Assembly (NCBI RefSeq): GCF_012027495.1
Contig: NZ_SNUK01000002.1
Span: 372,001-436,000 of the forward strand
Reading direction: 5' to 3'
Source: Thermococcus sp. JdF3
GTDB lineage: Archaea > Methanobacteriota_B > Thermococci > Thermococcales > Thermococcaceae
Length of the DNA: 64,000 nucleotides
Position numbers and translations under genes: made by a program. Shown in pieces: positions 1-64,000 of the stretch. The notes under the pieces are model-generated. The model had not been told where the DNA came from. It saw nothing but the letters and a program-made list of their open reading frames with translations, and searched no databases. Every line of letters begins with the position of its first letter. Position 1 is the stretch's first letter.

Positions 1-2
1 TT

Positions 3-629
3 TCGGACATTAAAATTGCATCGAGCATCGAACCCAACGTAAACTGGAACTATGCCGGGAGTATTGACTATATAACTCATACTGTCTCCTATCTCGGACA
101 GAGCGGGTATCTTGAATTTAAGGGGTTCTATTATTATTGCGTGATTGACCAGAATACTATTGAGTACTATGCCCAAACAAAGCTTCGTGGGGATGTATCC
201 TCATCAGCGGTTGCAGTTAAGGATCTTGACCTCCACGTAAGTCGAGGGCACACACATGAGATAATAGACGATTTCCTTCCGGACGGACACGTTGGATCAT
301 ATTCCGTAAACACAAACGATGGTTACTACTTTAGGATTGATACCCACACTGCAGATCCTAACAGCTACGTGGATTTCCATGCATATGACTTCAAGAAAAA
401 ATCTTGGTGGAGGGACCCTCCCGCGTGGGGTCGTTCTTTCTACATGAAAACGGCCACTACCATGAAAACCACATCAACAGCTACCACTACGTATTTCGGT
501 GTCTTCAAATACAGGGTAAGTGGAGAGTTCTATTTCAAAACCCCCGACTATACAGTAATAACAAAATCACCCAAAGACATAGACGTTTCAGTATCTGTCT
601 ACCCACCCCATACTGTGTTTCACGGTTAA
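3..629 (+). CDS. C-terminal part of an unknown protein, cut by the window edge
   Basis: The frame is open from the first bases of the window, so the start lies outside it. About 208 residues are visible. They are rich in Tyr, Thr, Ser and Asp and alternate polar and hydrophobic residues, which suggests beta structure of the kind found in exported proteins. No membrane segment or catalytic motif is visible in this part. The base composition is more AT-rich than the housekeeping genes further on. A GTG at 141 could be mistaken for a start, but coding clearly continues upstream. I do not recognise the family. Confidence 0.6.
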   Translation, partial: SDIKIASSIEPNVNWNYAGSIDYITHTVSYLGQSGYLEFKGFYYYCVIDQNTIEYYAQTKLRGDVSSSAVAVKDLDLHVSRGHTHEIIDDFLPDGHVGSYSVNTNDGYYFRIDTHTADPNSYVDFHAYDFKKKSWWRDPPAWGRSFYMKTATTMKTTSTATTTYFGVFKYRVSGEFYFKTPDYTVITKSPKDIDVSVSVYPPHTVFHG

Positions 630-637
630 TACCCTGA

Positions 638-945
638 ATGCCTGCCTCTATTTTTTGTATTCCGAGGGTCCAGCTACCCATTCTCTCTATCATCCTCTAC
701 GGGCTCCTCTTCATTCTACCCGGGAGATTGCCTTTCCCCCTCTACGCCCTTTTTTATTCCATAGTTTTTACCTTTCAGGCCGCCGCCGTGTTTGATGGGC
801 TGGGCGTTGATGCGCACTTACCCGGGTCCCTGGAGCTGGTGAGCTGGCCTACTCCTCCCTGATTGGCACGCTGATGGCATCTGTTCCGCTCGTACTGATA
901 AGGGCGAAAAGGGGAATAACAGGGCCGATTCTCTGCTCTTCGCAT
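638..945 (+). pseudogene. Possible frameshifted small membrane protein
   Basis: This stretch fills the 320-base gap between the first gene and wor4. From the ATG at 638 one frame gives about 60 strongly hydrophobic residues (for example ILYGLLFILPGRLPFPLYAL and FYSIVFTFQAAAVFDGLG). It then turns into unlikely sequence and stops at 862. The next frame takes over near 829 with another membrane-like stretch (AGELAYSSLIGTLMASVPLV). One indel around 815-830 would join them into a 90-100 residue, three-helix membrane protein. There is no good ribosome binding site before 638. It may be a decayed gene, a sequencing error or chance. Confidence 0.35.
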
Positions 946-948
946 GGT

Positions 949-2814
949 TCAATCCCGCCCGAACTCCATTCTCTTCCTCACGACCTCCAGCGCCCTCTCC
1001 GCATCTCCCCTGAACTCTCCGTAGCCGAGTTCCTCCATCGTCTCGGGCAGGGGGACGCCAAGCTCCTCGTGCCAGCCCCTGAGCCTGTAGAACTCCCTCC
1101 TTGCCTCAAGGAAGTCGTTGTGGTCAATGAAAGCTTTGTTGCCCTCCGCCGGCCCGTCCGGCTCCGGCTCCCACCAGCGCGGCGGAATTACGTCGTCGAG
1201 CGGCGGCGTGACCCAGTCGAGGGCGTCGTGTATCCGCGCGATGCTCTCAACCGCTTGGGCGACCTTCCTGAGCTCCTCCACTGTCCACTCCTCGCCCGTC
1301 GCGAGGGAGTAGAACCTGGCCAGGTCTTCCATCTTGTAGGACACGAACTTGCAGGTTCCGAGCATGTCGGTGATGTAGCTCTCGTCCCTCGCCTCGATGA
1401 GCGAGGGCACCAGTTCCTTCGCAGGCCCCTGGTTCGGAAGCTGGTGGGGCCTCGGCCAGCCGCGGAGGTGGCTCGCTCCGACGTCTGCCGTGGCGTAGCT
1501 TAAAGCGTAGGTTCTCCTTCCGCGCGGGTCCCAGGCGGGGCTTTCCATGCCCTTGACGTGTACCGCGAACTCGCAACCCCTGCCGAGCCTCTCGCAGGCC
1601 CTCTTCACACCGTCCGCCAGAACCGCGCCGATGCCTTTCCTTTCGGCCATCAGCCTTATTAGCCTCTCCTCGGCCTCCTCGTCGCCCCAGCCTTTAACGG
1701 GGAAGCCTATCTCCTCCTCTCCGACGAGACCGCGCTCGACCATCTCGAAGAGCCATCCGAGGGTGTTGCCGGTAGCTATGCTGTCAAGCCCGAGGTCGTT
1801 CACCAGCCAGTTGAAGTACGCAACGGCTGGAAAGTTGAAGACCCCTGTGGCAGCGCCGAGCATCGCTATGCTCTCGTACTCGGGCTTGACGCGGATTTTT
1901 CTCCCCCTGTATTCCACCTCGACGTAGCGGGCGCACTTTATCGGACAGCTCTTGCCGTGGACGAACCACTCAGGGGTTACCTCGTACTTCTTCACCTCGT
2001 CTCCAGCCAGTTTGCTCGCCAGTTCGTCAGGTATGTGGGGCCTTGAGAAGTTGTAGGCCGGGCTCATGCCGAGGGAAGCTGAGCTCCTTAACCCATCGCT
2101 CGTGCCGTAGTTCCTGCTGTGCTCGTACTTGGGGTCGGTGACGAAGTGGTCGTAGAACTCCCGCCAGAGCCTCTGGAACTCTTCCGGCTCCGCAACCCCG
2201 GGTTTTTCACCTGGCTCGACGGCAACCGCTTTGACCTTCTTGCTCCCGAGGACTGCACCGAGGCCGCCCCTGCCGCTGGCCCTCTCGGTGTCGTAGATGA
2301 CGTTGGCTATCCTGCTCAGCCTCTCCCCGGCGGGGCCTATCGAGGCTATACTCGCCTTCGGGTGCTCCTTCCACAGCTTCCCGGCAACCTCGTAGTTGCC
2401 CTTCCCCCAGAGATGCTTCGCGTCCCTGATCTCGACTTCGCCATCGCTCACGTAGAGGTAAACCGGCTCCTCGGCCTTTCCCTCTATGACCAGCGCATCA
2501 AAGTGACCCTTGAGCTTGGGCCCGAAGGCGTCCCCGCCGCTGGAGTCGCTTATCAAGCGCGTTTCGGGGCTCTTGCTCACCGCTATGACCTTGCTCGAAC
2601 CCGGAATGAGGCCGGTTAATCCGCCGGGGGCGAAGACGAACTTGTTCGCTTCGCTCAGCGGGTCGGTCCCCGGGGGAACCTCGCGGTAGATCAGGTAGTA
2701 GCCGAGGCCCTTCCCGCCGATGAACTTCCTTATGACCTCATCGGGGAGTTCCTCGTAGCTGACCTTCCCAGTGGTCAGGTTCACGCGCGCTAGCCTGTTC
2801 TTGTATCCGAACAT
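949..2814 (-). CDS. wor4: Tungsten-containing aldehyde:ferredoxin oxidoreductase family, WOR4-like
   Basis: This 621-residue protein has the full AOR-family layout: an N-terminal cofactor domain with GGKGLG near residue 34, then helical domains carrying pterin-binding motifs such as D-x-x-G-L-D near 340. These cytoplasmic enzymes oxidise aldehydes with tungstopterin and an Fe-S cluster and reduce ferredoxin. AOR of Pyrococcus furiosus binds its cluster with Cys288, 291, 295 and 494. Here the matching positions are Gly287, Cys290, Cys294 and Cys488, so the first ligand is missing. P. furiosus WOR4 is also known to lack one ligand and to hold a three-iron cluster. The start chosen is the ATG that overlaps the stop of the reductase gene as TGATG, behind a GAGGGGGTG site; a GTG nine bases earlier is possible. 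Its physiological substrate is unknown. Confidence 0.85.
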   Translation of the reverse strand: MFGYKNRLARVNLTTGKVSYEELPDEVIRKFIGGKGLGYYLIYREVPPGTDPLSEANKFVFAPGGLTGLIPGSSKVIAVSKSPETRLISDSSGGDAFGPKLKGHFDALVIEGKAEEPVYLYVSDGEVEIRDAKHLWGKGNYEVAGKLWKEHPKASIASIGPAGERLSRIANVIYDTERASGRGGLGAVLGSKKVKAVAVEPGEKPGVAEPEEFQRLWREFYDHFVTDPKYEHSRNYGTSDGLRSSASLGMSPAYNFSRPHIPDELASKLAGDEVKKYEVTPEWFVHGKSCPIKCARYVEVEYRGRKIRVKPEYESIAMLGAATGVFNFPAVAYFNWLVNDLGLDSIATGNTLGWLFEMVERGLVGEEEIGFPVKGWGDEEAEERLIRLMAERKGIGAVLADGVKRACERLGRGCEFAVHVKGMESPAWDPRGRRTYALSYATADVGASHLRGWPRPHQLPNQGPAKELVPSLIEARDESYITDMLGTCKFVSYKMEDLARFYSLATGEEWTVEELRKVAQAVESIARIHDALDWVTPPLDDVIPPRWWEPEPDGPAEGNKAFIDHNDFLEARREFYRLRGWHEELGVPLPETMEELGYGEFRGDAERALEVVRKRMEFGRD

Positions 2815-3641
2815 CAGACACACCCCCTCGCTTTCTCCCTGTCTTCCTTACTCAGCCTCCAGCCCATCACCCCGGAGTTTTCCTCTACGTGCTCCTTTCT
2901 CCCCGCCTTGGGAATCGCGATAACGTTCTCCTCCCAGATGAGGTAGTTGAGCGCGACCTGAGAAGCCGTTTTACCGTACCTCCTCCCTATCTCCGCCAGG
3001 CAGGGGTTCCTCGCGAGGAAGCCCTTCTCAAGGGGCGTGTAGGCTATAAGGGCAATCTTCTCCCGCTTCATGTAGTCGAGCAGGCCGCTCGTTTCGGGCC
3101 AGCGGTCCCTGAGCGAGTACTTCACCTCGTTGGCGACTATCTCGTACCTCTTCATGGCCTCTTGGGAGCGTTTGAGTAACTCAAGGTCGAAGTTGCTCAC
3201 ACCGATGTACCTTATCAGCCCCTCATCGACCAGCTCCTCCAGCGCGTGGAGCGTCTCCTCTATCTTCCTCCAGCTATCCCCGGGCCAGTGGAGGAGGTAT
3301 AGGTCTATGTAGGTGCCGAGCCGCTTTGCGCTCGCCCTCGCGGCCCTTTTCGCCTCGCTGTAACCGAAGTGGCTCGGCCAGACCTTGCTGATTATGAAAA
3401 GCTCCTCCCTGTCGAAGCCCCTGATTGCCCTCCCGACGAGCTCCTCGGAATGGCCTGCCCCGTAGAACTCGGCCGTGTCGATGAGGTTGATCCCCAGCTC
3501 AAGGCCGTGCCTCAGAACCTCGACGCTCTCATCGTCTCTGGAGTAGTCGGGGCTCTCGTAGCCGCCTATACCCCAAGTTCCCAGACCGATGGCCGTTACC
3601 CTATCATCGCCGATAACCTTCAGATCCCTAAAAGCGCTCAA
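2814..3641 (-). CDS. Aldo/keto reductase, AdhD-like
   Basis: This is a 275-residue TIM-barrel oxidoreductase. The AKR tetrad is visible: Asp and Tyr in DTAEFYG, Lys in IISKVW and His in LLHWPG. The C-terminal half has the cofactor-binding segment IPKAGRKEH. It resembles AdhD of P. furiosus, an NAD(P)-dependent alcohol dehydrogenase whose gene is also next to wor4. It starts at TTG, three bases after GGTGATAGC. The stop codon overlaps the wor4 start, so the two are probably co-translated and may interconvert related alcohols, aldehydes and acids. A TATA element (CTTAAAAGG) lies about 30 bases upstream. Confidence 0.85.
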   Translation of the reverse strand: MSAFRDLKVIGDDRVTAIGLGTWGIGGYESPDYSRDDESVEVLRHGLELGINLIDTAEFYGAGHSEELVGRAIRGFDREELFIISKVWPSHFGYSEAKRAARASAKRLGTYIDLYLLHWPGDSWRKIEETLHALEELVDEGLIRYIGVSNFDLELLKRSQEAMKRYEIVANEVKYSLRDRWPETSGLLDYMKREKIALIAYTPLEKGFLARNPCLAEIGRRYGKTASQVALNYLIWEENVIAIPKAGRKEHVEENSGVMGWRLSKEDREKARGCV

Positions 3642-3724
3642 GCTATCACCTAATAAACAGAAGCGCTTAATCCCTTTTAAGGTTTCGGTCTGAACGCTAA
3701 AATGTGGGGTACAAAAGTGGGGAA

Positions 3725-3934
3725 TCAGACTTCCTCAAGCTTTTTCTTAACCTCCTCTGTGTTTCTCCTCGTCTCCTCAAGGGCGCTCTTCAGCTTCTCG
3801 AGCTCGACCTTGAACTCGCCCAGGGTCTTGTTCACCTGGTAGAACGCGAATATGAGCACGACGAGGATTATCAGGCCCAGGATTATGCTTATCCACCCGC
3901 TCGGGGTTGTCATTGGCTCACCTCCCCACGGCAT
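3725..3934 (-). CDS. Small membrane protein with coiled-coil tail
   Basis: The protein has 69 residues, or 62 if the second ATG (3913) is used. Both ATGs have a GGAGGTG site directly upstream. One membrane helix (about 15-37, WISIILGLIILVVLIFAFYQ) is followed by a charged heptad-rich helix (LEKLKSALEETRRNTEEVKK). It begins three bases after the ArsR-type regulator gene, so the two form an operon. Its function is unknown. It may anchor or sense something for the regulator or the ferritin-like locus upstream, but that is inference. Confidence 0.65.
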   Translation of the reverse strand: MPWGGEPMTTPSGWISIILGLIILVVLIFAFYQVNKTLGEFKVELEKLKSALEETRRNTEEVKKKLEEV

Positions 3935-3937
3935 TTA

Positions 3938-4234
3938 TTACACCTCCTCCAGCTTCTTCAACAGCTCGTTGTCGATGACTATCCTGAACTGCTTCGCGCG
4001 GTAGTATTTCTTCGCCCTCGGGTCGCCAGGCTCGAGGCGGAGCTCACTCTCCACCAGCGCGGCCTTTTCGAGCTTCTTGAGGTGGAGATAGAGGAGCTGC
4101 CTTGATATGCCCAGTTCCTTGGCCAGCTCGTAGACGTACCACTCCTTTTCGCAGAGCATCTTGAGTATCCTGACCCTCACGGGATTGCCGAGGGCTTCGC
4201 CCACCTTCACGAGCTCCTCGATCGTCTGTACCAT
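3938..4234 (-). CDS. ArsR-type winged-helix transcription regulator
   Basis: This 98-residue protein is almost entirely a winged helix-turn-helix domain: GNPVRVRILKMLCEKEW, then the recognition region YELAKELGISRQLLYLHLKKLEKAALV and a wing with LEPGDPRAKKYY. It probably binds DNA as a dimer. No metal-binding cysteine pair is obvious, since only one Cys is present. The ATG used has GTGAT five bases before it; a GTG three codons earlier is possible. A TATA-like TTTTTATTT lies about 35 bases upstream, so it has its own promoter. It is the only regulator next to the DUF2202/DUF4405 genes and may control them. Confidence 0.75.
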   Translation of the reverse strand: MVQTIEELVKVGEALGNPVRVRILKMLCEKEWYVYELAKELGISRQLLYLHLKKLEKAALVESELRLEPGDPRAKKYYRAKQFRIVIDNELLKKLEEV

Positions 4235-4312
4235 GGCTATCACTCTTGACCACTGTGTAATCGAAGCACCAAATAAAAATCAGGAAAGGAAGGGATAAAA
4301 AGGTTTCCGGTC

Positions 4313-5011
4313 TCAGCGGCCCACTATGCTGAAGTACTCCTCCTGGCTCAGAACCTGGGGGGAATAGGTTACGTCGTACCGGTTCTCTAGCAGCCTCGTG
4401 AAGGCCCTGAGGTGGTTCTCGCTGCCCGTCATGAGGCTCTCGAAGACCGCCTTTACGTCCTCGTTGTCGGTTCTCTTCAGCCACTCCTCAAGGTCCTTGA
4501 TGTCTATCTCCTCTATCAGCGCGCCGACCTCGAGGGCCTCAACCTCGTTCGCACTTCCCTTGGAGACCAGCTCTTCGTAGAGGTTCTGCATCTCGGTACT
4601 GTTGAACTCCCCGACGCCCATTCCCTCCACCGGGTCGGTGAGGTTGTACTTCTCTATGAGCGAGAGCACCATATCCATGTGGGTCTGTTCGCTCTTCGCT
4701 ATGTTCTGGAACACCGGAAGTCCAGTCTTATTGTACAGCACGAGGTAGACGTCTCTGGCGAGCTTCTCCTCCTCTCGCATGTAGAGTATGGCGTCGATTT
4801 CGTCTTGGCTCAGCTCTTGATAGGGCATCGCCGAGACGTTGGGAACTTCCGAGTAGCCGTCCCCAGGGATTCCACCGTACCCCCTGTCCTCGGGAGGTCC
4901 TCCGCTGGGGGAGACCGTCGTAGTTTCCATCGTTGAGTCCCCCGTTATACAACCAGCACCCAATACCGCGAGTAGGAGCAGGCCAGCTACCAGGATGCCC
5001 AGCTTCTTCAC
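4313..5011 (-). CDS. Lipoprotein with DUF2202 ferritin-like domain
   Basis: The protein has 232 residues. An N-terminal signal ends in the lipobox LGAGC (Cys21), followed by a Ser/Thr/Gly-rich linker, so the protein should be anchored outside the membrane. Residues 68-232 form a four-helix ferritin-like domain with candidate metal ligands in EEEKLARDVY, SEQTHMD, GALIEEIDIKD and GSENHLRAF. DUF2202 proteins are predicted diiron proteins of unknown reaction. It starts at GTG and overlaps the DUF4405 gene by four bases (GTGA), which implies translational coupling. A clear paralogue lies at the other end of the same locus (6220-7044). Confidence 0.8.
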   Translation of the reverse strand: MKKLGILVAGLLLLAVLGAGCITGDSTMETTTVSPSGGPPEDRGYGGIPGDGYSEVPNVSAMPYQELSQDEIDAILYMREEEKLARDVYLVLYNKTGLPVFQNIAKSEQTHMDMVLSLIEKYNLTDPVEGMGVGEFNSTEMQNLYEELVSKGSANEVEALEVGALIEEIDIKDLEEWLKRTDNEDVKAVFESLMTGSENHLRAFTRLLENRYDVTYSPQVLSQEEYFSIVGR

Positions 5012-5646
5012 CCCTCTTCACCCCTCAGCTCGGTTATTATCTCCTCGAGCATCGCCTTGAACTCCTCCCTATCAAGGTCATATTCATACTCTATTTCGGC
5101 TAGGGTGTCGTTGGCGCTAGCTTCTATCCCACGCTCCTTTAGCTGTTCCAGCAGATCAGTAACCGGGACGTTGAACTCCTGGGCGAGCTGCTCAAAGGTG
5201 TAGTACTTCATCATCGTGCCCGTTATGTACACAGTGGTGTTGTCCTCGTAGGAATAGTCCTCGTAAGTGTAGTCGGTGCTCTCCTCCTCTTCCTCCACGA
5301 CGTACGTTGCAAAGGCCTGGTAGCCAGCGGCGAGCAGGAGCAGTGGAATCACGAAGGCCGCGGCCACCTTGAACCTGGATCCCCTGAAAGCTGACTTCAG
5401 CATCACCCCCATGCTCTTCAGGCCTATCGCCAGGTGTATCGACACCAGGCCCGCCATGACGAAGCCGAAGTAGGTGTGGACGTTGGTGAGTGTGTCCTTG
5501 TCCATGCCCAGGAAGGTCCAGCCGATGGTATCGGCGATTCTGCCGCTGGGTGCAAGGTACAGCCCGATTCCGGTCACCAGCACTACGACGAACACGACCG
5601 TCAGCAGGAGGTCGATGACACCCCTGACGAGGGCCGAGGCCCTCAT
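5008..5646 (-). CDS. DUF4405 cytochrome-b-like membrane protein with acidic C-terminal domain
   Basis: This 212-residue protein has three membrane helices: about 8-34, 56-80 (containing VHTYFGFVMAGLVSIHLA) and 94-113. Two histidines in the second helix are 14 residues apart, as in heme-b-binding helix bundles. The family is thought to bind heme, which has not been shown here and would be unusual for Thermococcales. An acidic linker (EEEEESTDYTYED) leads to a small domain (YYTFEQLAQEFNVPVTDLLE) like those fused to electron-transfer membrane proteins. The start is the ATG directly after GGAGGTGGGAGA; an ATG seven codons earlier lacks that spacing. It is coupled to the DUF2202 lipoprotein downstream. 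Confidence 0.7.
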   Translation of the reverse strand: MRASALVRGVIDLLLTVVFVVVLVTGIGLYLAPSGRIADTIGWTFLGMDKDTLTNVHTYFGFVMAGLVSIHLAIGLKSMGVMLKSAFRGSRFKVAAAFVIPLLLLAAGYQAFATYVVEEEEESTDYTYEDYSYEDNTTVYITGTMMKYYTFEQLAQEFNVPVTDLLEQLKERGIEASANDTLAEIEYEYDLDREEFKAMLEEIITELRGEEG

Positions 5647-5690
5647 TCTCCCACCTCCGGTGGGCATTTAAAGTTGCAGTTCTTTTTCAT
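5643..5690 (-). CDS. Possible 15-residue ORF with a Cys-x3-Cys pair
   Basis: A reading frame MKKNCNFKCPPEVGE sits between the 59-residue gene and the DUF4405 gene. It has GGTGATTGAG just before its ATG, and its stop overlaps the DUF4405 start as ATGA. The site and coupling look like a real gene of this operon, but at 15 codons chance is a serious alternative. The Cys-x3-Cys pair could bind metal. It may also serve only to couple translation. Confidence 0.3.
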   Translation of the reverse strand: MKKNCNFKCPPEVGE

Positions 5691-5700
5691 CTCAATCACC

Positions 5701-5880
5701 TCATCTCTTCATTATTGCATACAGCAACGCTCCCAGGAGCAGGAACGGGAGCAGGAGGAATGCAAGTTTTGCGAACATGACGAAGATGGCAAATATCCCG
5801 AGGCCCCACCAGCCGAATCCCCAGCCGCGCCTTCCGTGCATGGGGCCCAGTGCAGGACCGAATCCCCTCGGCACCTTCAC
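5701..5880 (-). CDS. Gly/Trp-rich membrane microprotein (59 aa)
   Basis: A GTG overlaps the stop of the upstream gene as GTGA and opens a 59-residue frame ending at TGA (5703-5701). The N-terminal 28 residues are rich in Gly, Trp, Phe and Arg (FGPALGPMHGRRGWGFGWWG). One long membrane helix follows (about 29-55, IFAIFVMFAKLAFLLLPFLL) and then a short basic tail. The exact GTGA overlap and membrane-protein composition support it as a real gene. Its role is unknown, and its position suggests it belongs with the ferritin-like and DUF4405 membrane components. Confidence 0.65.
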   Translation of the reverse strand: MKVPRGFGPALGPMHGRRGWGFGWWGLGIFAIFVMFAKLAFLLLPFLLLGALLYAIMKR

Positions 5881-6182
5881 ACCCCCAGGTAGAGCCAGCC
5901 GACGATTTTATCCCCACAGTCCAGGGTGACCTTGACTCCGAAGGGCGTCTGATAGGCGCTTCCTATGGTGACACGGGAGAGCTCACAGCCGACCACCTTG
6001 CCGATGTAGTTGCCGTACTCGTCGAGCAGCTTGAGCACCGTTTCCCTTGAAGTCCCGTAGCGCTCCACCTTAACGCGCCCGAGCAGGGTCAGGGCGTCTT
6101 CCCTTACCTCTTCAACGTCTATCTCCTCGAGCGGAAACTCACCATACTCAACGAAGTGCCAGACTCGGGACTTGACTTCCAT
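5877..6182 (-). CDS. Small protein of unknown function in the DUF2202/DUF4405 locus
   Basis: This is a 101-residue soluble protein with alternating strands and helices: WHFVEYGEFPLEEIDVEEVR, a helix around ETVLKLLDEYG, and a beta-rich C-terminal half with TPFGVKVTLDCGDKIVGWLY. There is no signal peptide or membrane helix. The ATG used follows GGGAGGCGAACCTT; an ATG 22 codons upstream would run back into the preceding gene's end and lacks a site. It lies 37 bases after the first DUF2202 gene and overlaps the microprotein gene. I do not recognise the family. Confidence 0.6.
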   Translation of the reverse strand: MEVKSRVWHFVEYGEFPLEEIDVEEVREDALTLLGRVKVERYGTSRETVLKLLDEYGNYIGKVVGCELSRVTIGSAYQTPFGVKVTLDCGDKIVGWLYLGV

Positions 6183-6219
6183 AAGGTTCGCCTCCCGGAA
6201 AGTTAGAAAGGGAAAAACA

Positions 6220-7044
6220 TCAGAGAGGCATTCCAACCCTGTGGGCAAAGCCCTTCATCCAGCCCCAGGCGTGCCTGAACATGTTGGCGATTCCATCGAT
6301 GATACCGCCCTGGGTTCCCGCGTCGCCGTGGCGGGCGCCCATCATGCCCGCGGCAGCGCCTTTCATTCCACTGTCATGGTCGGGGGCGGAGGCGAGTATC
6401 TCGTCCACCTGCTCCACGGGCAATACCTGCGCGGTGTAGTCTACACCCATAACCTCAAGCTGGCCGGCGAAGGCCCTGAGGTGGTTCTCGCTGCCCGCCA
6501 TGAGGTTCTCGTAAACCTGCTTGATGTCCTCGTTGTCGGTCTGGGCTATCCAGTCCTCGAGGTCCTTTATGTCGGTCTCCTCTATCAGTGCGCCGACCTT
6601 AAGTGCGTCCTCCTGGCTTACGCTTCCCATCTCAACCAGCTGGTCGTAGAGGGCCTGAAGGTCGTCGTTCTGGAAGACACCCACCTCGTCGAGAGTCTCT
6701 GGAGCGGTCAGGTTGTATTTCTCTATCAGTGAAAGAACCGCGTCCATGTGCATCTGCTCGCTCCTCGCTATGTTGCCGAACACCGGAAGGTCCCACTGCT
6801 CGTAGAGCGTCAGGTAAACGTCACGTGCGAGCTTCTCCTCCTCGGCCATGTACAGCAGGCCATCTATCTCCTCCTGGCTGAGGTCGGAGTAGTACGTCTC
6901 CATAGTACTGTTAAGCATGGGTGCGGTTGTCCGACCGGCGTACGGGTTCTCTCCTGGAGTCCCGTGCCACGCTGCCACGCTCCCAAGGGTGAACCCCAGG
7001 GCAGCCAACATCAACAGGGCGATACCCCAAATCTTTTTCCTCAT
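6220..7044 (-). CDS. Exported DUF2202 ferritin-like protein
   Basis: The protein has 274 residues with a signal peptide (about 1-25, cleavage near SVAAW). A ferritin-like domain (55-210) carries the candidate metal ligands EEEKLARDVY, SEQMHMD, GALIEETDIKD and GSENHLRAF. It is paralogous to the lipoprotein at 4313-5011 but has no lipobox. The tail (215-274) is rich in Gly, Met, His and Trp (AAAGMMGARHGDAGTQGG, HAWGWMKGFAH) and may bind metal. It is the first gene of the locus: GAGGTGA precedes the ATG, and a TATA box (CTTTATAAAC) lies near 7102-7111. A role in extracytoplasmic redox or metal handling is inference. Confidence 0.8.
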   Translation of the reverse strand: MRKKIWGIALLMLAALGFTLGSVAAWHGTPGENPYAGRTTAPMLNSTMETYYSDLSQEEIDGLLYMAEEEKLARDVYLTLYEQWDLPVFGNIARSEQMHMDAVLSLIEKYNLTAPETLDEVGVFQNDDLQALYDQLVEMGSVSQEDALKVGALIEETDIKDLEDWIAQTDNEDIKQVYENLMAGSENHLRAFAGQLEVMGVDYTAQVLPVEQVDEILASAPDHDSGMKGAAAGMMGARHGDAGTQGGIIDGIANMFRHAWGWMKGFAHRVGMPL

Positions 7045-7220
7045 GTCTCTTCACCTCTCCATGTGTAAGTTCAATATTACATATGCATGCATGGTTTATA
7101 AAGTTTTTGGTAACCACTCATATAAAGCAACCAAATCGACGTTTAGAAAGGCCATCTGAGAGTGTGAATACTGGAGAATTCCATGCTACAAACAGACTAA
7201 ACTAAAACAAAGAAAGGACA
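7045..7220. promoter_or_regulatory. Promoter region of the DUF2202/DUF4405 locus
   Basis: The gap between apgM and the first DUF2202 gene is AT-rich. On the minus strand it has the TATA element CTTTATAAAC, then ATGCATGCAT and an AT-rich stretch (ATATGTAATATT) between TATA and the start codon. That is where a repressor such as the nearby ArsR-type protein could bind. The rest of the gap holds only A-rich sequence after apgM. Confidence 0.45.
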
Positions 7221-8456
7221 TCAGGCCCCGAACTTCTCGCTCCGGTTCATGAGGTCCATCATTATGTGCACGATATCGTGGCCCTTTATCCTGCCGAGGC
7301 CGCCGCGCATGCACTCGCGCTCGCCGAAGCTCTCGGTGTGGTCGGCCCTGACGCCACCGCCGGCTATGAGGAGCGGAACCGGGTCGCCGCTGTGGTTCAT
7401 GACCTCGCATGGAGTGCTGTGGTCGCCGGTTATCGCTATCACGACGTCCTCGAGGTTGATGCGGTCGATGATGTAACCTATCATCCTGTCGGCCTTCTCA
7501 ATCATCTCGGCCTTGAGCTTGGGGTTGTTGTCGTGGCCGGCCGCGTCGGTCGGCTTGAAGTGGAGGAACACGAAGTCGTAGTCCCTCAGGAGTTCGACGA
7601 CCTTCCCGGCCTTGGCCATCTCATCTGTGTTGTACTCGCCGGTAGCTCCGTCCGGTGTGTAGACGTCAAAGCCTATCGCCCTTGCCACACCCTTGACGAG
7701 GGAGACCGCTATGACTGCCCCGGCCCTGACCTTCCACTGCTCGGTGAACTTCATCGGGATGCCCGGATAGGTTCCCGCGCCGCGGATGAGCAGGTAGTTG
7801 GCGACGGGCTTCCCCTCCCTCCTGCGCCTCTCGTTTATCGGGTGTTTGTCCAGAACCTCGTGGGCCTTTCTGGCAAACTCTTCAAGGATTTCCGCGACCT
7901 TCCTGCTCTCCCCATCCTCCCAGGTGAACCTGTGGGGCGGCTTGCCTGCCTCGTGGGGGTCGTTCTCCCCGACGCGGTAGCCCGCGGCCATGCCCTTGAG
8001 AACCAGAACGGCCCTGTGGCCAGTCGCACCGACGAATATGAAGTCCACGGGGAGCTTAACGTTCTCCTGAATAGCCTTCGCAAGCTCGTGGGCCTCCTCG
8101 GTGCTTATCCTGCCCGCGCGCCTGTCGGTGATGATTCCGTCCTCTATGGTGGCAAAGTTCACGCGGAAGGCCAGGTCGTCCTCGCTGAGGTCGAGGCCAA
8201 CCCCCATGGCCTCAAGGTAGCCCCTGCCGCGGTAAACCTTGTACGGGTCGTAGCCGAAGATGCTCAGGTGGGCGGTATCGCTGCCGGCCGGCTGTCCGGG
8301 CTTTATGGGGTCCTGCTGGCCGAGGATTCCCATCCTAGCGAGCCTGTCCATGTTCGGAGTGTCAGCGTACTCCAGTGGGGTCTTTCCCCCGAACTCCTCT
8401 ATCGGCCTGTCTCCGAGACCATCGAGGATTATAAGAAGTCCCTTTCTCTGCTTCAT
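7221..8456 (-). CDS. apgM: 2,3-bisphosphoglycerate-independent phosphoglycerate mutase, archaeal type
   Basis: This 411-residue enzyme of the alkaline phosphatase superfamily interconverts 3- and 2-phosphoglycerate in glycolysis and gluconeogenesis. Metal-site motifs are clear: LLIILDGLGDRP at the N-terminus, GSDTAHLSIFGYDP with the nucleophilic Ser near 60, HFKPTDAAGHDN and ITGDHSTPCEVMNHSGDPVP. Length matches archaeal ApgM. The ATG follows GGTGATAGGT, so the GTG three codons earlier was not used. It is a single gene transcribed divergently from the HIT gene. Confidence 0.95.
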   Translation of the reverse strand: MKQRKGLLIILDGLGDRPIEEFGGKTPLEYADTPNMDRLARMGILGQQDPIKPGQPAGSDTAHLSIFGYDPYKVYRGRGYLEAMGVGLDLSEDDLAFRVNFATIEDGIITDRRAGRISTEEAHELAKAIQENVKLPVDFIFVGATGHRAVLVLKGMAAGYRVGENDPHEAGKPPHRFTWEDGESRKVAEILEEFARKAHEVLDKHPINERRRREGKPVANYLLIRGAGTYPGIPMKFTEQWKVRAGAVIAVSLVKGVARAIGFDVYTPDGATGEYNTDEMAKAGKVVELLRDYDFVFLHFKPTDAAGHDNNPKLKAEMIEKADRMIGYIIDRINLEDVVIAITGDHSTPCEVMNHSGDPVPLLIAGGGVRADHTESFGERECMRGGLGRIKGHDIVHIMMDLMNRSEKFGA

Positions 8457-8487
8457 ACCTATCACCCGGAGTGAGTAGAGGCCGGGA

Positions 8488-8545
8488 GTTAAAAGCTTTG
8501 TTGGATGATTGTGGCCCCTCCCACCACCCCAAAAAAGCTTTTAAC
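8488..8545. promoter_or_regulatory. Divergent promoters with identical inverted BRE/TATA elements
   Basis: The 12-mer AAAGCTTTTAAC occurs on the plus strand at 8534-8545, about 33 bases before the HIT gene start, and on the minus strand at 8499-8488, about 32 bases before the apgM start. Both positions suit archaeal TATA boxes with a purine-rich BRE. Because the copies are identical, the region is also an inverted repeat. Confidence 0.6.
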
Positions 8546-8577
8546 CTACCCCCGTTTCTCCCACTGGAGGTGAGGTT

Positions 8578-9078
8578 ATGAAAACCCTTTGGGCACCATG
8601 GAGGATCGAGTACATACGCTCACCCAAACACGATGGCTGCATTTTCTGCGACTTCCCGAAGGAGAACCGCGATAGGGAGAGACTTATCCTCCACCGCGGG
8701 AAGCACTGCTTTGTAATCATGAACAACTACCCCTACAACCCCGGTCACGTCATGATAGCCCCCTACAGGCACGTTGGGAAGTGGGAAGACCTGACCGAGG
8801 AAGAGCTTCTTGAAATAATGAAGCTCTCCCAGCTCATGATAAAGGCCCTGAAGAAGACCATGAATCCACAGGGCTTCAATATGGGTGTGAACCTCGGCCG
8901 CGTTGCGGGGGCGGGCATAGACGACCACGTGCACCTTCACATAGTGCCGAGGTGGAACGGGGACACGAACTTCATGCCGGCTATAGCCGACACCAAGGTC
9001 ATTCCGGAGTCGCTTGAGGAAGCCTACGACGAGCTGAAGAAGGCAATAGATGAAATAGCAGGAGAGACCGGGCCTTAG
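8578..9078 (+). CDS. HIT-family nucleotide hydrolase or transferase
   Basis: The protein has 166 residues. The histidine-triad motif HVHLHIVPRW (about 121-130) supplies the catalytic His. The N-terminal LWAPWRIEYI and CIFCDF resemble the Ap4A phosphorylase-like branch of HIT proteins, and the paired cysteines may bind zinc. Such enzymes cleave dinucleoside polyphosphates or adenylylated compounds; the substrate here is unknown. A strong GGAGGTGAGGTT site precedes the ATG. Its end overlaps the converging gene by four bases. Confidence 0.85.
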   Translation: MKTLWAPWRIEYIRSPKHDGCIFCDFPKENRDRERLILHRGKHCFVIMNNYPYNPGHVMIAPYRHVGKWEDLTEEELLEIMKLSQLMIKALKKTMNPQGFNMGVNLGRVAGAGIDDHVHLHIVPRWNGDTNFMPAIADTKVIPESLEEAYDELKKAIDEIAGETGP

Positions 9079-9518
9079 GCCCTCTTAACTTCTATTGTGA
9101 ACTCCCTGTTGAGGGGCAGCCCCTCAAAGAGGTCGCTTCCCAGCTCCAGCACAGGAACATCGGCCTCTATAATGCTCTTTTTACCCTCCGGGTCCCTCAC
9201 AGTGAGTCGGGTGAGCTTTCCGCCGCGGACAGCAGCGGATAGAAACGTTCCATCCTCCGCACGTCCCTCCAGAAGGAAGTCCCCTCCCTTGAGCTCCCAC
9301 GAGACCCGTTTTATCAGGGCTGGGGCGGTTTCGGGGGTCACCCTCTCAACGACGCCCCTGCCGTTCCGTATTTTCGCCACGGGACAGCTTGCCCGGGCGT
9401 TGCAGAAGTCCCTAATGGCCCCAGCTATCCCCCTTGCAAAGTTATCCAGCGGCTTGCCCATCAGCGCCTCGCCGAACCCTGCCCAGCTCGCGGAGACCCT
9501 CAGCCTTCCCCCGACCAC
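9075..9518 (-). CDS. Hypothetical protein
   Basis: This soluble protein has about 147 residues, with beta-rich ends and a helical centre around KPLDNFARGIAGAIRDFCNA. No signal or membrane helix is visible. The start is uncertain. The GTG at 9518 has no clear ribosome site, and the open frame extends upstream into the end of the previous gene (ILTITFEVV looks like a strand that belongs to the fold). It lies a few bases after that gene, so translation is probably coupled. I do not recognise the family. Confidence 0.55.
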   Translation of the reverse strand: MVGGRLRVSASWAGFGEALMGKPLDNFARGIAGAIRDFCNARASCPVAKIRNGRGVVERVTPETAPALIKRVSWELKGGDFLLEGRAEDGTFLSAAVRGGKLTRLTVRDPEGKKSIIEADVPVLELGSDLFEGLPLNREFTIEVKRA

Positions 9519-9526
9519 CTCAAAGG

Positions 9527-9769
9527 TTATTGTGAGTATCCCCTGTCCCCGGTGAACGTGTAAACGGCACGGTGCTCCTGGAATCCCACGGTTAGTTTGA
9601 ACTCGTAGCCGAAGTTGAAGACGAACCTCGGGACTTTGAAGCGAACCCTGTCGCCCTGGATACCCTCGAAGTACGGGAAGAACGGAAGGGTTTTCTCAGG
9701 CTCGCTGAGGATAACCTGAAGGCTTTCCCACGGGTGAGAGATTTCAACTTCCCAGCTCTTCGTTTTCAC
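9527..9769 (-). CDS. Small hypothetical protein
   Basis: A beta-rich protein of about 80 residues (SWEVEISHPWESLQVIL, RVRFKVPRFVFNFGYEFKLT). An ATG at 9790 is only about ten bases from the TATA box (CTTTTTATATC, about 9799-9809), too close for a transcribed start. The GTG at 9769, behind GGGGAT, fits better. It heads a two-gene unit with the 147-residue protein. Function is unknown. Confidence 0.55.
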   Translation of the reverse strand: MKTKSWEVEISHPWESLQVILSEPEKTLPFFPYFEGIQGDRVRFKVPRFVFNFGYEFKLTVGFQEHRAVYTFTGDRGYSQ

Positions 9770-9861
9770 GTTTATCCCCACAGAAACCATAGAAAGAGAT
9801 ATAAAAAGCGTTTCTTAAACCGTTGGTTTGGAACCCGGTGCAGGAGGAAAGAAAAAAGAAA

Positions 9862-11490
9862 TCAGTCCTCAACAGCGTAGAGATGGACCTTTCCGTGCGG
9901 AATTCCAGCTTTTTTGCCGTACCATTCACTGAGGAAGCGATGGAGCACAACGAGGAGCGGTACCGCAATGGCGAGCAGCAGCCAGCCGTTCCTCAGCCCC
10001 GCGGCAAAGAGCAGGAGCACAACGGCGCCGACGAAGCCCGCGGTGAGGGCGTAAGGTATCTGGGTGTTCACGTGGTCGATGTGGTCGCAGCCTGAGAACA
10101 TGGAGCTCATGATGGTTGTGTCACTGATTGGTGAACAGTGGTCCCCGAAAACGCCGCCGGCAAAGACCGAGGCGATGCTGGCGTAGACGACCGGTCCAAA
10201 GCTCCCGCTGAGCCCGTAGGAGAGGGGAACCGCTATCGGCATCATTATCGCGAAGGTCCCCCAGCTCGTTCCTGTCGTGAAGGAGATGAACGCCGCCACC
10301 ACGAAAACCACAAAGGGCACCAGCCCCGGCGAAAGGACGTTCGATGCGACGCTAACTATGTAGTCGGCGGTGCCAACCGCGTCACAGGCGCTCTTGATGC
10401 TCCACGCGAGGATGAGTATCATCATGGCGAAGTGCATCTGCTTCATTCCGGCAACAAGGGTGTGCTCGACATCCTCGAAGGTCATTATCTTCATGGCCAG
10501 GATGAGGGCCATAGCGACGATGACCATGGAGAACGAACCCCAGACGAGGGCCCACGTTGAGTCCGCGTTGGAGAGAACCTCTTGAAAGCCACCCTTGGCG
10601 TAAGCGGCGCTGCCTCCGCCGGTAACCCACAGGCCGAGGAACGTCATGAAGACAAGGGCCGCAACAGGTAGTATAAACACCCAGACGCTTTCTCTGCCCT
10701 CTATGGGCATCCCCACGTCCACCTCCGTCGTCATCATCGGCTGCGCCCCATCGCGGAGGACCTTGCCCTCGGTCCTGGCACGCTGCTCAGCGTGAAGCAT
10801 CGGGCCGTAGTGCCTGTGGGTGGCGGCAACGAGATAAACCAGGATGATTGCCAGAATCGGGTAGAACCTGTAGGGCCAACTGGCAAACCACGCTGAGTAG
10901 GCGCTTATATCCGCACCGACGCTCGCTATCGCGTCCTTCAAGAGGCCGAGCTCGTAGCCTATCCAGGTGGAGACGACCGCCAGAACCGCCACCGGAGCGG
11001 CGGTTGAATCGTCCGCGTAGGCCAAGAACTCCCTCGAAACCCTCGCCCTGTCCGTGATGGGCCTCATTGTGTTGCCGACGATGATGGTGTTGGTGTAGTC
11101 GTCGAAGAATATTATCGTTCCGAAGATAGCCGCCATCAGCGAGGCTGCACGGCTCGTTTTAACCTTCCGCGTCACCGCCTTCGCTATGGCGTTCATGCCG
11201 CCGGCCTTGTATATCAGCGCTACCCCTGCACCTATGAGTGCGTCGAAGAGGAGGATCCTCGTGTTCCAGAGGTCGGTAACGATCTGCCCGTTCTCCTCCC
11301 AGGCGGACGCTATGTTGAAGACTATCCACTTTAGGGTTTCAGTCGTGGCCCCCACGGGGTTTCCCCCGGCCACCAGCAGTCCGCCCACCCATACACCAAA
11401 AAACAAAGCGAACAGAACCCTCTTCGTTAGGATGGCAAGGCCAATGGCCACCAGCGGAGGTAGCAGGGCCAGAACCCCGAAGTCACTCAT
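9862..11490 (-). CDS. nhaC: NhaC-family Na+/H+ antiporter
   Basis: This is a 542-residue integral membrane protein with about 12 helices. Typical NhaC-type motifs are present: FFDDYTNTIIVGNTMRP near 128 and GGVFGDHCSPISDTTIMSS near 440, with acidic residues that probably bind the ion. It would exchange Na+ for H+ across the cytoplasmic membrane. It stands alone, with a TATA box (CTTTTATATTG) around 11547-11557 and a short leader. A related substrate such as malate or lactate, as in some relatives, cannot be excluded. Confidence 0.85.
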   Translation of the reverse strand: MSDFGVLALLPPLVAIGLAILTKRVLFALFFGVWVGGLLVAGGNPVGATTETLKWIVFNIASAWEENGQIVTDLWNTRILLFDALIGAGVALIYKAGGMNAIAKAVTRKVKTSRAASLMAAIFGTIIFFDDYTNTIIVGNTMRPITDRARVSREFLAYADDSTAAPVAVLAVVSTWIGYELGLLKDAIASVGADISAYSAWFASWPYRFYPILAIILVYLVAATHRHYGPMLHAEQRARTEGKVLRDGAQPMMTTEVDVGMPIEGRESVWVFILPVAALVFMTFLGLWVTGGGSAAYAKGGFQEVLSNADSTWALVWGSFSMVIVAMALILAMKIMTFEDVEHTLVAGMKQMHFAMMILILAWSIKSACDAVGTADYIVSVASNVLSPGLVPFVVFVVAAFISFTTGTSWGTFAIMMPIAVPLSYGLSGSFGPVVYASIASVFAGGVFGDHCSPISDTTIMSSMFSGCDHIDHVNTQIPYALTAGFVGAVVLLLFAAGLRNGWLLLAIAVPLLVVLHRFLSEWYGKKAGIPHGKVHLYAVED

Positions 11491-11722
11491 GGTTCAACAC
11501 CCTTTACTGTACTACATGAAGCATGCCACCAATATGTATCAGTGGTACAATATAAAAGTCTTTTTAGAACGGTTATGGCGATTAGATTGTTAATATTGGT
11601 AATATAGTCCAATAATAGGCAAGGTAGCATAACAAAAAGCATGAAAGGTCTCACCTGCACTGTCCTACCCAAATATTATTGGGCCACTAGAAGTTCACAT
11701 CAAAAGATTTATGAAAAATAGT
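11491..11722. other. AT-rich gap between nhaC and thyX
   Basis: It holds the nhaC promoter at its left end. The rest has AT-rich partial inverted repeats (for example CCCAAATATTATTGGG) but no ORF or RNA motif that I can support. Confidence 0.4.
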
Positions 11723-12460
11723 TCATATTTTGGCAATCTTTGCCCACTTTTCCCTTGTCCTCTTCCAGCAGCCCGGCGGCATGAGCTCGCCCTCGGGGCA
11801 GTAGCCGAGCTGGACGCACCTGGGCCCGAGCTTCGCCCACTTTATCACGGGCCTGAGGTCATCGTTCTTTGCAATCTCCTCCAGCATCTTCCAGGCGACT
11901 TCCCTTATCTCCCACTGGGCCCTTTCGCACGCCCTCAGGCCGAAGAAGTGCTTGAGCTCGCGGAGGTTCATGGTCATCACCATCTTTGTCCTAACCGCCT
12001 GGGGGAGGATAAAGCGCGCGTCCTCCTGATGGACACCTGACTTATAGCTCTCCTCGTAGAGCTCTATGGTCCTCTTCATAAGCTCCCGCCACTTCTCATA
12101 AAGTTCCGGCCTTTTTTTCACGCTCTCTGGAATTACGAAGGTCTCTTCGACGTCGTTGGGGTTCAATTTTATATAGCGCTGTGACTGTTGGGTATAACTT
12201 GCAAGTCTATGTCTCACAAGTTGGTGTGAACACGTCCGAGAACATCCCTCGATCGCGAAGGTGAGAACCGCGTGCTCCAGTATTGACTCGTGACCATACC
12301 CCAAAACCCGGGGCAGATGCATCCTAACGTCCCCTTCGCCCATGCGCTCGAACGCTTCCGTCTCCCATTCACCCCAGTAGCTTATGAGCGCCGCCCAAGT
12401 GACGGTTTCGAGAGGTTTTTTCGTATAATTGACAAGGGTAACCCTGATCCCATCCCCCAT
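11723..12460 (-). CDS. thyX: Flavin-dependent thymidylate synthase
   Basis: This 245-residue protein makes dTMP from dUMP using methylene-tetrahydrofolate (or the archaeal pterin equivalent) and FAD. The ThyX signature RHRLASYTQQSQRY is present near residue 80, together with GHESILEHAVLTF and the C-terminal HFFGLRACERAQWEIR. The ATG chosen gives MGDGIRVTLVNY with GGTGG seven bases upstream; in-frame codons further upstream do not encode a conserved N-terminus. No thyA is seen in this window. Confidence 0.93.
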   Translation of the reverse strand: MGDGIRVTLVNYTKKPLETVTWAALISYWGEWETEAFERMGEGDVRMHLPRVLGYGHESILEHAVLTFAIEGCSRTCSHQLVRHRLASYTQQSQRYIKLNPNDVEETFVIPESVKKRPELYEKWRELMKRTIELYEESYKSGVHQEDARFILPQAVRTKMVMTMNLRELKHFFGLRACERAQWEIREVAWKMLEEIAKNDDLRPVIKWAKLGPRCVQLGYCPEGELMPPGCWKRTREKWAKIAKI

Positions 12461-12551
12461 GCATGCCACCGGAGATAGAAGAGTCCGGGGTTTATTAGGT
12501 TTACCTTGGACTAAAAAATTGAATGGTGAGAATAGAGCTCCCAAAAGGAGT

Positions 12552-13208
12552 CTACTCTTGCTGGGTTTCCTCAGTGACGTCCTCAGTGGCCTCGGCAGGT
12601 TCCTCCTCAGAAGTCACGGGCTCCTCTGAGACTTCGGCATTCCCGGTGCCCTCAGCTTTTTCCGGTACAGACCCCGGTGTCGGTGCCTCGCTCACTGCGC
12701 CGGGAAGCTCCTCCGGGAGGGCGAAAAACGCCATTATCTCCATGATGGCACCAACCATGATGAAGAAGTAGCCCACCATGATAAGCGTGAGTATAGCACC
12801 CATAAGGTAGAACAGCGCTGCCGTGTGGAAAGTCCCCACGCCTGTTTCCCGAGCTATGGCGTCGTAGCTCTTCTTCATGAACCAGACGCCGATTATCATT
12901 ATGACCACTGCAATAAGGCTCCACGTTCCGAAGGCGGATGTGAGTTCGGCCACCTTCTCGGGGTCGTGGATGACGTCTGCCATCTTGTCCCACATGTTGT
13001 AGAAAGCCCAGGAAAGGATCAGGCTGGCGGTTATGTTGAGCAGGGCTGCCCATATGTAGTCCTTAAAGATGTTTTCCTTCTTAGTTGCCTCCGCGATGTT
13101 CTTAACCGCGAAGAGCTTCAGAACAAAACCCACCAGGTAGGTCACGTAAAAGAGACTGAATATGGCGCCAATGCCACCCCATGTTCGGGCGTTTTTCAGA
13201 TTTTCCAT
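12552..13208 (-). CDS. DUF996 membrane protein with acidic tail
   Basis: The protein has 218 residues with four membrane helices (about 12-34, 52-70, 92-110, 130-160). The conserved pattern KNARTWGGIG, FAVKNIAEATKKENIF and GVWFMKKSYDAIA is shared with its neighbour at 13325-13840. The last 55 residues are a disordered acidic tail rich in Glu, Pro, Thr and Ser (PVTSEEEPAEATEDVTEE), absent from the neighbour. GGTGATACC precedes the ATG. Family function is unknown. Confidence 0.75.
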   Translation of the reverse strand: MENLKNARTWGGIGAIFSLFYVTYLVGFVLKLFAVKNIAEATKKENIFKDYIWAALLNITASLILSWAFYNMWDKMADVIHDPEKVAELTSAFGTWSLIAVVIMIIGVWFMKKSYDAIARETGVGTFHTAALFYLMGAILTLIMVGYFFIMVGAIMEIMAFFALPEELPGAVSEAPTPGSVPEKAEGTGNAEVSEEPVTSEEEPAEATEDVTEETQQE

Positions 13209-13324
13209 GGTATCACCAGATACATGTACGAGGTTCATGCTATAAAAGAGTTCTCTCCGAAACCAATAGAAAGGATGTCAAAATGGTACATCGAAAAATC
13301 AAAAAAGAAAATATCGTCAAAAAA

Positions 13325-13840
13325 CTAAACCGGTGCGGGTTCTTCGACGGGCTTGGATATCTCGTCGGGCAACGAGAAGAACGCGATTATCTCAAGGATT
13401 GCCGCTATGACAATAAGCAGTCCGCCGATCAGAACTATCATCAGGATTGCACCGATAATGTACAGCAGTGCGACCGTGTGGAACATTCCCACCCCGGTTT
13501 CCTCGGATATCATGTCGTAGCTCTGCTTCATGAACCATACACCGACTATCATGAGAATCACTGCGATAATGCCGCCTGCACCCATCATACCCAGGCCGAA
13601 CTCTGGCGATTCGGAGGCACCCAGTATCGCGCCCCACATGGTTCCCACAAGTATCAGGCTGGCCACTATGTTCAGTATGGCGGCCCAGAGGTACTTGCTG
13701 AATATCTCTCCGCGGTTTGTAGCCTCGGCGATGTTCTTAACTGCCAAGAGCTTCAGGATGAAGCCTATGAAGCCGAGGCCCACAACGGTCAGGATGGCTC
13801 CGATGCCACCCATCATTTTGGCATTTTTCAAATCACCCAC
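13325..13840 (-). CDS. DUF996 membrane protein
   Basis: A 171-residue protein with four membrane helices, paralogous to the neighbouring protein (KNAKMMGGIG, LAVKNIAEATNRGEIF, GVWFMKQSYDMIS). The GTG start is five bases after GAGGTGAT; the TTG two codons earlier lies inside that site. The two DUF996 genes are tandem but about 115 bases apart and may have separate promoters. A TATA (CTTTTATAGTC) is found near 13900. Function is unknown. Confidence 0.75.
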   Translation of the reverse strand: MGDLKNAKMMGGIGAILTVVGLGFIGFILKLLAVKNIAEATNRGEIFSKYLWAAILNIVASLILVGTMWGAILGASESPEFGLGMMGAGGIIAVILMIVGVWFMKQSYDMISEETGVGMFHTVALLYIIGAILMIVLIGGLLIVIAAILEIIAFFSLPDEISKPVEEPAPV

Positions 13841-14074
13841 AGGCAATCACCTCAAAAACAAATGTCTTCATAATCATTTAAAAGGCTTTCTACCGGCGAC
13901 TATAAAAGTATGACACATCCTTATCGGAAGTACTGCAAGTGGCAAAGAATGCGGCGGTGTTCATTACATTTGGAAAGCCAGCGTGCATTGATGCTCAAAA
14001 GATTTCAGTCCTATCCCACTTTCTCCGACGAAAGGGTTATTAAAACCGGGCTCCAGCTTTAGACGGTGATGCAC

Positions 14075-15022
14075 ATGGTGGTTAGCCTTGCAGGAAGGGA
14101 TGTTCTCTGCCTTCAGGACTTTACGAGGGAGGAGATTGAGACTATTCTCAAGACGGCCGAGATGATGAAGATATGGAACAAAATCGGCAAGCCGCACCGC
14201 GTTCTTGAGGGCAAGACCCTGGCCATGATCTTCCAGAAGCCCTCAACCAGAACAAGGATCTCCTTTGAGGTTGGAATCTACCAGCTCGGCGGATACGGCC
14301 TCTACCTCAACGCCAACGACCTCCAGCTCAGGCGCGGCGAGACCATCGCCGACACCGCCCGCGTCCTCAGCAGGTACGTCGACGGAATGATGGCGAGGGT
14401 TTACGCCCACAAGGACGTCGAGGACCTCGCCAAGTACGCCAGCGTCCCGGTCATCAACGGTCTGAGCGACTTCAGCCACCCGTGCCAGGCCCTCGCTGAC
14501 TACCAGACCATCCTTGAGAAGAAGGGCCGTATCGCTGGCCTCAAGATAGTCTACGTTGGAGATGGAAACAACGTCGCCCACTCCCTCATGATAGCCGGAA
14601 CCAAGCTCGGTGCCAACGTTGTTGTTGCAACTCCCGAAGGCTTCGAGCCGGACGAGAAGGTCATCAAGTGGGCCGAGCAGAACGCGGCCGAGAGCGGCGG
14701 CAGCTTCGAGCTCCTCCACGACCCGGTTCAGGCGGTTAAGGACGCGGACGTCATCTACACCGACGTCTGGGCGAGCATGGGCCAGGAGGCCGAGGCCGAG
14801 GAGAGGAGAAAGATATTCCAGCCGTTCCAGGTGAACAAGGACCTCGTCAAGCACGCGAAGCCTGACTACATCTTCATGCACTGCCTCCCGGCCCACCGCG
14901 GCGAGGAAGTCACCGACGACGTCGTTGACTCACCGAACAGCGTCGTCTTCGACGAGGCCGAGAACCGCTTGCACGCCCAGAAGGCCGTCATGGCCCTCGT
15001 CATGGGTGGAATTAAGGTCTGA
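14075..15022 (+). CDS. argF: Ornithine carbamoyltransferase
   Basis: This 315-residue enzyme makes citrulline from ornithine and carbamoyl phosphate. The carbamoyl-phosphate motif is STRTR (near 57), HPCQ is near 137 and the ornithine-site motif HCLPAHRGEE is near 270. It is very similar to the P. furiosus enzyme, including the N-terminus MVVSLAGRD. The ATG four bases after GGTGAT was chosen over upstream GTG and ATG codons that overlap the site. TTATTAAAAC near 14037 is a good TATA box. Confidence 0.96.
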   Translation: MVVSLAGRDVLCLQDFTREEIETILKTAEMMKIWNKIGKPHRVLEGKTLAMIFQKPSTRTRISFEVGIYQLGGYGLYLNANDLQLRRGETIADTARVLSRYVDGMMARVYAHKDVEDLAKYASVPVINGLSDFSHPCQALADYQTILEKKGRIAGLKIVYVGDGNNVAHSLMIAGTKLGANVVVATPEGFEPDEKVIKWAEQNAAESGGSFELLHDPVQAVKDADVIYTDVWASMGQEAEAEERRKIFQPFQVNKDLVKHAKPDYIFMHCLPAHRGEEVTDDVVDSPNSVVFDEAENRLHAQKAVMALVMGGIKV

Positions 15023-15150
15023 GCTCTCTTTTCCTCCATTTTGAAATTTCAGCGCGGTTCTGCATTTCGGACTGTGGTTATTATAATCGTGCTCCGTATT
15101 CCGGCCCATGGTTAATATAGGATTTGAGCGTAAGTTCATCGGGGTCACCC

Positions 15151-15373
15151 ATGGCCGGAACATACACGGTAGATAATCTCGGAAAGAGACGCATCGTGGT
15201 AAAGAAAGGCATGCTCCGTAAAGAAGCCATTGAAAGAGATTTTCACAATCTACGAAGAAGTTCCCGAAAGCGCCACACTGCATGGGGAAGAAATATATAA
15301 AGAACACCCTGCAGGTCGCCTCAAAAGCGGTGTGGGGATATACGATGCTACACGTAACACACACCAGAAATGA
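15151..15373 (+). pseudogene. Decayed gene 1 of a broken three-gene operon
   Basis: A TATA-like GTTAATATAGG (about 15111) precedes an ATG at 15151. The frame reads about 30 residues (MAGTYTVDNLGKRRIVVKKG...) and then becomes unlikely sequence ending at 15300. From about 15239 another frame continues sensibly (IFTIYEEVPESATLHGEEIY, then KEHPAGRLKSGVGIYDATRN) to a TGA at 15371-15373. That stop overlaps the next ATG as ATGA, so the shifted frame was the original one. One indel near 15238 explains it. The product would have been about 73 residues. I do not recognise it. Confidence 0.5.
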
Positions 15374-15639
15374 CGCATGGGCATGAACGGGAAAACCTCA
15401 AAAACAAACCGATCATAGCGGGGAACCTGCAGGATGCAATGAAGTGGAACATATTCATCCAGTTGCTAACGCACATCCCCGCACTCTCTGACCCTGAAGA
15501 AAGATCGAGTAGGGAGCTGGGGAAAACAATGCGCGGCTTCTGGAGAACTCGTTGAAAAAATCGTATTCGCAAAGCACAAATAGTACGCGACAACGCCTTT
15601 GAAAGAATACAATATTGGTGGAGTCCTGATAAGCTTTGA
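15370..15639 (+). pseudogene. Decayed gene 2 of a broken three-gene operon
   Basis: It starts at the ATG overlapping gene 1. The frame reads about 52 plausible residues (NKPIIAGNLQDAMKWNIFIQ, HIPALSDPEERSSRELGK) and stops early at 15555. A second frame then gives GELVEKIVFAKHK, and a third gives QIVRDNAFERIQYWWSPDKL ending at TGA 15637-15639. That stop overlaps the following ATG as TGATG. At least two indels are needed. The intact protein would be roughly 88 residues. I cannot place it in a family. Confidence 0.45.
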
Positions 15640-15917
15640 TGAGCTAAAAAAGAATCAAGAAACCGGCAAGGGAATTCGTCCGGGTGCGGGCAGACCTGTC
15701 CAGGGAGGCGACGAAGCTCCTCGGGCTCGTGAAGGGCCTCCGGCTCGCCGGGGCCGGTGGTGAGTCCCTCAGAAACACCGAGGAGAGCCTCTGGAGGGAG
15801 ATAAAGCGCCTTGAGAAGGAAAGAGAGCTGGAACTCATAGGCCTCTACGCCGTTGTTATTGCCCACCTGCGCGAGAACGACCTTGAGGGCGCCGAAAGGT
15901 TCCTCGAAGGGTTTTGA
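15639..15917 (+). pseudogene. Gene 3 of a broken operon: nonsense codon near the start
   Basis: The ATG at 15639 overlaps the stop of gene 2 and is followed by AGC and then an in-frame TAA. After the TAA the frame stays open to 15917 and reads well: KRIKKPAREFVRVRADLSRE, then a Leu-rich helical region and WREIKRLEKERELELIGLYA. The product is a helical protein of about 92 residues. The GTG at 15684 could still start a 77-residue product, but the only possible ribosome site is about 12 bases away. Function is unknown. Confidence 0.5.
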
Positions 15918-15942
15918 TTCTTACCCCTTTTGTCCGATTTTA

Positions 15943-16054
15943 TGAAACTCAACTTTCACAGATGGCGTGATTTGTGAAAGTATATTTTCATAAAACTGGC
16001 CCTTTGTGAAAGTGGGCTTTCACAAATCTTATAAACTATGAAAGCGGACTTTCA
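15943..16054. promoter_or_regulatory. Four 16-bp palindromes at exact 32-bp spacing before an AAA ATPase
   Basis: The element TGAAA-N6-TTTCA occurs at 15943-15958, 15975-15990, 16007-16022 and 16039-16054. Each starts exactly 32 bases after the previous one, about three helical turns. The third is the best palindrome (TTTGTGAAAGTGGGCTTTCACAAA). The TATA box TTATAAA (16029-16035) lies between the third and fourth. The predicted transcription start is at or near the ATG at 16058, so the fourth element covers the space between TATA and start. Cooperative repression is the likely role. Confidence 0.75.
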
Positions 16055-16057
16055 CAC

Positions 16058-17374
16058 ATGGCGATAAAGATAGTCAGGCTCGTGAGGCACAACCCCTGGT
16101 GGAAGGGCGAAGGCTGGGAGAAAGAGGACAGGGACCTTTCGAGGGCTGGGGAGATAATTCCGAGGAAGCGCGTTGAGGTGAAGGAGGGTTCCGTAACACT
16201 TCTCAGGGGAATCCGACGGGCGGGCAAGAGCTTCTACATCAAGACGCTGATAAAGGCTCTCATCGAGAACGGCACGGACCCGAGAAGGATAGCCTACATT
16301 CCCTGCGACAGGTTCACGGGGGGAGAGGTAAGGGCCTTAATAGACGAGCTTAGATTAAGGCATGGTGAGCTCTACGTCTTCCTCGACGAGATAACCTACC
16401 TGAGGGGCTGGAGGCTCCTCCTCAAGGAACTCGGCGAGGAGGGCGTAACCACCGTTGCCACTGGCTCAAACCCGGTGGAGCTGAAGCGCGAGAGCGAGCT
16501 CCTTCCTGGGAGGGGGATAGAGGGCAACGAGTACTACTTCAACCCCCTGAGCTTCCGCGAGTTCGCGCGCTTCATGAGGCCCGAACTGCCCGATGTGTCC
16601 TTCACCTACAGGGAGCCCGATGCCGATGAGCTCTTACCCTGGTATGAAGAGCTTGAAGGCCTCTTCTACGCCTACCTCCAGACGGGTGGCTTTCCGGAGG
16701 CCGTTCTGGAGTTCAGGCGCGATGGGAAGGTGAAGCCAGAGCGGTACGAAGAGCTGATCCGCCTCGTCCTCGGAGAAATCGCAAAGTCCGGGAAGAGCGA
16801 GGAGACGGCAAGGGAGCTCCTTGAGGCCATCTTCAGGCTGAGGGGCAACAGGGTTGACTACGTGAGCCTGGCCCGGGAAATCGGGGTCTCCCACCCGACG
16901 GTGCGGGAGTACCTCTCAACGCTGGAGAGCGCGAGGGTGTTATACACGCTGGAGGCATGGGACATAACCAGAAAACGCCACGCCCACAGGAAGGAGAAGA
17001 AAATAGTCTTCCAGAGCCCACTCATAGCGACGGCCCTCGCCGTCTACCTCGGGGAGGAGCCGGTGGAGTTCGTCGAGGGCAACATTGAGTGGCTCGTGGA
17101 GCACACCGTCGCGTCTCACGTTATCTGGCACCTTGAAGAGCCGGTTCTCAGGGAGAAACACGCCTTTGCAGGCTTCTACTACAACGGCTCGAAGGAGTGC
17201 GACATTGTCATAAGGGATGGGGGCTTCTTCGGCATCGAGGTCAAGTACGGCCGGGTGAAGCGAAAGGGCTACCCATTCCCGGTGCTCTACCTTTCAAAGG
17301 ACGAGCTCGGCCCGGACGTCGTCCCAGCATCGCTCTACCTCTACGGCCTGGAGAAGAGCGATCGGTCAATATGA
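16058..17374 (+). CDS. AAA ATPase of the AAA_14/DUF4143 type with HTH and nuclease-like tail
   Basis: The protein has 438 residues. Walker A is GIRRAGKSF near 51 and Walker B is LYVFLDEIT near 107, followed by the sensor-like VATGSNPVELKRE. A winged helix-turn-helix (VDYVSLAREIGVSHPTVREY) is near 265. The C-terminal domain ends in CDIVIRDGGFFGIEVKYG, a pattern like the PD-(D/E)xK nuclease fold. Such ATPases are numerous in Thermococcales and of unknown role. TATA placement suggests a leaderless mRNA, as there is no ribosome site before the ATG. The HTH makes autoregulation through the upstream palindromes plausible but unproven. Confidence 0.8.
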   Translation: MAIKIVRLVRHNPWWKGEGWEKEDRDLSRAGEIIPRKRVEVKEGSVTLLRGIRRAGKSFYIKTLIKALIENGTDPRRIAYIPCDRFTGGEVRALIDELRLRHGELYVFLDEITYLRGWRLLLKELGEEGVTTVATGSNPVELKRESELLPGRGIEGNEYYFNPLSFREFARFMRPELPDVSFTYREPDADELLPWYEELEGLFYAYLQTGGFPEAVLEFRRDGKVKPERYEELIRLVLGEIAKSGKSEETARELLEAIFRLRGNRVDYVSLAREIGVSHPTVREYLSTLESARVLYTLEAWDITRKRHAHRKEKKIVFQSPLIATALAVYLGEEPVEFVEGNIEWLVEHTVASHVIWHLEEPVLREKHAFAGFYYNGSKECDIVIRDGGFFGIEVKYGRVKRKGYPFPVLYLSKDELGPDVVPASLYLYGLEKSDRSI

Positions 17375-17402
17375 TTTTAAACCCCTCCTCCAACTCCTCA
17401 CC

Positions 17403-18332
17403 ATGCTCGAAAAGCTCTTTAGTATCGGCTACTCAAAGACCTTCGCGGAGCGCTATTACGAGCTCTGGGGCGAGAGGGCGCTGGCGATAGCCGAGGCCAT
17501 GGAGAAGCCCCTTCCGAGGTGCTTCCGCGTGAACACACTCCGCATCGAGGTTCCAGGGCTTACCAAGCTCCTCAACAGGAAGGGATTCCAGTTTAGGCGC
17601 GTTCCCTGGGCGAGGGAAGGTTTCTGCCTGACGAGGGAGCCGTTCTCGATAACCTCCACCCCGGAATATCTCAGCGGCCTCCTCTACATTCAGGAGGCCA
17701 GCTCGATGTATCCTCCGGTGGCTCTGGAACCGAAGCCCGGTGAAACCGTCGCGGACATGGCCGCCGCCCCCGGTGGGAAGACGAGCCACATAGCACAGCT
17801 GATGGAGAACGAGGGCATCATTTACGCCTTCGATGTCGGCGAGGAGAGGCTCAAAGAGACCCGCCTGAACCTCTCGCGCCTCGGCGTCACCAATACCGTG
17901 CTCTTCCACAGGTCCTCGCTCCACATAGACGAGCTCGGGGTGGAGTTCGACAGAATCCTACTCGATGCCCCCTGCACCGGCTCGGGGACGATACACAAGA
18001 ACCCCGAAAGGAAGGCCAACAGAACGATGGACGATGTCAAGTTCTGCCAGGGACTGCAGATGAAGCTCATCGAGAAGGCCCTCGGAGTCCTGAAGCCGGG
18101 AGGAATCCTCGTCTACTCAACCTGCTCCCTCGAGCCGGAGGAGAACGAGTTCGTGGTTCAATGGGTTCTCGACAGCTTCGACGTTGAGCTCCTGCCCCTC
18201 CGCCACGGCGAGCCGGCTCTAACCGCTCCTTTTGGTGTTGAGCTGAGTGATGAGATGAGAAAGGCGAGGCGCTTTTATCCGGACAGACACGGGACGAGCG
18301 GCTTCTTCGTGGCGAAGATTAAGAAGCTTTGA
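17403..18332 (+). CDS. RNA m5C methyltransferase, NOL1/NOP2/Sun family
   Basis: This 309-residue SAM-dependent enzyme has the family motifs: the SAM site DMAAAPGGKTSHIAQ near 117, DAPCTGSGT with one catalytic Cys near 189, and YSTCSLEPEENE with the second near 238. The C-terminal RHGTSGFFVAKI is typical. It probably methylates cytosine in tRNA. GATTTTAAACCCC near 17370 is the TATA box and there is no ribosome site, so the transcript is probably leaderless. Confidence 0.88.
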   Translation: MLEKLFSIGYSKTFAERYYELWGERALAIAEAMEKPLPRCFRVNTLRIEVPGLTKLLNRKGFQFRRVPWAREGFCLTREPFSITSTPEYLSGLLYIQEASSMYPPVALEPKPGETVADMAAAPGGKTSHIAQLMENEGIIYAFDVGEERLKETRLNLSRLGVTNTVLFHRSSLHIDELGVEFDRILLDAPCTGSGTIHKNPERKANRTMDDVKFCQGLQMKLIEKALGVLKPGGILVYSTCSLEPEENEFVVQWVLDSFDVELLPLRHGEPALTAPFGVELSDEMRKARRFYPDRHGTSGFFVAKIKKL

Positions 18333-18344
18333 CTGGCCTCCGGA

Positions 18345-19319
18345 CTATCCCTTCGATTCCGCCGCAAGCTTCTCTTCGAGTTCCTTAAGTCTCTCCAGAA
18401 CGTCCCCGCTGAGGTTTCTCTCAAGCTCTTCGCGGGCGGCCTTGGCCAGCTCGAACTTCGAGTCGTACTTCCCGAGGGACGTCCAGTGAATCTTCTTGCC
18501 CTCTACGAAAACGTCTATGTCGCAGAGGCGCTTGTAGCCGACGTACTCGATGCCCTTCAGCAGGAACTTGACGCGCACCGGGTCCTCCCACGTCAGGAGC
18601 TTGAGCTTGTAGACGGGAACGCGCATGAAGGGCCGCGGGTAGTCCCAGTCCCAGCCCTCGCCGACGACGAAGCCGATGTCAAGGTCCTCGATCACCATCA
18701 TGAGACGCTCTATGTTCTCGTCGTAGCGCTTGTCGGTGTCGTAGATTTTAATCGTGATCTCGTTCCACTCGGGCATCAGCCTGAGCAGGAGGACTGGAAG
18801 GTCAACGCTCAGTTCCCTGTAAACCTCCAGAAAGTCCCTGCGGACGAGGACGGCACCATCGATGTCCTCCGGCCCGATTGGGGAGTTGAGCTTCTTCCTG
18901 GTCACGCCGATTATCGTGTCCCCGGCCTCGCCTTCGTCAAGGGCAGTTCGTATATCCATTATCTCCCCGCCGTACTTTTCGGAGAGGAGCTTCAGGCCCT
19001 CCTCCACCTTGCTGGGTACCCTTATGAAGATCAGCGTGCTCTCCACGTGAACCTTTTCTATCGGGAGCTTCTCGTTAAGGATAAGGCTCAGAACAACCGG
19101 TGCGTGGGAACTCACGAGAAAGGCCGTTTCGGGCGGTATCGTCTCCTTCTTCCATTCATCCGTGACGAAGACTATTGTCTCGAACTCGCTGCTCTTCTTA
19201 ATCGCCTCGTCCGTTGGTATCTCACCGACCCCAAAGGCCTCCGAGAGGGCCCTCTTCACGGCCGGGATGTCCCCGGTTCTCAGAAAGATTATGGACGGCC
19301 CAAAGCGGAGAACCTTCAT
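18345..19319 (-). CDS. Thermococcales-type hypothetical protein
   Basis: A 324-residue soluble alpha/beta protein with no signal peptide and no motif I recognise. Blocks such as ETIVFVTDEWKKETIPPETA, LVRRDFLEVYREL and VVGEGWDWDYPRPFMRVPVY look conserved, and the C-terminus is a charged helix (ERLKELEEKLAAESKG). The ATG overlaps the stop of the phosphoesterase gene (TGATG) and has GGAGGGG six bases upstream; the GTG five codons earlier was rejected. It may work with the phosphoesterase. Confidence 0.65.
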   Translation of the reverse strand: MKVLRFGPSIIFLRTGDIPAVKRALSEAFGVGEIPTDEAIKKSSEFETIVFVTDEWKKETIPPETAFLVSSHAPVVLSLILNEKLPIEKVHVESTLIFIRVPSKVEEGLKLLSEKYGGEIMDIRTALDEGEAGDTIIGVTRKKLNSPIGPEDIDGAVLVRRDFLEVYRELSVDLPVLLLRLMPEWNEITIKIYDTDKRYDENIERLMMVIEDLDIGFVVGEGWDWDYPRPFMRVPVYKLKLLTWEDPVRVKFLLKGIEYVGYKRLCDIDVFVEGKKIHWTSLGKYDSKFELAKAAREELERNLSGDVLERLKELEEKLAAESKG

Positions 19320-19897
19320 CACATGCCCCTCCACATCTTGTAGCCCCTATCGAAATCAGTTCCCCCCGGATACTTAACGCGGTAGGTCCTCCCGCTCGGA
19401 AGGAGAACGAAGTTGACACCAAGGACGCCGTTCAGCCCCCTATCGATCAGTTTGAAGTTGTGGCCGTAGAGCCTGAAGTCGGCGTCCAGACCGACTACAT
19501 CCTTCCAGGTGTGGCCGAGGGCGAACCTCATACCTCCTATCTCAACGATGGTTCCTGGCTCGACGACACTTCCCCCGAAGAACTCCTGGACTACCCCCGG
19601 CTCGTCCTCGTTGCCGGGAACCACGTAGAGTTCCATCCCCGGGTTCTTGAGTACGCGGGCCAGCTTTCTTACGGCCCCGATGTAGAGCGGCTTCATGTCG
19701 GGTCTTCGCTCAAGTTTTATATTGTCAGCGAGGTCGCCCGTGTGGATAACGTACTCGGGACGGATCCCCTCGATGAGCTCACCTATGAAGCGGTAAGCGC
19801 TCTCTGGGGTGTCGCTGACGTGCATGACCTTCGTTTCGTCGGTGGATGACAGCAGTTCCAGGACTTTTTTCCGGAAGAGGGGAAGTTTTATAGGCAT
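19319..19897 (-). CDS. Metallophosphoesterase, calcineurin-like
   Basis: This 192-residue protein has the five phosphoesterase blocks in order: HVSDTPES (Asp-x-His block altered), HTGDLADN, VVPGNEDEP, ALGHTW and LYGHNFK. The family hydrolyses phosphomono- or diesters with two metals. In the first block the usual D-x-H reads differently (HVSD), which may affect metal binding. It is divergent from the dehydrogenase gene, with a shared TATA (TTATATATACC) around 19919, and coupled to the gene downstream. Confidence 0.75.
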   Translation of the reverse strand: MPIKLPLFRKKVLELLSSTDETKVMHVSDTPESAYRFIGELIEGIRPEYVIHTGDLADNIKLERRPDMKPLYIGAVRKLARVLKNPGMELYVVPGNEDEPGVVQEFFGGSVVEPGTIVEIGGMRFALGHTWKDVVGLDADFRLYGHNFKLIDRGLNGVLGVNFVLLPSGRTYRVKYPGGTDFDRGYKMWRGM

Positions 19898-19955
19898 TAA
19901 TGAAAGTAGGAGCAGGGCTTATATATACCTTCTCCAAGTTACTGAGGGTGTTACC

Positions 19956-21681
<1,726 letters not shown>

Positions 21682-21786
21682 AAAAAGCGAAAAAGCTACA
21701 TAATGTTTTTATATTTTGTTTATGCTTATTTTTTTGGCACTTAAAAACAACACAGCAAAGGCAATCCAATGGGGGTGTGTTAATCC

Positions 21787-23166
21787 ATGCGAAAAATAAG
21801 CTTCCTGATGGCGTTCCTAATCGCCGGATACGTCCTTGGAATATGGAACTTCCTGGTTCTGCCGAAGTACTACATAACCTTCGGGCTCAAAGGATTCCTG
21901 ATTTCACTCCTCCCGATGCTGGTGGCAATGTTCCTGATATACAGCGAGGCGGAGAGCACCAAAAAGACCCGCTACCTCATATACGAGCTGTTCTTTAAGA
22001 TAGCCAGGACTCCCGCACTGATATTCAGCCTGCTGATGTTCCTGATGATAATGCTCGGCGTCACCACCTACTACTCCTCATACGGCCTCGCCCTCATCTT
22101 CGGGATGGGCTCGAGGTACATCCCCATTCTGGCTGTCGGGACGATACTGCTCTCTGTTCTGATGCTCATACTGGCAAAGGGCAGAACCCTCGAGTTCATC
22201 TCGGTCGTCTCGATACTCTTCGTTCTTTTCGCCCTCGCTTCGGCGTTTCTGATCAGGAACCAGGCGCTCAGCATGGTCACCGCGCCACAGGCGGTTCAGT
22301 ACATGAACAGTGCAGTATCCTCAATAACGTCCTCTGACCTGTCCCTGACCACGAGGGGAGTCCTCTTCATGGTCGTTTCAGTCTTCATCTCCCTCGGTCT
22401 TGGCGCTGGCGTTTACTACGTCCTGGGAAGCTTCACTCCCGAAGAGCTCGACCTCAGAAAGGTTCTTGCTGCGGTTTTTGTCCTTCAGATAATCCTCAGC
22501 TTCGCCGCGGCATTCACCGTCGCCTACTCCCTGGGCGCCGCATACCAGGCCTACGGCGAGGCGTTCCAGAACCCCAACATACCAGCCGACGAGTCAATGA
22601 AGCTCTTCATGAAGTTCAACGACCTCAAGGACTACGCCACGGACAGCGATAAGAGCCCGATGGACTCGATAGAGGTCTTCTACTCGATACCCGAAGTCCT
22701 GAGGGGCAACGTGCCCAACGACACGACCCTCATAGCGCTCCTGATGCTGTCCCTCTACCTTGCGGGCCTCACGACCATAATCATCCTCATTGAGATGGGC
22801 AGTCAGATGCTCTCCGAGGTCATGCAGCTGGGAAGAAACCAGAGCCTTGGGCTTGTGAGTTTCATCGGAATGATAGTGGCCGGCGCTATGGTGGTCGGCG
22901 ACATCAGAACGATGTTCGTTGTTGTACCATTTTCCGTGGCGGCTCTCATGGCTGCGGTCGAGAGCTACCCGCTGCTTTCCTCCGAGCTGACGCACAATAA
23001 AGCGATAGTCTCGGCCGTGATGCTGCTCCTCTTCGTCAGCGGCCTGGCAACTATCTACTATTCACTCACCGCCCCAAAGATGCCGGTGAAGATCGGTGCG
23101 GTGCTGGGTCTCGTGCTCCTCGTACCGGTGCTCATGAACGGCATGCTGCTGAAGGCCCGCCGTTGA
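21787..23166 (+). CDS. Multi-helix membrane transporter, sodium-symporter (NSS) like
   Basis: This 459-residue protein has about 11-12 membrane helices. The first helix ([18 protein letters not shown]) resembles the unwound first helix of neurotransmitter:sodium symporters, and the general layout agrees. A hydrophilic loop (250-300) lies mid-protein. The substrate is unknown. A GGGGGTGTG site precedes the ATG, with TATA-like sequences at about 21708 and 21738. It ends 75 bases before aIF5A. Another membrane family is possible. Confidence 0.55.
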
Positions 23167-23240
23167 ACATTTCCTCCTTTCAAAAATTTTTTAAAGACCC
23201 TCCCGAATCGGTTTTAGAACGCTTACAGGAGGTCTGGAAG

Positions 23241-23651
23241 ATGGGAGACAAGACCAAGGTTCAGGTTAGCAAGCTCAAGCCGGGAAGGTACATCCTCATC
23301 GACGGCGAGCCCTGCAGGATAGGCAACATAACCGTTTCTTCACCTGGCAAGCACGGTTCAGCCAAGGCTAGGATTGAGGCCGTTGGAATCTTCGACGGCA
23401 AGGTCAGGAGCATCGTCAAGCCCACCAGCGCCGAGGTTGACGTTCCGATCATCGACAAGAGAACCGCCCAGATCATCGCCATGACCCCTGACACCGTCCA
23501 GATCATGGACATGGAGACCTACGAGCTCTTCGACATCCCGATCGAGGGCGGCGTCGCCGACGACGTCAAGGATCAGCTCAAGGAGGGCATCAACGTCGAG
23601 TACTGGGAGACCCTCGGCAGGATTAAGATAATGAGGCTCAAGGGCGAGTGA
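23241..23651 (+). CDS. eif5a: Translation factor aIF5A
   Basis: A 136-residue two-domain factor that helps ribosomes at difficult peptide bonds. The hypusine (or deoxyhypusine) loop is [12 protein letters not shown] with the modified Lys37. The N-terminal SH3-like domain ([20 protein letters not shown]) is followed by an OB fold. The start is the ATG after AGGAGGTCTGGAAG; the longer frame upstream contains the promoter. The modification uses spermidine, which fits the next gene. Confidence 0.97.
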
Positions 23652-23723
23652 GCCCTTCCGCTCTTCTATTTCCCGCAACCTTTTAAGGAAGCACTTCAAC
23701 CAGTTCTCACCGGAGGTGCAACC

Positions 23724-24590
23724 ATGGACTTCCTGTACACCTACGAGACGCTTAAGCTTGAGTTTCCACTCGTCGAGCCCGAAGAGGCAAAGTTTGTTAT
23801 CCTCGGCGTTCCCTTTGACGGGACGACCAGCTTCAAGCCCGGCGCGAGGTTCGGGCCAACGCTCATCAGGCACGCGACGCTCAACCTCGAGAGCTACATC
23901 CTCGACTACGACGTTGACATAGCGGAACTTCCCATAGCGGACATTGGGGATGTGGCAGTTGTGGCAGGCGACCCCCGCAAGACCGCGGACAGGGTTAGGG
24001 AAACCGTCGAGGAGCTCAAACGTGTTAATCCCGGCGCTATCCCGATACTTCTGGGCGGCGAGCACTCCCAAACCCTCGGGGCTGTGGAAGCACTAAAACC
24101 TGCCAGCTACGTCGTCTTCGACGCCCATCTGGATCTCCGCGAGAGCTACGAGGACAACCCCTACAACCACGCCTGCGTGGCGAGGAGGATAGGCGAGCTG
24201 GGGGTCAGGGAGGCGATGTTCGGGATACGGAGCGGCACGAGGGAGGAGGTAGAGTACACCGAGCGGGAAGGGATAGCGTGGGTCCACGCGAGGGACTACG
24301 ACTTCGACGCCTTCGTCGAGCTGGTCAAGCCGCTCCCGGAGCCGGTTTACCTCTCCGTGGACATAGACGCTTTCGACTTGTCACTGGTTCCATCAACAGG
24401 GACACCCGAGGCAGGGGGGTTAAGGTTCTGGGACGTCGTTGAAGCGATGGAATGGCTCGTGGAGAACAAGCGCGTGGCGGGCTTTGACATAATGGAGGTG
24501 GCCGGGAACGGGCTCGGTGACGTGACCGCGCTGACGGCGGCAAAGCTGCTGTTTTACTTCATAGGGGCAATGGGAAAGAAAAACGAGTGA
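23724..24590 (+). CDS. speB: Agmatinase-type ureohydrolase (aminopropylagmatine ureohydrolase)
   Basis: This 288-residue ureohydrolase has a binuclear Mn site: GGEHS (His114), FDAHLDL (Asp133, His135, Asp137), YNHAC and SVDIDAFD (about 212-216). In Thermococcus this family removes urea from N1-aminopropylagmatine on the way to spermidine. A GGAGGTG site and a TATA (CTTTTAAGG) precede it. Its position after aIF5A links the polyamine supply with the hypusine-carrying protein; the functional link is inference. Confidence 0.9.
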   Translation: MDFLYTYETLKLEFPLVEPEEAKFVILGVPFDGTTSFKPGARFGPTLIRHATLNLESYILDYDVDIAELPIADIGDVAVVAGDPRKTADRVRETVEELKRVNPGAIPILLGGEHSQTLGAVEALKPASYVVFDAHLDLRESYEDNPYNHACVARRIGELGVREAMFGIRSGTREEVEYTEREGIAWVHARDYDFDAFVELVKPLPEPVYLSVDIDAFDLSLVPSTGTPEAGGLRFWDVVEAMEWLVENKRVAGFDIMEVAGNGLGDVTALTAAKLLFYFIGAMGKKNE

Positions 24591-24594
24591 TTTT

Positions 24595-25284
24595 TCATTC
24601 TTTCATGTGGTCCGGCTGGGGGAGTACCTCAACCGAGGTGGTCCCAAAATGCACGGGGGCGTTTTCAAGGGGCTTCTTCATGGAGTACGGGTACTCCAGC
24701 TTGAACACCATAAGTATCCCCGTCCCAAAGCCAAGTATCTCCATAACCACGTCCTGGGTTTTGTTCTGCATGCTTTCGTAGAGCCAGGGCATGTTCGGCT
24801 GGAGGGCCACTTCAAAAAACTCCCAGGCAATCCCAACAAGGATCAGGGCAAAGAGGCTTATGGAGACTATCTTCAGCGGGCTCCAGTGGAGGTTGTAGGT
24901 TCTCGATGACTCCAGAACGACCTCGTTGAATATGACCCACGTAACCAGGCCGCCGAGGTAGTGGCTCGGTATGTCGGCACCCTTCCAGACCTGGTTGTAC
25001 AGGTCGAGCTGGAGGAATGGAACGTTGAGAAACGTTATGTGGGCCGCCATGAATATCGCAAAGAGCGCGTAAATGCTGTCGTTGTAGAATGGGCTGACCC
25101 ACGGCCAGATCCTTCTGCTGGGGCGGGGGTATATCCTCCGGACGATGCTGGGAACGAAGAGGGCGAATAGACCCGCGGCCGCACTGAGTATCTGGTCGAA
25201 CTTTCCGTACATAAGGGTGCTGATAAGGCCGAAAAAAACGATGGCCCTTGCGGCCATAATTATTCCCTTTTCCCAAGTCCTCAT
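24595..25284 (-). CDS. Membrane protein resembling DUF2238/YjdF
   Basis: A 229-residue protein with about six membrane helices. The pattern SHYLGGLVTWVIFNEVVLE, GIAWEFFEVALQ and QDVVMEILGFGTGI, with conserved acidic residues in the later helices, is like the DUF2238 family of unknown function. GGTGATTTGA directly precedes the ATG. It converges with speB, five bases apart, and both strands are T-rich there. Confidence 0.5.
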   Translation of the reverse strand: MRTWEKGIIMAARAIVFFGLISTLMYGKFDQILSAAAGLFALFVPSIVRRIYPRPSRRIWPWVSPFYNDSIYALFAIFMAAHITFLNVPFLQLDLYNQVWKGADIPSHYLGGLVTWVIFNEVVLESSRTYNLHWSPLKIVSISLFALILVGIAWEFFEVALQPNMPWLYESMQNKTQDVVMEILGFGTGILMVFKLEYPYSMKKPLENAPVHFGTTSVEVLPQPDHMKE

Positions 25285-25417
25285 TCAAATCACCTAAACC
25301 CCCACATAATTCCATAACCCGTCGAACTTTATATACTTGTCGGCCAAAAATGGACCGTATCCGAACCAAAATAAGCCAGAACAAAACCCAATCCCTTCGG
25401 GAAGCGTAAAAGGTAGC

Positions 25418-26764
25418 CTAGGAGTTGGGCCGGTAGCCGGCCTTCTCCATCTCCCTCTCGATGCTCCTCACTTCGAGCAGTTCTCTCCTGAGTACAGGAA
25501 CCCAGAGGGTCTCAACGAGGACCGTGACTAAGACTGTGATTATGGTGACGCTGAGGATGGTTTCCCCCCACTGAATCAGGTCGGGGTTGTTGTACGTGAT
25601 TCCGAGAGTCAGGGGGAGACTGGCCAGGGCGGCGGGAACGACGCCCCTCGGGCCCTCAAGCGATATGAACAGGTACTCCTTGAAGGAGCGCCACTTCAGG
25701 ACTGGAAGGGAAGCAAGGGGTCTGGCGACCAGCATCAGAGAGAACGCTATGATAACGCCCTGCACGATGTGCCCCTTTATTATCTCAGGGTCCAGGCTCG
25801 CGCCCAGGAGGGTGAAGATGAAGATGGTGGATATGGTCGCGAGGCTCTCGTTGAAGTGAACCTCCCTCTCGACGGCCCGCATGACCTTCTTGACCACGGA
25901 GATATCGTCCCTGAAGAAGACCTTATGGTTGCCAAGAACGATGCCCGTAACGGTGGCCACAAGATAGCCCGAAGCCTGTGCCAGTTCACCGAGAAGGAAG
26001 CCCCCAAACGCCATCACAAGGGAGAATATGACGATCTCGGGAAAGTCCCTAACCTCCGTCCTCTTCAGGATGTTGTACCCGACAACACCGAGCAGCGCCC
26101 CCATGAGTATCGAGGCACCCATCTGGTACAGGAAGAAAACGACGGCCGCGGGGTAGAGACCGATGTAGCCCGCTATTGCCTCCAGGAACCTCGCGCTGGA
26201 CGCCTCTGGAACCAGCATTGCAACGGCCACCGATGCGAGAACTATTCCCATCGGGTCGTTGAATATTGACTCGGTGACGATGACCGTCTCGATGTCCTCG
26301 CGGACGCGGTACTGTCTGAACAGTGGGATGAGGGTTGCAGGGTCTGTAGCACCTATGATCGCCCCGAAAAGGAACCCGACGATGAAGGGCACGTGAAAAA
26401 GCCACGAGAATATTCCGCCGATGATGAACGCGGTGAGGAGGAGTCCGATGGTGTCCAGGGCCAGTATGGTCTTGAGGTTCCTTTTGAGCATCTTCCAGCT
26501 GAGGGTGTGACCCTCCGTGAAGAGTATCATCACCAGGCCGAAGACGCGGACGTAGTTGAAGAGCTCGTTGGCAAGGTTCCGGTTCAGGAGCCCAAGAACG
26601 GGGCCGACCAGTATGCCGAGGAACATGAAGAGAGGAATGTATGACACATTGAACCGCCTGCTCACGAGGAGTGAAACCAGTCCCACCGCAAGGACGACGA
26701 AGAACACGTAGACCAGCAGGTCAACACTTGGAACCAGGACGTTCGATGCACCGGTCACAGACAT
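25418..26764 (-). CDS. CPA1-type Na+/H+ antiporter
   Basis: This 448-residue protein has 12-13 membrane helices and the CPA1 ion-site motif FNDPMG (about 168-173), with GATDPATLIPLFRQYRV before it. Later blocks include SLEGPRGVVPAALASLPL. It should exchange Na+ for H+. A GGGAGGAATAGCG site marks the ATG. The open frame extends about 215 codons upstream, but that part is only the antisense of the CBS gene. It is divergent from the CBS-CPA2 pair. Confidence 0.88.
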   Translation of the reverse strand: MSVTGASNVLVPSVDLLVYVFFVVLAVGLVSLLVSRRFNVSYIPLFMFLGILVGPVLGLLNRNLANELFNYVRVFGLVMILFTEGHTLSWKMLKRNLKTILALDTIGLLLTAFIIGGIFSWLFHVPFIVGFLFGAIIGATDPATLIPLFRQYRVREDIETVIVTESIFNDPMGIVLASVAVAMLVPEASSARFLEAIAGYIGLYPAAVVFFLYQMGASILMGALLGVVGYNILKRTEVRDFPEIVIFSLVMAFGGFLLGELAQASGYLVATVTGIVLGNHKVFFRDDISVVKKVMRAVEREVHFNESLATISTIFIFTLLGASLDPEIIKGHIVQGVIIAFSLMLVARPLASLPVLKWRSFKEYLFISLEGPRGVVPAALASLPLTLGITYNNPDLIQWGETILSVTIITVLVTVLVETLWVPVLRRELLEVRSIEREMEKAGYRPNS

Positions 26765-26926
26765 CGCTATTCCTCCCGTAGATTTTGTCTTCAGAGTTAA
26801 TAAGCATACCGGAGAACTTCTTTTGTTATCCTTTTGGTACAATGTTCTAAACGTTGCCTCGGTGTCGCGTTCGACCCACAAAGCCTTAAATAGAACTTTT
26901 TCCACCAGCTGAAAATGGTGGTGGTC

Positions 26927-27421
26927 ATGGAAGTCGAGTCCGCCCTTGAGAGGTTCTACTCGCTCAAGCTGACCGACATAATGCCGGGATTCGAAACGAT
27001 GCCCGTGGTAACGGCCGACTCCGACCTCCTCAGCATCCTTAAGATACTCAGAACCAGGCACCACGTGTGGGTTGTTGATAACAGGGAAAACATGAAGCTG
27101 GTGGGGGTCATCAGGTACAGGGACGTCATAGACGTTCTCCTGCCGCCGGAGGCCCACAAGTTCAAGCTGGGGATGACGAGCAAAACCATGCGCTCGATGC
27201 TCGGTGGCGCCACAAAGGCGGAGGACGTTGCCGAGAGACACGTGCTGACGGTGGAGGAAGACGCAACGGTTCTCGACGCACTGATGAAGATGCGCAAATA
27301 CAGGATTCAGGTGCTGGCGGTCGTAAAGGACGGCAGGCTGGTGGGCGAGGTGAGCCTCCGCATCCTGATAGACGAGCTGCTGAGACTGCTGAGGGTGGGT
27401 GGTGCCCAATGGAGAGCGTGA
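26927..27421 (+). CDS. CBS-domain protein, likely regulator of the adjacent antiporter
   Basis: The protein has 164 residues consisting of two CBS motifs (about 12-70 and 92-155) separated by a short linker. CBS pairs bind adenine nucleotides and regulate attached or partner proteins. The ATG used follows GGTGGTGGTC; an ATG four codons earlier is possible. CTTAAATAG (about 26883) is the TATA box. Its end overlaps the CPA2 antiporter gene by 13 bases, so it is probably a separate regulatory subunit of that transporter. Confidence 0.85.
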   Translation: MEVESALERFYSLKLTDIMPGFETMPVVTADSDLLSILKILRTRHHVWVVDNRENMKLVGVIRYRDVIDVLLPPEAHKFKLGMTSKTMRSMLGGATKAEDVAERHVLTVEEDATVLDALMKMRKYRIQVLAVVKDGRLVGEVSLRILIDELLRLLRVGGAQWRA

Positions 27422-28728
27422 CGTGGCTGCTCTTCGCCCTTGGACTCTCGCTAATCCTCGCGAAGATAGGAGACAGTATCATCGAGCGCTACGAGCTCCC
27501 GGGAGTCCTCGGAGAGCTGCTGATGGGAATGATACTCGGGAACCTGGTGTACTTCGGGATAGTGGCTCCCCAGTACCTCCCGATAGTCAGCGGGGAGGCG
27601 TTTACCACCGATATGACGGTGGTGGCCAACTTCCTCGCCAAGCTGGGCATAATATTCCTCCTGTTCCTGGGAGCCCTCGATGCCGACCTTGAACAGCTCA
27701 AGAAGACGGGCCTCACGGCCACCGTCTCGACGGTTCTGGGTGTTTTCGTTCCCCTCGTGATCGGCTGGTTCGCCCTCATGGAGATGGGTTACCCGAGCAG
27801 GGAGGCCTTCGCCGGCGGTGTGCTTCTCACGGCAACAAGCATCGGCCTGACCGTCAGGGTGATGATGGACCTGGGGGTTCTAAAGAGCGAGGTTGGAGCG
27901 GCATCGCTCAGCGCGAGCGTTATGGACGACTTTCTGGGCATAGCCCTCGTCATCTTTGCCGTCGGAAGCGGCGGCCTTCTGGAGCTCTCGGTTAAAATCG
28001 TGGCGTTCTTCATTCTCACCGGTGTCATCTGGTGGTTCCTCGTCGATTATTACATAAAGTTCGCCGAGAGGCTTCACGTGGAGAAGGGAATCCTCGGAGT
28101 GGTTCTCGGAATGATGTTCCTCTTCGCGGCATTGGCTGAAGGCTGGTTCGCGGCGGCCATAGAGGGAGCCTTCATGATGGGCCTCGTCCTCTCAAAGCTC
28201 CCCGAAGGAAAGCGCCTCATGGAGGACGTGAAGGCCATCGGCTACGGCCTGCTGATACCCTTCTTCTTCGTCCACACGGGAGCGATGCTCAACCTCACCG
28301 TTTTCGAGAATGCCAACGCCCTGATCCTCGCCGCCGTCCTAACTGCCGTCGCAGTCTTTGGAAAGGTGGCAGGAAGGGGGCTGGGAGCATGGATAACCGC
28401 CTGGGGACGCGGAAGGGCCTTCCTCTTCACGAAGAAGAATTTCTGGATGTCGCTTCAGATGGGAATCGGTTCGGTTCCAAGGACGGAGGTTGCGCTCGTT
28501 GACCTGATGGTCGCGATACACGGCGGCGCGATAAGCCCGGAGCACGCCCCGGAGTTCATAGCGGCTACGCTGATATTCATAACGGTCTCGGTGCTGATAA
28601 CCCCGCCGCTCCTCAAGTGGGCGTTCAGGGAGGAGATAGAAACCACACGGGCGCAGAAGGCCAGCGCAAAGGTCGAGAGAATAGAGAGCACGAAGAAGAG
28701 GATAAAAGAACTGAAGGGCTCTGGGTGA
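27409..28728 (+). CDS. CPA2-type cation/proton antiporter
   Basis: This 439-residue protein has 12-13 membrane helices in the KefB/NapA fold. The N-terminal ERYELPGVLGELLMGMILGN and the ion-site MDDFLGIAL with the Asp-Asp pair (about 171-172) are typical. The C-terminus has a charged cytoplasmic helix (KVERIESTKKRIKELKG). It would exchange Na+ or K+ for H+. Overlap with the CBS gene implies coupled translation and regulation. Confidence 0.87.
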   Translation: MESVTWLLFALGLSLILAKIGDSIIERYELPGVLGELLMGMILGNLVYFGIVAPQYLPIVSGEAFTTDMTVVANFLAKLGIIFLLFLGALDADLEQLKKTGLTATVSTVLGVFVPLVIGWFALMEMGYPSREAFAGGVLLTATSIGLTVRVMMDLGVLKSEVGAASLSASVMDDFLGIALVIFAVGSGGLLELSVKIVAFFILTGVIWWFLVDYYIKFAERLHVEKGILGVVLGMMFLFAALAEGWFAAAIEGAFMMGLVLSKLPEGKRLMEDVKAIGYGLLIPFFFVHTGAMLNLTVFENANALILAAVLTAVAVFGKVAGRGLGAWITAWGRGRAFLFTKKNFWMSLQMGIGSVPRTEVALVDLMVAIHGGAISPEHAPEFIAATLIFITVSVLITPPLLKWAFREEIETTRAQKASAKVERIESTKKRIKELKGSG

Positions 28729-28747
28729 GCCCGTTTCCTTTTCCACA

Positions 28748-29218
28748 TCAGCCGAAGAAGGCCCCCATCATGTCCATCTGCTCCTCGCTCATGGATTTTA
28801 TCTTGAACTCCGGCATCTTCGGAATCAGACCCTCGTAATCCTCTTTCGTTATCTCCTCCGCCCCTCCGTTCCTGACGCGATAGAAGGTGCCGTATTCGGG
28901 GTCGCGGTACGCAACGAGGAACTCCTCAACCTCGATATCGCCGAAGTCCACGAATATCACGTTTCCGCCGGTGTAGGGGCGCCTGCACTTGAAGGGGAAG
29001 CTTGAGGAGTTGAGCATCGCATCGCCGAGGGCCTGGTTGGCCTTCTCCCCGTTTATCTCGGTCCAGAACCTTCTTCCCTCGAAGTCGCCCTCAACGACTA
29101 TGAGAAACCTCTTCCCGTCGAGCTCGACGACAGGGGCCCCTTTCTCCGCAAGTATTTTGAACAGTTCGCCGATTGTCTCGGCGTTTCTAAGGGAAGCAAC
29201 GAATCCTTCAACTTTCAT
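28748..29218 (-). CDS. Hypothetical protein
   Basis: A 156-residue soluble alpha/beta protein. It has a helical N-terminus (FVASLRNAETIGELFKILAE), central strands (KRFLIVVEGDFEGRRFWTEI, GGNVIFVDFGDIEVEEFLVA) and a Met-rich end (MSEEQMDMMGAFFG). No motif is recognised. The ATG follows GGTGGAAACT; the GTG four codons earlier lies in the site. It converges with the CPA2 gene. Confidence 0.6.
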   Translation of the reverse strand: MKVEGFVASLRNAETIGELFKILAEKGAPVVELDGKRFLIVVEGDFEGRRFWTEINGEKANQALGDAMLNSSSFPFKCRRPYTGGNVIFVDFGDIEVEEFLVAYRDPEYGTFYRVRNGGAEEITKEDYEGLIPKMPEFKIKSMSEEQMDMMGAFFG

Positions 29219-29295
29219 AGTTTCCACCAAAGGCAGTTACCGCAAGGCACTATAAAAGATTAAGCTTTTTATTGGGGACACCAAATCACCCCCTG

Positions 29296-31014
29296 ATGGC
29301 AGCGAAACGGCAGTACCTCAGAAAGTGGGGGGTTGTCATAGCCTTTTCAATCCTGGCCGGCATAGTCGGGGGAATCGGTGCGATAGTGTTCAGGCTGGCA
29401 ATAGGCCTGGTTCACGGGTTCTTCTTCGGATGGCTTCTCCCAAACGTTTCCTACGTGGTTGGTGGCGTTAACCTCGGCTACGTACTCCTCCCCACGCTCG
29501 GCGCGTTCATCGTCGCGTTCTTCGTGATCACATGCCCCGAAATCAAGGGGAACGGCATCCCCGAGGTCATAGAGGCGGTCATATTCAAGGGGGGCAACAT
29601 CCCCGGAAAGTTCGCGGTTCTGAAGACGATAGCCACAGCGATAACCATAGGCTCCGGGGGAAGCGTTGGGCGCGAAGGCCCCATAGGCTTCATCGGCGCG
29701 GCTTTAACCTCCATCCTCGCGCGCTGGTTCAGCCTCTCAAAGGAGATGAAAAAGCTCCTAGTCACCTGCGGTCTGGCGGCAGGTATAGCCGGCACCTTCA
29801 ACACCCCGCTCGCGGGGGCGATGTTCGCCCTGGAAGTCGTCTACATGGGTGCCTTCTCGATAAACCTCGTGCCCATATTCATAGCCGCCGTCACCGGGAA
29901 CGCAATTACCCTTGCCGTCCTCAACAGGGCGGTGGAGATAGACATTCCGGGAGGCATCGGTCACACACTTCCAGAGCTCCCCCTGTTCTTTCTCCTGGGC
30001 CTGAGCCTCGGCCTCCTGGCGGCGTTCTACGCGCGGTTCCTCTACCGCGTGGTTGACGGGTTCTCGAAGGCCAACGTGCCTGAAATCATAAAACCCGCGA
30101 TGGGCGGCTTTGGAGTCGGCGTTCTCGGGATGCTGTTTCCAGCGTACGGCATATTTGGAACCGGCTACGAAGGAATGAGGATGGCCTTCTACGGCGAGCT
30201 GGCGATAGGTCTGCTCATAATCCTTGGACTCGTCAAGATGCTCGCCACGGCCCTAACCCTCGGCTCGGGCCAGAGCGGCGGCGTCTTCGCACCGAGCCTC
30301 TACATAGGAACGATGTTCGGAGCTGCCTTTGGGGAGGTCGTGAGACTTCTCCTCCCGGGTCTCGTCTCGAACCCTGCTGTTTACGCCCTGGCCGGAATGG
30401 CGGCCTTCTTCAGCGGCATGACGCAGGCCCCGCTCACCCAGATACTCATGGTGACCGAACTGACGAGGAGCTACGCCGTTCTGCCGGCGGTGATGACCTC
30501 CGCGACCATGGGATTCCTGACGGCCAGGTTCTTCCTCGGGGGAGAGTCCATCTACACCCTCAAGCTCATCAGAAAGGGCTACCACGTGAAGACCGGAAAG
30601 CCCGTCATCCTTGAAACCATATCTGTCGGCGAGATAATGACGCGGGAGCCGGTTTACATCACGGAGGAGCAGACCCTCTTTGACGTGGAGCACCTGATAG
30701 GCGAAACCGGCCACGACTGCTTCCCTGTGGTCAACGAAAACATGGAGGTAGTGGGCATAATCGGCATAAAGGACATCCTGAAAAAACCCTCGGGCATCAA
30801 GAGAATGCCGGTGAAGCGGTTCATCCGCCGGCCCTACGGGGTAACTTACCCGACGGAGACGGCCGAGGATGCCTTTGAGAAGCTCATGGCCTACGACCAG
30901 AACCTTCTGCCCGTCCTGGAAAGCCCGGAGAACAGGAGGCTCATCGGGGTCGTGACCAAAAGGGACATATACCGCGCCTACTACCGCGGTCTGGAAGGAA
31001 TGTACATAGACTGA
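29296..31014 (+). CDS. ClC-family chloride channel or transporter with CBS domains
   Basis: This 572-residue protein has the ClC core (about 1-430) and two C-terminal CBS motifs (about 445-505 and 515-570). Selectivity motifs are GNGIPE (86-91), GSGGSVGREGP with the gating Glu127, and GSGQSGGVFAPS. The residue matching Glu203 of the E. coli exchanger is Val181 (FALEVVYMG). That Glu is typical of exchangers, and Val is typical of channels. The TATA CTATAAAAG lies near 29250 and no ribosome site is seen before the ATG at 29296; a TTG at 29272 is possible. Confidence 0.9.
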   Translation: MAAKRQYLRKWGVVIAFSILAGIVGGIGAIVFRLAIGLVHGFFFGWLLPNVSYVVGGVNLGYVLLPTLGAFIVAFFVITCPEIKGNGIPEVIEAVIFKGGNIPGKFAVLKTIATAITIGSGGSVGREGPIGFIGAALTSILARWFSLSKEMKKLLVTCGLAAGIAGTFNTPLAGAMFALEVVYMGAFSINLVPIFIAAVTGNAITLAVLNRAVEIDIPGGIGHTLPELPLFFLLGLSLGLLAAFYARFLYRVVDGFSKANVPEIIKPAMGGFGVGVLGMLFPAYGIFGTGYEGMRMAFYGELAIGLLIILGLVKMLATALTLGSGQSGGVFAPSLYIGTMFGAAFGEVVRLLLPGLVSNPAVYALAGMAAFFSGMTQAPLTQILMVTELTRSYAVLPAVMTSATMGFLTARFFLGGESIYTLKLIRKGYHVKTGKPVILETISVGEIMTREPVYITEEQTLFDVEHLIGETGHDCFPVVNENMEVVGIIGIKDILKKPSGIKRMPVKRFIRRPYGVTYPTETAEDAFEKLMAYDQNLLPVLESPENRRLIGVVTKRDIYRAYYRGLEGMYID

Positions 31015-31023
31015 GGTGGTCCC

Positions 31024-32292
31024 ATGCAGGTTGATGCCGACCTTCACATTCACTCGCGCTACTCCAAAGCGGTCTCAAAAGCCATGACTATTCCCAATCT
31101 CGCCGAGAACGCCCGCTTTAAGGGCCTCGGCCTGGTTGGAACGGGGGACATACTCAATCCCATGTGGGAGGCCGAGCTCCTGAGGTACGCGGAAAAAGTG
31201 GAGGAAGGAACCTACGAGAGGAAAGGGGTCAGGTTCCTCCTGACGGCTGAGGTCGAGGACGACAGAAGGGTTCATCACGTGCTAATCTTCCCGAGCATAG
31301 AGACCGTGAGGGAAATGCGCGAGAGGCTAAGGCCGTACTCCCAGGACATAGACAGGGAGGGCAGGCCGCACCTGAGCCTTTCAGCTTCGGAAATAGCCGA
31401 CCTGGCGAACGAGCTGGACGTTCTCATCGGGCCCGCCCACGCCTTCACCCCCTGGACGAGCCTCTACAAGGAGTACGACAGCCTCAGGGAAGCCTACCAG
31501 GGGGCAAAGGTCCAGTTCCTTGAGCTCGGCCTTTCGGCGGATTCGGAGATGGCCGACAGGATAAAGGCCCACCACCCCCTGACCTACCTCAGCAACAGCG
31601 ACGCCCATTCCCCGATGCCCCACCGCCTCGGAAGGGAGTTCAACCGCTTCGAAGTGGAGGACGCGACCTTCGAGGAGATACGTAAGGCCATTCTGAAGCG
31701 TGGAGGGAGAAAAACCGTCCTCAACGCCGGCCTCGACCCGAGGCTGGGCAAGTACCACCTTACGGCATGCTCCCGCTGTTATGCAAAGTATTCGCCGGAG
31801 GAGGCACGGGCGTTCAAGTGGAAGTGCCCGAAGTGCGGCGGCAGGATAAAGAAGGGCGTTCACGACAGAATCCTCGAGCTGGCCGACACGGAGGAGAGAC
31901 CGAAGGACAGGCCGCCCTACCTCCGCCTAGCTCCCCTCGCTGAGATAATCGCGATGGTTATAGGCAAGGGGGTGGAGACGAAAGCAGTGCGCGTAATCTG
32001 GGAGCGCTTTTTGAAGGAGTTCGGGAGCGAGATAAGGGTCCTCGTGGATGTCCCGCTGGAGGGTCTGGCGGAGGTCCACGAGGAGGTTGCAAAAGCCGTC
32101 TGGGTCTACAGGGAGGGCAAGCTCATAGTGATCCCCGGCGGCGGAGGAAAATACGGCGAGATAAGATTGCCAGAGGAGATAAGGACGGCGAGCATAGCGG
32201 AGCTGGAGAGCCTTGAGGTCGAAGTTCCAAAGGAGGAATACAGGCCGAAACAGACGAGCCTCATGAAGTTCCTCCGGGGAGCCCCTAAGTGA
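31024..32292 (+). CDS. PHP-domain phosphoesterase (TIGR00375 type) with zinc ribbon
   Basis: The protein has 422 residues. The PHP metal motifs are DLHIHSRYS at the N-terminus, then AEVEDDRRVHH, GPAHAFTPW and SNSDAHSPMPHRLG. A zinc ribbon (CSRC near 250, CPKCGG near 272) follows. The C-terminal third resembles a DNA- or nucleotide-binding region with a glycine loop (GGGGKYGEI). The family is linked to DNA repair by similarity, but the reaction is unknown. It starts after AGGTGGTCCC, ten bases after the ClC gene. Confidence 0.8.
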   Translation: MQVDADLHIHSRYSKAVSKAMTIPNLAENARFKGLGLVGTGDILNPMWEAELLRYAEKVEEGTYERKGVRFLLTAEVEDDRRVHHVLIFPSIETVREMRERLRPYSQDIDREGRPHLSLSASEIADLANELDVLIGPAHAFTPWTSLYKEYDSLREAYQGAKVQFLELGLSADSEMADRIKAHHPLTYLSNSDAHSPMPHRLGREFNRFEVEDATFEEIRKAILKRGGRKTVLNAGLDPRLGKYHLTACSRCYAKYSPEEARAFKWKCPKCGGRIKKGVHDRILELADTEERPKDRPPYLRLAPLAEIIAMVIGKGVETKAVRVIWERFLKEFGSEIRVLVDVPLEGLAEVHEEVAKAVWVYREGKLIVIPGGGGKYGEIRLPEEIRTASIAELESLEVEVPKEEYRPKQTSLMKFLRGAPK

Positions 32293-32539
32293 AGCACCTG
32301 CCCCTCGCGCCTGTTCTTTTTGTCGCCTTTCTGCAGGCTTCTTTCAGCTTTTCTGCATTCTCCTCGGGGACGCCGTCGTATGTGAAGTCCAACGTCCCCA
32401 TCCCTATCCCGGCGGCGTACTTGATTTTGCCGTTCTCCCGCAGGATTGGTAGAACCCGACGTGGAGGTGTAGAAGCCGTGGGTTCCTTTGAACGGCGCCA
32501 GATAGAGCATCATCGTGTGGGGCATTTCCCTCCCCAGAC
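32285..32539 (-). pseudogene. galT: Remnant of galactose-1-phosphate uridylyltransferase (C-terminal part)
   Basis: Read on the minus strand with two frame changes, the sequence gives MPHTMMLYLAPFKGTHG, HLHVGFYQ, then RENGKIKYAAGIGMG and TLDFTYDGVPEENAEKLKEA up to a TAG at 32287-32285. Order and content match the C-terminal quarter of GalT (MPY.M...QAPF, H-x-H-V-x-F, then PE-A-x-x-L). The N-terminal three quarters are gone, and thiL begins where they should be. It overlaps the end of the PHP gene by a few bases. Confidence 0.75.
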
Positions 32540-32587
32540 AGGAAGATGGCGAAGGCTTTAAATCCCGTGACTCAACTGGGGGTGGGG

Positions 32588-33547
32588 ATGGAGGTGGAGA
32601 GGGAGATAATCGAGCTCTTCAGAAGGCACCTCAAGCTCCAGGGAGACCTGCCACTGGGGGACGACGCGGGAGCGATCATGCTCGGTGACGAATGGTTGGT
32701 CGCCACCAACGACATGCTCGTGAGAAAAACGGACGTTCCGGATATAATGACACCCGAACAGGTGGGCTTCAAGGTCGTCACCATGAACGTGAGCGACGTC
32801 GCGGCTATGGGAGCGAGACCGGCGGGGTTTCTCTTCTCACTGGGCGTTCCGCGGGATATCGAGATGGATTACCTCGAAGGCGTTGCGGAAGGGATAGGAA
32901 AGGCCCTCGAGTTCTACGGGGTTCCCGTTCTCAGCGCCGATACGAACGAGGCGGACGATTTGATAATAGACGGAATCGCCCTTGGGAGAACGAAGAGACT
33001 TCTAACCCGGAGCGGGGCGAGGCCGGGTGACCTGGTTTGCATTACCGGCGACATCGGCAGGGCCCTGGCGGGGCTCCTCGCCTGGAAGCATGAACCTGAC
33101 GTCCCAGCGGGCACAAGGCGGGCTCTTTATGAGAAGCTCCTCGAACCGAGGGCCAGGGTCCCCGAGGGAATTGAACTGAGCGAGCTTGCGAATGCGGCCA
33201 TCGACGTAAGCGACGGCCCGAGCAAGGAGCTACACCTCCTGGCCCAGATGAGCGGGGTGAGGATAGAGGTCGAGGCCCAAAAACTGCCGATCAAGGATGA
33301 GGTTAGGGCAGTAGCCGAGGCCCTGGGGCTGGACCCGATTGAGATGGCCCTCGCGAGCGGGGAGGAGTTCGAGCTGATCTTCACCATCCCGGAAAACCTA
33401 CTGGACGAATGTCCCGTGCGATGCACCGTCATCGGAAGGGTTCTCAAAGGAGCCGGGGTTTACATTACCATCGACGGAAAAAGACAGGAGATGCCCGTTC
33501 TCGGCTGGGAACACCTTAACCGGGAAGTAAAAGGGACGTATAGATAG
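32588..33547 (+). CDS. thiL: Thiamine-monophosphate kinase
   Basis: A 319-residue AIR-synthase-fold kinase that makes thiamine diphosphate. Motifs are the N-terminal GDDAG with GDEWLVATNDMLV, then FKVVTMNVSDVAAMGARPAG, LSADTNEADD, VCITGDIGRALAGL, AIDVSDGPSKEL and ASGEEFELIF. The ATG after GGGGGTGGGG was chosen over one 14 codons upstream. The TATA (CTTTAAATCC, about 32564) lies beside the galT remnant. Confidence 0.9.
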   Translation: MEVEREIIELFRRHLKLQGDLPLGDDAGAIMLGDEWLVATNDMLVRKTDVPDIMTPEQVGFKVVTMNVSDVAAMGARPAGFLFSLGVPRDIEMDYLEGVAEGIGKALEFYGVPVLSADTNEADDLIIDGIALGRTKRLLTRSGARPGDLVCITGDIGRALAGLLAWKHEPDVPAGTRRALYEKLLEPRARVPEGIELSELANAAIDVSDGPSKELHLLAQMSGVRIEVEAQKLPIKDEVRAVAEALGLDPIEMALASGEEFELIFTIPENLLDECPVRCTVIGRVLKGAGVYITIDGKRQEMPVLGWEHLNREVKGTYR

Positions 33548-33593
33548 ATGTTCCGATAACGTTTTAAAATCCTGGGCCCACTTAAGGTAGGTC

Positions 33594-34481
33594 ATGACTA
33601 TGCTGGGGAGCCTTACCACGTCGGCACAGCAGTATTTTTCAGTGGTCGTTAGCGCGTCCCTCAAGTACCTAACCCTGGCCTTTCTCACGTACTACGTGAG
33701 CGTCGTTCTCTACGGCATCCGCTGGAAGCTCGTTCTGAGGGGCGTCGGCAGGGACGCTCCCCTGCATGAACTCGTCAAGGCAATACTCGCCTCGATTTTC
33801 ATGAACAACGTTACCCCAATGAGCAGGAGCGGGGGAGAACTGCTCAGAATGGCGTGGGTTTCCAAAAAGGCCAACATCCCCACGGGAGTTTCCGCGGTTA
33901 GCATAGTCTACGAGCGCATACTGGAGACCATCCCCATATTCGCCCTGTTCCTCGTGGGCATGATGTACTTCTCATCAGGGGAACCCCTCCCCTTTGTGAT
34001 CCTCGGCATAGCCGGTGTTGTGCTTGTGTGGGCCAAGTGGGACGCCTTCGTGAGGCTCTCGCTCCGCGTCTTCCGAACCCCCGTGACGGATGAGGAGATG
34101 CGAAAGATAACGGCACTCCGGAGCATGCACAGCCTCAACATGGCCGCAATCCTGCTCAGCTCCGTCGTCTGGCTCCTCGACGTCGTCAGGCTGAAGCTCA
34201 TAGCCCTTGCATTCGGCCTCAACCTGGCGTGGAGCTTCATAGCGGTGATTTCAATCGCGAACCTCCTCTTCGGCCTCGTCGCCTTCACCCCGGGAGGTGT
34301 GGGCATAATCGAGGGCGGTCTGGTGGGGACACTCACCTACTTCGGAATCCCCATGGCGCTCGCGGTTTCGATAACCCTCCTGGAGCGCTTTGTCTCTTAC
34401 ATCGCCAGCAGTATAGTGGGACTAGCGGTTCTCCTGACGTCCGGAGGGGTTGAAATATGGAAAGCCTTAAAATCGCAATAG
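33594..34481 (+). CDS. UPF0104/LPG-synthase-like membrane protein
   Basis: A 295-residue protein with about seven membrane helices. The family pattern is present: IRWKLVLRG, FMNNVTPMSRSGGELLRMAW near 80, VYERILE near 103 and the C-terminal FTPGGVGIIEGGL near 240. Relatives are flippase- or lipid-modifying membrane proteins (AglD/MprF-like regions). The end overlaps the GT4 gene by 25 bases, so it likely acts with that transferase in making an envelope glycolipid or polymer. Confidence 0.8.
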   Translation: MTMLGSLTTSAQQYFSVVVSASLKYLTLAFLTYYVSVVLYGIRWKLVLRGVGRDAPLHELVKAILASIFMNNVTPMSRSGGELLRMAWVSKKANIPTGVSAVSIVYERILETIPIFALFLVGMMYFSSGEPLPFVILGIAGVVLVWAKWDAFVRLSLRVFRTPVTDEEMRKITALRSMHSLNMAAILLSSVVWLLDVVRLKLIALAFGLNLAWSFIAVISIANLLFGLVAFTPGGVGIIEGGLVGTLTYFGIPMALAVSITLLERFVSYIASSIVGLAVLLTSGGVEIWKALKSQ

Positions 34482-35680
34482 CAAGCGACTGGTTCTACCC
34501 GAAGATAGGGGGAATAGAATCACACATCGACGAACTCGCCCGCAACCTCGTTCTCATGGGGCACGAACCCTACGTCCTGACCCACGACTACAGGTACATG
34601 AAGCCGTACATTGACAGCTTTCCCTACCACGTAGTCAGGTTTCCCGCAACGCTCTACTTCCGCAAATACCACTCCAGCGTTGGATTTTCGCAGCTCTGGA
34701 GGATAAACGAGTTCTACAAGGAGGTCGGGTTTGACATAACCCACGTTCACAGCATATACTCCCCCCTGGCGGTCGCCGTGTCAAAGATATCGAGGGGAAT
34801 CAGGAACGTCCCGGTGGTCGCAACCAACCACTCGTTCTACGGCAGACCTCCGCTGGACTTCCTAATCGGGCCATTCCTCAGACACCACCTCAAGAGGATA
34901 GACACCTTCGTGGCCGTCAGCACCCCCGTCGCCGAAGACACCAGAAACCTGCTGGGGAGCAGGCTCAACGGCCGTCCGGTCTTCGTGGTCCCCAATGGGA
35001 TAGACGTGAAGAAATGGCGTCCGCCGGAGCCGGAGGAAAGGGAGAAAGCCAGAAGGGACATCGGGGTGAGGGATGAGATAGTCGTGCTTTACCTCGGGAG
35101 GATGACCGAGCGCAAGCAGGCCCACAGGATACCCGTGATGATGAGGGAGGCGCTAAAACGGAGCGGAATTCCGAAAAGCAAGGTGAAGCTCATAATGGTA
35201 GGAAACGGCCCTATGCGCCCCGTGCTGGAGAGAAACCTCCGGGAAACCGGCATCGGGGAGATAACCGAACTGTACGACTTCATGGAAAGGGGAAGGCTTC
35301 TCCCTCTGTACTGGGCGGCAGACCTGGTTCTCATGCCCGGCATCCTCGAGGCATTTCCCGTCGTGGGACTTGAGGCGATGGCCACGGGAAATCCCGTCAT
35401 CGGCCGGAACGAGAGCGGGCTGGCGGACATGGTAGTTCAGGGCATCACGGGCCTGCTGGCCGTGAGTGAGGAGGGAATGGCGGACAACCTCGCCAGGGTT
35501 TTCGAGGAACCTGAACTACTTGTGGAGATGGGGGTGGCCGCCAGAGAGCGGGCAGGGAAGGAGTTCTCATGGGAGATCGTGCTCAAGAGACTCCTTCGGG
35601 TTTACAGGACGACGATTGAAATTGGCTCAGGGGTGGACAGGCTGTACCTTACCTACAAGCTGATGAGGAGGCTGGGATGA
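34457..35680 (+). CDS. Glycosyltransferase family 4
   Basis: The 407-residue protein has the GT-B fold: an N-terminal acceptor domain with SDWFYPKIGGIESHIDELA, a linker, and the donor domain with VVPNGIDVKKW, YLGRMTERK, LIMVGNGP and the nucleotide-sugar motif PGILEAFPVVGLEAMATGNP near 295. It should transfer a sugar from a nucleotide donor on the inner membrane face. GGAGGGGTTGAAAT precedes the ATG. It is coupled at both ends to the UPF0104 and NodB genes. Confidence 0.88.
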   Translation: MESLKIAIASDWFYPKIGGIESHIDELARNLVLMGHEPYVLTHDYRYMKPYIDSFPYHVVRFPATLYFRKYHSSVGFSQLWRINEFYKEVGFDITHVHSIYSPLAVAVSKISRGIRNVPVVATNHSFYGRPPLDFLIGPFLRHHLKRIDTFVAVSTPVAEDTRNLLGSRLNGRPVFVVPNGIDVKKWRPPEPEEREKARRDIGVRDEIVVLYLGRMTERKQAHRIPVMMREALKRSGIPKSKVKLIMVGNGPMRPVLERNLRETGIGEITELYDFMERGRLLPLYWAADLVLMPGILEAFPVVGLEAMATGNPVIGRNESGLADMVVQGITGLLAVSEEGMADNLARVFEEPELLVEMGVAARERAGKEFSWEIVLKRLLRVYRTTIEIGSGVDRLYLTYKLMRRLG

Positions 35681-36399
35681 TGTACGTTTCAATAACGTTT
35701 GACGTCGAACACGACTGTCCGCCGTACCTCACGACGACGAGGGGCATGGAGGACGGGCTTCCGAAGCTGCTGGATTTGATGGCCGAAAAAAAGGTGAGGG
35801 CAACGTTCTTCTTCACGGCGGAGATGGCCAGGCGCTTCCCTGAGCTTGTTAAACGGGTCATCGATGAAGGACACGAGCTGGGGAGCCACAACTACAACCA
35901 CGAGCGGCTGGACAGACTCACCAGGGCCGAGGGTGAAAGGGCCATCGTGAAGTCCCTGAAGGTGCTGAGGGAGTTCGGGGAGGTCCTCTCGTTCCGCGCG
36001 CCCAATCTGCAGTTTCCGGATTATTATTACCGCGTACTGGAAAGGAACGGCATCCTGGTGGATTCGTCGAAGGCGACCTACAAGGGCTACCGCGAGGGGG
36101 TCAGGTTTTTCGGTGATGTTCTTGAAGTCCCGGCATCTACCACGAGCTCGGTCATAAGACTGCCCTGGAGGGCGCAGAAGCTCATCCATGCCCGCCTGAA
36201 GGAGCCCCGCGTTTACTTCGCCCACCCCTGGGAGTTCGTTCCCATGCAGAGGGAAAAAATCCGGTGGGACTGCAAGTTCAACACTGGAGACAAGGCCGTT
36301 GAACTGCTCGGAAGGTTAATCGACCACTACCGGGGCCAGGGTGCAAAGTTCCTCACGATGGGGGAGTACTACGAACTGTACCAAAAACTTAAACGGTAG
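35677..36399 (+). CDS. Polysaccharide deacetylase (NodB-type)
   Basis: A 240-residue carbohydrate esterase family 4 protein. The catalytic and metal residues lie in SITFDVEHD (Asp pair) and ELGSHNYNHERL (two His), with SFRAPNLQFPDYYY as the third motif and a C-terminal HPWEF. It would remove acetyl groups from N-acetylated sugars. There is no signal peptide, so it may act on a cytoplasmic lipid-linked precursor. It starts by ATGA overlap with the GT4 gene. Confidence 0.85.
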   Translation: MMYVSITFDVEHDCPPYLTTTRGMEDGLPKLLDLMAEKKVRATFFFTAEMARRFPELVKRVIDEGHELGSHNYNHERLDRLTRAEGERAIVKSLKVLREFGEVLSFRAPNLQFPDYYYRVLERNGILVDSSKATYKGYREGVRFFGDVLEVPASTTSSVIRLPWRAQKLIHARLKEPRVYFAHPWEFVPMQREKIRWDCKFNTGDKAVELLGRLIDHYRGQGAKFLTMGEYYELYQKLKR

Positions 36400-36426
36400 T
36401 GAGCCAACTAGAATCCGGTGAGAGGT

Positions 36427-37476
36427 ATGCGCGAGGCCACCTACTGGGAGCCGCTCGATGGCGGAAAGGTGAGGTGCAGGCTGTGCCCCCTCAACTGCAT
36501 AATAAACGAGGGCCAGCGCGGCTCCTGCAGGATAAGGAAGAACATCGGGGGTAAGCTCTACACCCTCAACTACGGGAAGGTTTCCTCCATAGCGGCCGAC
36601 CCGGTTGAGAAGAAGCCCCTCTTCCACTTCTGGCCCGGTTCGTGCGCCCTCTCGATAAGCACAGTCGGCTGCAACATGCACTGCAAGCACTGCCAGAACT
36701 GGGAGATAAGCCAGGCCGACGAGAACTTTCCGTACCTTCATGACGCGACCCCCGAGGGAATAGTGGCCCTGGCGAGAAAGTACGACTGTGAGAGCATAGC
36801 CTACACGTACAACGAGCCCGTGATATGGTATGAGTTCGTTCTCGATACGGCAAAGCTCGCTAAAAGGGAGGGAATTTACAACCTCCTCATAACCAACGGC
36901 TACATAAACGAGGAGCCCTTCAGGGAGCTGGCACCGCACATAGACGCCATGAACATCGACATCAAGGCCTTCAGCGACGAGTTCTACATGAAGATAGCCG
37001 GCGTTCCGGGCGGCGGGCCGAGCAGGAGAACCGCGGAGATAGCCAAAAAGGAGTTCGGAATCCACGTCGAGCTGACATATCTCATAATACCAACGCTCAA
37101 CGACAAAGAGGAGGAGATCAGAACCTTCGCCAGATGGGTGGTCGAGAACCTCGGGGACGACACGCCGGTTCATTTCTCCCGCTTCTTCCCGCACTACAGG
37201 ATGACCCACCTCCCTCCAACGCCGGTCGAAACGGTTGAAATGGCCCACCGCGTTGCCCGGGAGGAGGGGTTGAAATTCGTCTACATCGGTAACGTACCCG
37301 GGCACGATGGAGAGAACACCTACTGCCCCAAGTGCGGCAAACCTTTAATAGTCCGCTGGGGATTCGAAATCACCGGGTACAACCTGACCGACGATGGGAA
37401 GTGTAAGTACTGCGGCGAACCGATTCCCGTGGTGGGGGCATACCAAAAAAAGCGATATGACAGGACGTGGTGGTGA
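36427..37476 (+). CDS. Radical SAM enzyme, AmmeMemoRadiSam/PflA-like
   Basis: The protein has 349 residues. An N-terminal cysteine pair region (CRLCPLNC, GSCRIR) and the radical SAM motif CNMHCKHCQN (about 83-92) are followed by the TIM-barrel core (AYTYNEPVIWYEF, NIDIKAF). Two C-terminal zinc-type pairs (CPKCGK, CKYCGE) close the protein. This matches the AmmeMemoRadiSam radical enzyme, whose substrate is not known. The ATG behind GGTGAGAGGT is used. The stop overlaps the next gene as GTGA. Confidence 0.83.
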   Translation: MREATYWEPLDGGKVRCRLCPLNCIINEGQRGSCRIRKNIGGKLYTLNYGKVSSIAADPVEKKPLFHFWPGSCALSISTVGCNMHCKHCQNWEISQADENFPYLHDATPEGIVALARKYDCESIAYTYNEPVIWYEFVLDTAKLAKREGIYNLLITNGYINEEPFRELAPHIDAMNIDIKAFSDEFYMKIAGVPGGGPSRRTAEIAKKEFGIHVELTYLIIPTLNDKEEEIRTFARWVVENLGDDTPVHFSRFFPHYRMTHLPPTPVETVEMAHRVAREEGLKFVYIGNVPGHDGENTYCPKCGKPLIVRWGFEITGYNLTDDGKCKYCGEPIPVVGAYQKKRYDRTWW

Positions 37477-38309
37477 AATTGGAGACGATTGAGGTTATTT
37501 TCTACATCGAAGGCCTGGGAAGCGATAAGAAAGTTTTAGAAAGGGCTATGGAGGAAACCGCGGAACGGCTGAAGGCTGAAAAATCCATCAGGGTTCATGA
37601 CGTGAGGGTGGAAGAGATAATCGAAGACCCCGACAACGACACGCTGCCGTACTCCGGAATGATAGAGGCAAGGATCTCAGGACCCCTCAATGCGGTGTTC
37701 AATACCGCGGTGCGCTACGCACCGGCCGCCGTGGAGGTTGTATCCCCTCCAAAGATTGAGGTGGACGCAAAGGGACTCATGGAACTACTCGGAGGGATTT
37801 CCTACGCCATGGGGCAGCTCATAGACAAATTTGGCCCACTGGCGGCCTATCCTTCCCTGGAAGAGTTTCCCGAGCCCCGGATAGGGTACAGCAGGGAGGA
37901 GATTGAAGAGTTCATTGTGGAGGACAGAAAAATCCTCTACCGCTTTGTCGTGGAGGTCTTTGGGGACGACGAGGAAACCGTCACCAGGAATTTTGCAAAG
38001 GCCCTCGCGTATGAGGGATGCACCATAAACAAACTCGTTCCTAAAGTCCAGAGCGAAGACGAGAACGGAAGGAAGTACATACTAATCGCGGCGGAGCTTC
38101 TGTCCACGTTTGAGAATCTGATCCAGCTGACCGCCAAATATTCCCCCGTGGCGATAGCGATACTGGAACCCGAGGTGGTGGACATAACCGCTCCGGAACT
38201 CCAGGGTGCACTGGCGGATGTGGCGGGTTTTGTCTACGAGCTCACGATGCGCCCCCTGAAAAAGCGCATCCTCGAAAAAAAGAACACCGAGTTCAAGCTA
38301 AACCCGTAA
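37473..38309 (+). CDS. Hypothetical protein made of two repeated domains
   Basis: A 278-residue soluble protein. Residues about 5-130 and 150-270 repeat the same pattern: a strand and acid-rich loop (VIFYIEGLGSDKKVLERAME versus FVVEVFGDDEETVTRNFAKA), a strand block (ARISGPLNAVFNTAVRYAP versus AAELLSTFENLIQLTAKYSP), and then VEVVSPPKIEVDA versus IAILEPEVVDITA. It is therefore an internal duplication. The GTG start overlaps the radical SAM stop (GTGA), so both are co-translated and may work together. Function is unknown. Confidence 0.65.
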   Translation: MKLETIEVIFYIEGLGSDKKVLERAMEETAERLKAEKSIRVHDVRVEEIIEDPDNDTLPYSGMIEARISGPLNAVFNTAVRYAPAAVEVVSPPKIEVDAKGLMELLGGISYAMGQLIDKFGPLAAYPSLEEFPEPRIGYSREEIEEFIVEDRKILYRFVVEVFGDDEETVTRNFAKALAYEGCTINKLVPKVQSEDENGRKYILIAAELLSTFENLIQLTAKYSPVAIAILEPEVVDITAPELQGALADVAGFVYELTMRPLKKRILEKKNTEFKLNP

Positions 38310-38510
38310 GGTATTATCGTCAAAAGGCGAAAGGCCTATAGTCATTTAATTAAGCTCCCTTTCATTTTTACGGCAATGAGCGAGCTTTTTTTAAGCATAG
38401 AAAGGGTCTGAAAGCGAAAAGTATATATACCCCTTAAGGGCAGAAAATCAGTGACAACACATGTTAGACCATTCCAGGGCGTAAGCCCAAAGTTAGGGAG
38501 GTGTTGTGAA
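38310..38510 (+). promoter_or_regulatory. S-layer gene promoter and leader
   Basis: TATATATAC (38422-38430) is a strong TATA box with an A-rich BRE region before it. The expected transcription start is near 38447, giving a leader of about 64 bases that ends in GGGAGGTGTTGTGAA before the ATG. A weak inverted element (GGGCGTAAGCCC, 38478-38489) lies in the leader. A strong promoter and a long leader suit a very highly expressed gene. Confidence 0.6.
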
Positions 38511-40328
38511 ATGAAAGTGAAGAAGATCGCGGCCCTTGCTGTTGGTGCCGCCATGGTTGGAGCAACTATCGGCCTCGCCAGCGCTCAGCCGACCGTCCCG
38601 GAAATACCGAAGGACTTCTTCGTTAAGGACGGACAGCCCAACGTTAAAATCGTCGTTGGAAGCCAGGGTGCTGCTCTTGACGTTTCAAGCGCCGCTGACA
38701 TAGCTGTCGCTCTCGGTACCATGCTTTACACCACTGAGGACGTTAAGGTTAAGGACGCCAGCGTCGTCGTCAAGAAGGACACCGCCTACGATCCGGACGA
38801 CATCCCGGTGTTCGACAACACTTACACCGGCGAGTACAGGGACGGCGACAACCTCCAGGACCAGGCCTACTGGTGGAACGGCAGCTTTGACGCCGACGGC
38901 AACCCGATATTCAGCGAGACCCTCGACAACTCCGCCTGGGCGAATGGAATATTTGACCAGGGATGGGACGTCCTCGTCCCGAGCGCCATCGAGTGGAAGG
39001 ATGGCAACAACAACAACTACTGGCAGGACCCGAACGGAGAGTGGCACAGCGCCACTGACGTGATGCTCCACTACAACGTCCACATCGGCAAGGTTACCCT
39101 CAAGCAGCTCAACGACGACCCGACCGAGTACACCGACATCGACGACTTCAGCGACTTCACCCTCATAGTGGACAACGTCGTCGCCAACGTGACCTTCTCA
39201 ATCAACGCATACGAGAAGACCCTCTGGGACCCGGTCCTTGGAGCCACCGGCACCACCTACACCGTCAGCGACCTCACGCCGAGCTACTACAGCCTCTACG
39301 AGAGCAACGTTATCTCCGGCGTTGAGGAAGGGGACACCATCGACCTCTTCGGCAAGACCGTCAAGGTCCTCGACATCGGAAGCGACTACATCGAGTACGG
39401 TAACGACTGGGGTGAGACCTACATCGACGCCGGCACCACCAAGACCTTCGGCGACTACAGCATCAAGGTTCTCGATATAGACGTTAACCAGGAGAAGGCC
39501 CTCCTCGAGGTCTCCGGCCCGGCCGGAAGCGAGAAGATTACCCTCAACACCGACGACAACCCCACCGAGACCCTCTTCAACGGAGGCATAAGGGTCACCC
39601 TCAAGGACACCTTCATCGGTATCGGCGGAACCACCAGCGTCAAGGTCGAGGTCCAGACGGACATCAGCTACATCGAGGACGGCGACGAGTTCATACCGGG
39701 ATGGATCGCCCACCTCGGCATCAGCGGAGGCAAGCTCAACTGGTTCGCCCTTGAGAACAAGGAGGAGCTCGAGGGCAAGGAGGTCAAGCTCTTCGACACC
39801 TACGTCATGGACTACCAGGCCGACATCATGAAGAAGAAGAACCCCTCCGATGACAAGACCTACGCCGCCATGGAAGCCTGGGTTGTCATCGACCCGCTCA
39901 AGCCGAAGTACACCACCGAGACCCTCAGCGCCGGTGACACGCTCGAGGGATGGACCATCGACGAGATAACCGCCACCGCTGACCCGGCCCAGGCCGCCGT
40001 CGTCAGCAAGATAACCACCCCGATAACCGTCCTCGACACCGAGGTCATGGAGCAGGGCCTTGACAAGGTCGACAGCAACCTCATCCTCATCGGCGGTCCG
40101 GTCGTCAACAGCGTCACCGCTGCTCTCGCCGAGAAGCTCGAGGTCCCGAGCGACTACGACGGCTGGAAGGAGGAGTACGGCACCGGTGCCGACAGCGGCG
40201 TTGTCAAGTACATCGCCGAGTGCGGCGACATCAACGGCTACGGCGTCGTCCTTGTCGCTGGTACCGACAGGGAGGGCACCGCTGCCGCCGCCAAGGCCCT
40301 TATGGAGTACCTCGCTGGCCTCAGCTGA
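38511..40328 (+). CDS. slp: S-layer protein (thermococcal type)
   Basis: A 605-residue exported protein that forms the cell-surface lattice. The signal peptide KKIAALAVGAAMVGATIGLA ends near SAQ. It is followed by the conserved block PKDFFVKDGQPNVKIVVGSQ and AADIAVALGTMLY (S-layer N domain). The middle is acidic, Thr/Asp/Tyr-rich beta structure. The C-terminus (LILIGGPVVNSVTAALAEKL, GVVLVAGTDREGTAAAAKAL) is the S-layer C domain. Codon use is strongly biased to C-ending codons, as expected for high expression. The ATG with GGGAGGTG was chosen over one 20 codons upstream. Confidence 0.92.
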   Translation: MKVKKIAALAVGAAMVGATIGLASAQPTVPEIPKDFFVKDGQPNVKIVVGSQGAALDVSSAADIAVALGTMLYTTEDVKVKDASVVVKKDTAYDPDDIPVFDNTYTGEYRDGDNLQDQAYWWNGSFDADGNPIFSETLDNSAWANGIFDQGWDVLVPSAIEWKDGNNNNYWQDPNGEWHSATDVMLHYNVHIGKVTLKQLNDDPTEYTDIDDFSDFTLIVDNVVANVTFSINAYEKTLWDPVLGATGTTYTVSDLTPSYYSLYESNVISGVEEGDTIDLFGKTVKVLDIGSDYIEYGNDWGETYIDAGTTKTFGDYSIKVLDIDVNQEKALLEVSGPAGSEKITLNTDDNPTETLFNGGIRVTLKDTFIGIGGTTSVKVEVQTDISYIEDGDEFIPGWIAHLGISGGKLNWFALENKEELEGKEVKLFDTYVMDYQADIMKKKNPSDDKTYAAMEAWVVIDPLKPKYTTETLSAGDTLEGWTIDEITATADPAQAAVVSKITTPITVLDTEVMEQGLDKVDSNLILIGGPVVNSVTAALAEKLEVPSDYDGWKEEYGTGADSGVVKYIAECGDINGYGVVLVAGTDREGTAAAAKALMEYLAGLS

Positions 40329-40350
40329 AGGCCTTTTCTTCTTCCTTTAC
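40329..40350 (+). terminator. T-rich terminator after the S-layer gene
   Basis: CCTTTTCTTCTTCCTTTAC directly follows the stop codon. Pyrimidine tracts with several T runs are the usual archaeal termination signal. The next gene starts only about 30 bases later, so some readthrough is likely. Confidence 0.45.
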
Positions 40351-40378
40351 TTCCCAACACTTCTAGGAGGTTTCCAGG

Positions 40379-41161
40379 GTGTCAAGGAAGTTCTTGGTCG
40401 CGCTTGTTCTGGCAGTCCTGATTCTCTCGCCCATCGGCTACCTGCTGTACGGATACTCCAAATATGATGTCTCAGTAAACCCTGACAAACCCGCTCCGGA
40501 GCACACATACATAGTACTCAGGTTCCCGAGCGGCCAGTACGCTGTTTTCACGCTTCCCCAGTACGTCAATCTAACAATGCGCGGATTCAGAATACCCGAG
40601 GGAACAAAGGGCTACGCCATCAACGTTACGGGGTATATAACGGGCATACCCGAAGTCGATGTAAACATGACGATGAACGCGCCCTACCAGCGCTTCACAA
40701 TCGTGCTTGGAGACCCCAGCGTCAAGGTCTGTTCCTCCAATCCTGAGGAGTTTACGGGAAGCTGCTCGGACCGCACCGCGGCAGTGGCTGAGATGAGTGC
40801 CTTCACTGCCACACTGTTTAAACGGTACTACTACGTTGAGGCCCTGAAGAACGGGATGGACGAGGCCAGCGCGAGACAGTACGCATACGAAGAGACCATG
40901 AAGCGCCACGACACCAGGTACCTCTCCTTCATGACAAAGACCTCCCTCGGGCTGGGGAGGATAGGCAACAAAGACCACCTGGCAGTTGTGCTGCTGGGTC
41001 CGGCGGAAGGGGCCGAGGTGAACAGGGTCATCGTTCCCAGACCCGGGCTGATAGTCCTCGAGGGCAAATCCGACGGCGCACTCCGTGCGGAAGTGGTGTT
41101 AATCGAAAAAATCATGCAGTTTAAGTGGCCCACCGAGAACCAGACCACTACTTCAGGGTGA
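40379..41161 (+). CDS. Membrane-anchored extracytoplasmic protein of unknown function
   Basis: This 260-residue protein has an N-terminal membrane anchor (about 5-24, FLVALVLAVLILSPIGYLLY) and a large outer domain. Two cysteines (VKVCSSNPEEFTGSCSDR) could form a disulphide, and several N-x-T/S sites could be glycosylated. The C-terminus ends in TENQTTTSG. TAGGAGGTTTCCAGG precedes the GTG start. It lies just after the S-layer gene and may be a minor envelope protein; that is inference. Confidence 0.65.
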   Translation: MSRKFLVALVLAVLILSPIGYLLYGYSKYDVSVNPDKPAPEHTYIVLRFPSGQYAVFTLPQYVNLTMRGFRIPEGTKGYAINVTGYITGIPEVDVNMTMNAPYQRFTIVLGDPSVKVCSSNPEEFTGSCSDRTAAVAEMSAFTATLFKRYYYVEALKNGMDEASARQYAYEETMKRHDTRYLSFMTKTSLGLGRIGNKDHLAVVLLGPAEGAEVNRVIVPRPGLIVLEGKSDGALRAEVVLIEKIMQFKWPTENQTTTSG

Positions 41162-42896
41162 TTACATCCCCAAGGGTTTTCCTTTTCTCTTCCCCCACCA
41201 CCCGGAAGAATTCATCCCTGCTCCCGAAAGGCCTCTCCGCCAGTACTCTCACCACGGTTTTCTTCCCAATCCCCGGCAGGTACTGAAGAACCCTGGGGCT
41301 CTCACGGTTGACGTTTATCGGGACGGGAACTCCTGTGATGCTCCGGTACCCATGTCCAACTATCAGGACGTCGTAGAACCTGTTCAGGGGCACCTCCTTG
41401 GGCATGCCCACGATCAGGGGATAACTTCCTATCTGCCTGCCGTAGGTCAGGCCGTTCTCAAGGACCTCCGCGCGGACATCGCGGAGGATGGTTCCCACGG
41501 GAACAACGCGCCTGAGCATCGGGAGGTCTATCTCGTGCCTTATCTTGTATTTGTAGTGCTGGATGAGCTTCTTGTGCTTTTCGGTCTTGACCCTATCCCT
41601 CATGTGCCACAGGGGAGTTCCCGGAAAGACAACCACCTGTCTGATGTTTATCCTGCGGACCATCAGCCCATCGTCCAGGAGTCTCCTGAAAAACTGGAAA
41701 GTCAGCTCATAGCTCTTCTTTGTCTCCCCTGGAAGACCAAAAATCACGTTTATCCCGGGCAGGAGCCACGGCATGCCGTTGGGGCCCCGCTTTGCCCCCA
41801 CTTCGTTGAGTATCCTCACCGCCTCGTAGGTCTCCTCGGCGGTGGCGTTCAGGTTGTTGAGCTTCGCCACCTTCGGGTCGGCACTCTCGAGGCCGAAGGC
41901 AACGACGTTTCCGGGGGTTCCGTACTCTATTAAGATCCTGGCTATTCTGACGCTCTCCTCGGGGTAGTTGGCTATGACCGCAGGGTTGGCGTTGTCCACG
42001 TGGAGGGTCTTAAGCTCAGGTGCAACAGAGCGAATACCCCGGAAAAGCTTCTCCAGAGCCTCGGGATTGGGTACCGGGACTCTTCCGTCAGGTCTGGCCA
42101 TGTACGAGAAGATGCAGCTCTGTCTGCCGACCCGGAAGTGCCTCACCCCCAGGGTGTAAAGGACCTCGACCTCCGCAACGACGTCTTCAATGGGCCTGTC
42201 CTCAACGTTCCTGTAGCGCACGGGCTCGGTGCAGAAGGAGCAGCCGCCTATGCCCATCGCCTTGGGGCAGCCACGCTGGGTTTCTATCTCAGCTATCACG
42301 AAGTCGGGATAGTCTGGAAACTGCCGAACCACCTCCGCTCCGAGCAGTGCGTAGTCCCTCAGCTCCCCGTAGGTCCTGAAGCGGAGGGGGTCGGCATCGG
42401 ACGGATTAACGAGGTAGTCGTGCAGAAACGCCTCGAGGTCGCCGTAGACGATGTGGTCGAAGACAGACCGGGCAAGGAGAAGCTCGCGGGAGGTTATCCT
42501 CGTCCCGCCCGCGTGGGCGGAGCCCATGAACGCCGGGCCGCCGAGGATTTTAACTCCCCGAAACGGCCGGAGGAACCTCGCCACCTCCTCAACCTGGGAC
42601 GGGACTGCTGAGAGGTACTTGCCGGGGGTGTGCAGGCCACCTATGTACACGAGAACGTCCGCCCTCTCGAGTATCTCACGGGTTCGGGGGAAGTTCGGAG
42701 TCTTGTTCTTAGTGGCCACCCCCCTCTCACCCTCAAGGGCGGCCCTCAGGTCATCTATAGTTAGATAGAAAATTCTCGCGTCTCTTCGGGCCTTTTTTAC
42801 GGCGCCATACGCATAGCGCGGGTATATCCCCAGATACGGGGGGACACCAAGTCCCGCGGGCTCGTCGGTGTAGCCGTCGATGATGGCAACTATCAT
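41148..42896 (-). CDS. Radical SAM protein with C-terminal helix-hairpin-helix
   Basis: The protein has 582 residues. An N-terminal B12-binding-like region (DADVLVYIGG type strands, FRGVKILGGPAFMG) is followed by the radical SAM domain. The cluster cysteines are Cys210, Cys219 and Cys222, a spacing of C-x8-C-x2-C instead of the usual C-x3-C-x2-C. The C-terminus has a helix-hairpin-helix (YLPGIGKKTVVRVLAERPFG), suggesting nucleic acid binding. The ATG at 42896 is used; the frame further upstream is the promoter and the antisense of the ferritin-like gene. Its substrate is unknown. Confidence 0.8.
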   Translation of the reverse strand: MIVAIIDGYTDEPAGLGVPPYLGIYPRYAYGAVKKARRDARIFYLTIDDLRAALEGERGVATKNKTPNFPRTREILERADVLVYIGGLHTPGKYLSAVPSQVEEVARFLRPFRGVKILGGPAFMGSAHAGGTRITSRELLLARSVFDHIVYGDLEAFLHDYLVNPSDADPLRFRTYGELRDYALLGAEVVRQFPDYPDFVIAEIETQRGCPKAMGIGGCSFCTEPVRYRNVEDRPIEDVVAEVEVLYTLGVRHFRVGRQSCIFSYMARPDGRVPVPNPEALEKLFRGIRSVAPELKTLHVDNANPAVIANYPEESVRIARILIEYGTPGNVVAFGLESADPKVAKLNNLNATAEETYEAVRILNEVGAKRGPNGMPWLLPGINVIFGLPGETKKSYELTFQFFRRLLDDGLMVRRINIRQVVVFPGTPLWHMRDRVKTEKHKKLIQHYKYKIRHEIDLPMLRRVVPVGTILRDVRAEVLENGLTYGRQIGSYPLIVGMPKEVPLNRFYDVLIVGHGYRSITGVPVPINVNRESPRVLQYLPGIGKKTVVRVLAERPFGSRDEFFRVVGEEKRKTLGDVITLK

Positions 42897-42981
42897 GGTC
42901 TGGAGTTCGCGGGCCCTTTTAAAAATCAATCGCCGGCGAAAAGTATAAACACTCAAAACTCGTAACGTACCGGGGAGGGAT

Positions 42982-43524
42982 ATGGCAAAGCTTTCCCGCA
43001 GGACGGAAGAGGAGAAGGCCAGGTTTAGGGAGATACTAACGGCAATCTCAAACCTGAACCACAGGGAACTGCTGGCGTACTGGATGAACCAGGAAGCGAA
43101 GAAAGCAGAAATGTACCACAAGCTTTACCAGCTCAGCCGCGACGTAAACTGGGATGAGCGGGTCTCCAAGCTGTTTTTCCAGCTTTATAAGGAGAGTCTC
43201 GGGCACGCAGAAGCACTTCTTAAGATGTTCCACGAAATGTTTCCCGGGGAGAAGCCCCCAGAGGTCAACGTTGCCCCTCTGGAAGTAGAGCTGTCGGAGG
43301 AGCGCCTGAAGGATCTGGTCTACCACGGTAACCTCCGGGAGATCCTTGAATACCTGATGGGAACGGAGAAGCTGGCCCACGACGTGTACCGGCACCTGGC
43401 GGAGAGAACGGAGGATGAAAACTCAAAAGCAACCCTCATGTGGCTCGCGAACATAGAGAACGGTCACTACCAGAAACTCAGAAACCTGCACATAACACTG
43501 TTCGGAACCGAACCGGGGGAGTAA
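42982..43524 (+). CDS. Ferritin-like/rubrerythrin-like diiron protein
   Basis: A 180-residue four-helix protein with no signal peptide. The helices carry possible metal ligands: WMNQEAKKAEMYHKLY (E-x-x-H style), ESLGHAEALLKMF, LMGTEKLAHDVYRHL and ANIENGHYQKLRN. The third helix (GTEKLAHDVY) resembles the first helix of the DUF2202 proteins at 4.3 and 6.2 kb, so it may be a cytoplasmic relative. It could act in peroxide or iron handling. It is divergent from the radical SAM gene. Confidence 0.7.
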   Translation: MAKLSRRTEEEKARFREILTAISNLNHRELLAYWMNQEAKKAEMYHKLYQLSRDVNWDERVSKLFFQLYKESLGHAEALLKMFHEMFPGEKPPEVNVAPLEVELSEERLKDLVYHGNLREILEYLMGTEKLAHDVYRHLAERTEDENSKATLMWLANIENGHYQKLRNLHITLFGTEPGE

Positions 43525-44346
43525 TCAGCCCAGGACGCCCTCCGCAGAGAGAAACTCCTCTATATCCCTGACCTCCAAGGGAGTCAGCTGAAAGACCCTC
43601 TTCCCGGCGTGGGGCACTGCCTCAAGGAGGCCGCGAACCCGTTTGAACTCTTCCTTGCTCAGCCCCAGCATGTGGTGCGACTTTTTGAGGGCCGCCAGGA
43701 CGGTGCTTCTCCTGTGCTGAAAGAGGGCCCTAACCAGATCCTCGTTCAGTTCAATGCGCTCGTCCCTTGGTCTGGGCTCAAGAACGATGACCGCGGAGTC
43801 AACCTTGGGTCTCGGCCAGAAGGCCCCCCTGCCGATGCGCTCCACCAGCTCGGCGTAGGCCTTCGCCCGAACCATCAGTGACAGGCGGGAGTAGTTTTTA
43901 TCCCCTGGCTCCGCCACCATCCTCCGGGCAAACTCCAGCTGGTATATTAAAACGGCACGATCAAACTCATGCCTCAAAAAGCGGAAGGTTATGGGGGACG
44001 AAATTTGATACGGGAGATTGGAGACTATCTTATTGAACCTCGGGAAATCAACCTTCAGGGCGTCGCCCTCGATTATTTCAACGTTGGGCCAGTCGTATTC
44101 GGCCCTCAAAATCTCCACAAGGCGACGGTCTTTTTCAATGGCGTACACCTTCCCGGCGCGTCTGCTCAACGCATCCGTCAGAACCCCGAGGCCGGGCCCG
44201 ACTTCGAGAACGGAGTCTTTCTCACCCAGCTCTGCCCGCTCAACGTTGCGCTCGATTATATCCGGCACTACCAGAAAGTTCTGTCCCAGGTCAGAATTTG
44301 CCTTAAGGTGGTATTTTGAAATTAGAGAAAAGAGGCGCTCCCTCAT
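43525..44346 (-). CDS. ksgA: 16S rRNA dimethyladenosine transferase
   Basis: A 273-residue SAM enzyme that dimethylates two adenines near the 3' end of 16S rRNA. Motifs are SDLGQNFLVVPDII, VLEVGPGLGVLTDAL, AIEKDRRLVEIL, EGDALKVDF and the catalytic NLPYQISSPI. It is the last gene of a compact unit (L21e, RpoF, DUF655, KsgA) and overlaps DUF655 by four bases (ATGA). Confidence 0.95.
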   Translation of the reverse strand: MRERLFSLISKYHLKANSDLGQNFLVVPDIIERNVERAELGEKDSVLEVGPGLGVLTDALSRRAGKVYAIEKDRRLVEILRAEYDWPNVEIIEGDALKVDFPRFNKIVSNLPYQISSPITFRFLRHEFDRAVLIYQLEFARRMVAEPGDKNYSRLSLMVRAKAYAELVERIGRGAFWPRPKVDSAVIVLEPRPRDERIELNEDLVRALFQHRRSTVLAALKKSHHMLGLSKEEFKRVRGLLEAVPHAGKRVFQLTPLEVRDIEEFLSAEGVLG

Positions 44347-44963
44347 ACCCTGAATATCCTCCTTGAGCCAACGAAAAGGCGGTAGCGGTCCTTGCCCTCA
44401 ATCTCGTCAACGACACGCTTCGCCAGCATCTTTGCCGGCTCTGGAAGCCCCTTAACGCGGTGGCGCAGATCCTCAAAGTCCTTGAACGGCTCCTTCTTGC
44501 GCTCGTCGAGTATTTCCCACATGTGCTTCTTGCCGATGCCGGGCAGGAGTTCCAGGCTGTGGAGCCTGTTGGTTATAGGGGGAGCCATGTTAAAGAACTT
44601 CACGAAGTGCTCCTCGTTGTTTTTGATTATCTCCTCAACCACGTACGGAAGCTCGGCCTTGGCAGTGGCGGTGAGGTCATCGAAGTGAATCTTCTTGTTG
44701 ATCATGAGTATCTTGTCCCTCTGCCCCTTGCCTATGAAGACCCTCTCGTAGAGCATGAGGTCCTCCTTTGGGGCAACCTCGAGCAGTGTGAAAGCCTTTT
44801 CACCTATAACCTGAGCAACGGGCTTGCCGGTTCTTCTTCCAGTCTTTAAATCGGTGTAGCCCTCGGGCAGATAGTCCAGCACGTAGGCGTACTCCTCATA
44901 CTCAACATTCCGCCTCTTCTTGTCGAGGCTTTCCCTGTAAGAATGTCTCCGGTACCTATCCAT
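44343..44963 (-). CDS. DUF655 protein, RNA-binding with HhH
   Basis: The 206-residue protein has an N-terminal OB-like region (EEYAYVLDYLPEGYTD, KPVAQVIGEKAFTLLEV) and a C-terminal helix-hairpin-helix (LELLPGIGKKHMWEILDERK). It is universal in Archaea next to rpoF and ksgA, so a role in ribosome or RNA handling is likely, though the exact function is unknown. Confidence 0.85.
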   Translation of the reverse strand: MDRYRRHSYRESLDKKRRNVEYEEYAYVLDYLPEGYTDLKTGRRTGKPVAQVIGEKAFTLLEVAPKEDLMLYERVFIGKGQRDKILMINKKIHFDDLTATAKAELPYVVEEIIKNNEEHFVKFFNMAPPITNRLHSLELLPGIGKKHMWEILDERKKEPFKDFEDLRHRVKGLPEPAKMLAKRVVDEIEGKDRYRLFVGSRRIFRV

Positions 44964-45032
44964 TGTCTCTCCCCCAGAAATTATACCCGTCCGGAGTTTT
45001 TATACTTTGTCTAAGAGAAAAGGAAAGGAGGG

Positions 45033-45407
45033 TCACTCCTCGGGACGGTAGTCGTCAAGGAGCCTTATTATTTCCTCGGCCTCCTCCCTGGTGGGCATGT
45101 AGTCCTCCTTGGCAAAGAGAACGCGGATGTCGAAGTAGTCCTCGGGCATGAAGTCCACGAGCTTCACGGCTATCCTCTCGTCTATCCACTCAAAGAGGCC
45201 GAGGAGCTTCTCCTTCAGCTCGGCGACCTGCTCGGGCTTGAGCTTGGCAAAGCGCTCGGCGTGCTCGAGGCTAACCCTGGCCTCGTAAAACATGGGCTCC
45301 TCCGGGTTCTCCACCATGCCCTCAGCCTTGCGCCTCTCGAGGAGCTCCCTGGTCTCGGATATCGTGAGGTAGCGCTCCTCGAGCTTCTTCCTCCCGATCA
45401 TGCTCAT
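45033..45407 (-). CDS. rpoF: RNA polymerase subunit F (Rpb4)
   Basis: The 124-residue protein pairs with Rpo7 to form the polymerase stalk. It has the Rpb4 fold with [36 protein letters not shown] and the C-terminal [15 protein letters not shown]. Two starts are possible: an ATG that overlaps the L21e stop (ATGA), or the next ATG two codons later with GGGATGA upstream. It is part of the L21e-RpoF-DUF655-KsgA operon. Confidence 0.92.
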
Positions 45408-45700
45408 CCCTTCTGAGCCCTGAGGTGAACCGGGTGGATGAAGAAGGTCTTGACCTTGCCACCATCCCTGACCTGGACGACGTAGGCATCGCCGCGTTTA
45501 CCGACGACGGTTCCCGTCCTTCCGTGGAACCTCGGGTCCGGCATGCCCCTGTGGTAGCTCGGCTCTATGACGATGTGAACCCTCTGTCCAGCCTCAAACT
45601 CCTGGAGGAACCTGGTGAGGGGCGGGAGACCTCTCCTCCTCGGCTTCTTGCTGAGCTTGCCGCGGGTCTTCCTTCTGAAGCTGTGTGCTTTCTTAACCAT
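45404..45700 (-). CDS. rpl21e: Ribosomal protein L21e
   Basis: A 98-residue basic large-subunit protein with [38 protein letters not shown] and [17 protein letters not shown]. The ATG follows GAGGTGATTGGA; the ATG three codons before is inside the site. It heads the operon, with its TATA (CTTTATAAAC) more than 100 bases upstream, so it has a long leader. Confidence 0.96.
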
Positions 45701-45838
45701 TCCAATCACCTCGCAGGGTTTTACTCATCGCGCAACAGACGCAAAGGCATTTTTCAGAGTTTCACGCCTCTTCGGCGTATGGACTAAGCCGGTTATGGCT
45801 CCGCTATCCAATCGGCGGGAACCGTTTATAAAGTTTTC
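45701..45838 (-). promoter_or_regulatory. Long leader of the L21e operon with a hairpin
   Basis: On the minus strand the TATA CTTTATAAAC (about 45830-45838) lies 130 bases before the L21e ATG, so the leader would be about 105 bases, which is long for this genome. It holds a small hairpin ACGCC-GAAGA-GGCGT (45778-45764). A ribosomal protein or another factor might bind here to control translation; this is speculative. Confidence 0.4.
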
Positions 45839-46997
45839 AGTCATCGAGAATGTTTATGACGTCAAGCCTCTCGCACCAGGCAGGTTTTCCGAGCAGGTCG
45901 CTCACCGAGGGCTTCGTGCGCCCTTTATCGCCGGATATGAGCTCCTTAATGTACAGACCTCCGTCAGTGACGAGACGGAGCTCGAAGTGCTTCCCATCGA
46001 GCCACCTTGCTTCCGCCTCGTGAACCCTCCGGACGCGAACTTTATCGGCCCTCGCCTTCCTCACGCGCCAGGGGGTTCTCTGGTGAATTTCAAGTCCTTT
46101 GAGTTTTCCGGCAACATCCTCGGCCTCCTCGGGGGTTACCCCCTCCTCAACCAGAACCAGCGCGAGGTATTCTTTGCGGTGATTCCGTGTGAGGACCTCT
46201 TCGGCCTCTTTCGGTGAAACGAAGCGCAGGTTCAGAACCTCGACCTTTCCGCTTGCGTTTATCTCCCCCTTTACTGCATCGAGGTCGAGCTTCCGTTTTT
46301 TCGGCCGCTTTACCTCAACGATAAATGGCCTGCCGTTTCCAAGCATGCGGACGTCAACGTCCTCCCTTCCTGCCCCCTTGAAGACGCACTTCCCCCCGCT
46401 CGCCCTGGAGACCGCCCTGCAGATGATCGAGGCAACGCTCTCATCAAAGTCCTGGAGCGGTGTCTGAGGAATGCCCCGCACGAGCTTTCTGTAGCGGCCG
46501 TAGACGTAAATTGGGTTTATCTGGAGCTCGATTCTACCGGAATACGGCTCGACGATGAAAACCACGTCGGGGTTCTTGGCGGTGTCCTTTCCCGTCGCCC
46601 TCCCAAAGGCCTTACCGAGCTCACGGTTGAACTCCCTGTTGATAGGCTCAGCAGTCTCGATTCCAAATTCCTCCCAGAGGGCCTTCTCGTTCTCCCGAAC
46701 CTCCCCGGGGAAGCGGGAGCCGACGAGGAAAGTCTCAAACTCGACGCCAGCCGCGGCCTCCTCCATCCTTCCTGCGAGTTCGGGAATCCTTTCGAAAACG
46801 TTACCGCACAGCTCACACGTTTCGGGTGCTTCAACCGGGGGCAGGCCCTCGATGGAGCGTTCCATGTTGAGGACGAACCTTACCGCCTTCCCGCGCTCCT
46901 CGTTGGTGCCCTTCCCAAGCCCCGCGAACAGTCTGCCCAGACAGTGGTCGCAGAGTTTGTGAGATTCAAGAACCTTCGCAGCCTTTTCGGTTATCAT
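45837..46997 (-). CDS. pus10: tRNA pseudouridine synthase Pus10
   Basis: This 386-residue enzyme makes pseudouridine at positions 54 and 55 of tRNA. Two CxxC pairs (CDHC near 16, CELC near 61) form the N-terminal zinc site with a THUMP-like region. The catalytic Asp lies in KGAGREDVDVRMLGNGRPF near 215. Further motifs are VRGIPQTPLQDFDES, EIHQRTPWRVRKARAD and the C-terminal GLYIKELISGDKGRTKPSVS. It is divergent from the small zinc-ribbon regulator. Confidence 0.93.
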   Translation of the reverse strand: MITEKAAKVLESHKLCDHCLGRLFAGLGKGTNEERGKAVRFVLNMERSIEGLPPVEAPETCELCGNVFERIPELAGRMEEAAAGVEFETFLVGSRFPGEVRENEKALWEEFGIETAEPINREFNRELGKAFGRATGKDTAKNPDVVFIVEPYSGRIELQINPIYVYGRYRKLVRGIPQTPLQDFDESVASIICRAVSRASGGKCVFKGAGREDVDVRMLGNGRPFIVEVKRPKKRKLDLDAVKGEINASGKVEVLNLRFVSPKEAEEVLTRNHRKEYLALVLVEEGVTPEEAEDVAGKLKGLEIHQRTPWRVRKARADKVRVRRVHEAEARWLDGKHFELRLVTDGGLYIKELISGDKGRTKPSVSDLLGKPAWCERLDVINILDD

Positions 46998-47042
46998 GCT
47001 CTCACCCTAAGATTTATATCCCACGGCTCAAAGCTTCTCGCG

Positions 47043-47336
47043 ATGATGACTCGCAGGCAGAGAATAATAAAGCTTTTGGAGGAGAGGGACTACTCACCGA
47101 GCGAGCTGGCACTGGCCCTTGAGCTCCGCGGCAGGGGTGCAAAGAAAACCGTGCTGGAGGACCTGAAGGCCATCCAGAAGACCCTCAAGCGCGAGGGGAA
47201 GGTGCTCCTCATAAAGCCCGCGGAGTGCAGGAAGTGCGGCTTCGTCTTCCGGCCGGAGATAAACGTCCCCTCCCGCTGCCCGAAGTGCCGGTCGGAGTGG
47301 ATAGAGGAACCCCGGTTTAAGATTGAGGCCAGATAG
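47043..47336 (+). CDS. HTH regulator with zinc ribbon
   Basis: The protein has 97 residues. A winged helix region (QRIIKLLEERDYSPSELALA, KKTVLEDLKAIQKTLKREG) is followed by a zinc ribbon (CRKCGF and CPKCRS, about 62-85). It is a likely transcription regulator widespread in archaea. GATTTATATCCC (about 47010) is the TATA box, and its distance to the ATG with no ribosome site points to a leaderless mRNA. The frame upstream of the ATG lies inside the Pus10 start. Confidence 0.75.
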   Translation: MMTRRQRIIKLLEERDYSPSELALALELRGRGAKKTVLEDLKAIQKTLKREGKVLLIKPAECRKCGFVFRPEINVPSRCPKCRSEWIEEPRFKIEAR

Positions 47337-47441
47337 TTGTCATTTCGACGAAGCTTGCCGATAATTGTGGCTGGTTTTTGTCACTTGTCCAGCCCGAAGG
47401 TTTATATTGGGTTTGTATCAGCTTAGGGCGGAGGGAGAGTT

Positions 47442-48761
47442 ATGCGGAAAGTTGAGAGGTTTATGAAGGAGAAAGGCCTCGAAGTCGGAGATCACGTCCG
47501 GATAATCGAAAAGGAGAATGGAAACACGAGCGTCTATGAGGGCGTTGTCATGAACCCCTACGAGCTGTCCAGCGGCGAAACCCTCACGCTGAAGCTCGAC
47601 AACGGGTACAACGTCGGAATTCTAGTGGATCAAATCCTGGAGGTCGAGGTGATCGAGAAGGCCGCCCCCGGGGAGGAGCTGAAGTTCGAGGAGGTCTTCC
47701 CCAAGAAGCCGGGCCTTCCAAGCGTCGCGATAATCGGAACCGGCGGAACCATAGCGAGCAGGATTGACTACAAGACGGGCGCTGTTCACGCGGCCTTCAC
47801 CGCAGAGGAGCTCGCCAAAGCCGTCCCCGAGATATTCGACATAGCGAACATAACGCCGAAGCTGCTCTTCAACATAATGAGTGAGGACATGCGCCCGGAG
47901 TACTGGGTTAAGATAGCCCACGAGGTAGCCGGAATGCTGAACAACGGCGAGGATGGAGTTGTCATCGCCCACGGAACGGACACGATGGCCTACACCGCCT
48001 CGGCGCTCAGCTTCATGCTCCGCGATCTCGGAAAGCCGGTCATCCTCGTAGGTTCCCAGAGGAGCTCCGACAGGCCGAGCAGCGACGCGGCGATGAACCT
48101 CATCTGCTCCGTCCGGATGGCGACTGCCGACTTCGGTGAGGTCGCCATCGTCATGCACGGCGAGACGGGCGACACCTACTGCCTCGCCCACCGAGGAACC
48201 AAGGCCAGGAAGATGCACACGAGCAGGAGGGACGCCTTCAGGAGCATAAACGACGTCCCAATCGCCAGGATATGGGGCGACGGAAAGGTCGAATTCATGA
48301 GGAACGACTACCGCAGGAGAACCGAGAGCGAGGTATGGGTGGACGACGAGATGGAGGAGAAGGTGGCCATCCTCAAGGCCTTCCCGGGAATCCAGCCGGA
48401 GATAATAGATTTCTTCGTCGACAGGGGATACAGGGGGCTGGTCATCGAAGGAACGGGTCTCGGCCACGTGCCCACCTACGTCATCGATTCGATAAAGCGC
48501 GCTACAGAGGAAGGCGTCGCCGTCTGCATGACGAGCCAGTGCCTCTACGGCAGGGTGAACCTCAACGTGTACTCCACCGGAAGGAGGCTCCTGAAGGCCG
48601 GCGTGATTCCGTGCGAGGACATGCTCCCAGAGACGGCCTACGTCAAGCTCATGTGGGTTCTCGGCCACACCGATGACCCGAAGGAAGTGCGCGAGATGAT
48701 GCTCACGAACTACGCCGGAGAGATAACGCCGTACACGAGGTTTGACACGTTCCTGAGGTGA
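47442..48761 (+). CDS. gatD: Glu-tRNA(Gln) amidotransferase subunit D
   Basis: This 439-residue asparaginase-like subunit releases ammonia from Gln or Asn for the GatE transamidation. The N-terminal SH3-like domain ([12 protein letters not shown]) is followed by the amidase with [27 protein letters not shown] and [25 protein letters not shown] (about 47400) is the TATA. The stop overlaps the ribosome site of gatE, so the two subunits are made together. Confidence 0.96.
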
Positions 48762-48766
48762 TGATG

Positions 48767-50653
48767 ATGGTTGAGAAGTTCAACTACGAGGAGCTTGGCC
48801 TCAAGGTGGGCCTTGAGATCCACAGGCAGCTCGACACGAAGAGACTGTTCTCCCCGGTCCCCAGCGAGATGAGCGACGAGGTGGACTTCACGTTCCAGCG
48901 CAGGCTCAGGCCAACGATAAGCGAGCTGGGTGAAATCGACCCGGCCGCCCTTGAGGAGTTCAAGAAGGGAAAAACCTACATCTACGAGGGCAACTACAGG
49001 CTGGCGGACCTCGTTTACATGGATGAGGAGCCTCCCCACATGCCGGACGAGGAGGCGCTCAGAGTTTCCCTCCAGATAAGCTACCTCCTCAACGCAACCC
49101 CCGTTGACGAGGTCCACTTCATGCGCAAGATAGTCATAGACGGCTCCAACGTCTCCGGCTTCCAGAGAACCGCCATAATCGCCATGAACGGAAAGGTGGA
49201 CACCCCCTGGGGAAGCGTCGGGATTCCCACCATATGCCTTGAGGAGGACGCGTGCCGTATCGTCGAGAGGGGAGAGAAGGAGGTCATCTACCGCCTCGAC
49301 CGCCTCGGCATTCCGCTCGTTGAAATAAGCACCACCCCAGATATACACCACCCGGAGCAGGCAAAGGTCGTCGCCAAGTACATCGGCGACGCGCTCAGGG
49401 CCACCCGGAAGGTCAAGCGCGGTCTCGGAACCATCAGGCAGGACCTGAACGTCTCCATCAGGGGCGGGGCAAGGGTCGAGATCAAGGGTGTCCAGGAGCT
49501 GGACATGATTCCGGTCATCATCGAGCGCGAGATAGAGAGACAGGTGAACCTGCTCAAAATACGCGAGGAGCTGAGGAAGCGCGGTGTCAGGCCCGAGGAC
49601 ATAACGGAGGAGTTCCACGACGTCACCGAGATATTCCAAAACACCGGCTCGAAGATAATCGCCCGCACCGTAAAGAAGGGTGGAAAGGTTCTCGCCGTTA
49701 AACTCCCCAAGTTCCGCGGCCTGATCGGGAAGGAGATACAGCCCGGCAGGCGCCTGGGCACCGAGATGGCGGACAGGGCCAAGAAGTACGTGAAGGGAAT
49801 CTTCCACATCGATGAATTACCGAACTATGGAATTACAGAATTAGAGGTTAATGCGGTTATTGAAAAACTTGGTCTCGGCGAGGAGGATGCGTTCGTTCTC
49901 GTCGCGGCCGGGGAGGAGACCGCAAAGAACGCCCTTCGCGAGGTCGTCCAGAGGGCCAGGGAAGCCATCGAGGGTGTTCCGGAGGAGACAAGAAGGGCTC
50001 TACCCGACGGCAACACCCAGTACATGCGCCCGCTCCCGGGGAAGGCGAGAATGTATCCGGAAACCGACATACCGCCGATACTGATAACGGACGAGATGAA
50101 GGAGGAAATCCTCGCAAACCTGCCGGAGCTTCCGCAGGAACGCGTCGAGCGCTACGTCAGGGAGTACAGGATAGACAGAAGCCTGGCCGAAACGCTGGTG
50201 AACGACGAGCGCGACGAACTCTTCGAGGAACTCGTGAAGAAGGGCGTCAAGCCTTCGCTGGCGGCTTCGATCCTCGTGGTGGTGCTCAAGGGACTCAAAA
50301 AGGAGGCACCCATCGAGAATATCACCGACGAGCACATCAGAGAAGCCTTTGACCTGTACCTCGGTGGAAAGATAGCCAAGGAGGCCTTCGAGGAGATATT
50401 CAAGGAGCTGGCGAGGAACCCCGGGAAGAGCGCCGCCCGGGTGGCGGAGGAGAAGGGCCTCACCCTCCTCAGCGAGGAAGAGGTCGAGAGGATAATAGAC
50501 GAGGTCGTTCAGGCGAACATCGAGGTCATCAGGGCCAAGGGAATGGGTGCGATGGGAATGGTCATGGGCAGGGCCATGGCGAGGCTCCGTGGAAGGGCGG
50601 ACGGAAAGCTCGTCAGCTCGCTCGTGAGGAAGAAGATAGGGGAGCTGAGCTGA
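48767..50653 (+). CDS. gatE: Glu-tRNA(Gln) amidotransferase subunit E
   Basis: This 628-residue archaeal transamidase subunit converts Glu-tRNA(Gln) to Gln-tRNA(Gln) with GatD. Features are [49 protein letters not shown], the inserted GAD-type domain (about 285-405) and the GatB/YqeY-like tail. Four ATG/GTG codons are in frame; the last ATG (48767) is the right distance from GAGGTGAT. A short AT-rich patch at about 49810-49870 uses codons (TTA, ATT, GAA) unlike the rest. Confidence 0.96.
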
Positions 50654-50655
50654 GG

Positions 50656-50712
50656 CTGTTCTTTTGATGATTTCTTTTGTTATTTTTGCCGGTTTTTTCG
50701 ACTCTTTCATGC
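50656..50712 (+). terminator. T-rich terminator region after gatDE
   Basis: Several T runs (TTCTTTTGATG, TTTCTTTTGTTATTTTTGCC, GGTTTTTTCG) follow the gatE stop within 60 bases. This fits archaeal termination at oligo-T tracts. A TGATGA inside was considered as a box C but has no partner boxes. Confidence 0.45.
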
Positions 50713-50799
50713 CGTAATGGACGAGGCTTTCAAAAGGAAAATGCAACCGGTTCGAGAATCGTCCACCAGAATCTGGAATTGCTCTCACGGACCATCAGT

Positions 50800-50828
50800 T
50801 AAAAACACGCTGGGTGTGCACCCCCAGC
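50800..50828 (-). terminator. Hairpin plus T run downstream of tRNA-Met
   Basis: On the minus strand, 15 bases after the tRNA 3' end, GCTGGG and CCCAGC form a stem (50828-50809), followed by GTGTTTTTAA. This resembles an intrinsic terminator for the tRNA transcript. The 100 bases between it and the gatE terminator show nothing else I can support. Confidence 0.45.
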
Positions 50829-50842
50829 TTCGGGTGTGAATG

Positions 50843-50950
50843 TGGTGCCGGGGCGGGGCTTTGAACCCCGGACCTCTCGGTTTCTCAGGCTCCCCCGAAG
50901 GAGAGCGGCCCTATGAGCCGAGCGCTCTGACCAGGCTAAGCTACCCCGGC
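50843..50950 (-). tRNA. Elongator tRNA-Met (CAU) with 30-base intron, CCA encoded
   Basis: The acceptor stem GCCGGGG/CCCCGGC, the D arm, a CUCGG-CUCAUAA-CCGAG anticodon arm and the T arm with GGTTCAAA fold well, and CCA is encoded (50845-50843). An intron lies at 50911-50882, between bases 37 and 38. The bulge-helix-bulge is exact: exon CUCA pairs with intron UGAG, flanked by three-base bulges UA^G and AA^A. The intron also holds a GCUCUCC-UUCG-GGGGAGC hairpin. The TATA ATTTAAAAAT is near 50990. Confidence 0.95.
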
Positions 50951-51011
50951 ACAACCCGAGCGCTCGACCTATACCTCCAGGGAGGCATTTTTAAATCTTT
51001 CGGCGATGGTC

Positions 51012-51629
51012 CTAATAATACCCGTACCCATACATCCTCGCCATCAGGTGCCTCCTAATCCGTTTGCCGTAGTAGTAGCCCACTGCCATTCCGACGACGA
51101 GACCTCCGAGGTGGGCGTAGACGTTGACGCTCGGCAGGAGGCTGTTTATCAGGAAGAGCACGAAGGCGTTTATTAACGCCCCCTGCATGTTGCCCCCGAC
51201 GACACCCATGATGACTATCAGCGTTCCGACTATGCCGAAGAGGGCCCCGCTCGCCCCCGCACTGACCGAGTTGGGGGGCAACAGGAGAAGCGTCAGCAGG
51301 TTCCCGGCAAGGCCCGAGACGAGGTAAACCATGACGAGCCGCCTGGGTCCGAGTATGCCCTCGAGCTGCCTGCCCATCATCAGGAGGAAGTACATGTTGA
51401 AGCCTATGTGGAGTATGCCAACGTGCACGAACATCGCGGTGATGAGCTGCCACCACCAGCCGTAGTTGAGGACGGCGTAGTTCCACTGGCCGAGGAGTTG
51501 CAGAACGCGGATGTTTATGCTGAGCGGGTTTCCGCCGAGGATAGACTCGACCACGTAAACAGCCACGTTTATCAGGAATAGCGTGAACGTCGCCTTTCCG
51601 TAGCGGTAGAAATACCTTTCAACGCCCAT
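51012..51629 (-). CDS. Rhomboid intramembrane serine protease
   Basis: A 205-residue protein with six membrane helices. The catalytic Ser127 lies in GASGALFG and His173 in YAHLGG, and the first loop has the HIGFNMYFLLMMGRQLE motif. It cleaves membrane proteins within the bilayer; its substrates here are unknown. The ATG lies inside the IMPase end (11-base overlap) with GGAGGAGCTGGAAA upstream. Confidence 0.92.
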   Translation of the reverse strand: MGVERYFYRYGKATFTLFLINVAVYVVESILGGNPLSINIRVLQLLGQWNYAVLNYGWWWQLITAMFVHVGILHIGFNMYFLLMMGRQLEGILGPRRLVMVYLVSGLAGNLLTLLLLPPNSVSAGASGALFGIVGTLIVIMGVVGGNMQGALINAFVLFLINSLLPSVNVYAHLGGLVVGMAVGYYYGKRIRRHLMARMYGYGYY

Positions 51630-52389
51630 TTTCCAGCTCCTCCATTATCATATCGAGCAGGTAGCGGTCGTTCACGGCTATTATGTTCGTCTGCTCGGTC
51701 GCGCTCAGGTGTATCTCCAGCTCCCTTCCCGTCCCGTCGGTTACGATGGCCCCCGCCTCCTTCGCTATCAGCACACCGGCGGCTATATCCGTCGGGCGGA
51801 CGTAGTTCCGGATATCCATAACGCCATCGAGGGCCCCCTTTGCCAGGTAGGTAAGCTCAACGGCTATCGCCCCGAGGACGCGAACGCGTTTGACCCTCTT
51901 TATCACTCCGGTACACCTTCCGCGCGTGTAGAAGCTCAGAGCCTCTTTCCCACGCTCCGGCTTCCTGACCGTTATCCTCCTGCCGTTCATGAACGCACCC
52001 CTTCCCGGCACCGCTTCGTAGAAATGCTTCGGCACGAATTCGTAGATGGCCCCGTAAACGGGTTCCTTCCCCCTGAAGACCGCAAAGCTGAAGGCGAATA
52101 TCGGTATTCCGGCGGCGAAGTTGTAGGAACCGTCTATGGGATCAACCACGACCGTATAGTCGCTCCCGTTGTCTATGAAGCCTATCTCCTCGCTCACCAG
52201 GTTGACGCCCAGGGGCTCGAGACGACCGATGACCACGTCCTCCGCGACCTTGTCAACGTATTTCGTCACGTCCCCGCTCACGTTCGTCCCCACGGTCTTC
52301 CCCGCCTCGGGGGTCCCGAAGAGGGGCATCACAACCTTCTCAACCTCTCGGGCCATCTCAAGGGCCACTTCGTTCCACGCTATCTCCAT
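51619..52389 (-). CDS. Inositol monophosphatase/fructose-1,6-bisphosphatase
   Basis: The 256-residue enzyme has the IMPase metal motifs NVSGDVTKYVDK, NLVSEEIGFID, VVDPIDGSYNF and RPTDIAAGVLIAKEAGA. Archaeal members hydrolyse both inositol-1-phosphate and fructose-1,6-bisphosphate. GGTGGTTGAG precedes the ATG, which starts two bases before the DUF63 stop region. It forms an operon with DUF63 and rhomboid. Confidence 0.9.
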   Translation of the reverse strand: MEIAWNEVALEMAREVEKVVMPLFGTPEAGKTVGTNVSGDVTKYVDKVAEDVVIGRLEPLGVNLVSEEIGFIDNGSDYTVVVDPIDGSYNFAAGIPIFAFSFAVFRGKEPVYGAIYEFVPKHFYEAVPGRGAFMNGRRITVRKPERGKEALSFYTRGRCTGVIKRVKRVRVLGAIAVELTYLAKGALDGVMDIRNYVRPTDIAAGVLIAKEAGAIVTDGTGRELEIHLSATEQTNIIAVNDRYLLDMIMEELENGR

Positions 52390-52390
52390 C

Positions 52391-53200
52391 TCAACCACCC
52401 ATCAGCATTATCAGCAGGTTCCTCGTTCCCGGCCCGAAGCCGAGGATGAACACCGTCAGCTTCACGAAGTTTATCAGATCGGGATCCTCATCGGCCATCC
52501 ACCTGTCGAGTATCCAGACCACTGGAAGGAGGATGAAGAACTTTTCGAGGTACATGATCGCCGCCGTTCCGAAGGTGTCTATGAGCCACCTCGCGAGAAC
52601 GTGCTGCTCCCAGTAGCCAAAGAACTGAATTCCAACGAACGTGGTGGTCGCGTCGTAGAAGTGGGTGTAGAAAAGGACGCTGTTGTCGGCGATAACGGGG
52701 ACCTTCTTCGCGAGCAGCCATACCGCCCCCTCCGCTATAACCAGGGCGGGAATGAAGTACTTGAAAACCTCCCAGTTGAAGCTGACCTTGTCGAGGTTTA
52801 TGACGAGCAGGAAGAGCAGTCCCCCAACCAGCACCCAGCCGAAGTCATGGTAGAGCGGGTAGAGCCTCTCGCCGGGGCAGTGCCTCCAGACGACGTAAAG
52901 GGAGGCTATCGCAAAGGCCGCTATGACGAAGTAGCCGCCGGGGCTCACGGTGAGGTACGTTCTGGGGAGGACTCCGACGTCCGTCATGCTCCTCATCAGC
53001 GGGCCGAGTACTATGTACGGGACGAGGGCCTTGAAGAAGCGGCCATCAACCCTGATTTCCATTCGCTTGAGCATCTTGTACAGCAGCAGGACCGCTATGC
53101 CCAGGATTATAGCGTAGACAACCGTATTCACGGGGTTGTAACCCTGGTTCTCCTGTATGGGCCTGATGAAGTACTCGTAAAAGAACTCGTAGAGCCCCAT
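52391..53200 (-). CDS. DUF63 membrane protein
   Basis: A 269-residue protein with about seven membrane helices. Conserved patterns are NPVNTVVYAIILG, DGRFFKALVPYIVLGPLMRS, and FYTHFYDATTTFVGIQFFGY with charged and aromatic residues in the membrane. Found across Euryarchaeota with no known function. Divergent from egsA and coupled to an IMPase, so a link with ether lipid headgroup or backbone metabolism is possible but only inferred. GGTGGTCAA precedes the ATG. Confidence 0.8.
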   Translation of the reverse strand: MGLYEFFYEYFIRPIQENQGYNPVNTVVYAIILGIAVLLLYKMLKRMEIRVDGRFFKALVPYIVLGPLMRSMTDVGVLPRTYLTVSPGGYFVIAAFAIASLYVVWRHCPGERLYPLYHDFGWVLVGGLLFLLVINLDKVSFNWEVFKYFIPALVIAEGAVWLLAKKVPVIADNSVLFYTHFYDATTTFVGIQFFGYWEQHVLARWLIDTFGTAAIMYLEKFFILLPVVWILDRWMADEDPDLINFVKLTVFILGFGPGTRNLLIMLMGG

Positions 53201-53272
53201 TTGACCACCATAGACGGTTGTTCCGATAGCCTTAAAGCTTTTCCCACCTTAGGGTTAGGGGTGGTGAGAAAA

Positions 53273-54313
53273 GTGCACCTGATGCAGCTCCCGCGAGAGG
53301 TTTTGCTCGGCGAGAATCTCAAGGGAGAGGTCGTGAACGTCGCGAAGAGGATCGGCCTGGGAAGAAAAGCGCTCGTGCTCTATGGAAAGCGCACGAAGAA
53401 GATAGCCGGAGGGGAAGTCGAGGAGAACCTCTCGGCGGAGTACGAGGTAGATGGCCTCACCGTTAAGGGTGCGACGATGGAGGAGGTGAACCGGACCCTC
53501 GATGAAATCAGGGGCGGTGAATTTGACTGGCTCATAGCGGTCGGCGGCGGAAGTATAATCGACGTCGCCAAGCTCGCCTCTTTCAAAGCGGGAGTTCCCT
53601 TCATCAGCTTTCCAACCACCGCCTCGCACGACGGCATAGCGAGCGCCAACGCTTCGATAAAGGACATCGGAGCAAAGACTTCGGTCAAAGCGGTGCCTCC
53701 CATAGCCGTCGTGGCGGACGTCGAGGTCATAAAAACCGCCCCCTACCGCTACCTCGCGGCGGGCGTGGGCGACATGATAAGCAACCTGACGGCGGTGAAG
53801 GACTGGCAGCTGGCCCACCGCATTAAGGGCGAGTACTACAGCGAGTACGCGGCCTCGCTGAGCCTGATGAGCGCCAAGATGGTGATAAAGAACGCGGACA
53901 TAATAAGGCTGGGCAACGAGGAGAGCGTGAGGAAGGTGGTGAAGGGCCTCATCTCGTGCGGCGTGGCCATGAGCATAGCGGGCTCTTCGAGACCTGCCAG
54001 CGGGGCGGAGCATCTCTTCAGCCACGCACTTGACGCAATAGCGCCAAAGCCAGCCCTCCACGGCGAGCAGGTGGGCGTTGGGACGATAATAATGGCCTAC
54101 CTCCACGGCATGAAGTGGGAACGTGTTAGGGAAACCTTAAAGAGGGTGGGGGCGCCAACTAACGCATACGAGCTTGGGATCGACCCGGAGTACATAATCG
54201 AGGCCCTCACGATTGCCCACACGATACGGCCCGAGAGGTACACGATCCTCGGAAAGGACGGCCTCACGCGGGAGGCAGCGGAGAGGGCCGCTAAAATCAC
54301 CGGAGTCATCTGA
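53273..54313 (+). CDS. egsA: Glycerol-1-phosphate dehydrogenase
   Basis: This 346-residue enzyme makes sn-glycerol-1-phosphate, the backbone of archaeal lipids, from dihydroxyacetone phosphate with NAD(P)H. Features are AVGGGSIIDVAKLASF, SFPTTASHDGIASANASI, the zinc ligands (Asp, His) in RYLAAGVGDMISN, GAEHLFSHALD and LHGEQVGVGTI. The GTG behind GGTGGTGAGAAAA starts the protein as M-H-L-M-Q-L-P. The very long open frame upstream is antisense to DUF63. Confidence 0.95.
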   Translation: MHLMQLPREVLLGENLKGEVVNVAKRIGLGRKALVLYGKRTKKIAGGEVEENLSAEYEVDGLTVKGATMEEVNRTLDEIRGGEFDWLIAVGGGSIIDVAKLASFKAGVPFISFPTTASHDGIASANASIKDIGAKTSVKAVPPIAVVADVEVIKTAPYRYLAAGVGDMISNLTAVKDWQLAHRIKGEYYSEYAASLSLMSAKMVIKNADIIRLGNEESVRKVVKGLISCGVAMSIAGSSRPASGAEHLFSHALDAIAPKPALHGEQVGVGTIIMAYLHGMKWERVRETLKRVGAPTNAYELGIDPEYIIEALTIAHTIRPERYTILGKDGLTREAAERAAKITGVI

Positions 54314-54346
54314 AGATCACCGCTTCACAAAACGGAGGTGTTTGGA

Positions 54347-54781
54347 ATGGCAATAATCACGTTAGTTGGGGAAAAGCTGGCAAGACCAGGGGTTGAATTC
54401 ATATATTACGGCCCGGCAGAACCGTGCAAGACGTGCAAGCTCGCAGGAGTCTGCGTCGGAAACCTCGAACCCGGCAGGAGATACAAAATCCTCCGCGTGA
54501 GGAGCATGCCCTCACACTCCTGCCCGCTTCACGAGGGCAAGGTTCGCGTCGTCGAAGTCGTCGAGCCCAGCATCGAAGTAGCGATAGAGCCGAGGCTGGC
54601 CATAGCGGGCTCCGTGATAAAGCTCCACTTCTCAGAATGCAGCGACCCGGAAAAACGCAGTCTCTTCCAGCCGGAAGGTCTCTTCGAGGGCGACCACGTA
54701 AAGATAATAGAAATCCTCGGCGACGTCGAGTGCAACGGCAAGACCTACAAGCACGTCAAGGTCATGCGCAAGAAGGATTAA
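54347..54781 (+). CDS. UPF0179 protein
   Basis: A 144-residue archaeal protein with a cysteine-rich N-terminus ([10 protein letters not shown] near 30) and more Cys/His (HSCPLH, SECSD), suggesting a metal or Fe-S site. Its function is unknown. The ATG follows GGAGGTGTTTGGA. It converges with pxpC, with the stop codons overlapping by four bases. Confidence 0.85.
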
Positions 54782-55782
54782 CCCCTTCTTTCCACTTTTG
54801 TGAACGCAATCAGCTCTTCTCCCCCCGCCATGATCCTGTAGGCCCGCATCTCCCCATCAAGGAAATCCCTGATGGCCATCAGGGATTTCTCGCGCCTAAT
54901 CAGCAGCTCCCGGGCTTCATCGACGCTTATCGCCTCAAACCTCAGCCTCTCCCCCGGCCGGCTCTGGGCGACCAGGGGGAGGTCAGCCGCTGCAACGACG
55001 GCTATCTTCGCGTAGCCGCCGGTCGTCTGGGCATCGCGGAGCATCACTATCGGCCTTCCGCTGGCCGGAACCTGAACCGCACCGGTCGGTATGGCGTCGG
55101 TCACTATCCCCGCACCCTTTTCCGAGTGCTCTATGGCCTTTCCATCGAGGCGGTAGCCCATCCTGTCGCTCTCCGGTGTTACCGTGTAGACCTCACTCAG
55201 AAAGGTCTCTATTCCCTCTTCGGTGAAGTGGTCGAGGTTGGGGCCGAGAACGACGCGGACGGTCTTTTCCTCAGCCGAATAGTCCGGCCTCAGCTCCGGC
55301 GGGAGGGGTCTCCCATCCTTCCCGGTTAGTATCGCGTAGCCGAGATTTAACACATCCCCTGCCTTCAGCGGCCTTCCAAGGCCGGCCTTGGGATAGGCCG
55401 AGCAGCTCCCGAGGAGCGGCTCACACTTTATCCCGCCTGCAAAGGCGATGTAGCCGTAGAGGCCCGTCTTTAAAGTGCCGACCTCAAGGACGTCCCCTTT
55501 CTTCGCCCAGTGGCTCGTCCAGGGTTCGATCGGAACGCCGTTGAGCCTTAAGTCAACGTCACCGGCAACTGCAAAGACCCCCGATGCGTTGAACTTTATC
55601 GTCGGCCCGGCGAGGAGGAACTCGAGGAGCGGCGCATCCCCGGGGTTTCCGACGAGGTAGTTGGCTATTCTGGCGGAGAAGTCGTCCATGTAGCCCGAAA
55701 CCGGAACGCCTAGCTTTCTGTAGCCTCTCCTCCCGGCGTCCTGAACGGTGAGCAGCGATGGCACCTTTAGGAGCTCAATCAT
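54778..55782 (-). CDS. pxpC: 5-oxoprolinase subunit C (biotin-dependent carboxyltransferase domain)
   Basis: The 334-residue PxpC/KipA-type protein contains [50 protein letters not shown] and the C-terminal [20 protein letters not shown]. With PxpA and PxpB it opens 5-oxoproline to glutamate using ATP. The ATG overlaps the pxpB end by eight bases with a G-rich site. Genes lie in the order A, B, C. Confidence 0.92.
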
Positions 55783-56470
55783 CCCCCTCCCCCCATTCGG
55801 CCTCGTAGAGCTCTCTGAACTCCGACTCATCGATGGGAACGAACCTCACAATGTCGCCCGGTCGTAGAAGGGTTGGGGGTTCCCTCCCCGAGTTGAAGAG
55901 CCTGAGCGGAGTTCTTCCGATGAGCCTCCACCCGCCGGGGCTCTCGAGGGGATAGATGCCGGTCTGCCTTCCGGCTATCCCTACCGAGCCGGCGGGGACC
56001 TTTAAGCGCGGTTTTTCGAGCCTTGGAGCCGCTATCCTCCCGTCCATGCCGCCGAGATATGCGAAGCCCGGCAGGAAGCCGAGGAAGTAGACGCGGTAGG
56101 TCGGTCTGGAATGTATCTCGATCACGTCATCGACGCTCAGGCCGTTGTGCTTTGCCACGAACTCGATGTCGGGTCCGTATTCACCCCCATAAACGACCGG
56201 GATTTCAAGGAGCCTGCCCTCAAACCTCTCGCTGGTAACCTGGAGCAGGGGCTTGACGGCAGCGACGACCTCGGAATAGCCAGCCCTGAGAGGGTCATAG
56301 AAAACGTAGACCGTCGAATAAGCCGGCACCACTTCAACGAGCCATTCAAATCCGGTTTTCTCTATCGCTCTCGCCACCGCGTGAGCTCTCCTGTTTACCG
56401 CATCGTCTATGGCCCCGCCAAAGGAGATGACCAGTGCCGAGTCGCCGGCGGGTTTTATTGTCGGTTCCAT
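55775..56470 (-). CDS. pxpB: 5-oxoprolinase subunit B
   Basis: The 231-residue PxpB/KipI-type protein has KPAGDSALVISFGGAID at the start, IPVVYGGEYGPDI, and LGFLPGFAYLGGMDGRIAAP with the family GF-PGF-YL pattern, then AGSVGIAGRQTGIYPLESPG. It begins four bases after pxpA ends and works in the PxpABC complex. Confidence 0.92.
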   Translation of the reverse strand: MEPTIKPAGDSALVISFGGAIDDAVNRRAHAVARAIEKTGFEWLVEVVPAYSTVYVFYDPLRAGYSEVVAAVKPLLQVTSERFEGRLLEIPVVYGGEYGPDIEFVAKHNGLSVDDVIEIHSRPTYRVYFLGFLPGFAYLGGMDGRIAAPRLEKPRLKVPAGSVGIAGRQTGIYPLESPGGWRLIGRTPLRLFNSGREPPTLLRPGDIVRFVPIDESEFRELYEAEWGEGDD

Positions 56471-56474
56471 GGTC

Positions 56475-57242
56475 TCACCGCACGATTTCCCTCATCGGCA
56501 CTACCTTAACGCCCTCCTCCTCGAGAACCTTCCTGATGTGGCTCGCTATCTCCACCGCCTCCGGGTTGTCGCCGTGGACGCAGATGGTGTCAGCTTTCAG
56601 CTCGACCCACTCCCCGTTTATCGCCCTAACGCCACCGTCCTTGACCATTGAGATAACGCGCTCGGCTATCGCTTCCCTGTCGTGGATTACAGCCCCTGGC
56701 TGGGAGCGCGGGACGAGGGTTCCGTCCGGGTTGTAGGCCCTATCTGCGAAGACCTCGTGGGCAACCTTAACCCCCATTTCCTCCGCCATCTCCGCCGGCC
56801 TTGAGCCGGAGAGGGTGACGAATATCAGGTTCCTATCGAAGTCCGCTATCCCCTCGATGACGGCCCTCGCGAGCTCTTCCTCCTTGACGAGGGCGTTGTA
56901 GAGCGCGCCGTGGGGCTTGACGTGCGGGAGCTCGATCCCTTCAGCCCTTGTGAACGCGTAGAGCGCCCCAATCTGGTAGAGGACGTAGTTCCTCGCTTCC
57001 TCAGGGGTGAGCCTCATGTAGCGTCTTCCAAAACCAAGCAGGTCCGGATAACCCGGGTGGGCACCAACGGCAACGCCTTTCTCCCTCGCGAGCCTTACCG
57101 TCTTCCTCATGACCAAAGGATCACCTGCGTGCCAGCCCGTCGCTACGTTCGCGCTCGTGATGTAGCTCATTACCTCATCGTCGAGGCCGAGCCTGTACCT
57201 CCCGAAGCTCTCGCCGAGGTCGGAGTTTAAATCGACCTTCAT
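56475..57242 (-). CDS. pxpA: 5-oxoprolinase subunit A (LamB/YcsF family)
   Basis: A 255-residue protein with the LamB/YcsF markers [57 protein letters not shown] and [13 protein letters not shown]. It is the first gene of the oxoprolinase operon. The ATG follows GGTGGTGGGA; an ATG six codons earlier is before the site. Confidence 0.93.
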
Positions 57243-57301
57243 TCCCACCACCGGCTTCATTTCGACGGAAATCTAAAAAAGGGTTTCCCCGAGTTTAGGC
57301 C

Positions 57302-57808
57302 ATGAAGGTTCAGGTCATCGATGCGGCGGTCTTCATCCAGGGGTTCGACGTTGAGGGTGTCACATCTCCTGGGGTTGTTAGGGAGGTTAAGGACCCCGAG
57401 TCCAGGCTCTTCCTTGAGGGCCTGATAAGCGCCGGGAAGGTCAGGGTTCTCCAGCCGTCGAGGGAGAGCATTGAGGCCGTTAGGGAAGCAGCCAGAAAGA
57501 CGGGCGAGCTCGGCGAGCTGAGCGAGGCTGACGTTGAGGTTCTGGCTTTGGCCTACGAGCTTAAAGGTATTCTCTTCACCGACGACTACAACCTCCAGAA
57601 CGTTGCGAAAACCCTGGGGATAGAGTTCAAAACACTCAAGCGCGGGATAAAGCGCGTGATCCGCTGGAACTACGTCTGCATCGGCTGCGGGAAGCGTTTC
57701 TCAGAGATGCCGCCGGAAGGCGTCTGTCCGGACTGCGGCAGCCCGGTGAGGCTGATACCGAGGAAGAAGCGCCGGAGAAAACGCCCCGGACGGGCTCGGC
57801 GCTCATAG
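57302..57808 (+). CDS. nob1: Ribosome assembly endonuclease Nob1
   Basis: The 168-residue protein joins a PIN domain ([15 protein letters not shown], acidic residues in [15 protein letters not shown] and [12 protein letters not shown]) to a zinc ribbon (CIGCGKRF and CPDCGS) and a basic tail ([13 protein letters not shown]). It matures the 3' end of 16S rRNA. It is transcribed alone, and the following 115 bases hold candidate sRNAs on the other strand. Confidence 0.93.
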
Positions 57809-57823
57809 GGTACGTCATCGCCT

Positions 57824-57919
57824 CGGCTCAGCCCGTCTTGGAATCGTCATGGCCCGCCCGGGACGGCGTCAGATAGCGTTGCTCTTCACCGATCCGCGCA
57901 ATTCGCTGTCATCATCCGC
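57824..57919 (-). ncRNA. Candidate C/D-box sRNA locus (one or two guides)
   Basis: On the minus strand, box C ATGATGA (57915-57909) is followed by a 12-base guide, a D'-like CGGA, three bases, a C'-like GTGAAGA, a 10-base guide and box D CTGA (57872-57869). A second set follows: ATGACGA (57850-57844), the 12-base guide TTCCAAGACGGG, and CTGA (57831-57828). The second guide is complementary to CCCGUCUUG, part of the conserved large-subunit rRNA stretch CCCGUCUUGAAACACGG, over nine bases next to box D. The locus fits entirely between nob1 and the next gene. Boundaries are approximate. Confidence 0.5.
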
Positions 57920-57922
57920 GGT

Positions 57923-58321
57923 TCAACCTTGCAGGTAGTAGGATATAAGCTTTCTCAGCTCGATGTTGCGCTCGGGCTTCCTCCCCAGGAACCTCTTAAG
58001 CCCGCTGTTCTCGGCCATCAGGCCAGACAGCTCAATGGCCAAGATTTTATTGTCCTCGCTCAGGCCGTAGGCCTTGAAGCGGAGCGGGGCGTATTCCTTC
58101 TCAAGCTCCCACGTCCTTTCCTCGAGCTCCTTCACCCTCTCCTCGAGCTCCTCAAGGTTCCCCTTCGGCTCACGGAACTCGCCGGTTAAAGCTATCTCAA
58201 CGACCCTCTCGGGAGAAACGCCGTAGCGCCCGGCAAGCTCCTCGATACTCTTCCACAGGCTCTCATCGAGCTCAACCTCGATTTTCCCGAAGCCCTTCTC
58301 GGGCCTGATGATGAGCCTCAT
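57923..58321 (-). CDS. Coiled-coil protein, third gene of the MNT/HEPN module
   Basis: A 132-residue protein. The N-terminus (MRLIIRPEKGFGKIEVELDE, then WKSIEELAGRYGVSPERVVE) looks like a strand plus two helices, similar to a ribbon-helix-helix arrangement. It is followed by a coiled coil (NLEELEERVKELEERTWELE) and a helical end. It overlaps the HEPN gene by four bases (ATGA). The same arrangement occurs after the PIN toxin at 59667. It may be an antitoxin-like or structural partner. I know no described function. Confidence 0.65.
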   Translation of the reverse strand: MRLIIRPEKGFGKIEVELDESLWKSIEELAGRYGVSPERVVEIALTGEFREPKGNLEELEERVKELEERTWELEKEYAPLRFKAYGLSEDNKILAIELSGLMAENSGLKRFLGRKPERNIELRKLISYYLQG

Positions 58322-58755
58322 ACTTTTTCCTCCAGGAGTTTTTTCATGAGGGATAAGAACTCCTCCGCTATTTTTATCGCCTCCTCGACCTCCTCAGCGT
58401 CGGGTTCATAGACTATGTCGTACTGGTCCTCGTGCCTCAGCTCCCTCATTCTGTCCAGGAGTTCGACCCACGTCCCCTCCAGCTTCCCGCGTTTAACGTA
58501 GAATTCCTCAAGGTAACGGGCGATGCAGTAGTGGCTCTTCTCCCTCCAGCCGTCGCGGAAAAGAACCGCCCTGGCGGCGTGGAACATGGCCATATAAGAT
58601 GCCATGAGGGACGTCCGGTACGAGCCGTAGGTGAGGTTTCTCCTCGCCTCTTCGAGCCAGTCCCCGGCGCGTTTAATGCTCAACCAGCCTTTCTCTAGGG
58701 ACGGGGGAACCCTTCTCAACAGGTTCCTTTCGAGGCATCTCTCGAATCCGCTCAA
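58318..58755 (-). CDS. HEPN-domain protein, likely toxin of a MNT/HEPN pair
   Basis: The protein has up to 145 residues. The HEPN helices are visible: IKRAGDWLEEARRNLTYGSY, SLMASYMAMFHAARAVLF and the C-terminal RMRELRHEDQYD, where R-x5-H-E-D resembles the HEPN RNase motif. HEPN toxins cut RNA and are silenced by MNT partners. The start is uncertain: TTG at 58755 has GGGGGGAGAACC before it, and TTG at 58683 would overlap the MNT stop and match usual HEPN lengths. It overlaps the MNT gene. Confidence 0.75.
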   Translation of the reverse strand: MSGFERCLERNLLRRVPPSLEKGWLSIKRAGDWLEEARRNLTYGSYRTSLMASYMAMFHAARAVLFRDGWREKSHYCIARYLEEFYVKRGKLEGTWVELLDRMRELRHEDQYDIVYEPDAEEVEEAIKIAEEFLSLMKKLLEEKV

Positions 58756-59281
58756 GGTTCTCCCCCCATATTATCATCGAGCCGTAGGCGAGTGAGTAGT
58801 AGAAAACCGGGTCGTTGGTTCTGAGCTTTCTAACCCTCTCAGGCGTGAGAACGAGGAGATTGACCTCCCTGCCGGTGGACTTTTCTATCTCCCTCTTCAG
58901 GGAGGCGGATCTGGCTATGCTCGGCCTCTCGACGAAGACCCAGACGTCGAGGTCACTTTCTGGCGTATTTTCCCCGGTTGCAAAGCTTCCGTACACCCCG
59001 AGGGCAATGACCCACCCGCTCTTCAGGGGCTCCAGCTTTTTGAAGAGCCACATAAAGTTGATGAACCTCTTGAGCTCCCGGGTTCTCGGAACGCTGAGTA
59101 CAGTGAATCCCCTGCCGGATTTCTTGGCCATGCCGTACTTCACAAGAAGGTGCAGGGTTTTGGAGACGAGGCCCTTACTTAGACCAGTTGCCCTCGCGGT
59201 TTCTTCGACCCCCACCCGATGGCGCTCAAGCGCGTAGGCGAGGATCCTGATCCTCTCTTCGGTTGATACCAGTTCATGCAT
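58673..59281 (-). CDS. HTH-MNT nucleotidyltransferase, likely antitoxin and autoregulator
   Basis: The protein has 202 residues. An N-terminal winged helix-turn-helix (RHRVGVEETARATGLSKGLV near 20-60) is fused to a minimal nucleotidyltransferase with GSFATGENTPESDLDVWVFV near 100, the G-S-x10-D-x-D signature. MNT antitoxins modify HEPN toxins with AMP. The HTH suggests that the protein also binds DNA, probably the three palindromes directly upstream. The ATG has only a weak site. Confidence 0.8.
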   Translation of the reverse strand: MHELVSTEERIRILAYALERHRVGVEETARATGLSKGLVSKTLHLLVKYGMAKKSGRGFTVLSVPRTRELKRFINFMWLFKKLEPLKSGWVIALGVYGSFATGENTPESDLDVWVFVERPSIARSASLKREIEKSTGREVNLLVLTPERVRKLRTNDPVFYYSLAYGSMIIWGENLERIREMPRKEPVEKGSPVPRERLVEH

Positions 59282-59294
59282 GTTACCGGCTCTC

Positions 59295-59355
59295 GTTCAT
59301 GATTTATGAACTTTTCGTTCACGTTCCATGAACGGCTTGTTCACGATCCGTGAAC
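59295..59355. promoter_or_regulatory. Three 17-bp palindromes at exact 22-bp spacing
   Basis: GTTCATGATTTATGAAC (59295-59311), GTTCACGTTCCATGAAC (59317-59333) and GTTCACGATCCGTGAAC (59339-59355) fit GTTCA-N7-TGAAC and are separated by five bases, so the period is 22, about two helical turns. They lie 14-74 bases upstream of the HTH-MNT start. The copy nearest the gene contains the only TATA-like sequence (TTCATAAATC on the minus strand). The far copy contains the stop codon of the upstream gene. They look like autorepression operators. Confidence 0.8.
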
Positions 59356-59670
59356 TCTCTCAAGCTCCCGCTTTCTCTCCTCAACGGCCTTCCTCAGCTC
59401 CTCGTTCTCCTTTCTCAGCCTGTCGCGCTCGGCGGTCATGAGCTCCCTGTCCCTCAAAGCCTTCTCGTAGAACTCCCTGAGCTCTTCAATCTCCCCCTCC
59501 ATCTCTCGGAGCTTCTCCTCAAGCTTTCCCATCTTTCCGCGCAGAAACTCCTCGCGCTCCGCTTTGAGCGTTTCTTCAACCCTTGAAAGGTTCCCCTCGA
59601 TGATGGCTTTAACGTCCCTCCCCTTCAGGGCCTTGAATCTCTCCCTGGGCAGGGTTATCTCCAGCCTCAT
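59341..59670 (-). CDS. Coiled-coil protein, third gene of the VapBC module
   Basis: A 109-residue protein. It begins with a short strand and helices (MRLEITLPRERFKALKGRDV) and continues as a long coiled coil (about 40-105, EEKLREMEGEIEELREFYEK, RDRLRKENEELRKAVEERKR). It overlaps the PIN gene by four bases (ATGA). The stop lies inside the third operator palindrome. Layout and N-terminus resemble the coiled-coil protein after the HEPN gene. Function is unknown. Confidence 0.65.
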   Translation of the reverse strand: MRLEITLPRERFKALKGRDVKAIIEGNLSRVEETLKAEREEFLRGKMGKLEEKLREMEGEIEELREFYEKALRDRELMTAERDRLRKENEELRKAVEERKRELERVHGS

Positions 59671-60122
59671 GGTTCCTCACGCGACCGAAGCCATTCAAGG
59701 AATTCCTCGGGACTCATCATCGTGATCTCTCCCCCTGCTTTCCTCCGAAAGTCCTTGTCCCGGGTTATGAGGACGTCACACTTCGATGCGAGTGCAGACG
59801 CGAGTGCTACCGAGTCATAGGGGTCAGTTCCAAGTGTCAGCTGGAAGGAGAAGGCATCGATCAAAACAAGCTCGTTAGGGACGTAGACCTCTATGCCAAC
59901 GTCCTCGATCTCCTTGACCCTCTCCGGGCTGACGTTGTTTCTCTTGAAGACGTGGGCACCCTCCATCAGCGTGAATATCGAAACTACACCCTCAACCCTC
60001 TCGGATTCAACGAGCTCCAGGATTTTCAGTGGGGCTTCCCACAACCTGCCCCCTGTTTTTGGGTCTTCCTCCTTGAACCAGACGTTCAGGAGGACGTTCG
60101 TGTCGATGTACACCCTAATCAT
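59667..60122 (-). CDS. vapC: PIN-domain toxin, VapC type
   Basis: The 151-residue protein has the PIN acidic residues: Asp7 in VYIDTNVLLN, Glu in LMEGAHVF, Asp in LGTDPYDSVALASAL and Asp in LITRDKDF. VapC toxins cleave RNA and are held by VapB. The ATG overlaps the end of the vapB gene (TATGATTAG). The PIN and coiled-coil genes are also coupled by ATGA. Confidence 0.85.
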   Translation of the reverse strand: MIRVYIDTNVLLNVWFKEEDPKTGGRLWEAPLKILELVESERVEGVVSIFTLMEGAHVFKRNNVSPERVKEIEDVGIEVYVPNELVLIDAFSFQLTLGTDPYDSVALASALASKCDVLITRDKDFRRKAGGEITMMSPEEFLEWLRSREEP

Positions 60123-60282
60123 ACCATTCCTCCCTGAGTTTCCTTATCAGCTCGACGCTCGTCATGCCCTCCGGTAGTTTTCCCTCGAGTATCCCGAGCA
60201 TCTTTCCGGCGGAGCCTTTCTTGGGGGCCCTCTTCCTTCGGGTTTCCATTATGAGGGTGAGGGTTTTCATGTCCACCAGCAT
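60115..60282 (-). CDS. vapB: Small antitoxin, VapB type
   Basis: A 55-residue frame ends in the first bases of vapC. It has a basic centre (METRRKRAPKKGSAGKMLG) and a helical end (LEGKLPEGMTSVELIRKLRE), as in thermococcal VapB proteins whose C-terminus wraps the PIN toxin. The ATG at 60282 has GGTGGTGGG before it; an ATG four codons later is also preceded by GGTGG. Overlap with vapC supports it as a real gene. Confidence 0.75.
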   Translation of the reverse strand: MLVDMKTLTLIMETRRKRAPKKGSAGKMLGILEGKLPEGMTSVELIRKLREEWYD

Positions 60283-60294
60283 CCCACCACCGGC

Positions 60295-61155
60295 CTAACT
60301 TCGGCGGTTTTGTATTTTAAACTTCCTCTCCAGCTCGGTTTTCCTGTCGTAGCAGAGGACGTAGAACGCCAGAAGCCCCTTCCACTTCCCGTAGGGTTCA
60401 ATGACCTCGCGGACGTCCTTTTCCTTAACCTCTTTGACACTCTTCCCAAAAATCTTTGCTATTCCCCTCCTCAGCCCTAAATCACCCGCAGGATAGACGT
60501 TCTTCCTGAGGCCGTAGGCGAGGAACAGCTCGGCGCTCCACTTCCCTATTCCGCGGAACCTCGTGAGATACCTTATCGCGTCATCAACGCCCCAGTACCA
60601 GAGCTCAAGGTCGAGCTTTCCGCTCAGGTACAGCTCCGTGAGGCCCTTTATGTAACCGGCGCGGTAGCCGAGCTTCGCTTTTTTGAGCTCCTCTTCGCTC
60701 AGAGACACTATTCTCTCAGGACGCGGAAAGGCGTAGATGCCCCCAACGGGCTCTCCTGCCAGTTCGACGAGGTTTCTAATCGTCCTCTGGGCGAACTCGA
60801 AGCTGACCTGCTGCTGGGCTATCGTCTCAACCAGGGCCTGGTACGGGCTCGGCGCTGCTGGAACCGTCAGGCCGTAGAACTCGTCAATGAGAAAAGCAAA
60901 GGGGGAATCGCTCATTTCGGCGTAGAATGAATCTAGGTCCGTATCGAGGCCGAGAACAAAGGCCAGCCTATCCCTCGCTTCTTTTCGCTCCCTCCTCCCC
61001 CAATCCCCGGGAAAGTGGAAGTCCCCGTCGTAGGCAACGATTCCGACCCTTCCGGTGCTCAGCCTGATGGCCTGGTAGAACGTCCCGTCCTTAAATACCC
61101 ACGTGCCGTTGCGTATCATCTCGCGGGCCGTTTTTTCGAGATCGATCTCAGCCAT
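60295..61155 (-). CDS. HhH-GPD DNA glycosylase, AlkA-like
   Basis: The 286-residue protein has an N-terminal strand domain (TFYQAIRLSTGRVGIVAYDG) and the glycosylase helical core: SPYQALVETIAQQQVSFEFA, the hairpin FRGIGKWSAELFLAYGL and the catalytic Asp in VYPAGDLGLRRG near 230. It should remove alkylated (or oxidised) bases. No Fe-S cysteines are present. It overlaps the upstream small gene by 40 bases. Confidence 0.85.
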   Translation of the reverse strand: MAEIDLEKTAREMIRNGTWVFKDGTFYQAIRLSTGRVGIVAYDGDFHFPGDWGRRERKEARDRLAFVLGLDTDLDSFYAEMSDSPFAFLIDEFYGLTVPAAPSPYQALVETIAQQQVSFEFAQRTIRNLVELAGEPVGGIYAFPRPERIVSLSEEELKKAKLGYRAGYIKGLTELYLSGKLDLELWYWGVDDAIRYLTRFRGIGKWSAELFLAYGLRKNVYPAGDLGLRRGIAKIFGKSVKEVKEKDVREVIEPYGKWKGLLAFYVLCYDRKTELERKFKIQNRRS

Positions 61156-61436
61156 CGGTCGAGCCTAACGGGGTTCTCCCTTATATCCTTTAGGGTCGAG
61201 ACGTAGAGCCTCTTTCCATCGACGGAGCGCTTGATTTGAAGCTCGCCCCTTTCCTCTAGGAAGCGCATGGCCTCTTTAACCTCTTCCGCACGAACCTCGA
61301 AGTTCTCCCTCAGGAAGTCCCAGTAGGGTTCGTGCAGGCTGTATCCGGCGGCCGCACGGACGAGCTCCCAGGCCCTCGCGACCTTTTCATCACCCCTGGC
61401 GACGCGGTAGAGCTTGGCCAGAGTTTTCAGCCCCAT
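61116..61436 (-). CDS. Small helical protein, possibly winged-helix
   Basis: A 106-residue protein of helices (LKTLAKLYRVARGDEKVARA, VRAEEVKEAMRFLEERGELQ) ending in a strand pair (IKRSVDGKRLYVSTL), a shape like a winged helix. The TATA TTTATATG (about 61456-61464) sits 25 bases before the ATG at 61436, which argues for a leaderless start there and against the GTG six codons earlier. It overlaps the glycosylase gene and is co-transcribed with it. Function is unknown. Confidence 0.6.
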   Translation of the reverse strand: MGLKTLAKLYRVARGDEKVARAWELVRAAAGYSLHEPYWDFLRENFEVRAEEVKEAMRFLEERGELQIKRSVDGKRLYVSTLKDIRENPVRLDRWLRSISKKRPAR

Positions 61437-61527
61437 GTTGCTGAATTCCCGCACAACATATAAATCACTTTTGGAAGGCAGGCAAAAGGTTTAAACCCTT
61501 TAGTAGTACTGATATCAGGGGGTAAGT

Positions 61528-62880
61528 ATGCGGCCCAAGGTTGCGCTGACGGCACTGGTGCTCTTCATGGTGCTCGTTCTTCAGCCGGGAGTACACGCAC
61601 AGGGGAACACAGTTTACGTTGCAAAGGTCGATGGAATGATAACCGGCTATACAGTCGATCAGTTCGACAGATACATAAGCGAGGCCGAAAGGGCGAATGC
61701 CTCCGCCATAATCATAGAGCTGAACACCCCCGGCGGCAGGGCCGACGCCATGCAGGAGATAGTAACGCGGATTGAGAGCGCCAGGGTCCCGGTTATCATC
61801 TACGTATACCCCTCAGGCGGAATGGCAGCATCCGCAGGAACGTACATCGCTCTGAGCTCCCATCTCATAGCCATGGCCCCGGGGACTGTGATAGGGGCCT
61901 GCAGGCCGATACTCGGCTACGGCCAGAACGGAAGCATCGTCGAAGCCCCGCCGAAGATAACCAACTTCTACGTGGCCTACCTCCGCGAGCTGGCCCGGAT
62001 GAGCGGCAGGAACGAGACGCTCGCGGCGGAGTTTATAACCGAGGACAGGAGCGTAACCCCCGAGGAGGCCATGAAGCACGGGGTCATTGAGGTCATAGCG
62101 ACCGACCTTGACGACCTCCTCCAGAAAGCCGACGGCATGGAGACAAAGATGCCGGTCAAGGGAAAGGGGAAGGTCGTGCTGCACATCAAAAACGCGAACG
62201 TGGTTTACCTGGAGCCATCCTTCAGGGACACAGTTGTAAAGTACATAACCGACCCAACCATAGCGTACCTCCTTCTGAACATAGGCTTCATAGGGCTGAT
62301 ATTCGGCTTTTTAACCCCCGGCTGGCACGTGCCGGAAACCATAGGGGCCATACTTCTGGTGCTCGGCCTCATCGGACTGGGCTACTTCGGATACCGCAGC
62401 GCGGGTCTGGTCCTCATAGTTCTGGCGATAATATTCTTCATAGCCGAGGCCCTGACGCCGACCTTTGGCCTGTTCACAGTCGCGGGGGTTGTGACCTTCG
62501 TCATAGGGGGCATTCTGCTCTTCAGCGGAACCGGAGCCGGAGGTGAGTACCTGGTGACGAGTGAGACGTACTCAGTACTGCGTATAGCGATACTGGTCAT
62601 GGCAATACTGCTCGGGCTGTTCTTCCTCTTCGGTGCAGCGACCGTGATCAGGGCACACAGGAAAAAGCCCGAGGCCGGGAAAGAGGAGCTCATAGGGGAA
62701 GTCGGAAAGGTCGTGGAAGACGTAGACCCTGAGGGCGTCGTCAAGCTTCGTGGGGAACTCTGGAAGGCGGAGAGCAGGGACGGGAGGAGAATCCCGGTCG
62801 GGGAGAAGGTCAAAGTTGTTGAAGTCAGGGGGTTGACCCTCATCGTCGAAAAAGTTGATGGAGTGAAGGAGGGAGAATGA
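61528..62880 (+). CDS. NfeD-type membrane serine protease (PH1510-like)
   Basis: The protein has 450 residues. A signal peptide (1-25) precedes a ClpP-like domain with the nucleophile Ser102 in SGGMAASAGTY and Lys143 in APPKITNFY. Their spacing of 41 equals that of Ser97 and Lys138 in PH1510 of Pyrococcus horikoshii, so the dyad is intact. Four or five membrane helices (about 245-370) and the NfeD C-terminal OB domain (GEVGKVVEDVDPEGVVKLRG) follow. It cleaves stomatin in the known case, and the stomatin gene follows directly. Confidence 0.93.
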   Translation: MRPKVALTALVLFMVLVLQPGVHAQGNTVYVAKVDGMITGYTVDQFDRYISEAERANASAIIIELNTPGGRADAMQEIVTRIESARVPVIIYVYPSGGMAASAGTYIALSSHLIAMAPGTVIGACRPILGYGQNGSIVEAPPKITNFYVAYLRELARMSGRNETLAAEFITEDRSVTPEEAMKHGVIEVIATDLDDLLQKADGMETKMPVKGKGKVVLHIKNANVVYLEPSFRDTVVKYITDPTIAYLLLNIGFIGLIFGFLTPGWHVPETIGAILLVLGLIGLGYFGYRSAGLVLIVLAIIFFIAEALTPTFGLFTVAGVVTFVIGGILLFSGTGAGGEYLVTSETYSVLRIAILVMAILLGLFFLFGAATVIRAHRKKPEAGKEELIGEVGKVVEDVDPEGVVKLRGELWKAESRDGRRIPVGEKVKVVEVRGLTLIVEKVDGVKEGE

Positions 62881-63726
62881 ATGGCCATAACGGCAAGTAC
62901 CGTGGTCATTTCGATTGTTTTGTTGTTTGTTTTGATTATCCTGGCGACGGCAATAAAGATAGTCAAGGAGTACGAGAGGGCCGTCATCTTCCGCCTTGGA
63001 AGGGTCGTGGGAGCCAGAGGGCCTGGACTGTTCTTCATAATCCCGATCTTCGAGAAGGCCGTCATAGTGGACCTCAGGACCAGGGTCCTCGACGTGCCCG
63101 TTCAGGAGACCATAACCAAGGACAACGTGCCCGTCAGGGTGAACGCCGTGGTCTACTTCCGCGTCGTCGATCCAGTGAAGGCCGTGACGCAGGTGGCGAA
63201 CTACATAATGGCCACGAGCCAGATAGCTCAGACCACGCTGAGGAGCGTCATAGGCCAGGCCCACCTCGACGAGCTGCTCAGCGAGAGGGAGAAGCTCAAC
63301 CTCCAGCTCCAGAAGATAATCGACGAGGCAACCGACCCATGGGGCATAAAGGTCAGCACGGTCGAGATAAAGGACGTTGAGCTGCCGAGTGGAATGCAGA
63401 GGGCGATGGCCAGGCAGGCCGAGGCCGAGAGGGAGAGGAGGGCCAGGATAACCCTTGCAGAGGCGGAGCGTCAGGCCGCTGAGAAGCTCCGCGACGCCGC
63501 TGAGATAGTGTCCCAGCACCCGATGGCCCTTCAGCTCAGGACGCTCCAGACCATAAGCGATGTTGCCAGCGACAAGAGCAACGTGATCATCCTGCCGCTC
63601 CCGATGGAGATGCTCAAGCTCTTCAGGAGCCTGGCGGACACCGCGGAGATGGCCAGGGTAAAGCTTGAAAAGGAAGTCCAGGAGAAGCTGGAGGCCGAGG
63701 CCAGGGCAAAGGCGGGAGGGGAGTGA
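62881..63726 (+). CDS. Stomatin/prohibitin-like SPFH protein (PH1511-like)
   Basis: The protein has 281 residues. One N-terminal membrane helix (about 6-27) is followed by the SPFH domain ([20 protein letters not shown] to [13 protein letters not shown]), a coiled coil rich in Ala, Glu and Arg (about 178-215), and a hydrophobic C-terminal region ([15 protein letters not shown]) that resembles the site cut by the partner protease. The ATG directly follows the NfeD stop, so the pair is an operon. Confidence 0.93.
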
Positions 63727-63899
63727 ACTACGAATAGTTTTTCCTCTATCTTTTTCCCACGTCTTTAGATGAACCGCAAAAAATAAAAGCATTGCCAGCA
63801 TAGTTCATACACGCAAACTGAATACTCCGTATAAAATCGAAGGTCACAGTGATTATCGCGGGAAAGCGTCGTTAGCGCTTTACACCGGAGGTGTTAACT
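63727..63899 (+). promoter_or_regulatory. Terminator tract, promoter and leader hairpin before a MinD-type gene
   Basis: After the stomatin stop there are T runs (AGTTTTTCCTCTATCTTTTT) that can end its transcript. CGTATAAAATCG (about 63829-63840) is a TATA box. The leader then has a hairpin AAAGCG-TCGTTAG-CGCTTT (63863-63881) and GGAGGTG before the TTG start. The hairpin ends a few bases before the ribosome site and might affect translation. Confidence 0.45.
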
Positions 63900-64000
63900 T
63901 TGGAAGGCCGTTCAATTGTTTTTGCATCTGGAAAAGGTGGAACTGGTAAAACAACGACGGTTGCAAACCTGGGTGTTGCTCTGGCCCAGTTCGGAAAGGA
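63900..64000 (+). CDS. minD: MinD/ParA-type ATPase, N-terminal part
   Basis: About 33 residues are visible before the window ends. The deviant Walker A motif [15 protein letters not shown] defines the MinD/ParA family of membrane- or DNA-positioning ATPases. The start is a TTG seven bases after GGAGGTG. Codons are more AT-rich than in the neighbours (GTT, GCA, TCT, GGA). The exact subfamily cannot be told from this fragment. Confidence 0.8.

Follow-up and report, generated by a model that had tools for sequence, protein, structure and literature searches.

ParA/RepA-type ATPases, which act in plasmid partition, autorepress their own operon, as described for example in PMC8465637. The window analysed here, a 64-kb stretch of the genome of Thermococcus sp. 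JdF3, contains an AAA_14/DUF4143 ATPase gene that is preceded by a tandem array of short palindromes. ATPases of this family, which we take to be COG1373, are widespread, are predicted to be defence genes and are functionally uncharacterised. We know of no partition function for them and of no description of operators or autoregulation in the family, and a literature search, in which a single paper mentioned DUF4143, did not find an earlier description of such AAA_14/DUF4143 operators.

The array consists of four copies of TGAAA-N6-TTTCA that are exact in the sequence, at the positions and with the constant 32-bp step given in the original prediction (steps 32/32/32), and that together span -115 to -4 relative to the ATG at position 16058 (Table 1). 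The TATA box that had been placed between copies 3 and 4 is present, and the array extends over the core promoter of the ATPase gene, with copy 3 lying immediately 5' of the BRE/TATA and copy 4 between the TATA box and the ATG, where transcription is expected to begin. As the centre of TTATAAA lies about 26 bp upstream of the ATG, a leaderless start is plausible. The consensus of the array is longer than TGAAA-N6-TTTCA and reads TTTRTGAAAG-Y-NN-R-CTTTCAYAAA, a 24-bp palindrome (TTTRTGAAAGYNNRCTTTCAYAAA). Allowing up to one mismatch to TGAAA-N6-TTTCA, just the four array copies were found in the window, shuffles of which gave a mean of 1.5 one-mismatch matches. The 2.14-Mb genome holds six exact matches, namely the four array copies and two lone ones whose surroundings are unlike an array-type promoter, while a reversed control pattern gave 0 matches in the whole genome. 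A CRISPR-like array was also considered and is ruled out, since its repeats are just 16-bp palindromes whose cores vary, and the genes examined around 12000-20500 include no cas gene.

Table 1. Features of the operator array and the genes downstream of it (positions within the window; slots relative to the ATPase start codon).
Feature	Sequence	Coordinates	Strand	Slot	Basis and conservation
Operator copy 1	TGAAACTCAACTTTCA	15943..15958		-115	Exact match; many, not all, orthologs fill the slot
Operator copy 2	TGAAAGTATATTTTCA	15975..15990		-83	Perfect match in all 14 scored promoters of ATPase orthologs
Operator copy 3	TGAAAGTGGGCTTTCA	16007..16022		-51	At least 9/10 positions in 14/14 ATPase-bearing orthologous promoters
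Probable BRE position		16023..16028	+		Inferred from position
TATA box	TTATAAA	16029..16035	+		Sequence; conserved in Thermococcaceae orthologs
Operator copy 4	TGAAAGCGGACTTTCA	16039..16054		-19	At least 9/10 positions in 14/14 ATPase-bearing orthologous promoters
AAA_14/DUF4143 ATPase, 438 aa		16058..17374	+		Profile matches, predicted structure
RsmB/F-type methyltransferase gene		17403..18332	+		Domain match, array-only species

The encoded protein matches both Pfam domains, PF13173 (AAA_14; 73 bits, cut-off 27) and PF13635 (DUF4143; 60 bits, cut-off 28), in agreement with the original description of the target as an AAA_14/DUF4143 ATPase with a winged helix of its own. A canonical winged helix is predicted by AlphaFold2 at residues 248-299, with a recognition helix at 279-291 (HPTVREYLSTLES); the model was computed from a nine-sequence alignment, has a moderate mean pLDDT of 64 and is missing the C-terminal nuclease part, and its reading was restricted to the AAA core and the winged helix. 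Foldseek matches of the model comprise AAA/STAND ATPases and MarR/ArsR-type winged-helix repressors, and a sequence search returned no relatives of solved structure. Both Walker A (residues 50-58, GIRRAGKS) and Walker B (107-111, LDE) are intact, as are the nuclease-like PD-(D/E)XK residues D382, E394 and K396. Across 114 aligned proteins the Walker and nuclease-like residues are conserved in 109-114, the D-E-K residues in 109-113. The protein also matches the PADLOC candidate PDC-S01 (profile PDLC04787, E = 7e-33), a candidate system whose role in defence is itself only predicted. At the 3' side, the promoter of the methyltransferase gene (TTTTAAA) begins at the ATPase stop. At the 5' side, the segment from OTC to the array (15030-15930) resembles remnants and has no recognisable genes apart from a 77-aa ORF at 15684-15917, which is partly common to genome G009.

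Intact orthologs of the ATPase, with 75-96% identity, occur in 15 of 94 Thermococcaceae genomes, the Thermococcus genome itself included; more distant are four Thermoplasmata-type loci with 48-56% identity. After strand correction of the promoters, the palindromes of the Thermococcaceae orthologs fill slots -19, -51, -83 and often -115, as far as the contig reaches, and in the 14 orthologs scored the slots and the 32-bp step are conserved and the spacers divergent. The spacing, on whose conservation the original prediction had been staked, is therefore kept in orthologous promoters. Three of the Thermoplasmata-type loci, at about 50% identity, preserve the slots with other letters: L047 has TGATA-N6-TATCA, L049 carries GGCA-N6-TGCC at -114/-82/-50 and L046 has weaker, TGACA-like palindromes. 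The Aciduliprofundum locus L048, whose reading frame is broken by a frameshift in its assembly, has a perfect TGAAAC-N4-GTTTCA at -51. The conserved slots support the operator reading put forward originally, and we are highly confident that the TGAAA-N6-TTTCA array is an operator array of the ATPase promoter. Further copies of the gene are found in various states. In G009, which belongs to another genus, the ATPase (L012/L052/L153) is 96% identical to that of the window and is followed by a methyltransferase gene fragment starting at residue 68; this locus is a recent transfer. G054 carries an ATPase pseudogene (L127/L039) and G005 a C-terminal fragment (L026).

The array itself is more widely distributed than the gene. 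It is present in 37 of the 94 genomes, 22 of which have no intact ATPase ortholog. In these 22 the array thus outlives the gene, a point absent from the original prediction, and since an autoregulatory operator should be absent where its gene is absent, autoregulation alone does not predict them. In the 20 of the 22 genomes that were inspected, all arrays lie at the OTC-methyltransferase locus, in most of them as two or three copies directly 5' of the methyltransferase promoter, where the typical end is CACAAA followed by CGAAGAACCTTTTAAACC; a search for DUF4143 in one array-only genome (G028) gave one sub-threshold match. A comparison of 12 array-only species gave 100% identity for the arms of the final two copies, 53% for the far spacer and 64% for third codon positions of the methyltransferase gene; the figure for the arms is biased, as the motif had been used to find the species. 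In two array-only clades 25 changes fall outside the arms and none inside. A functionless repeat, arisen by chance or by degeneration, might be suspected from arms that are short and AT-rich; its probability is negligible, and we regard it as ruled out by the 0 matches of the reversed control, the register kept across species and the identity of arms versus spacers. Another possibility is that a regulator encoded elsewhere, such as a conserved Thermococcales transcription factor, binds the array, so that the ATPase gene would merely be a target and the RsmB/F methyltransferase gene the target in array-only species. The retention of arrays in 22 genomes without the ATPase, in most of those inspected directly 5' of the methyltransferase gene, and the absence of changes within the arms in the two clades speak for such a regulator. 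The orphan sites may reflect fast turnover of gene and site by recombination, or may still be used by something.

The analysis also covered 80 further AAA_14/DUF4143 loci of the family. A palindrome pair around the TATA box, scoring z>3 against dinucleotide shuffles, is found in 80 of 106 AAA_14/DUF4143 promoters. Of 56 control promoters taken from elsewhere in the window, 4 scored likewise, and a fifth control match was the array itself. The design is therefore common to most of the ATPase relatives sampled, which the original prediction had not noticed. The 80 promoters are related sequences and not 80 independent events; the real evidence lies in the recurrence of the arrangement with several unrelated motifs. 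Each ATPase subfamily has a different motif, which goes with the ATPase and is independent of the genome it occurs in. Paralogs carry a TTGGTAAT...ATTACCAA pair around the TATA box, TTTGATA...TATCAA, TGAGAAC...GTTCTCA, three copies of TTTGCA...TGCAAA, or further motifs such as TGTAAAGT... and TGCCGAAC..., among others. In the Thermococcus genome itself a clear pair is present at just 4 of 10 DUF4143 genes, which counts against the autoregulatory reading. The step is 32 bp in the subfamily of the window's ATPase and 33-35 bp, mostly 34, in the others, where the palindromes usually measure 18-19 bp, leaving an almost invariant 15-16 bp between the edges of neighbouring copies. The original idea that the step represents three helical turns does not extend to paralogs stepping by 34 bp; the near-constant gap is easier to reconcile with adjacent dimers in contact on the DNA than with exactly three turns. 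Inspection by eye of homologs on bacterial and archaeal plasmids revealed palindrome or repeat pairs upstream of distant relatives in Methanomethylovorans (L284, 32 bp) and Haladaptatus (L285, 33 bp), a possible upstream pair in Enterococcus and no obvious pair in Acinetobacter and Sulfurimonas. In IMG/VR, five contigs contain one TGAAA pair each, in an AT-rich or unrelated phage context; no TGAGAA pair was found in IMG/VR contigs, and no ATPase relatives were found in viral contigs.

The recognition helices of the ATPases can be matched to these motifs; together with the palindrome pairs of the related promoters, this lends indirect support to the original suggestion that the ATPase may bind the array. 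The SHPTVREY helix goes with TGAAA, the more distant L048 included, YSYKV(V/I)QDY with TGAGAA and (V/I)SPHTARDY with TTTGCA, while GSHVTVRDY goes with TTGATA and GAHTTVRDY with TTGATT (L036/L178, same subfamily). An HHNTV helix is shared by L046, L047 and L049, whose operator letters differ from TGAAA. This change and that to GAHTTVRDY, both within subfamilies, are the informative ones. A partial Mantel test controlling for the rest of the protein gave a significant but weak association between helix and motif (r = 0.16, p = 0.001); it is not specific to the helix, which is outscored by several other windows of the protein, and motif and ATPase subfamily are largely confounded. We also searched for targets beyond the locus. 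Among 51 array-less genomes the TGAAAG motif has four matches, including one at the relic locus, and ten array-only genomes contain the array plus TGAAAG matches at background level only. The regulon of a global regulator is thereby ruled out, the motif having no further targets in genomes with or without the array. The absence of a regulon points to a regulator that belongs to the locus, for which the ATPase is the simplest candidate, and argues against a transcription factor encoded elsewhere, as does the specificity of the motif to the ATPase subfamily that it follows, for which a separate regulator would be needed in each subfamily; we consider such a factor unlikely.

From these comparisons we infer that the array is probably bound by the ATPase itself and probably serves as its private, autoregulatory operator. 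In the mechanism we propose, the ATPase, probably as a dimer, would bind each 16-bp palindrome via its winged helix, and the 32-bp step would bring neighbouring dimers into contact and allow cooperative binding. Once occupied, copies 3 and 4 would cover the BRE, the TATA box and the start site and thus exclude TBP, TFB and RNA polymerase, so that expression of the ATPase gene would stay low for as long as the protein is not diluted, released or consumed. As each relative would use its own motif, paralogs within one cell would not cross-regulate each other.

The array might alternatively be the working site of the ATPase-nuclease, a docking or landing site with promoter control being secondary, where the ATPase gene is inserted or exchanged exactly at the junction of operator and flank. 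On the methyltransferase tree, ATPase-bearing and array-only states change at least nine times, with uniform junctions, and the pattern is repeated in a second subfamily. Here, some genomes show the order operator-ATPase-yjbQ, while in 11 genomes an orphan TGAGAA-N7-TTCTCA pair with an intact TATA box is joined straight to the yjbQ 3' flank (L262, L263, L265-L267, L269, L270, L272, L273, L276 and L283). Among these orphan operators, identity amounts to 98.5% in the arms, 100% in TATAAA, 56% in the cores and 46.5% in the flanks; a search for DUF4143 in G020, which has a TGAGAA orphan, gave no match. In G025 (L266) an operator pair, the ATPase gene and a second operator pair stand in tandem beside yjbQ. 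This tandem and the conserved D-E-K residues would likewise be in line with a working site. However, the occupied allele retains an intact operator, so that an enzyme of simple homing type would cleave its own allele, ordinary homologous allele replacement accounts equally well for the alternation, and the palindromes flank the TATA box at fixed distances, as operators do. We judge a working site to be very unlikely. A similarly low probability is assigned to the idea that it is the operator that lasts, while the ATPase gene is a visitor, with the operator doubling as the place where the gene is lost, regained or copied in. Genomes would then retain intact "docking" operators for lost ATPases, a pattern seen in at least two subfamilies (TGAAA at OTC-methyltransferase and TGAGAA at yjbQ).

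If the ATPase does bind a private operator, AAA_14/DUF4143 ATPases would repress themselves, and together with the correspondence of helix to motif this would predict the DNA target of each of them and open the family to tests in Thermococcus or in vitro. Paralogous repressors for hyperthermophiles, apparently orthogonal to one another, would also become available as natural sets. What preserves a binding site in species without the gene is the question raised by the orphan operators.

A similar element within the window is a 22-bp-period array of three GTTCA-N7-TGAAC palindromes at about 59292-59356. The gene downstream of it (58673-59281, minus strand) has a winged-helix-like N-terminus and nucleotidyltransferase-like sequence, and the array is likely another self-operator. 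Both arrays are palindromes upstream of a gene that itself appears to carry a winged helix, but the motif, the period and the gene family (nucleotidyltransferase) differ, and the common design suggested in the original prediction is reduced to an analogy. Like the operators of autoregulated MarR/ArsR-type repressors, the palindromes described here lie over the core promoter of what would be the regulator's own gene, and in the fold search the predicted winged helix of the ATPase resembles MepR, SlyA, CzrA and SmtB. These repressors differ from the case described here, in which an AAA ATPase carrying a nuclease-like domain is presumed to be the regulator, as many as four copies keep strict register and the motifs are specific to the individual paralogs. 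With the ParA/RepA-type ATPases it would share, by analogy and from general knowledge, the repression of its own promoter by an ATPase via repeat arrays, while it differs in the ATPase family, in being encoded by a chromosomal gene and in having no partner gene. As an autoregulatory tandem operator the array would be of a known kind; what is new is the protein family, the orthogonality across that family and the orphan operators.
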